Assembly (NCBI GenBank): GCA_003134045.1
Contig: PLAH01000027.1
Coordinates: 368-32,781, forward strand
Length of the DNA stretch: 32,414 nucleotides
Direction of reading: 5' to 3'
Source: Gammaproteobacteria bacterium
GTDB taxonomy: Bacteria > Pseudomonadota > Gammaproteobacteria > Steroidobacterales > Steroidobacteraceae
Shown: piece by piece, positions 1 through 32,414 of the stretch
Layout of the letters: the number at the start of each line of letters is the position of its first letter
Numbering within the stretch: the first letter of the stretch is position 1
Made by a program: the position numbers and the translations under genes
Notes under the pieces: generated by a model
Told to the model about the DNA's origin: nothing
Seen by the model: the letters and a program-made list of their open reading frames with translations, nothing else
The model's database searches: none

Positions 1-779
<779 letters not shown>

Positions 780-838
780 GGCAAGTACCCCTCAGAAATT
801 AAAAAGAAATTGAAAAGCAGGCGTATGGGATCTGAATT

Positions 839-2932
<2,094 letters not shown>

Positions 2933-2939
2933 GTGTCTC

Positions 2940-3119
2940 GCGCTTCGCGCTGAATTAACGGGCTATATCCATGCGCTTCGCGCAACTTTAAACGGGGCCA
3001 ATGAGGCCCCGCCCGATAGTTGCTCGCTGCGCGAGCATTTAATCAATTTACCCGCCGGGCGACCCATGTCGCCGGCGGCCCTCTCTATATGGGGTCTCGC
3101 CGCCGCTTTCCCAAGCGGC
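2940..3119 (-). promoter_or_regulatory. Array of six small hairpins in the rpsG-fusA spacer
   Basis: Between the rpsG stop and the fusA start lie consecutive perfect or near-perfect inverted repeats. They are 3102-3119 (7-bp stem, 4-nt loop), 3052-3078 (11 pairs with one bulged G, 4-nt loop), 3021-3037 (7-bp stem, TGC loop), 2993-3011 (7-bp stem, 5-nt loop), 2972-2984 (5-bp stem, TTC loop) and 2940-2950 (4-bp stem, TTC loop). The last two share the 11-mer GCGCTTCGCGC. None is followed by a clear U-tract, so none is a convincing intrinsic terminator. The transcript here would be a chain of stem-loops ending just before the fusA start. Possible roles are RNA processing, a ribosomal-protein binding site or translational control, all inferred. 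Confidence 0.6.
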
Positions 3120-3127
3120 AGGCCACC

Positions 3128-3616
<489 letters not shown>

Positions 3617-3625
3617 CTACTTTAG

Positions 3626-4000
3626 TTATTTCTTCGGACGCTTCGCGCCGTACTTGGAACGGCCTTGGCGACGGTCGGTAACGCCGGCGCAATCGAGCGC
3701 ACCGCGCACCGTGTGGTAACGCACGCCGGGAAGATCCTTGACGCGGCCGCCACGGATCAACACCACCGAGTGCTCTTGCAAATTGTGGCCTTCGCCGCCG
3801 ATGTAGCTCGATACCTCGTAGCCGTTGGTCAACCGCACGCGGCACACCTTGCGCAGGGCCGAGTTGGGCTTCTTCGGCGTGGTGGTGTACACGCGAGTGC
3901 ACACACCGCGCTTCTGCGGTGACGCCGCCAGCGCCGGAACCTTGGACTTCCAAGCGGGCTCATTGCGGCCGGTACGAATAAGTTGGGTCGTCGTCGCCAT
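3626..4000 (-). CDS. rpsL: 30S ribosomal protein S12
   Basis: S12 sits at the decoding centre of the 30S subunit and influences accuracy. The 124-residue product has the expected family length and carries [20 protein letters not shown] near residues 29-48, and the loop [13 protein letters not shown]. The two lysines whose substitution gives streptomycin resistance in other bacteria are both lysine here (Lys43 and the lysine of RVKDLPG). The sequence therefore shows no rpsL-type resistance allele. The aspartate after that second lysine is the residue methylthiolated by RimO in E. coli. It is the first gene of the str operon, with a leader of about 100 nt from the promoter at 4110-4138 and an AAGGT ribosome-binding site upstream of the ATG. 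Confidence 0.98.
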
Positions 4001-4109
4001 AAATACCTTTGAGGGTCACGCGCCTGGCGCGACCTTGAATGAAGCAAAACCTTTAATTAAAGAAGCTCGAGCACGCAGCGAAGCCTGTGCCCAGCGACAA
4101 AGGCCGGCG

Positions 4110-4138
4110 ATTGTAGGAACCGAGGGCCGCAGTGTCAA
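4110..4138 (-). promoter_or_regulatory. Sigma70-type promoter of the rpsL-rpsG-fusA-tuf operon
   Basis: Read on the minus strand, TTGACA (4133-4138) is separated by exactly 17 bp from TACAAT (4110-4115). This is a full-consensus -35 and a -10 with one mismatch. A start near 4103 would give a leader of about 100 nt before the rpsL ATG. The leader contains the 12-bp palindrome CTTTAATTAAAG at 4051-4062. The rest of the 245-bp gap between rpsL and the upstream tgt fusion shows no gene. The promoter separates the str operon from the hutI-tgt unit, which lies upstream in the same orientation. Confidence 0.85.
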
Positions 4139-4245
4139 GGTAATTGCTGCAACGCAGCAAGGATATTACCCGCCGACTATTCAAATCCGACCCGAAATCG
4201 AGCCCTCCCCCGTCACCGCGCCCGCGGACGGCCCGCCAAGGCGCG

Positions 4246-6348
4246 CTAGCGAAACTGCGGATGCCCCTCAACGGCGGCGCACCAGGAGACGTCGTCGGCG
4301 CTGACACCGTGCGGCGTCCGGGCATCGCTGCGCCGCCATTTGTCGAGCCACTCCTGTCCCAGGAGTTCGCGCCCGTGCGCCAGACCGGCTGCACGCGCGG
4401 TAAGCCCGACGGTGGTTTCTGCCTTCGGTCCCGTACCGCGGCCCTTGGCCACATGGAATCCTGCGGCCAACATCGCCGCGCGCACGCGGGTTGAATAGGT
4501 GTACGTGAACAGTTCGGCGGCCCTGTCGGCCAGAACATTCGCCAGTTCACGAAACGCACCCAACGTCCACAATGCGCTGTCGCTCTTGAACGAGAACGGA
4601 TCGAAGAAAATGATATCGGGCAGCGGCGCTTCGAACTTGCGCGCGCCAAAATCACCGCGCAGCAGCGTCCAGTCGATCGAGCCGGCAGCATCGGTCCAGC
4701 GATCTCGGGCCAACAGCGACCATGGCGCCGGATGATGCAGATGTTTGAACCATGCGGGATGCCGCAAGGCGAGCGCCAATGAATCCAGGTCATTTTCGAA
4801 ACTGACCAGCTTCAGTACGCGTGCGCTGCCGCCCGCACGCTGCGCTTCGCCCACGGGCGGCGGCACGCCCCGGTACGGCGGGCCGGCCAGGTGCGGCATG
4901 CTCCGAGACAGCGCCGCCAGCTCCGACATCGTCTCGACCGCGTGAATCGCGGCCATCGCATTCGCCGCCGCGCCCAAGCCCACGTCCCACACCACGAGCG
5001 GCGCGCCACCCCCGTCCCGCAGGCGCTCGACCAGGCCCGACTGCTCGACGTAAAGAGACCGCGCCTCTTCGGCCGGATCGTTGACCGAATGCATGACTTC
5101 GCCGGAGACCGTGTCGCGAATGCGGCCCACGCCGCCGCCGACCACGACCTCGTAACGGCCGAGATTCAACTTCTGTTTTTGCCGCTGCGCCTTGGTGACG
5201 TGACGCACCGGCGGTCCGTAGCTGTCGCGCGCATCCAGCACATCGCGCTGGGCACGGTAGAACTCGAGCCAGGTATCCGCAAGGATGTGCTCGCGCATGG
5301 TGCGCATCAGCTGCATATAGAAGTGCACGTTGTGCAGCCCCAGGAGCTGCCATCCCTGCGGCTCACTCACGCGATGCAAATGGAACAGATAGGCAATCGA
5401 GTAGGTGGCGCACGTAGGGCATCCGCACGCGGGGTCGATCGGGCCCTCCAGGGTCCGGTAAGCGGCCCGCCGCAGGTCGCGGCGCCCGACGCTGGTAAAG
5501 GCAACGCCTTGCTTCGCCAACGCCGTCGGCAGGATGCAGTCGAACATGTCGACGCCACGATGCACGGCCTCGAGCAGATCTCGCGTCGTGCCGACGCCCA
5601 TCAGATAGCGAGGACGATCCTGCGGCAGCAGTTCGGTGACGATGGCGGTGCAGTCCTCGCGCTCGCCTGCCCCCTCGCCCACGGCCAAGCCGCCGATCGC
5701 GAAACCATCGAACGGCATCTCCGTGATCGCCCGTGCGCTCTGCGCGCGCAGATCCGCATAGCTTGCCCCTTGCACGATGCCGAACAAGGCCTGCGGCGAA
5801 TCGCCGCGCGCATCCAGGCTGCGCTGGGCCCAGCGGTGCGTCAGATGCATGGCCTGCTCGGCGATACCGCGCTCAACGGTCGACGGCACGCATTGATCGA
5901 GAACCATCATGATGTCGCTGCCGATGGCTCGCTGCGCGGCAATGCTGCTCTCGGGGCTCAGGCGCACCGTCGTCTGATCGACATAACTCTTGAATTGGGC
6001 GCATTCCTCGGTGATGGAGCGGCTTCCGGGCAGCGAGAAGATCTGGAATCCGCCGGAATCGGTCAACACCGAGCGCGGCCAATTCATGAATCGATGTATG
6101 CCCCCGAACTGTTCGAACAGCTCGACTCCGGGCCGCAGCATCAAATGATAGGTGTTCGTGAGCAGTATTCGAGCACCGCTCTCCAGTACGTCTTCGCGCC
6201 GCTGAGCACGCACGGCCCCGTGCGTCCCCACCGGCATGAACGTGGGCGTGAGCACCTCGTTGTGCAGCGTGCGAAAACGCGCCGCACGGGCGCGCGAGCC
6301 CGATGCGGTGGCCTGCAAACTGAAATCGAGCCGCGAGTGCCGCGTCAT
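4246..6348 (-). CDS. tgt: Fused tRNA-guanine transglycosylase / MnmC-type methyltransferase
   Basis: The 700-residue product is about twice normal Tgt length. Residues 1-375 form a Tgt domain, which exchanges G34 of GUN tRNAs for a 7-deazaguanine. It has DSGGF at 97-101 (general acid/base Asp97), VLDQC with Asp151, FAIGGLAVGEG at 216-226, nucleophile Asp270 in MFDC, and zinc ligands Cys308, Cys310, Cys313 and His339. After a basic linker (about 388-398), residues 400-655 resemble the SAM-dependent methyltransferase domain of MnmC/MnmD (mnm5U34 formation). This part has the SAM loop VWDVGLGAAANAMAAI at 453-468, acidic SFEND, and FFDPFSFKSDSALWT at 580-594. The loop after Asp270 reads LPTALAK instead of the usual LPTR. 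The start is the ATG at 6346-6348, which overlaps the hutI stop as ATGA. A longer reading from 6411 would add 21 arginine-rich residues inside hutI and is rejected. Joint action on tRNA position 34 is inferred. Confidence 0.9.
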   Translation of the reverse strand: MTRHSRLDFSLQATASGSRARAARFRTLHNEVLTPTFMPVGTHGAVRAQRREDVLESGARILLTNTYHLMLRPGVELFEQFGGIHRFMNWPRSVLTDSGGFQIFSLPGSRSITEECAQFKSYVDQTTVRLSPESSIAAQRAIGSDIMMVLDQCVPSTVERGIAEQAMHLTHRWAQRSLDARGDSPQALFGIVQGASYADLRAQSARAITEMPFDGFAIGGLAVGEGAGEREDCTAIVTELLPQDRPRYLMGVGTTRDLLEAVHRGVDMFDCILPTALAKQGVAFTSVGRRDLRRAAYRTLEGPIDPACGCPTCATYSIAYLFHLHRVSEPQGWQLLGLHNVHFYMQLMRTMREHILADTWLEFYRAQRDVLDARDSYGPPVRHVTKAQRQKQKLNLGRYEVVVGGGVGRIRDTVSGEVMHSVNDPAEEARSLYVEQSGLVERLRDGGGAPLVVWDVGLGAAANAMAAIHAVETMSELAALSRSMPHLAGPPYRGVPPPVGEAQRAGGSARVLKLVSFENDLDSLALALRHPAWFKHLHHPAPWSLLARDRWTDAAGSIDWTLLRGDFGARKFEAPLPDIIFFDPFSFKSDSALWTLGAFRELANVLADRAAELFTYTYSTRVRAAMLAAGFHVAKGRGTGPKAETTVGLTARAAGLAHGRELLGQEWLDKWRRSDARTPHGVSADDVSWCAAVEGHPQFR

Positions 6349-7625
6349 CGTCCGTGCAGCACAGCCCCTGCGTCTGCGCGAGCGATGCCGCTGCGTACCA
6401 CGCCCACGCAAGGATTGGCGCCAAGGTTGTAGCAGAGCTCCGCGGGGCGATCGATATCGTACAAGGCAAAGTCCGCACGCTTGCCCACCTCGAGCGTGCC
6501 GGCGTCGGCTTCAATGCCGAGCGCCTGCGCGGCGTGCCGAGTTGCCCCGCTCAGTGCTTCTGCCGGCGTCAGCCCGAACAAGGTACAGCCCATGTTGAGC
6601 GCAAGCAGCAAGGAGGTGCACGGCGAACTGCCGGGATTGCAATCGGTCGCCACCGCCATCGCCACACCCGCCTGCCGCAGCAGCGCCACGGGCGGCGGCG
6701 TGGTCTGACGCAGCGTGAAATAGGCGCCCGGCGAGAGCACCGCCACGGTGCCGGCGGCGGCGAGCGCGGCCGCTCCACCCGCGCTCAGGTATTCCAGATG
6801 ATCGGCGGACAGCGCGTGGTATTTCGCCGCCAACTCCGCTCCGCCCATATCGGTCAGCTGGCCCGCATGCACGTGAGCACGCAAGCCGAGTTTTTGCGCC
6901 GCGCGCAGGAATTGCTCGGTCTCCGCGAGCGTAAAAGCAATGTTCTCGCAAAACGCATCCACGGCGTCCACCAGTCCCGCGGCCGCCAGCGATTCGAGCC
7001 ACGGGCCGCTCGCCCTGGCCACGAACTCCGCACGGTCCGTGCGGAATTCCTGCGGCAGCGCATGCAGGCCGAGATAGGTCGTGCGAATGGATACGGGCAG
7101 CCGTAACCCAAGTTCGCGGGCAACCTCGAGCAAGCGGCGCTCGGTGTCGAGTTCCAAACCATAGCCGGACTTCACTTCGATCGTGGTGACGCCCTCGGCC
7201 ATCAAGCGTTTCGCCCGTCCGGTCGCCGACGCCAGCAGCGACTCGGCGTCCGCGGCGCGAGTTGCGTTGACGGTGGATTGAATCCCGCCGCCGGCCCGTG
7301 CGATTTCCTCGTAGGAAACGCCGCACAGGCGCTTCTCGAACTCCTCGACCCGATTGCCGCCGTACACCAAGTGCGTATGGCAATCGATCAGGCCCGGCAA
7401 CATCCACAAGCCCCGGCAATTCTCCACGGGGACGTTCCGCGCCGAGGCCGTGGCGCGAGCGTCGGCCGCTGCTCCCACCCAGGCGATTTTGCCGCCCTTG
7501 ACCGCGAGAGCCGCATCGACCATGCCGCCATAGGGCTCGCCGCCCGCGGCCATGGTCGCGATATTCGCGCCGATCCAAACCCGGTCCCACTCTCGATCGT
7601 CTAATGTCGGCACGTGCAAGCCCAT
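6345..7625 (-). CDS. hutI: Imidazolonepropionase
   Basis: HutI hydrolyses 4-imidazolone-5-propionate to N-formimino-L-glutamate, the third step of cytoplasmic histidine degradation. The protein is an amidohydrolase-fold metalloenzyme of 426 residues from the ATG at 7623-7625. Metal-binding DCHTHLVYGGNR lies at residues 81-92, followed by VEEFEKRLCGVSYEEIA, the segment IEVKSGYGL, the metal histidine motif HVHAGQ, SADHLEY and ATDCNPGSSP. A TTG 18 bp upstream (7643) is in frame but has no better ribosome-binding site, so the ATG is preferred. It is transcribed divergently from hutF across an 88-bp gap holding a palindrome. Its stop overlaps the tgt fusion start, so the two are expected to be one transcript. 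Confidence 0.96.
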   Translation of the reverse strand: MGLHVPTLDDREWDRVWIGANIATMAAGGEPYGGMVDAALAVKGGKIAWVGAAADARATASARNVPVENCRGLWMLPGLIDCHTHLVYGGNRVEEFEKRLCGVSYEEIARAGGGIQSTVNATRAADAESLLASATGRAKRLMAEGVTTIEVKSGYGLELDTERRLLEVARELGLRLPVSIRTTYLGLHALPQEFRTDRAEFVARASGPWLESLAAAGLVDAVDAFCENIAFTLAETEQFLRAAQKLGLRAHVHAGQLTDMGGAELAAKYHALSADHLEYLSAGGAAALAAAGTVAVLSPGAYFTLRQTTPPPVALLRQAGVAMAVATDCNPGSSPCTSLLLALNMGCTLFGLTPAEALSGATRHAAQALGIEADAGTLEVGKRADFALYDIDRPAELCYNLGANPCVGVVRSGIARADAGAVLHGR

Positions 7626-7693
7626 TGTTTGATGTTCCGCCAATGATACGGCACGGGACCGCCGGCGACCGGCGGACCCTGCTAGGCTCTCTC

Positions 7694-7709
7694 CCTATAC
7701 AGGTATAGG
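7694..7709. promoter_or_regulatory. Candidate HutC operator between hutI and hutF
   Basis: CCTATAC-AG-GTATAGG is a perfect 7-bp inverted repeat with a 2-bp centre, ending 4 bp before the hutF ATG. Read on the minus strand, the flanking 11-mer TGTATAGGGAG (7691-7701) matches TGTATAGACAG in front of hutC (9236-9246) at 9 of 11 positions. HutC is a GntR-type repressor known in other bacteria to bind TGTATA-like palindromes at hut promoters, with urocanate as inducer. That it controls both divergent units here is inferred. No clear -35/-10 pair was found in the gap. Confidence 0.6.
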
Positions 7710-7713
7710 CAAC

Positions 7714-9111
7714 ATGACCCGACAGTACCATTTGGAATCCGTCCTGCTGCCCGAGGGTTGGGCGCGCGGGGCGCTCGTCAGCGTCGCGGCCGATGGCCGC
7801 ATCGACGCCATCGAACAGCGGCACGCACCCGAAGCGGCGGAACTCCGCGAGAGCGAGCGGATCGCCGGGTTCGTCGTACCCGGCATGCCAAATGCACACA
7901 GCCATGCATTTCAGCGCGGCATGAGGGGAAACACGGAGTATCGGTTGTCGGCTCGCGACAGCTTCTGGACGTGGCGTCAGGCCATGTACGCCTTGGCGAA
8001 CCGGATCGAACCCAAGGACCTCGAGATCTTGGCGACCCGGCTCTTCATCGACATGCTGAAGTCGGGCTATACGTCGGTGGCCGAGTTTCATTACTTACAC
8101 CGGCAGCCGAACGGCGACCTGTATCCCGGCGGCAACTTGCTGTGGGAGGCCATCGTGGCCGCCGCACGGACTGCCGGTATCGGCCTGACCCTCCTGCCCA
8201 CGCTCTATCAGACCAGCGATTTCGGCGGCCAGCCATTGAAGCGTGAACAGGCAAGGTTCGGTCTCGAGACGGAGCAATTCCTCCGCGCGGTCGAGCAGCG
8301 CATCGGCGAGGAGCGACGCCACGCATCGGCCACGCTGCGTACCGGCGCGGCCTTCCACAGCCTGCGTGCCGTGCCGCTGGCGACACTGCGTGAGGCGAGC
8401 ATTGCGCTGCGGCAAATCGACCCCACCCTGCCGCTGCACATTCACGTCGCCGAACAGGTCCAAGAGGTCGAGTCGTGCAAGCTCGCGACCGGCCGCCGCC
8501 CGATCGAATTGCTGCTCGATACCGGGCTGCTGAGCCCGCATTGGTGCCTGGTCCACGCGACCCATGGCACGCCGGCGGAACTTCAAGGGGTCGCCGCCAG
8601 CGGCGCCGCCGTCTGCGTGTCCATCAGCACCGAGGCCAATCTGGGTGACGGCTTCTTCGACGCCGCGGGATTCTTGAGGCGCGGCGGACATGTCTGCGTG
8701 GGATCCGACAGCCAAGCGACGGTGTCTCCCGCCGAGGAACTGCGCTGGATGGAATACCAACAGCGGCTGCGGAAGAAGCGGCGCGCGGTGCTCGCCGACC
8801 AGTTCGAATCGCACGTCGGGACCCGTCTGTGGCGCGATGCCGCGCAGCACGGCGCGCAGGCGATCGGCCAGCCGGCGGGAGCGATCGCAGTCGGCCACCG
8901 CGCCGATTGGCTGGTCCTCGACAGTATGCATCCCAGCATGGCGGGCGCGTCGGCCGACACCGCGCTCGACCATCTGGTGTTTGCGGGCGGCGACGCGGCC
9001 ATTCGCGACGTGATGGTCGCCGGACGCTGGGTGGTCAAGCAGGGACACCATGCCGCCGAACCCGCGCTGCGCGGCGATTTTGTCGCCCTGATGCAGCGCC
9101 TCTCCGCCTGA
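7714..9111 (+). CDS. hutF: Formimidoylglutamate deiminase
   Basis: HutF deaminates N-formimino-L-glutamate to N-formyl-L-glutamate plus ammonia. This marks the five-step histidine route, which needs a formylglutamate deformylase to finish. The 465-residue amidohydrolase carries metal ligands in HSHAFQR (His62, His64), a third histidine region HIHVAEQ at about 242-248, LVHATH, and the catalytic/metal aspartate in GSDSQ (Asp332). Near residues 70-90 are MRGNTEY and DSFWTWR, typical of this subfamily. The ATG lies immediately after the palindrome at 7694-7709, with no convincing Shine-Dalgarno sequence. It is divergent from hutI and followed by hutC after 150 bp. The deformylase hutG is not in the window. 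Confidence 0.95.
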   Translation: MTRQYHLESVLLPEGWARGALVSVAADGRIDAIEQRHAPEAAELRESERIAGFVVPGMPNAHSHAFQRGMRGNTEYRLSARDSFWTWRQAMYALANRIEPKDLEILATRLFIDMLKSGYTSVAEFHYLHRQPNGDLYPGGNLLWEAIVAAARTAGIGLTLLPTLYQTSDFGGQPLKREQARFGLETEQFLRAVEQRIGEERRHASATLRTGAAFHSLRAVPLATLREASIALRQIDPTLPLHIHVAEQVQEVESCKLATGRRPIELLLDTGLLSPHWCLVHATHGTPAELQGVAASGAAVCVSISTEANLGDGFFDAAGFLRRGGHVCVGSDSQATVSPAEELRWMEYQQRLRKKRRAVLADQFESHVGTRLWRDAAQHGAQAIGQPAGAIAVGHRADWLVLDSMHPSMAGASADTALDHLVFAGGDAAIRDVMVAGRWVVKQGHHAAEPALRGDFVALMQRLSA

Positions 9112-9225
9112 ACCCGGCGATTCCAGTGTCTCAGCGCCGTCATGCTGACCGGTTCGAATGGACGTCGGTGTTACACCCAACCGATCAAATTACTGTGTCC
9201 AGCTTGATGACGTTATCTTCCATGG

Positions 9226-9255
9226 TTGACTGTACCTGTCTATACAACTTACTCT
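9226..9255 (+). promoter_or_regulatory. Probable hutC promoter with internal operator
   Basis: TTGACT (9226-9231) followed after 18 bp by the weak -10 TACTCT (9250-9255) brackets the imperfect palindrome TGTCTATACA (9237-9246). This palindrome has the same core as the site in front of hutF. A repressor bound there would block RNA polymerase, so autorepression by HutC is inferred. A start 6-8 nt after the -10 would fall on or next to the hutC ATG, suggesting a leaderless or nearly leaderless message. The rest of the 150-bp gap shows no gene. Confidence 0.5.
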
Positions 9256-9261
9256 AGCACC

Positions 9262-9981
9262 ATGGACAAATCCTCCGCTGCGCTGCAACCGCTCTACCTG
9301 AAGGTCAAGCGCCATATTCTGGACAACATCGGCAGCGGCAAGTGGGCGACCTCGGCGCGAGTGCCGTCCGAGAACGACATCGTGAAATCCTTCGGCGTAT
9401 CGCGGATGACCGCGAATCGCGCCCTGCGCGAGCTGCGCGACGAGGGCATCCTGGTGCGCATTGCGGGAGTCGGCAGCTTCGTCGCCGATCGGCACGCGCA
9501 TGCACATCCGCTCGAGATCCGCGGCATCGCCGACGAGATTCGGGAACGTGGCCACGTGCACCGCGCCGAAATCGTCTCGCTCGAGCGGGTGCGCGCCGTG
9601 GCGGAGCTCGCGGAGGATTTCGGCGTGGCGCCGCGCAGCGAGCTGTACTGCTCGGTGATCGTGCATTTCGAGAACGATCGTCCCGTGCAGCTGGAGGATC
9701 GCTACGTACTGCCAAAACTCGCGCCCGATTACCTGAAAGTGGACTTCAGCAAAACCACGCCTTACGACTATCTGACCAAGGTCGCGCCGCTGCAGGAAGC
9801 CGAACACCTGTTGCGCGCGGTCATGCCGGACGATCGCACGCGCAAATTGCTGGCCATGAAGCGCGACGAGCCCTGCCTGCTGATGATCCGCCGTACCTGG
9901 GCGGCGGCCCAGATCGCCTCCGTCGCGCGTCTGTATTACCCCGGTTCCCGTTATGAAATGTCAGGGCGTTTTCGCCCGTAA
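9262..9981 (+). CDS. hutC: Histidine utilization repressor, GntR/HutC family
   Basis: This 239-residue cytoplasmic repressor has an N-terminal winged helix (residues about 8-75: PSENDIVKSFGVSRMTANRA, then the wing GSFV) and a C-terminal UTRA ligand-binding domain (about 95-235: HFENDRPVQLEDRYVLP, RRTWA, ARLYYPGSRYEMSG). The C-terminal YPGSRYEM(S)G segment is typical of HutC. The known effector in relatives is urocanate. The ATG at 9262 is chosen. A TTG at 9226 would start inside the -35 element and add 12 residues without family support. No Shine-Dalgarno sequence is seen. It lies 9 bp before hutU, so hutC-hutU-hutH are probably co-transcribed and repressed through the sites at 9236-9246 and 7694-7709. 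Confidence 0.95.
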   Translation: MDKSSAALQPLYLKVKRHILDNIGSGKWATSARVPSENDIVKSFGVSRMTANRALRELRDEGILVRIAGVGSFVADRHAHAHPLEIRGIADEIRERGHVHRAEIVSLERVRAVAELAEDFGVAPRSELYCSVIVHFENDRPVQLEDRYVLPKLAPDYLKVDFSKTTPYDYLTKVAPLQEAEHLLRAVMPDDRTRKLLAMKRDEPCLLMIRRTWAAAQIASVARLYYPGSRYEMSGRFRP

Positions 9982-9990
9982 GGAAATCCC

Positions 9991-11661
9991 ATGCTCGCTC
10001 GCCCGAAGCCCCGAGTCATCCGCGCCGCGCGCGGCAACACGCTGACCGCCCGTTCCTGGCTGACCGAAGCGCCGCTGCGCATGCTGATGAACAATCTCGA
10101 TCCCGAGGTCGCGGAGAACCCCGCCGAACTCGTGGTCTACGGCGGCATCGGCCGCGCCGCGCGGGACTGGAATTGCTACGACCGCATCGTCGAGACGTTG
10201 AAGACGCTGGGCGACGAGGAAACCCTGCTGATCCAATCCGGCAAGCCGGTCGGCGTGTTCACCACCCACGCCGATGCGCCGCGCGTACTCATCGCCAATT
10301 CGAACCTCGTGCCGCATTGGGCCACGTGGGAACACTTCAACGAGCTGGACCGCAAGGGCCTGGCCATGTACGGGCAGATGACGGCCGGTTCCTGGATCTA
10401 CATCGGCAGCCAGGGCATCGTGCAAGGGACTTACGAAACCTTCGCCGAGATGGGCCGCAAGCACTTCGACGGCAAGCTCGCCGGCAAATGGATACTGACG
10501 GCGGGCCTCGGCGGCATGGGCGGCGCACAGCCCCTGGCGGCCACCATGGCGGGCGCGAACATGCTCGCCGTCGAATGCCGCCAGAGCCGCATCGCCAAGC
10601 GCCTGGAAACGGGCTACGTGGACGTCCAAGCCGGGTCGTTGGACGAGGCGCTCGCCATGCTGGACAGCGCAAAGCAAAGCGGCACGCCGCGCTCGGTCGC
10701 GCTGCTCGGCAACATCGTCGATGTGCTGCATTCATTGCTCGAACGCGGCATCAAGCCCGATGCGCTGACGGATCAAACCTCGGCCCACGACCCCGTCAAC
10801 GGCTACCTGCCGCAGGGCTGGAGCGTCGAACAATGGGACGAGCGCCGCGTCAGCGATCCTGCCGGCACCAGCGCCGCCGCGAAACTCTCCATGGCCAAGC
10901 ACGTGCAATATCTGCTGCGCTTCAAGGCCATGAGTCTGCCGGTATTCGACTACGGCAACAACATCCGTCAGGTCGCCTTCGACGCCGGCGTCGCCGACGC
11001 ATTCGACTTTCCCGGCTTCGTTCCGGAATACATCCGGCCGCTGTTCTGCCGCGGCATCGGACCCTTTCGCTGGGTCGCGCTGTCCGGCGATCCCGAGGAC
11101 ATTTACAAGACCGACGCGAAGGTCAAGGAACTGATCCCGGACGATCCGCAGCTGCATCACTGGCTCGACATGGCCCGTTCGCGCATCCAGTTCCAAGGGT
11201 TGCCGGCCCGCATCTGCTGGGTCGGGCTCGGCCAGCGCCACCGGCTGGGATTGGCGTTCAACGAGATGGTCGCGAGCGGCGAGCTGTCCGCGCCCGTGGT
11301 CATCGGCCGCGATCATTTGGATTCGGGCTCGGTGGCAAGCCCGAATCGGGAAACCGAGGCGATGCGCGATGGATCCGATGCCGTCTCCGATTGGCCCCTG
11401 CTCAATGCCTTGTTGAACACCGCGAGCGGCGCCACCTGGGTGTCGATCCATCATGGCGGCGGCGTGGGCATGGGTTTCTCGCAGCATGCCGGCGTGGTCA
11501 TCGTCTGCGACGGCTCGGCCGCCGCGGGCAAGCGCATCCAACGGGTATTGTGGAACGATCCCGGCACGGGGGTGATGCGCCATGCCGACGCCGGTTATCA
11601 GATCGCCATCGATTGCGCGCGCGAACAGGGCCTCAACCTGCCGATGATCGGGCGTCCGTAG
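9991..11661 (+). CDS. hutU: Urocanate hydratase
   Basis: Urocanase converts urocanate to 4-imidazolone-5-propionate using tightly bound NAD+ as an electrophile. The product has 556 residues, the usual family length. [10 protein letters not shown] near residues 173-182 is the dinucleotide-binding loop. [37 protein letters not shown] and [20 protein letters not shown] are family signatures. The cysteine of ARICW (Cys409) corresponds to the active-site Cys410 of the Pseudomonas putida enzyme. The ATG has a good AAGGAAA ribosome-binding site overlapping the hutC stop. hutH starts 1 bp after its stop, indicating one operon. Confidence 0.98.
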
Positions 11662-11662
11662 C

Positions 11663-13201
11663 ATGGTCAACGTCGCCGAGGTGCATGCGGGCGAGATGAG
11701 CTTGGCCTGCCTGCGGCGGATCTATCAGCAGCCGACCGTGTTCCGCCTCGCGGCGCACGACCGCGAGCGGATCGCGGCAGCCACCGCGCTGGTCGACCGG
11801 ATCGTATCGGCCGGCGACGCCGCCTATGGCATCAACACGGGCTTCGGGCTGCTCGCACAGACGCGCATACCCACGGACCAGCTCGAACTGCTGCAGCGAA
11901 ATCTCCTGCTTTCTCACGCGGCCGGCGTCGGCGACGCCCTGCCCGACGCCATCGTCCGGCTGGTTCTCGCGCTCAAGATCAACGCGCTGTCGCGAGGTCA
12001 TTCCGGCGTCACGCTGGGATTGATGGAAAGCCTCATGGCACTGCTCGAGCACGAGATCTATCCGGTGATCCCGGCGCAAGGATCGGTGGGCGCCTCCGGC
12101 GATCTCGCCCCTCTGGCGCACTTGAGCGCCGCGCTGTTGGGCGTGGGCAGCGTCCGCGTGCGAGGCCAGGTGTTGCCGGCGGCCGAAGGGCTGCGCCTGG
12201 CGGGATTGCAGGCTGTCCGATTGCACCCCAAGGAAGGACTCGCGCTCATCAACGGCACACAAGTATCCACCGCGCTGGCACTGGCGGGATTGTTCGGCGC
12301 CGAGGACGTGTTCGGCGCCGCGGTCGTCGCGGGCGCCATGTCGGTGGACGCGCTGAAGGGCAGCGATTCGCCCTTCGACGACCGCATTCACCAGGTACGG
12401 GGCCAGCCCGGACAGATTGCCGTCGCCCGCGAATACCGCGAACTGATCGCCGGCAGCGCCATTCGCGCATCGCACCTCGATTGCAGCCGGGTCCAGGATC
12501 CTTATTCGTTTCGCTGCCAGCCGCAGGTGATGGGTGCCTGCCTCGATCTCATTCGAAATTGCAGCGTCACGCTGCGGCTCGAGGCGAACGCCGTCACGGA
12601 CAACCCCTTGCTGTTCGTCGATGGGGGCGATGTCTTGTCGGGCGGCAATTTTCATGCCGAGCCGGTGGCGTTCGCGGCCGATACGCTGGCGCTCGCCATC
12701 GCCGAGATCGGCAGCCTGGCGGAGCGCCGGATCGCCGTGCTGGTGGATCCCAAAATGAGCGGCCTGCCCGCGTTCCTGGTCGAGAACAGCGGCCTGAATT
12801 CGGGCTTCATGATTGCCCAGGTCACCGCCGCCGCGCTGGTCAGCGAGAACAAGTCCATCGCAACCCCCTGCAGCGTCGATTCGATTCCAACCTCGGCCAA
12901 TCAGGAGGACCACGTCAGCATGGCCACGCACGCCGCGCGCCGGCTGGGTCCCATGGTCGACAATGCCGCCGCCATCGTCGGCGTCGAGTTGCTGGCGGCG
13001 GCGCAAGGCATCGACTTTCATCGACCAGCCCGCTCCTCGGCAAGCCTGGAAGGCGTGCACGCCGACATCCGCGCGGCCGTTCCGTTCTATGACGCGGACC
13101 GCTACTTCGCACCGGATATCGATGCGGCGCAGCGCCTGGTGAGATCGGGACGTTTTGCAGCTCTGGTCGAGCGCGTGTTGCCGTCGAGGGCGCGCCCATG
13201 A
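11663..13201 (+). CDS. hutH: Histidine ammonia-lyase
   Basis: HutH deaminates L-histidine to urocanate, the first step of the pathway. The 512-residue protein contains the Ala144-Ser145-Gly146 triad within [15 protein letters not shown], which cyclises to the MIO electrophile. It also has YGINTGFG at 55-62 with the catalytic tyrosine, [19 protein letters not shown], and the conserved [17 protein letters not shown] near residue 411. It follows hutU by 1 bp. Its TGA overlaps the ATG of the next gene as ATGA, so the HdeA-like protein is translationally coupled to it. Confidence 0.98.
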
Positions 13202-13866
13202 CGCGCAACGCGCGGCGCTTCGGTGGCGCGCCGATGGCGGCCGCGCTTCTCATCGCCGCCTTTGTCCTCGTGCACACCAGTCACGCCGCGCCCCTGAATC
13301 TCGCGACGGTGAGCTGCGCGAAGTACGAGAATGAAGTCCTCGCCTCGACCGTGCCGGGCTATACCGCGGATCCCATCGACACCGTCATGTGGCTGTTCGG
13401 GTTTTCGATCGCGAAGTCCGGCGAGCGCGCCATGTACGGCGACTCGCTGACGGCGTTCGGTTTTGCGTTGGACACCGAATGCAAGAACAATCCGGCCACG
13501 ACGTTGCTGGAAGCGGTGACGACCGTGAAATCGAAACGCGACAATCCCATGGATCTGACGCGGCTCGATTGCGCCACCTTCGAAACCCGGCACGTCGGAC
13601 TGCGAAAGTCCGATCCCGAAAGCGCGAACACCCTCACCATGTGGCTGTTCGGCTACTCCGTCGGTTTGTCCGGCAGTCACATTCTCGATCCCGACGGGCT
13701 CGCCAAGTTCGATGCCGCACTGGAAGAGCGGTGCATCAAGAATCCGGAAGACAGCGTGTTCGACGCGCTGAGCGCTGAGCGCGTTCCAAGCCGCGCCGTG
13801 CCCAAGCAAAACGCATCCTCGACCGCCGCATCCAAGGCCGCCGGGCCCAAGGCCGCCGGGCCCTAG
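13198..13866 (+). CDS. Secreted protein with two tandem HdeA-like domains
   Basis: The 222-residue product begins with a signal peptide: basic start, hydrophobic residues about 13-26, likely cleavage near Ala30. Two internally similar units follow. Unit 1 has Cys40 and Cys95, and unit 2 has Cys125 and Cys179 (spacings 55 and 54), each presumably forming one disulfide. Both contain the motif MWLFG(F/Y)S(I/V)..SG after the first cysteine and C-x-x-N-P after the second, the pattern of the HdeA/HdeB acid-stress chaperone fold. E. coli HdeA has a single such domain, so this is a duplication. The C-terminus is a low-complexity Ala-Lys-Gly-Pro tail with a short repeat. The ATGA overlap with hutH places it in the hut operon. 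A periplasmic location is likely. Chaperone function is inferred from fold resemblance only. Confidence 0.75.
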
Positions 13867-13986
13867 ACGGTCGGGTCTCGCGGACTGCGCCCGAGGTGCG
13901 GCGTCCTGCGGCGCGCGGGCGGCGGGCTTGTCGTGCGTCCGCCAATTGCGCATAGTGCGCACCCCTCGATCAGTACCGATAACGCC

Positions 13987-16356
13987 ATGCCCCCTACCAT
14001 CGAAAGCCGTATCGCTCAAGAAATCTCCGCCTCGGTGCAGCAAGTCGTGGCGGCCGTGACCCTGCTCGACGAAGGGGCGACCGTGCCTTTCATCTCCCGG
14101 TATCGCAAGGAGGCCACCGGCGGCCTCGACGACACCCAGCTCAGAAATCTGCAGGAAAGATTGATTTATCTGCGCGAATTGGAGGAGCGGCGCACCGCGA
14201 TACTCGCGAGCATCGAGGAACAAGGCAAGCTGACGCCCTCGCTGCATACCTCCATCGACCAGGCGCAGACCAAGCAGCGGCTCGAGGATCTGTATCTTCC
14301 GTACAAGGTGAAGCGCCGCACCAAGGCCCAGATCGCGCGCGAGGCCGGGCTCGACGGGCTGGCGGCCGCGTTGCTGGCCGATCACGCGCTCACTCCGGAG
14401 GTCGAAGCGGCAAAATATCTCAAGGCGGCCTTCACCACCGAGCAGGGCGAGAATCCCGGCGTGGCGGATATCAAGTCGGCGCTCGACGGCGCACGCCAGA
14501 TATTGATGGAACAGTTCGCGGAGGATGCCGAGCTGCTCGCGGGTCTGCGTGCGCATTTGCAGGCCAATGCCGTGCTGGTGTCGGCAGTGGCCGAGGGCAA
14601 AGAAGAGGCGGCGGCGAAGTTCCGCGACTATTTCGCCTACCAGGAAGTGCTCAGAACCGTGCCGCCCCACCGGGCGCTCGCCTTGTTTCGCGGCCGCAAG
14701 GAAAACCTGCTCAAGGTATCGCTCAAGTTGCCCGAGGATATCGAAGCCGCGGCGACCCCGGGAGCCACGATGTTCAATGCCTGCGAGCAGAGAATCGCCG
14801 TGCGCTTCGGCATTGCGGACCGCAAGCAGCCGGCGGACGCGTGGCTGCTGCAGACCGCACACTGGACCTGGCAGGTCAAGCTTTCCTGGCAGTTGGAGAC
14901 CGACCTGCTCACCGAGCTGCGCGAGCGCGCCGAAGAAGAGGCGATCCGCGTGTTTGCGCACAACCTGCACGACCTGCTGCTCGCCGCGCCGGCGGGACCG
15001 CGGGTCACGATGGGCCTCGATCCGGGATTGCGGACCGGCGTGAAGGCGGCGGTCGTCGATCACACCGGCAAGCTGCTCGAGACGGCCACGGTGTACCCGC
15101 ACGTGCCACGCAACGACTGGGAGGGCACGCTCAAGGCGCTCGCCCTGCTGGCGAAGAAGCATGCCGTGGATCTCATCAGCATCGGCAACGGGACCGCCTC
15201 CCGTGAAACCGACAAATTGGCGGGCGAGCTGATGAAGCTGCACCCGGAACTCAAGCTGACCAAGGTGGTGGTGTCGGAAGCCGGGGCGTCGGTTTACTCC
15301 GCCTCCGCGTTGGCAGCCAGCGAATTTCCGACGCTGGATGTGACCCTGCGCGGCGCCGTGTCGATTGCGCGCCGACTTCAGGATCCGCTCGCCGAACTGG
15401 TGAAGATCGACCCCAAATCCATCGGTGTCGGTCAATATCAGCACGACGTGATGCAGACGCGGCTGGCGCGCAGCCTCGATGCCGTGGTCGAGGACTGCGT
15501 GAACGCGGTGGGCGTCGACGTGAATACCGCCTCGCCCGCCTTGCTCGCGCGTATTTCCGGGCTGTCGGCCGCACTGGCCGAGAATATCGTGCAGCATCGC
15601 GATGAGCATGGCGCGTTCGCCTCGCGCGACGATCTGAAGAAAGTGCCGCGCCTGGGCGCCAAGACGTTCGAACAGGCCGCCGGCTTCCTGCGGGTCATGC
15701 AAGGCGAGAATCCGCTCGATGCCTCGGCGGTCCACCCCGAAGCCTATCCCGTGGTGGAGCGTATCCTCGCCGAACTCGAGCGTCCGGCACGCGAACTGAT
15801 CGGCGATGTGGCGACACTCAAAAAGCTGAATCCGTCGAATTACACGAATGAACGCTTCGGCTTACCCACGGTGCGCGACATTCTGACGGAACTCGAAAAG
15901 CCGGCGCGCGATCCGCGGCCGGAGTTCAAGACGGCCGAATTCAAGGACGGCATCGAGGAAATCAAGGATCTCAAGCCCGGCATGATCCTCGAAGGCACCG
16001 TCACCAACGTGACCAACTTCGGCGCCTTCGTCGACATCGGCGTTCATCAGGACGGACTGGTTCACATCTCGATGCTGGCCAACAAGTTCGTCAAAGACCC
16101 GCATGACGTGGTGAAAGCGGGACAAGTGGTCAAAGTCAAAGTGCTGGAGGTCGACGAGAAGCGCAAGCGCATCGCATTGACCATGCGCCTCGACGAGCAG
16201 GCGGCGCGGCCGCGCGATGGCGGAGCAGCGGAGGCTCCACGCGCGCCGCAGAAGCGCGATTCGCGCCCCGCCGCCGCTTCCCGCCCGCAAGCGCAACCGC
16301 AGGGCGGAGGCGCGATGGCCGAGGCGCTGGCCAACGCACTCAAACGGACTCGGTGA
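13987..16356 (+). CDS. tex: Tex family RNA-binding transcription accessory protein
   Basis: Tex is a conserved cytoplasmic nucleic-acid-binding factor linked to transcription and translation. The 789-residue product has the N-terminal helical region with [20 protein letters not shown] and [20 protein letters not shown]. Next comes an RNase H-like YqgF fold near residues 340-450 ([16 protein letters not shown]), then tandem helix-hairpin-helix motifs near 510-565 ([34 protein letters not shown]). An S1 domain follows near 665-735 ([20 protein letters not shown]) and a basic, Ala/Gln/Pro-rich tail. The ATG at 13987 matches the family N-terminus. An upstream start at 13933 would add 18 unrelated residues. 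The 120-bp spacer after the HdeA-like gene has no obvious terminator. Confidence 0.97.
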
Positions 16357-16781
16357 GGGCCTGCGGTCAAATTCACGGTACCTCGTCGGCGTGGCCGCGG
16401 GGTTGCGGGTGGAACGCGGGTGCGACCGTATTTGACGAGGGCGGCCAACTTCGGATGTTTCCTACGCCACATAGGTCGGTAGACCTCCTATGCACCGCAG
16501 CAGCAGCATGTTGCAGTACGGCCATGGAAAGGCCAAATACCTGCGGCACACCGACGACGAGCACCGCCCTTCTGTGCAGTTTGTGCCTATCCTGCGCGTC
16601 CGTTGCCGCGCCGCCGTTGCTGAAGGTCGCCTCGCCGGGGCGCACGCCCTCTGCGGAAACCTTCCATGGCGCCCAAGGCCGTATCGCAAACTCGACCGCC
16701 GGCTCGCATGAGCGCCTCGATTTACGGCCTCCGGGCGCAGGTGAGTTTGCCGCGCTCGGGGCGCACCGAACGCACGTCGAT
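16357..16781. other. Stretch of about 425 bp without a recognisable gene
   Basis: Open frames on both strands are present but give arginine-, serine- and cysteine-rich translations with no recognisable domain, no ribosome-binding site and no continuity with a known family. The plus-strand frame of the next gene stays open back into the tex stop, but its upstream part looks non-coding. No repeats, tRNA or clear terminator for tex were seen. Confidence 0.5.
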
Positions 16782-17060
16782 ATGACCTCCTCGTCTGAAA
16801 CAGCCGCCGCCTACGAGTCGAAGAGTTTTCCATCACCGCATCGCCCCACCGAAGGGCCGGAGGGCGCTAATCCGCTACCCTCCATGGGCGCGGAGGCGGG
16901 CCATCCCCGCATCATGGGCCGGGCCGAAGACTTCGCACGGCGTTTCCATCGCGAGGGATTGCCGATTGCGCGCCTGTGGGAGAACCACTCGGCGTTGGTC
17001 AGCCTCGGACTGAATCCAAAAGGCAAGCCGGGGCTTTGGCTCGTTCAGAAAACCCATTGA
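16782..17060 (+). CDS. Small hypothetical protein with a conserved-looking C-terminus
   Basis: This 92-residue frame begins at the ATG at 16782. The first half is low in predicted structure (Ser/Pro/Glu-rich). The last 45 residues read like a genuine compact domain: an amphipathic AEDFARRFHREG segment, LPIARLWENHSALVSLGLNP, then KGKPGLWLVQKTH at the terminus. No family can be named with certainty. The true start could be an internal ATG at 16884 or 16914, and no start has a convincing ribosome-binding site. It stands alone, 425 bp after tex, and converges on the minus-strand genes to its right. The 179 bp between it and 17240 hold nothing that can be supported. Confidence 0.5.
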   Translation: MTSSSETAAAYESKSFPSPHRPTEGPEGANPLPSMGAEAGHPRIMGRAEDFARRFHREGLPIARLWENHSALVSLGLNPKGKPGLWLVQKTH

Positions 17061-17239
17061 GATTGCGGCACTATCCCCGCATCGTGTCCGGACCCGAGTG
17101 CCCCGCGTCGTTGGCCGATAGACGAGTGTCGGAGACCGCGAAGTAATATTCGAGCAGCCGATGGCCGTTCAAATACACGAACATCGTGAAGCGCGAGTTG
17201 AACCGTTGCGGCGTGTGTCCGGCAGCGGGGTGGCTTGGG

Positions 17240-17473
17240 CTAATCAATCGTAATTCCGGTGAGCGTGCGAGCATGCGCCAACCGTCTGTCGACCTCGGTC
17301 TCGGCAGCCGCCCAATCTTGCACCTCGTGTCCCGGCGCGAAACCTCGCTGCTCGGCGCGCAAATACGCGTCTATTTCGATCATGCGTCGCCGCTCGGTTT
17401 CAGACACGGCCGGCGGCGGACTGAAACGGAGCGGGAAAAAATTATGCGTGGGCTTGGGGGGCAGAGTGGTCAT
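17240..17473 (-). CDS. Small DUF2934-type protein
   Basis: This 77-residue protein starts at the ATG at 17471-17473 with a good GGAG ribosome-binding site about 8 nt upstream. Residues about 25-65 carry the pattern RRRMIEIDAYLRAEQRGF, followed by APGHEVQDWAAAETEVDRRL. This is the helix, aromatic/Gly turn and DW..AE.E arrangement typical of DUF2934, a short domain of unknown function found in many proteobacteria and acidobacteria. The N-terminus is Pro-rich. It lies 107 bp beyond the receiver-kinase gene on the same strand. No role can be assigned. Confidence 0.7.
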   Translation of the reverse strand: MTTLPPKPTHNFFPLRFSPPPAVSETERRRMIEIDAYLRAEQRGFAPGHEVQDWAAAETEVDRRLAHARTLTGITID

Positions 17474-17580
17474 CGGTTGATCTCCGGGAAGGCCCGCAAA
17501 CTGTGCAGTGCCGGTGGATCGCTCAACATCAGCGGAGTGCCTGCGCTGCTGCCAGAATGATCTGACAGGGCGAAGGACGC

Positions 17581-18687
17581 TTAATCCGCCGAACGCGGTA
17601 TCGCGACCCGAAAAGTCGTCTTGCTCTCGGGTCCCGTTTCGACGGTGACCTCGCCGCGGTGGGCCTTGACGATTTGATACACGATATAGAGGCCGAGACC
17701 CAGACCTTCGCTACGCCCGGCCGGCCGCTGGCCGCCGCGAAATGGGTCGAACAGATGATCCAGCAATTCGGCGGCGATCGTGCCGTCGTTGGTGACCGAA
17801 AAGACGATCGAGTCGGCCTCGGCACCGTCCAGCTGCACGTGCACATCGCCTCCCGCGTCGCCGTGCTTGAGCGCGTTTCCGATCAGATTGGACGCCACCT
17901 GCGCGATCCGTTCGCCGTCCCACTGTCCTTCGAAATCGCCGCGGTAGTCCGTGCGAATCATCCGCTCGGGAGCCGCCGCTTGGTGTTCGCGGATGACGCG
18001 CTCGACCAGCGTCCTGCAATCCGCGGGTTCGCGCTTGACGATGATGCCCCCGGCGAGCCGGGCGCGGGCCAGATCCAGCATGTCCTCGATCATGCGGCCC
18101 ATGCGCTTACCGCTGGAGAGGATGCGCGCGGCGGCCTCCTGCGCATGCGGGTCCTCCGACCGGCGCCGCAGCAGCTGTGCCGACGCCAGGATTGCACTCA
18201 ATGGGTTTCGGAGGTCGTGGGCCAGCAGCGCGCTGAACATTTCGTTCAAGCGCAGCGTTTCCGTCCGCTCCTGCAGCTCGTGGGCGAGTTGCTGCCGCTG
18301 GCGGTACAGCTGAAAGAAGACATCGGCTTTGTTCTGAAGAATGTGCGACTCGATGGGCTTATAGATGAAATCGACCGCACCCGATTCGTAGCCTTTGAAC
18401 AGCCGTTGCCGCTCGCGCGCGCCCGCGGTGACGAAGATGAGCGGAACATGCCGGGTGCGTTCGCTGCCGCGCACGAGCTCCGCGAGTTCGAAACCGTCCA
18501 TGTCGGGCATCTGCACGTCGAGGAACGCCAAGGCAACGTCATTGGTCAGCAGCAATTCCAGCGCCTCCGAGCCGGAACGCGCGGTCAGCAACTCCACATC
18601 GTCCCGCTGCAGCAACGCGCCCAGCGCCAGCAGGTTCTCCTCCAGGTCGTCGACGAGCAAACACTTTATTCGCGGTAGCATATTCAT
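17581..18687 (-). CDS. Receiver-first histidine kinase (REC-HisKA-HATPase)
   Basis: The 368-residue cytoplasmic protein has no membrane segment. Residues 6-120 are a receiver domain with acidic DD at 13-14, phospho-acceptor Asp57 in FLDVQMPDMDG and Lys110. A short coiled coil (about 125-150) leads to a HisKA domain with His157 in LLAHDLRNPLSA. The HATPase domain has N-box NLIGNALKHG (268-276) and glycine-rich GLGLGLYIV (328-336). The usual DxGxG box is altered to VTNDGTI, as in some kinases of this type. The first ATG is at 18685-18687. A second ATG six bases later has a slightly better spaced GGA and could be used. It is the last gene of the kinase-cheR unit, directly after the cheB stub. 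It probably receives a phosphoryl group and autophosphorylates. Its output partner is not evident. Confidence 0.93.
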   Translation of the reverse strand: MNMLPRIKCLLVDDLEENLLALGALLQRDDVELLTARSGSEALELLLTNDVALAFLDVQMPDMDGFELAELVRGSERTRHVPLIFVTAGARERQRLFKGYESGAVDFIYKPIESHILQNKADVFFQLYRQRQQLAHELQERTETLRLNEMFSALLAHDLRNPLSAILASAQLLRRRSEDPHAQEAAARILSSGKRMGRMIEDMLDLARARLAGGIIVKREPADCRTLVERVIREHQAAAPERMIRTDYRGDFEGQWDGERIAQVASNLIGNALKHGDAGGDVHVQLDGAEADSIVFSVTNDGTIAAELLDHLFDPFRGGQRPAGRSEGLGLGLYIVYQIVKAHRGEVTVETGPESKTTFRVAIPRSAD

Positions 18688-18696
18688 CCAATTGGC

Positions 18697-18765
18697 CTAG
18701 AAGTGCCCGCGCCGCGGCGCGCCGATCGCCACCGCATCGATGTTTCCGCGCAGCGGCGGAGCCAT
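18697..18765 (-). pseudogene. cheB: Vestigial cheB: N-terminal stub of a chemotaxis methylesterase
   Basis: A 22-codon frame starts at an ATG sharing one base with the cheR stop (TGATG) and ends at TAG (18697-18699). Its first 16 residues include NIDAVAIGA, which matches the start of CheB methylesterase domains, where the sequence normally continues SAGGVEAL with the catalytic serine. Here it changes to PRRGHF and stops. The break coincides with a 14-bp perfect palindrome, CGCGCCGCGGCGCG, at 18708-18721. In related clusters cheB commonly sits between cheR and a receiver-kinase gene, which is this position. The simplest reading is that an internal deletion removed almost the whole gene. The stub may still be translated by coupling but cannot be an enzyme. 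Confidence 0.65.
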
Positions 18766-19622
18766 CACAACGCGCTTCTTTTCTGGTAAATCCGTTCCTG
18801 CTTGTCGAAGCAATCGAATGCCCCCGCTCGCGATGAGAATTTCAACGACTCCTTCGAGCCGAGCCCCAGAAATCCTTGCCGGCAGAGCGATTCGCTGAAC
18901 AAGCCAAGCGCCCGATCCTGCAGTTCGCGATCGAAGTAAATGAGCACGTTGCGGCACGAGACCAGCTGAACCTCGGCAAATACGCTGTCCGTCGCGAGGC
19001 TGTGATCGGAGAACACGATGTGATCCTTCAGCGACTTGTCGAGCACCGCCCTGCCGTAGGCGGCGGTGTAGTAATCGGACAACGACGACGTCGCGCCCGA
19101 TGCTCGATGGTTCAAGGTAAATCCGGCGACACTGCCGACGTCGTAGACACCGGCGGCCGCTCTCTGCAAGGTATGCGGATTGATGTCCGTGGCGTAGATC
19201 AACGTTCTCGCCAAGAGCCCCTCCTCGCGCAGCAGTATCGCCATCGAATACGCTTCCTCTCCGGCGCTGCAACCGGCAATCCACACTTTCAGCGACGGGT
19301 AGGTACGCAGCAAAGGCACCACCTGTTCGCGCAATGCCCGGAAATAGGGCGGATCCCTGAACATCTCGCTGACCTGCACGGTGAGATGGTCCAGCAACGC
19401 CGCGAATACTTGGGGTTCGTGCACCACCCGATCCTGCAGCTGCGACAGCGTTGCGCAGCCAAAGCGGCCCATCGCGGTCTTCATCCGCCGCCGCAACGAC
19501 GCCGGCGCGTAGCCGCGAAAATCGTAATGATACACGTGATAGATCGCATCGATCAGCAGCCGGAATTCGAGATCGAATTCCCGGGCGCCTGCGGCCTCGC
19601 CCGCCGTTATTTCGGCATCCAC
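18765..19622 (-). CDS. cheR: CheR-type glutamate methyltransferase
   Basis: CheR enzymes transfer methyl groups from SAM to receptor glutamates. The 285-residue product has the N-terminal helical domain (DFRGYAPASLRRRM near 34-47), SEMFRDP.YF at 85-94, the SAM-binding loop WIAGCSAGEEAYSMA at 114-128, ATDIN at 144-148, and VSCRNVLIYF at 221-230. There is no C-terminal receptor-tethering pentapeptide and no TPR extension. The start is a GTG (19620-19622) that overlaps the last 16 bases of the kinase gene. The frame is open much further upstream, but that part is only the shadow of the kinase. The next ATG would remove conserved residues. No methyl-accepting receptor is in the window, and the matching methylesterase gene is reduced to a stub, so any methylation would lack a local reversal. 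Confidence 0.93.
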   Translation of the reverse strand: MDAEITAGEAAGAREFDLEFRLLIDAIYHVYHYDFRGYAPASLRRRMKTAMGRFGCATLSQLQDRVVHEPQVFAALLDHLTVQVSEMFRDPPYFRALREQVVPLLRTYPSLKVWIAGCSAGEEAYSMAILLREEGLLARTLIYATDINPHTLQRAAAGVYDVGSVAGFTLNHRASGATSSLSDYYTAAYGRAVLDKSLKDHIVFSDHSLATDSVFAEVQLVSCRNVLIYFDRELQDRALGLFSESLCRQGFLGLGSKESLKFSSRAGAFDCFDKQERIYQKRSAL

Positions 19623-22600
19623 ACACGCACCAGCGACAGCAGCTTCTCCACATCCAACGGCTTCGCGATATAGTCGTTCGCACCCGCGGCGAGGCATTTC
19701 TCCTGGTCGTCCCTCATGGCCTTCGCGGTGAGCGCGATGATCGGCAGCTTCTTCCACTCGGATCGCTTGCGGATCTCGCGCATGGCGGTAAGTCCGTCCA
19801 TCTCCGGCATCATGATATCCATCAACACCAAGTCGATTGCGGCCGCGGGAGACTGCAGGCTGCGCGACAGGGCGGCGAGCGCTTCCAGACCGTTGCGCGC
19901 GATCTCGACCCTGGCGCCCTTGGGCTCGAGGATGCTCGACAGCGCAAAAACGTTGCGCACGTCGTCTTCGACCACGAGCACGCGCCGGCCCTCCAGAGAG
20001 CTGTCGCGGTTGCGCGCCGAGATGAGCATTTGCTGGCGCTCCGGCGGCAGTTTGGACTCCACTTGATGCAGGAACAACGTGACCTCGTCCAATAGCCGCT
20101 CCGGCGAGCGTGCATCCTTGATGATGATGGACTTGGAGTACCGGCGCAGCCTCTGCTCCTCCTCGGAGGAAAGAGCCCGGCCGGTGTAGACGATGACGGG
20201 CGGAAAGGCAACGTCTTCCTGTTGAGCCATTTTCTCGAGCAGATCGTAGCCGCTGTAATCGGGAAGATTGAAATCCATGACCATGCAGTCGAACGTCGTG
20301 CTGCGGAGCTGGACGAGCGCGTCCCCTGCGCTGGCCACGTCGGTGATTTGCACGTCGCCGTTGGCGAGCAGCTGGCGGATGCTTTCGCGCTGACGGGCGT
20401 CGTCTTCGACGATGAGCACGCGCCGCAGTCCTTGCGAAAGTTTCGCCTCCAACAAGCGCAGCGCGTCGATCAATTCCTCGCGTTTCGCCGGCTTCAATGC
20501 ATACCCGACGGCGCCCAGCTCGAGCGCCTCGCGCCGATAATCCGCCACCGACGCCACATGAACCGGAATATGGCGGGTACGCGGATCGTGCTTGAGCTGG
20601 TCGAGCACGCCGAGGCCCGAATGATCGGGAAGATTGATATCCAGCAAGATGGCGCTCGGGTGCAGCCCCGCGGCGGCGGCCAGACCTTCGTTTGCCGTGT
20701 GGGTAACGACGCACTGAAATCCCATCTCGCGCACCAGATCGCGCAAGATCGACGCGAACGGCACGTCGTCTTCCACCACCAGGATCAGCCGCGCACCGGG
20801 CGCAAGCGAAGCTCGATCGTCCTCGATGGCGGGTTCGGCGAGCAGGTGGTGCGCTCTTTCAGCGGCCTTCGCCGTGAGCGGCCGAGACATTGCCGAGAGG
20901 GCCGGTGCCCTTTCGGCCGGCCGCGGCGCGCCCGCGCCAGGCGTATACTTCAGAGGCAAGGTGAGGGTGAACACACTGCCTTCGCCGACGGCACTTTGCA
21001 CGGCGATGGTCCCGCCGAGCAGGCGCGCAAGGTCCCTGGATATCGACAATCCCAAGCCCGTCCCGCCGTATTTTCGGTGAATGCCGCCGTCGGCCTGGCG
21101 GAACGCTTCGAAGATGACCTCCTGCTGCTCCGATGGAATGCCCACGCCGGTATCGCGAACCGCGAAGCAGATCTCGCCGGCGGACACGGCGAATACCCGC
21201 AGCTCGACCGTGCCTTTCTCGGTGAATTTGAGCGCATTCGAAATGAGATTCCGCAATATCTGCCCGAGCCTCTGCGGATCGGTCTCGATGCCTTCCGGAG
21301 TCCCCGGTTCCACGAGCGTCGAAAACCGCAGTTTCTTTTGCTCCGCGGCGGGCTGGAAGGTCTTGGTCAACGTCTCCAAAGTATCGTGAATGGCGACGCG
21401 TTCCGCCGTCAGATCGATCTTCCCGGCCTCGATGCGCGACAGATCGAGTACATCGTTGATGAGCATCAGAAGATCGGTGCCCGCCGATGAAATGGTCTGG
21501 GCGAATTTGACCTGCTGGTCGGTCAGGTTTCCTTCCTTGTTGTCGCCCAGCAGCTTCGCCAGAATCAACGTCGAGTTGAGGGGCGTGCGCAACTCGTGGC
21601 TCATGTTGGCGAGGAATTCGCTCTTGTACTCGTTGGCACGCTGCAGATCCGCGGTCTTCTCCGTGAGCACCGCATGCGACCTCGCGAGTTCCTCCTTTTG
21701 ATGTTCGAGTACCTGAGCCTGCTCCTCGAGCTGAGCATTGATTTGCTCCAGTTCCGCTTGCTGCGACTCCAACTGGCCGCGGGATTCCCGAAGGGTGCGT
21801 CCTTGCTCCTCGAGTTCCTCGTTGTTGACGCGCAACTCTTGTTCGTGCGTCTGCAATTCCTCGGCTTGCTGCTGGGTTTCCAACAGCAGTTCCTCGAGAC
21901 GGCTGCGGTCCTTCGATGCCCTGACCGCAACCGCGATCGGTTCCGATACGCGGTCGAGCAGATCCTGTTTGGCCGAGTCGATCGCGGCGAAAAAACCCAG
22001 CTCCACCACCGCGTGAACCATGCCGTCGATGCTCGCCGGTGCGATCAGCAACTCGCCCGGCTTGCCGTGTCCGACTCCGGAACCCACCGGCAGGTAGTCC
22101 GCCGGCACGTCGCGCACGCGCAGCGCACGGTTCGCTTTCGCGGCCTGACCCGCGAGGCCATCGCCAGGCCGCATCATGTCGACATCGAACCCGGCGGGCA
22201 GCGCGTAGCCTGCGACGCGGCGAAAATGTCCGCTCTCGGCAACGAAAATCGCACCGACTTGGGCGTCCAGATATTCGGCCAGGAACCCGAGGACATTCGC
22301 GCCCAACTTGTCCAGGGGCTGATCCCCTTGCATCAATTCAGCGAGGCCGAGCTGCCCCGCGCGCAGCCAAGTCTGCAACTGGCGAGCCCGGTAGTCGCGG
22401 GATGCCAGCGATGCCGCCGCGGCAATCAGGAACAACAAGACGGCGGCGCCGCCCCACGTGACGGCGAACGACAGGGTCGCCGCATTTTGCCACTCGGCGG
22501 TCCGGCCGGCGATGGTTTGCCGCTCGGCACCCACCATCTCCCCGACGACGGATCGAATGCGATCCATGTTGTTCTTGCCGCGATCCGTCAGGACGAGCGC

Positions 22601-23068
22601 GAGCGCCTCATCCGAGTGCCCCGCCCGCTTGAGTTCGACGGTCTCGCCGAGTTCCTCCATTTTGTCGGCGGCCAGGGCGCGGAGCGTGTCCAGGCGCTGC
22701 AGCTGTTCGGTATTGGACTCGATCAGCTTGTGCAGGGCAGTCAGTTCGCCCGGCAACAGCCACTTTGCCGCGGAAAAAGGTTCCAGGTAAGTCTCGCGGT
22801 CGGTCAGCAGATAGCCGCGCTGGCCGGTCTCCGCGTCCTTCAAGGTCGACAGCACGCTTTGCAACTGCGCCATGATTTCGATCGTGTCGGTCAAGCTTCG
22901 CGCGCTGCTGGCCCGATTCTGCAGCGAGGTGTAAGACAGCACGGCGATGATGACCACCGCGATCACCGCAATCAGGAATGCGAGGAGGGTCCGAGGGGCC
23001 ATCGGCAGTCCCGACAGCGGTTTTGATGCGGATTGATCGAAAATTGCCATCGATGCGAATTTTGACAC
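19607..23068 (-). CDS. CHASE3-GAF hybrid histidine kinase with three receiver domains
   Basis: The 1153-residue inner-membrane sensor has TM1 at about 26-46, a periplasmic CHASE3 domain at 48-198 (DAETGQRGYLLTDRETYLEPF region near 78-98) and TM2 at about 201-221. A GAF domain covers about 250-385, a long Gln/Glu-rich coiled coil 390-480, and HisKA holds His491 in FLANMSHELRTPLN. The HATPase domain has N-box NLISNALKF (607-615), DTGVGIP (639-645) and GGTGLGLS (668-675). Three receivers follow: Asp810/Lys859, Asp932/Lys984 and Asp1084/Lys1136. The start is a GTG at 23066-23068; the ATG six codons later is an alternative. It heads the unit with cheR. Such stacked-receiver kinases are known in proteobacterial phosphorelays. 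The signal is unknown. Confidence 0.95.
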   Translation of the reverse strand: MSKFASMAIFDQSASKPLSGLPMAPRTLLAFLIAVIAVVIIAVLSYTSLQNRASSARSLTDTIEIMAQLQSVLSTLKDAETGQRGYLLTDRETYLEPFSAAKWLLPGELTALHKLIESNTEQLQRLDTLRALAADKMEELGETVELKRAGHSDEALALVLTDRGKNNMDRIRSVVGEMVGAERQTIAGRTAEWQNAATLSFAVTWGGAAVLLFLIAAAASLASRDYRARQLQTWLRAGQLGLAELMQGDQPLDKLGANVLGFLAEYLDAQVGAIFVAESGHFRRVAGYALPAGFDVDMMRPGDGLAGQAAKANRALRVRDVPADYLPVGSGVGHGKPGELLIAPASIDGMVHAVVELGFFAAIDSAKQDLLDRVSEPIAVAVRASKDRSRLEELLLETQQQAEELQTHEQELRVNNEELEEQGRTLRESRGQLESQQAELEQINAQLEEQAQVLEHQKEELARSHAVLTEKTADLQRANEYKSEFLANMSHELRTPLNSTLILAKLLGDNKEGNLTDQQVKFAQTISSAGTDLLMLINDVLDLSRIEAGKIDLTAERVAIHDTLETLTKTFQPAAEQKKLRFSTLVEPGTPEGIETDPQRLGQILRNLISNALKFTEKGTVELRVFAVSAGEICFAVRDTGVGIPSEQQEVIFEAFRQADGGIHRKYGGTGLGLSISRDLARLLGGTIAVQSAVGEGSVFTLTLPLKYTPGAGAPRPAERAPALSAMSRPLTAKAAERAHHLLAEPAIEDDRASLAPGARLILVVEDDVPFASILRDLVREMGFQCVVTHTANEGLAAAAGLHPSAILLDINLPDHSGLGVLDQLKHDPRTRHIPVHVASVADYRREALELGAVGYALKPAKREELIDALRLLEAKLSQGLRRVLIVEDDARQRESIRQLLANGDVQITDVASAGDALVQLRSTTFDCMVMDFNLPDYSGYDLLEKMAQQEDVAFPPVIVYTGRALSSEEEQRLRRYSKSIIIKDARSPERLLDEVTLFLHQVESKLPPERQQMLISARNRDSSLEGRRVLVVEDDVRNVFALSSILEPKGARVEIARNGLEALAALSRSLQSPAAAIDLVLMDIMMPEMDGLTAMREIRKRSEWKKLPIIALTAKAMRDDQEKCLAAGANDYIAKPLDVEKLLSLVRVWMPK

Positions 23069-23208
23069 GAGTCCGGCGCGTCGAGCAGGAGTTTAGCGCC
23101 CTCGGGCGCGGCCATACCGTGGCCACAGCCCCATCGGGCCGTACCCGCCACCGCCCGGACGCCCGATGGACGGCGCGGGTCCCACAGCCTCGCGGGCGCG
23201 GCCCTTAC

Positions 23209-23236
23209 CGGACAACGCCCCCGGGGCGGGTATGAT
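23209..23236 (+). promoter_or_regulatory. Candidate promoter of ku
   Basis: CGGACA (23209-23214, four of six matches to the -35 consensus) is followed after 16 bp by TATGAT (23231-23236, one mismatch to the -10 consensus). A start near 23243 would give a leader of about 24 nt containing the AAAGGGG ribosome-binding site of ku. The remaining part of the 198-bp divergent gap towards the kinase shows no clear promoter for the opposite direction. Confidence 0.45.
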
Positions 23237-23266
23237 CGGGCCATAACCGGTGAAAGGGGAAGATTC

Positions 23267-24130
23267 ATGGCGCATCGAGCACTGTGGCGGGGAGCCATTT
23301 CGTTTGGCCTGATTTACGTGCCCGTGGAGATGTACGCAGCGGCCCGCGACGGGACGCTGCATCTTCATCTGTTGGACAGCCGCGATTTCGCGCCCGTCGG
23401 CTATGAGCGCGTCAACAAGAAAACAGGCAAGGTCGTCGAGTGGTCCGACATCGTCAAGGGTTACGAATATCAAAAAGGCCGTTATGTCGCCCTATCCGAT
23501 GCCGATTTCAAACATGCCAATGTCAAGGCGTCGGAAACCATCGAAGTGTCGAGCTTCAGCGAGACCGCGGACATTTCGCCGGTGTATTTCGAGACACCCT
23601 ACTATCTCGTTCCCGGCAAGGGGGGCCAAAAAGTCTATGCGCTATTGCGTGAGACCCTGCGGGCGACCCACAAGGCCGCCGTCGCGAGTTTCGTCATGCG
23701 CGGACGCCAACATTTATGCCTGGTGGCCCCGCAGGGCCGCGCCCTCATGCTGATGACTTTGCGCTTCCCCGACGAATTGCTTCCAGCCGGGGATCTGGAT
23801 TTGCCGGCGGCCTCGCTCAAGGGCGCCAAGATCAGCAGCGCGGAGTTGCACATGGCGCAGAAGCTCGTCGAAGAAATGACTTCGCCGTGGACGCCGCAGG
23901 CATTCAAGGACACGTACCGGGCGGATCTCATGCGGCGTATTCAGGAGAAAATCCGCAAGAAACAGACGCACGATATTGCCGAGGCCGAGCCCACGGTGCC
24001 CGAGAGACCGAAGGCGCAGGTCATCGATTTGATGGAAGCGCTGCGCAACAGCCTGAAGGCCGGCGGCAAAAGGTCCGCCGCGCCACGCGCCGCACAGCGC
24101 TCGACCGCGAAGCCACGCCAGCGGGCGTAG
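23267..24130 (+). CDS. ku: Bacterial Ku, DNA end-binding protein of non-homologous end joining
   Basis: Bacterial Ku forms a homodimeric ring on double-strand DNA ends and recruits LigD. The 287-residue protein shows the hallmark start RALWRGAISFGLIYVPVEMY, then HLLDSRDFAPVGYERVNKKTGK, a GYEYQKGRYV segment, PVYFETPYYLVPGKGG, and the bridge/core region through KQTHDI. Residues about 240-287 form a lysine/arginine/alanine-rich tail, as in many Ku proteins with extra DNA-binding tails. The ATG has a strong AAAGGGGAAG ribosome-binding site. ligD is not in the window. ku converges with the permease, with only 5 bp between stop codons. Confidence 0.97.
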   Translation: MAHRALWRGAISFGLIYVPVEMYAAARDGTLHLHLLDSRDFAPVGYERVNKKTGKVVEWSDIVKGYEYQKGRYVALSDADFKHANVKASETIEVSSFSETADISPVYFETPYYLVPGKGGQKVYALLRETLRATHKAAVASFVMRGRQHLCLVAPQGRALMLMTLRFPDELLPAGDLDLPAASLKGAKISSAELHMAQKLVEEMTSPWTPQAFKDTYRADLMRRIQEKIRKKQTHDIAEAEPTVPERPKAQVIDLMEALRNSLKAGGKRSAAPRAAQRSTAKPRQRA

Positions 24131-24145
24131 CCGGCCTAACCGGCT
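24129..24145. terminator. Short hairpin shared by the convergent ends of ku and the permease
   Basis: AGCCGG-CCTAA-CCGGCT is a perfect 6-bp stem with a 5-nt loop that spans both stop codons (ku TAG at 24128-24130, permease TAG at 24136-24138). It lacks a T-tract on either side, so it is at best a weak or factor-dependent bidirectional terminator. Confidence 0.4.
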
Positions 24146-25722
24146 GTCTTGGCGCCGCGCTGCAACGACAACGCCAGCAACGCGGCGGCGAGCACCAGAT
24201 AGGCGGCCGAAAATTGCGTGGCGATGATTCGTTCCGCGCCGGCCAGATGCCAGTAGAGGTACGCGCTGCCGTCGGCGCGCGCCGAGTGAATGATGCCGAA
24301 CGCGCTCAAAACGGCCCCGGCCAGCAGATACACGGCCGCCGCGCGCAGACGCTTCTCGATCATTTCGACGACGAACGCGGCCCAGATAGTGGCGGTGATG
24401 ATGAAGCCGTTGCCCAATGCGACGATCACCGCGAGGACGGGCAGTCCGTGATCGGCCAAGGTCAGCAACCTCGCGAAGCGCTCGGCCGGCACGAAATTCG
24501 GGTTGCCCAATTCGAGCGTCACCAAGCGGGCGATGGAGGGGAAAAAACTCAATGCCACGGCCGGCGCATGCCGCAGCGGCACTGCGGAAAACGCTTGCGT
24601 CGTGATGCTCAACGACAGGAACACCAGCACCGGCGCCAATACCACGATCGGGATCAATTCGATCAGATTCGACAGATAACCCAGCAACCCGCCCAAGCCG
24701 ATGAATACGCCCGTCAGCAAGGTGTACCCCGCTCTCGCGCCCATTTGCTTATAGGCCGGATGCCCGATATACGGCGTGGTTTGGGCGACCCCGCCGCACA
24801 ATCCCGCCAGCAAGGTCGCAGCCGCCTCCGCCAACAGGATGTCGCGCACGTCGTAGTCGTCTCCGGCCACACTCGCACTCTCCGTATTGTTGACTCCGCC
24901 CACGACGGTCAGCAAGGCGAAGGGCAGGATCAGCGGGAGATAATCCGCGATTCCGGCAAACCCGTGGAAAATCCCGGCGTCGAACCGCGGCCAAGCCAGC
25001 CGCAGCGTCGGCAGCGCCGGTGCCTTCGACGCCATGCCCGCGAGACCCAGGTGAGTCAAGGCGTAGTACACGATAGTGCCCACGATCACGGCAAACAGAA
25101 CGCCCGGAACACGGCCGGGGATTCGGCCATGCGCGACCAAGGCGTACAACACCAGACCCAGGGTCAGAAAGCCAACGATCGGAAACTGCAATACCTCGAC
25201 CAACGGCAGGAATCCGATGAGCATCAGCGCGATGCCGGCGAGCGAGCCGAGCAAGCCGGCCTGCGGAACCAGACGGCGCACCGTGCGGCCTGCGAAAGCC
25301 AAGATCGTTTTCAGCACGCCCATGGTGGTGGTCGCCGCCATTCCCAAATACCATGTCTCGAGCCCGGCGGCGGTCGGATCCAAACCCGCCGCGCGAAATT
25401 TGGCGAAGGCCGGACCCAGCACCAGCAGCGCCATCCCGATGGTCGACGGCGTATCGAGCCCGAACGGCATGGCGGTGACATCCGAGCGGCCGGTGCGGCG
25501 CGCCAGCCGAACCGCCAGCCATGTATAGACGAGATCCCCCACCAGCACCCCGATGGCGGTGCCCGGGAACATGCGGCCGAATACGATGTCGGCGGGAATG
25601 CCATAGCCGCCGATCAACACAGCCGACAGCAACGCCAGGACCGACATGTTGTCGACGGCCAGGCCCAAGAAGCCGTTGACGTCGCCAGCCACCAGACCCG
25701 AGCGTTTGCCCGCGTCCTGCAA
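24136..25722 (-). CDS. NCS2-like (xanthine/uracil-type) permease of unknown substrate
   Basis: The 528-residue protein is strongly hydrophobic, with roughly 12 or more membrane segments. It has GDVNGFLGLAVDN near the N-terminus, LARRTGRSDVTAMPFGLDTP around residues 73-92 and GVNNTESASVAGDDYDVRDI in the middle. AQTTPYIGHPAYKQMGARAG follows shortly afterwards. This order of an N-terminal half-helix region, an acidic mid-segment and a TPYIG/AGYT segment recalls the NCS2/AzgA nucleobase transporters, but the usual nucleobase motifs are altered. The start is a TTG (25720-25722) behind GAGG, 5 bp after the putA stop, so it is co-transcribed with putA and hutD. That context suggests uptake of an amino acid or related nitrogen compound rather than a base, which is inference only. 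Confidence 0.75.
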   Translation of the reverse strand: MQDAGKRSGLVAGDVNGFLGLAVDNMSVLALLSAVLIGGYGIPADIVFGRMFPGTAIGVLVGDLVYTWLAVRLARRTGRSDVTAMPFGLDTPSTIGMALLVLGPAFAKFRAAGLDPTAAGLETWYLGMAATTTMGVLKTILAFAGRTVRRLVPQAGLLGSLAGIALMLIGFLPLVEVLQFPIVGFLTLGLVLYALVAHGRIPGRVPGVLFAVIVGTIVYYALTHLGLAGMASKAPALPTLRLAWPRFDAGIFHGFAGIADYLPLILPFALLTVVGGVNNTESASVAGDDYDVRDILLAEAAATLLAGLCGGVAQTTPYIGHPAYKQMGARAGYTLLTGVFIGLGGLLGYLSNLIELIPIVVLAPVLVFLSLSITTQAFSAVPLRHAPAVALSFFPSIARLVTLELGNPNFVPAERFARLLTLADHGLPVLAVIVALGNGFIITATIWAAFVVEMIEKRLRAAAVYLLAGAVLSAFGIIHSARADGSAYLYWHLAGAERIIATQFSAAYLVLAAALLALSLQRGAKTAG

Positions 25723-25727
25723 CGGCC

Positions 25728-28700
25728 TCAGGTTCCCTGATTCAACAGGACCGCATTGCCTCCGGTCGCGGTGGTGTTGACCGTCAGCGTGCGTTCGCTC
25801 GCGAATCGCGACAAGTAGTGAGGTCCGCCGGCCTTGGGACCGGTCCCGGACAAGCCGGTTCCGCCGAACGGCTGCACGCCGACGACGGCACCGATCATGT
25901 TGCGATTGACATAGGTGTTGCCGATCGCAGTGCTCGTGAATATTTCACGCCAGAAGGATTCCAGCCGCGTTTGCACTCCCAGCGTCAGGCCGTAGTTGCT
26001 GGCCCGAATGGACTCGAGTACCGATTTGATGTCGCTCGCACGGTAGCGCACGACGTGCAAGAGCGGACCGAACTCCTCGCGCGTCAACTGCGCCGCGCTC
26101 TTCAACTCGATGAGGTGCGGCGCGACGAAACTGCCATGCTTAAGCGACTCGTCGAGCGCGCACGCCTTGATGATGCGCGCCTCGGCGCGCATTCGCGCGA
26201 CATGACGCATCAGGCCGTCGGCGGCCGCGGCCGTGATGACCGGACCCACGTCGGTCCGCAGATCGGCCGGATTGCCGATGACCAGCTCCTCCATGGCGCC
26301 TGCCAGCATCTCGATCATGGTGTCGGCGATGTCTTCCTGCAGGAACAGCAAGCGCAGCGCCGAACAACGCTGGCCCGCGCTCATGAAGGCGGAACTCACC
26401 ACGTCGTCGACCACTTGTTCGGGAAGCGCGGTCGAGTCGACGATCATCGCATTCAAGCCGCCGGTTTCCGCCACCAGGGGCACGATGGCGCCGCTGCGTG
26501 CGGCAAGCGCCCGGTTGATCGTCAGAGCGGTCGCCGTCGATCCGGTCATGGCGACCCCGGAGAGGGCGGGATGCGCGAACGCCACATCGCCGAACGACTT
26601 CCCCGGAGCGGGCACCAATTGTGCGACCTCGGGCGGCACCCCCGCTTGGTGCAATAGCCGGATGAAGCGTGCCGCAACCAGCGGCGTCGGCTCCGCCGGC
26701 TTGGCGACGACGCTGTTGCCCGCCGCCAATGCCGCGGTGATCTGGCCGGCGAAGATCGCCAACGGAAAATTCCAAGGGCTGATGCAGGCGAACACGCCGC
26801 GGCCATGCAACGAGAGCTCGTTCAATTCGCCCGTCGGCCCGTCCAGGCGGGTCGGGCTCGCGAACTGCTGGCGCGCGCGTACGGCGTAATAGCGGCAGAA
26901 GTCCACCGCTTCGCGAACCTCGGCGATCGCGTCGGGCAGGGTCTTGCCGGCCTCGCGTACCAAGAGATCGTAGAAGTCCAGATGCGTGTCGTCGAGCAGC
27001 GTCGATACTCGGTCCAGATGCGCCGCCCGCGCCGCACCGCCCAACGCGTTCCAAGCGGGCTGCGCCTTGCCGCCCCCATCGAATGCAGCCGCGATCTCCG
27101 CCGGCGTCGCGTCGCGCGAGTTGCCGACGCGTTCGCGGCGGTCGGCCGGATTCGTCACCGCATGCGCTGCGCCCGCGGCGGCGGTGCCGTTGACGATGGG
27201 TTGCGCCGAGTGCTCGGAAGCACGGCGCTGCGCCAAACCTGCGCGCAACGCATCGAGCACCGCAGGATCGCCGATATCGAGCCCGTGGGAGTTGCGCCTG
27301 TCGGCGTACAATGCGTCCGGCACCGGAAGACGCGGATGTGCATACGTCTCCAGCTGTTCGAGTTCCGCGATGGGATCGCGCACGATGTCGGCGACCGCGA
27401 CCTGCTCGTCCATGAAGCGGTTCACGAACGACGTGTTGGCGCCGTTCTCCAATAGGCGGCGTACCAGGTACGCCAGCAAGTCCTTGTGCTCGCCGACGGG
27501 TGCGTAGACGCGAACCCGCGGAAAGTTCTCGATCTGCTTCGCCGCCTCGGCGTAGAGCAGCCGTCCCATCCCGTGCAGCCGCTGAAATTCGTAGTCGGCG
27601 CCGGCCGGAGCGAGTTCGAGTACCGAGGCAATACTATGGGCATTGTGCGTGGCGAACTGCGGCAGGATCGCACCCGTGTGCGCGAACAGACGGCCCACGC
27701 AGGCGAGATAGGAAACGTCCGTGGTGAGTTTTCGCGTGTAGACCGGGTATCCCTCCAAACCTCGTTCCTGGCCGCGCTTGATCTCGCTATCCCAGTACGC
27801 CCCTTTCACCAGGCGTACGGTCATGCGGCGGCCATGCTGACGAGCCGTGGCAGCGACCCAGTCGATCACGTCCAATGCGCGTTTGCTGTAGGCCTGCACG
27901 GCCAGGCCCAACCCCGGCCATTGCCGCGTTTGCGCATCGGCCGCCAGGGCTTCGATGACATCCAGCGAAAGATCCAGCCGATCCGCCTCCTCGGCGTCGA
28001 TGGTGAGCTGCACGCCGAGCGCTGCGGCGCGGCGCGCCAGATCGAGTACGCGGGGGACCAGCCGCGCCATGACGCGGTCATGCTGCAACAAGGAATAACG
28101 CGGCTCCAACGCCGATAATTTGATCGAGATGCTCGATACCTCGTGCGCCGCCCGACCCCGCGCGGCCGCTCCGATCACGTCGATGGCATGCTCGTACGAC
28201 TTGAGGTACCCGGCAGCGTCACGCCGTGTTCTCGCCCCCTCGCCCAGCATATCGAAGGAGCACAACCCGAGCTCCGGTTCGCGGGCGCTACGTTCCTGCG
28301 CCTCTTCGATCGAGCGCCCCACCACGAATTCACCGCCGATGATCCGCATCGCGCGGCGCACGGCCAGCCGCACCAACGGTTCGCCGGCGCGACGCGTGAG
28401 CTTTTTGATCCATCCCGACGCATCCGATTTGATCGTCGGGTCGAGCTCCAGAATGCCGCCCGTCAACATGAGGCCCCAGGTCGAGGCGTTGACGAACAAC
28501 GACTCCGACTTGCCCGAATGGGCCGACCAGTCGCCCAGCGCCAATTGTTCCGCGATCAATCGATCGGCGGTCGCATCGTCGGGAATCCTGAGCAATGCCT
28601 CGGCAATGCACATGAGAGCGATGCCCTCTTGATTCGACAGGCCGAACTCTTGCAGAAAGGCGTCCAGAAACGGCCGCTCGTCGCGGCGGGCACGGGCGCC

Positions 28701-28874
28701 CTCGACCAGCGCCACGGCCACGGCCACGGCCCGATGGCGCGCACCGCCCGTGAGTTCCAGGCTGTGCAGCAGGCGCGTGACGGCCCGCTCCTCCGGCCAC
28801 AGCGCATGCTCACGCAGGGAGTGACGCAGCGCTTCCCTCTCTCCGGCAGGGCGAATATCCAACTTGGCAGCCAT
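25728..28874 (-). CDS. putA: Bifunctional proline dehydrogenase / L-glutamate-gamma-semialdehyde dehydrogenase
   Basis: PutA oxidises proline to glutamate in two steps. The 1048-residue protein is the short form: it starts directly with the helical domain and lacks the N-terminal ribbon-helix-helix DNA-binding domain of about 1320-residue PutA proteins, so it should not autoregulate. The FAD-dependent PRODH barrel spans about 180-500 (SIKLSALEPRY, RLVKGAYWDSEIKRGQERG, FATHNAHSI, RVYAPVGEHKDLLAYLVRRL). The NAD-dependent P5C dehydrogenase spans about 560-1040. It has ISPWNFPLAIF, catalytic Glu803 in ETGGLN and Cys837 in SAGQRCSALR. The ATG has AGGA about 8 nt upstream. It lies 20 bp after hutD and 5 bp before the permease. 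Confidence 0.97.
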   Translation of the reverse strand: MAAKLDIRPAGEREALRHSLREHALWPEERAVTRLLHSLELTGGARHRAVAVAVALVEGARARRDERPFLDAFLQEFGLSNQEGIALMCIAEALLRIPDDATADRLIAEQLALGDWSAHSGKSESLFVNASTWGLMLTGGILELDPTIKSDASGWIKKLTRRAGEPLVRLAVRRAMRIIGGEFVVGRSIEEAQERSAREPELGLCSFDMLGEGARTRRDAAGYLKSYEHAIDVIGAAARGRAAHEVSSISIKLSALEPRYSLLQHDRVMARLVPRVLDLARRAAALGVQLTIDAEEADRLDLSLDVIEALAADAQTRQWPGLGLAVQAYSKRALDVIDWVAATARQHGRRMTVRLVKGAYWDSEIKRGQERGLEGYPVYTRKLTTDVSYLACVGRLFAHTGAILPQFATHNAHSIASVLELAPAGADYEFQRLHGMGRLLYAEAAKQIENFPRVRVYAPVGEHKDLLAYLVRRLLENGANTSFVNRFMDEQVAVADIVRDPIAELEQLETYAHPRLPVPDALYADRRNSHGLDIGDPAVLDALRAGLAQRRASEHSAQPIVNGTAAAGAAHAVTNPADRRERVGNSRDATPAEIAAAFDGGGKAQPAWNALGGAARAAHLDRVSTLLDDTHLDFYDLLVREAGKTLPDAIAEVREAVDFCRYYAVRARQQFASPTRLDGPTGELNELSLHGRGVFACISPWNFPLAIFAGQITAALAAGNSVVAKPAEPTPLVAARFIRLLHQAGVPPEVAQLVPAPGKSFGDVAFAHPALSGVAMTGSTATALTINRALAARSGAIVPLVAETGGLNAMIVDSTALPEQVVDDVVSSAFMSAGQRCSALRLLFLQEDIADTMIEMLAGAMEELVIGNPADLRTDVGPVITAAAADGLMRHVARMRAEARIIKACALDESLKHGSFVAPHLIELKSAAQLTREEFGPLLHVVRYRASDIKSVLESIRASNYGLTLGVQTRLESFWREIFTSTAIGNTYVNRNMIGAVVGVQPFGGTGLSGTGPKAGGPHYLSRFASERTLTVNTTATGGNAVLLNQGT

Positions 28875-28894
28875 AGCAGTATCCTACGAATGAA

Positions 28895-29488
28895 TTACGG
28901 AGAATTATCGTCCAGGGTGGCGAAGAACACCAAGGGCGGCGGCGCCTGTTCGGACGCGAGCCTGACTGCGACCGCCTCTGCCGGGGATATCAGGGCGAGA
29001 TCCCACGGCTCCAAGCTCGCCGTCCCGGCCCGAGCCCCCTCGAGAACGAGGCTGCCCTGGATTGCAAACACCAGCGTGACGCCCGGGTGGGCGGCGTTCA
29101 GCGGATAGGGCCCATCCACCCGCTGCACCCAGACCCTGACCCCCGCCAGGGTCTTCGACACCATGAGATTCAAGTCGGTGCACGGACCCGCCAATAATTC
29201 GCAATCGGTGGGCACCGCGCCGTCGAATTCCACCAGATCGCCGACGTTGCGCAGCACCACCGGGTCACCCCCGCCGAACGTGAGGCGCACGCCGCCGCCG
29301 CGCAACAGCACCATCTTTCGGTCATAGCCGGCGAAGTCCGAGAACGGGCCCGCGGAATCGATTTGCGCGACGCTCACCCGCCAGCGAAACGGATTTCCCT
29401 GGGCCGGAACGCGAATGGCCTCGTGCGTGATGCCGCCGCCGTTCTTCCAAGGATTTGCGGTGAACGACGATTTTCGGACGATCTGCAT
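28895..29488 (-). CDS. hutD: HutD family cupin protein
   Basis: HutD/Ves proteins are small bicupins associated with histidine utilization. In Pseudomonas HutD has been proposed to cap hut expression, but its ligand and mechanism are not settled. The 197-residue product has NPWKNGGGITHEAIR near residues 12-26, FRWRVSVAQIDSAGPFSDFAGYDR (34-57), KMVLLRGGGVRLTF, and DLNLMVSK in the second half, all family signatures. The ATG lies at 29486-29488. It sits about 16 kb from hutH, in an apparent operon with putA, 31 bp after the acidic-protein gene and 20 bp before putA. This links histidine and proline catabolism, both of which end in glutamate. Confidence 0.93.
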   Translation of the reverse strand: MQIVRKSSFTANPWKNGGGITHEAIRVPAQGNPFRWRVSVAQIDSAGPFSDFAGYDRKMVLLRGGGVRLTFGGGDPVVLRNVGDLVEFDGAVPTDCELLAGPCTDLNLMVSKTLAGVRVWVQRVDGPYPLNAAHPGVTLVFAIQGSLVLEGARAGTASLEPWDLALISPAEAVAVRLASEQAPPPLVFFATLDDNSP

Positions 29489-29519
29489 CGCCGAAAATCA
29501 TACAGACTTTGATCCGACG

Positions 29520-29798
29520 CTAGGCGTCGTCTTCGTCTTCCCCGTCGTCCAGGTCGTCGTCGATGTCGTCCGCGTCGTCGTCCTCCGGATGCCCCAGCTC
29601 ATCCTCATCGTCGATCTCGAACTCTTCGGGGGCTTCCGTGGTTTCGTCGACTTCGCCGATGGGAATCTCATTTTCATCGGCGCTTTCGTCGTCTCGATCG
29701 TCTTGGTCGTCCACCGTGCCGGTGGTGGACTCGGCCGGCGGTTCGCCGATGGGCAATTCCAAGGGATCGATGCCCGCGAGGCGATTGGATGGTGTCAT
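29520..29798 (-). CDS. Small, extremely acidic low-complexity protein
   Basis: This 92-residue frame begins at the ATG at 29796-29798. About 42 of its residues are Asp or Glu and only two are Arg, so it would be strongly anionic and probably disordered. The motif (L/I)PIGE occurs twice (near 15-19 and 45-49), followed by a C-terminal tail dominated by aspartate. The plus strand shows the corresponding GTC/GTCGTC runs at 29524-29585, which explains the repetitive look of the DNA. AGGAG lies about 12 nt before the ATG. A short inverted repeat (GGGTA-TCGG-TACCC, 29831-29844) lies upstream. It precedes hutD by 31 bp. No family was recognised. The lack of stop codons with such biased composition supports, but does not prove, expression. 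Confidence 0.6.
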   Translation of the reverse strand: MTPSNRLAGIDPLELPIGEPPAESTTGTVDDQDDRDDESADENEIPIGEVDETTEAPEEFEIDDEDELGHPEDDDADDIDDDLDDGEDEDDA

Positions 29799-29913
29799 GG
29801 TCTTCTACAGCTCCTGATTCAGTGATGCGGGGGTATCGGTACCCGTAGTCTGACAAGACCACGAGCGGGCGCAACCTGTTTAAGGGCGCTTGAGGGTCCC
29901 CAGGGGGGCGCGG

Positions 29914-30063
29914 CTACTGCCGCCAGAACGTCATCAGAACGAAGACCAGGGCGATGATCGTCAATCCCAGGTGGCCTATCCTCAGGCGGGCCTCGGCGAG
30001 CAGGTCGTTGGGCTCGATCTCGCCGGGCGCCCAAACTCGCAGGATGGCGGTAAGCAATAGCAT
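29914..30063 (-). CDS. Possible small membrane protein
   Basis: A 49-residue frame, too short for most gene callers, has a moderately hydrophobic start and an acidic middle (WAPGEIEPNDLLAEARLR). A C-terminal segment, IGHLGLTIIALVFVLMTFW, could cross the membrane once, ending with WRQ. The ATG at 30061-30063 has AGGT about 8 nt upstream. A GTG at 30082-30084, behind a G-run, would add seven residues. It lies between the rpoC terminators and the acidic-protein gene on the same strand. The 29799-29913 stretch holds no other gene. The amphiphilic layout is plausible for a small inner-membrane protein, but no homologue is recognised. Confidence 0.4.
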   Translation of the reverse strand: MLLLTAILRVWAPGEIEPNDLLAEARLRIGHLGLTIIALVFVLMTFWRQ

Positions 30064-30114
30064 GGGAGCGACCTGGCTGGACACGGGCCCCCAACAATAA
30101 ACGTGCCAGCGGAC

Positions 30115-30140
30115 AAAGGCGTGATCGATTTCACGCCCTT
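30115..30140 (-). terminator. Second hairpin downstream of rpoC
   Basis: GGCGTGA (30118-30124) pairs perfectly with TCACGCC (30131-30137) around a 6-nt loop, and two further A-T pairs flank one mismatch. On the minus strand it is followed only by a short TTT, so it looks like a back-up terminator or RNA-stabilising hairpin behind the stronger one at 30163-30196. Confidence 0.45.
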
Positions 30141-30162
30141 ACAAATTGAAAAAGGCAACCAT

Positions 30163-30196
30163 AAAAAAGGCCTCGAACCCTTGCGAGTCCGAGGCC
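30163..30196 (-). terminator. Rho-independent terminator of the rpoC operon
   Basis: Read on the minus strand, GGCCTCG and CGAGGCC form a 7-bp GC-rich stem (30190-30196 with 30169-30175) around a 14-nt loop, followed directly by six T residues (30168-30163). It begins 26 bp after the rpoC stop. This is a convincing intrinsic terminator, so transcription from rpoBC is expected to end here and not run on into the small genes, hutD or the str operon. Confidence 0.85.
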
Positions 30197-30221
30197 ATAT
30201 CTTTAGATGCTTCTTATTTTA

Positions 30222-32414
30222 TTATTCGGCAGCTTCAGTATCCCCCGCCGGTACAGTGTCGTCTGAGTCACCCATACCGCCACTGACATCCATGAAACTG
30301 CGGCGTCGGCTGTCATCAAAAGCACGTCGGCGACGCGCATGATACGCGAACCCGGTGCCCGCGGGAATGAGTCGGCCAACAATAACGTTCTCTTTTAACC
30401 CGCGCAGATCGTCCTTCAGGCCCCGAACCGCCGCCTCGGTGAGGACGCGGGTTGTTTCCTGGAACGAAGCCGCCGAAATGAACGATTCGGTGGCCAAAGA
30501 CGCCTTGGTAATGCCCAGCAACATGGGTTCCCACGTCGACTGGTGCTTGCCCTCGGCCTTCTGCTTGGCAATGACGTCCAAGAGCCGCCCCCTATCCATC
30601 TGTTCGCCCCGCAGCAGCGCCGAATCGCCGGCGTCCAACACCTCGATTTTCCGTAACATCTGCCGCACGATGACTTCGATGTGCTTGTCGTTGATCTTCA
30701 CGCCCTGCAGCCGATACACGTCCTGAATCTCGCGAACCAGGTAGTTGGCCAGTGCCTCGACGCCTCGGAGCCGCAAGATATCGTGCGGGTTGGGCTCGCC
30801 ATCGGCAATGACTTCGCCCTTGTCCACCTGTTCGCCTTCGAACACGTTGAGATGACGCCACTTGGGAATCAGCTCCTCGTACTTGTCGCTGGCCTCGTTG
30901 GTGATGATCAAGCGGCGCTTGCCCTTGGTCTCCTTGCCGAAGCTCACCGTACCGCTGCGCTCCGCCAGAATCGCGGAATCCTTCGGCTTGCGCGCCTCGA
31001 ACAAGTCGGCCACGCGCGGCAGACCGCCCGTGATGTCGCGGGTCTTGGAGGACTCCTGCGGGATACGCGCGATGACGTCGCCCACCGACACCTTGGAACC
31101 GTCTTCCAGGCTGACGATGGCGCCCGCCGGCAAGGCGTAGACCGCCGGAATGTCCGTATTGGCGAAGGTGACTTCCTTGCCCTTGGCATTGGTCAGGCGC
31201 ACCACCGGACGCAGGTCCTTGCCGCCCGAACCGCGCTGCTTCGGATCCAGCACGACCGTGCTCGACAAACCGGTGACGTCGTCCACCTGAGTCGTGACGG
31301 TGATGCCGTCGACGAAATCGGAGAACTTGATCATACCGGCCACTTCGGTGACCACGGGGTGAGTATGCGGATCCCAGTTCGCGACCGACTGCCCTGCGCT
31401 GACCACATCCGCATCGTTCACGGTGATGGTGGCGCCGTAGGGGATCTTGTAACGCTCGCGCTCGCGGCCGAACTCATCAACCACGCCCAGTTCACCGGAG
31501 CGGGAGACCGCGACCAGATGACCCTTCTCGTGGCGCACCGTCTTGATGTTGTGCAGGCGAATGGTGCCCTTGCTCTTGACTTCGACGCCGTTGGCCGCCG
31601 CCGCTCGCGAGGCCGCGCCGCCGACGTGGAAGGTGCGCATGGTGAGCTGGGTTCCCGGCTCGCCGATCGACTGCGCCGCGATGACGCCCACCGCTTCGCC
31701 GATGTTGATGCGATGACCGCGGCCCAGATCGCGGCCGTAGCACTGCGCACAAACGCCGTAGCGGGTTTCGCAGGTGATGGGCGAACGCACCATGACCTGA
31801 TCCACACCCATCTTTTCCAAGAGCTTGACCAGCTTTTCATCGATCAAGACACCTGCCTTGACCAATACTTCGCCGGTGGAGGCCATGACGACATCTTCCG
31901 AGACCACGCGGCCCAGAACCCGCTCGCCCAGGCCTTCGACCACGTCGCCGCCCTCGACGATGGGCGTGATGGACAAGCCGTAACCCGTGCCGCAATCGAT
32001 TTCGGTGACCACCAGATCCTGCGCCACATCGACCAGACGACGCGTCAGGTACCCGGAGTTCGCCGTCTTCAATGCGGTGTCGGCCAAGCCTTTACGCGCG
32101 CCGTGCGTCGAGATGAAGTACTGCAGTACGTTCAAGCCTTCACGGAAATTCGCCGTGATCGGCGTTTCGATGATGGAACCGTCGGGCTTCGCCATGAGTC
32201 CGCGCATGCCGGCCAGCTGACGAATCTGCGCGGCGGAACCGCGAGCGCCCGAGTCGGCCATCATGAAAATCGAATTGAAGGACTTCTGACGGACTTTGTT
32301 GCCCTTGGAGTCGGTGACCTCGTCGGTGCCCAACTTCTCCATCATGGCCTTGGCCACCTGGTCGTTGGTACGCGACCAGATGTCGACCACCTTGTTGTAG
32401 CGCTCGCCGTTGGT
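30222..32414 (-). CDS. rpoC: RNA polymerase beta' subunit, C-terminal part (gene runs off the window)
   Basis: This is the beta' subunit of RNA polymerase, of which about 730 C-terminal residues are visible. Family signatures include [20 protein letters not shown], then [17 protein letters not shown] in the bridge-helix/trigger-loop region. The zinc-binding cysteine cluster follows as [16 protein letters not shown], then [30 protein letters not shown] and, near the end, [10 protein letters not shown]. The frame is open to the window edge, so the start and catalytic NADFDGD motif lie outside. The acidic C-terminus ends at 30222 and is followed by the intrinsic terminator. In many gammaproteobacteria rpsL follows directly; here it is 26 kb away. 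Confidence 0.98.

Follow-up and report, generated by a model that had tools for sequence, protein, structure and literature searches.

A bacterial-type tRNA-guanine transglycosylase fused to an MnmC2/MnmD-type methyltransferase, in genomes that mostly also encode an ordinary tgt

Architecture and setting of the fusion gene

Within the window, by which we mean the whole 32,414-nucleotide stretch of Steroidobacteraceae DNA analysed here (assembly GCA_003134045.1, contig PLAH01000027.1), a Tgt-MnmD fusion gene occupies positions 4246..6348 of the minus strand as a single intact frame of 700 codons plus stop, with its ATG at 6348 and its stop codon at 4246-4248. The initial annotation had described one 700-residue protein with Tgt and MnmC/MnmD-like domains at this location; the location is correct, the strand is added here, and Pfam and NCBIfam matches agree on the two domains. 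The TGT domain (PF01702, E 5.6e-133) covers residues 19-366 (5251..6294, minus strand), a linker follows at approximately residues 374-392 (5173..5229, minus strand), where the predicted structure has block pLDDT values of 80 and 72 over residues 371-390, and the MnmC2/MnmD-type methyltransferase part, modelled alone as residues 383-700 (4249..5202, minus strand), carries a match to Methyltransf_30 (PF05430) at residues 575-649 (E 2.2e-12, 47.4 bits against a cut-off of 22). No third domain was found beside these two in a Pfam search up to E 0.1. Structure prediction of the whole fusion gave a pTM of 0.65, and the relative orientation of the two domains in this model is uncertain.

At the level of protein families, the fusion scores 412.7 bits against the NCBIfam Tgt model TIGR00430, above its cut-off of 306.75, and 65.3 bits against the MnmC2 model NF033855, under its cut-off of 136. 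Two other identities for the TGT half were rejected, namely DpdA, which inserts 7-deazaguanine into DNA (17.9 bits against a cut-off of 200), and archaeal TgtA, which acts at position 15 (133.1 bits against a cut-off of 350). All 47 fusions tested match both Pfam families (E up to 0.001) as well as the TIGR00430 model. Judged by sequence, the protein is a genuine union of a complete bacterial-type TGT with a complete MnmC2/MnmD-type methyltransferase.

Immediately upstream lies an amidohydrolase gene (6345..7643, minus strand; hutI-like by eye) that overlaps the start of the fusion by 4 bases (ATGA), and the two genes are likely co-transcribed in this genome. In the wider surroundings, rpsL, rpsG and fusA are found some 26 kb from an rpoC-like gene (by eye) on the same strand (window 839-4000 and 30222-32390); rpoC and rpsL are adjacent in many bacteria. 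The interval between them holds the fusion together with histidine degradation-like genes and genes for Tex, Ku and proline dehydrogenase/aldehyde dehydrogenase, the Ku gene encoding a bacterial Ku-type end-joining protein (PF02735) at 23267-24127.

Spread and common history of the fusion

Within the order we sampled 296 genomes, seven of which carry the fusion: the source genome itself, three of the eight other genomes of its genus, one in another genus of the family and two in another family. A scan of a species-genome collection returned at least 585 pattern matches, of which at least 240 encode relatives, and we kept the best 80. Among these best 80 of at least 240 relatives, 71 are intact fused frames, seven are cut at a contig end and two (L103 and L108) are in broken frames, which reflect either assembly error or real decay. 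Record titles within the same best 80 name Verrucomicrobia, Oligoflexia, Bdellovibrionales, Riflebacteria, Spirochaetia, deltaproteobacteria, Binatia, Eisenbacteria, Sulfopaludibacter and Gammaproteobacteria, and nearly all of these carriers are metagenome-assembled genomes (MAGs), the record of Chthoniobacter flavus Ellin428 being one that is not labelled as such. In a sample of 288 genomes of the Chthoniobacter phylum, which included C. flavus and one other known carrier, 14 genomes passed a cut-off of E 1e-30; we read the matches from 12, every one of which is a fusion, and the other two (G737 and G749) have E values of about 1e-32 to 1e-31. A search at the level of the class matched 29 of 229 genomes, with a strong match in the source genome only; the remaining matches reached at best 2.5e-7 over some 60-110 residues and are probably ordinary MnmC. 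Among 72,556 plasmids searched with tblastn, 70 records matched, with identity below 60% in every case and coverage of the query never reaching 80%.

To compare the TGT half across members, we aligned 75 fusions with 29 ordinary TGTs. The fusions are the window protein, five loci from the order and 69 intact frames out of 71, the two left out being duplicates of order loci; some of the 75 are closely related to each other. The ordinary TGTs comprise 26 proteins of wider carriers, the one of the source genome, and those of E. coli and Z. mobilis. In an unrooted tree of the TGT domain, all 75 fusions lie on one side of a single branch (support 0.987) and all 29 ordinary TGTs on the other. For 47 members, distances in the tree of one half correlate with those in the tree of the other, with an r of 0.70 that none of 999 permutations reached; this correlation is weak evidence for joint descent, because any genes inherited together will correlate. 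The tree split and the distance correlation fit a single fusion event followed by joint descent of the two halves.

The surroundings of the gene vary among carriers. Clustering of 630 frames from the best 80 of at least 240 loci, many of which have short flanks, yielded no recurring partner gene. The largest non-fusion cluster spans seven loci, with a representative that resembles an ABC transporter by eye, and the clusters include long antisense frames. Conserved neighbourhood gives no support for a pathway.

Conserved and altered residues in the two halves

The catalytic aspartates of the TGT half, Asp97 (6058..6060, minus strand), which corresponds to Z. mobilis D102, and the nucleophile Asp270 (5539..5541, minus strand), which corresponds to D280, are invariant in 75/75 fusions and 29/29 ordinary TGTs. 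The zinc site formed by C308, C310, C313 and H339 (5332..5427, minus strand; C318, C320, C323 and H349 in Z. mobilis) is likewise invariant in all 75 fusions, confirming that the zinc ligands and both catalytic aspartates noted in the initial annotation are in place. In Z. mobilis numbering, which we use from here on for this half unless the window protein is named, D102, D156, C158, Q203, M260 and D280 are identical in every fusion, the segment G230, L231, A232, V233, G234, E235 is unchanged in all 75, and T47, a Lys or Arg at position 52, D267, D280, W95, Y330 and H333 are conserved in 74 or 75 of them. We take T47, position 52, D267 and D280 to lie near the RNA, and W95, Y330 and H333 to be residues mutated in solved dimers. 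The TGT half resembles bacterial Tgt (TIGR00430, with structures from Z. mobilis, E. coli and T. maritima) in its whole fold, its aspartates and zinc site, its preQ1 pocket including V233 and C158, and the residues mutated in solved dimers. V233 and C158 mark a preQ1-type pocket, and queuine-using eukaryotic enzymes have Gly and Val there, according to PMC4425180.

The fusions differ from bacterial Tgt in an RNA-reading loop, which in the window protein is rewritten as TALAKQG (residues 275-281; 5506..5526, minus strand) and in ordinary TGTs is mostly TRxxRNG. The window protein has Ala276 at the R286 position and Lys279 at the R289 position. R286 is present in 29/29 ordinary TGTs and in 0/75 fusions, which have Gln (53), Ser (11), Ala (10) or Leu (1) in its place; R289 is present in 29/29 ordinary TGTs and in 4/75 fusions, with Gln in 58, and is missing from the other 71. 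In the Chthoniobacter-phylum sample, too, all 12 fusions that we read lack both arginines; two of these 12 belong to genomes that had been sampled before. Two unfused TGTs outside the alignment (L198 and L200) retain the R..R pair. Further changes in the fusions are N290 to Arg or Gln, G69 to Ala and positions 161-162 to Ser-Thr in 72/75. In the Z. mobilis TGT-RNA complex of Xie et al. 2003 (1q2r), R286 and R289 are said to read U33 and U35, which flank G34. Bacterial TGT is described as requiring the U33-G34-U35 loop in PMC4425180, and PMC5395182 places Arg286 in a helix lining a cavity between the R34/P35 pockets of a twisted dimer. The loss of the arginine pair indicates that RNA recognition is altered in the TGT half, although other residues could stand in for R286 and R289 as readers of U35. 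Because the pair is lost, we class the fusion as a TGT-superfamily enzyme and not as an equivalog of the Tgt that acts on GUN tRNAs.

The methyltransferase half retains the SAM-binding loop WDVGLGAAAN (residues 454-463; 4960..4989, minus strand), which aligns with that of MnmC2. The SAM loop that the initial annotation saw in the second half of the protein is this element, extending as WDVGLGAAANA. Also retained are the acidic residue that follows strand 2 and the Asp of motif IV, and fold comparison identifies the half as having the MnmC2 fold, known from the N-terminal domain of E. coli MnmC (2qy6) and from Aquifex MnmC2 (3vyw), the latter reportedly the work of Kitamura et al. 2012. Next in the fold comparison come aminopropyltransferases and an archaeal m4(2)C synthase. 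We also tested the half against other methyltransferase families, and none matched better by sequence or by fold.

Motif IV itself has changed. In the window protein it reads DPFSFKSDSALW (residues 583-594; 4567..4602, minus strand), in contrast to DxF[AS]PxxNPxxW in the MnmC2 of E. coli and Aquifex and to a closely similar motif in the remaining MnmC/MnmD frames that we read. Of 47 fusions, only two keep the Pro after DxFS, NP persists in just one, and in 41 the former Asn is replaced by Asp; the motif is mostly DPFSxKTDxxLW, and the plain DPFS form occurs in 9/12 of the Chthoniobacter-phylum fusions. Given this motif and the score below the NF033855 cut-off, we class the half as MnmC2-like and not as an MnmC2 equivalog. 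Its partner also differs, since in MnmC the methyltransferase is joined to the MnmC1 oxidase and here it is joined to a TGT.

The nearest tree branches to the methyltransferase of the fusion are three unfused MnmD-like sisters, L175 (genome G549), L181 (G542) and L195 (G543, Chthoniobacter flavus), each from a genome that also holds a fusion. They share with the fusion a C-terminal W..RS..P segment, with HPQF in L195, but they have no TGT, are 286-319 codons long and retain the S-P and P-E-L/M-W features of motif IV, so that among the proteins read the motif IV change goes with the fusion.

Unlike the usual bacterial Tgt, the fusion is also a second copy. All seven carriers in the order encode two TGTs above the family cut-off, one of them with a further match below it, and 13 tested non-carriers (from 289 non-carriers in the order) encode one each. 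The ordinary tgt of the source genome (C160) adjoins queA. An ordinary tgt is likewise present in 28 of 30 wider carriers, two of these being partial copies at contig ends, and was not found in the other two (G536 and G551). Since an ordinary tgt coexists with it in most carriers, the fusion is a second TGT and not a replacement for the first. One wider genome, G545, has two ordinary-type TGTs with the arginine pair (L198 and L199) beside its fusion, and no QueF match.

Proposed activity and competing readings

We infer the RNA substrate, the inserted base and the product of the fusion from the features described above. In the reading that we tentatively prefer, the two halves were joined long ago and would work as one dedicated enzyme that modifies the tRNA wobble base in two steps, by inserting preQ1 into non-GUN RNA and then N-methylating it. 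The TGT half would swap guanine for preQ1 (7-aminomethyl-7-deazaguanine) in RNA without the usual U33-G34-U35 anticodon loop; tRNAs other than GUN are suggested because the arginine pair is lost, and the likeliest site would be G34 in tRNAs with a second anticodon base other than U. MnmC2/MnmD acts on nm5U, converting its CH2-NH2 group to CH2-NH-CH3 to give mnm5U. Because preQ1 carries CH2-NH2, as nm5U does, we propose that the methyltransferase half would take a methyl group from SAM and place it on the nitrogen of this exposed CH2-NH2, with 7-(methylaminomethyl)-7-deazaguanosine as the product. QueA also acts on the preQ1 amine in tRNA, and the proposed step would resemble it as a SAM-dependent change at the preQ1 aminomethyl nitrogen, but QueA belongs to a separate family and transfers a ribosyl rather than a methyl group. 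Methylation would keep the base from QueA, so that the two pathways would stay apart, and non-GUN targeting would also avoid both ordinary Tgt and QueA. The fully specified version of this proposal, N-methyl-preQ1 at G34 of non-GUN tRNAs as a second 7-deazaguanine wobble system that stands beside queuosine in several phyla, we advance with greater reserve.

The queuosine genes of the carriers bear on this proposal. Both queG and queA are present in all seven order carriers, queA as a fragment only in G267. QueF, the enzyme that produces preQ1, scores above its cut-off in 31/37 carriers (7/7 in the order and 24/30 of the wider set, where one match is weak at 29 bits). It is missing or below the cut-off in the other six, which makes the supply of preQ1 there doubtful and counts against the proposal unless draft assemblies, salvage or the use of another base account for it. 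A literature search that took in few subscription papers and no bioRxiv found neither a Tgt-MnmC fusion nor N-methyl-preQ1 in tRNA; two publications on preQ1 derivatives matched and, by title, concern synthesis. Because the ordinary TGT is usually kept and the recognition residues are changed, the fusion probably makes a tRNA modification for which we found no description.

The initial annotation had offered two interpretations, a general wobble-base station and a new substrate, and our results favour the latter. In a general station, the protein would place preQ1 at G34 of GUN tRNAs and independently form mnm5U34 in other tRNAs, as the closest characterised relative of each domain does. The census of PF05430 proteins offers this reading some encouragement, since the fusion is the sole PF05430 match, and the only MnmC2-like domain seen, in the source genome and in 15/30 wider carriers. 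Weak extra PF05430 matches in relatives within the order do not change this picture: by eye, L051-L055 and L057 look like a different methyltransferase and L056 resembles a large membrane protein. L051-L055 and L057 appear to form a separate methyltransferase-like family of some 280-300 residues with the motifs LIKLVPTxWGPPTFEIDGIKMLP and HDPPRFG. Elsewhere, a separate PF05430 protein is found in 12/30 wider carriers, a count from which three further carriers with weak matches were left out; four of these proteins are of MnmC length (648-677 codons) and eight have 280-319 codons, the latter including the three sisters described above and two MnmD-like frames (L172 and L173) that fall outside the nearest group of the fusion. 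A clear MnmC/MnmD outside the group of the fusion is present in 6/30 wider carriers, a count in which the shorter frames of three genomes are unread, and in at least these six genomes the fusion has not replaced MnmC/MnmD. Moreover, 11 of the 13 tested non-carriers of the order lack any PF05430 match, and the matches in the remaining two are unlike MnmD by eye, which argues that the order can do without mnm5U made in this way. Given these non-carriers, the coexisting ordinary tgt and the changes to both the arginine pair and motif IV, we consider a general station improbable.

Two further readings accept a new substrate and depart from the preferred one in a single half. The TGT half could place preQ1 or preQ0 in RNA outside the tRNA anticodon (another tRNA position, rRNA or mRNA), with the methyltransferase finishing the base. 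The loss of the arginine pair is compatible with this in that it points to changed recognition and nothing more, and PMC4425180 reports that E. coli TGT accepts some non-tRNA RNA; the conservation of T47, position 52, D267, D280, W95, Y330 and H333 nonetheless suggests an anticodon-like loop, and we give a target of this kind a small chance. Alternatively, the TGT half could insert a 7-deazaguanine and the methyltransferase half could modify another atom or transfer another SAM-derived group. A motif IV unlike that of MnmC2, and the aminopropyltransferases and an archaeal m4(2)C synthase as next fold neighbours, speak for such chemistry, which we nevertheless hold to be unlikely relative to N-methylation of preQ1 as preferred above.

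Slimmer still are the prospects of an ordinary Tgt isozyme that serves as a back-up and has its methyltransferase as a passenger: the window protein and the 47 tested members do match the Tgt model, and two of the best 80 of at least 240 relatives are in broken frames, be it by decay or assembly error, but R286 is lost in every aligned fusion and the methyltransferase is conserved across wide taxa, where a passenger would decay. Finally, one could cite the 197 contigs and 6.32% estimated contamination of the source assembly for an artefact of assembly or annotation that joined two genes, but this is practically ruled out, since the same fused frame is found again in independent assemblies as well as in the Chthoniobacter flavus Ellin428 record.

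For the family at large, automatic annotation may hide fusions of this kind as plain tgt, given that the window protein scores above the TIGR00430 cut-off and that the 47 tested members match this model. Queuosine and mnm5U are textbook wobble hypermodifications that are treated as separate pathways, and the fusion joins enzymes of both. The recognition changes in its two halves would predict a new modified nucleoside and new target RNAs.
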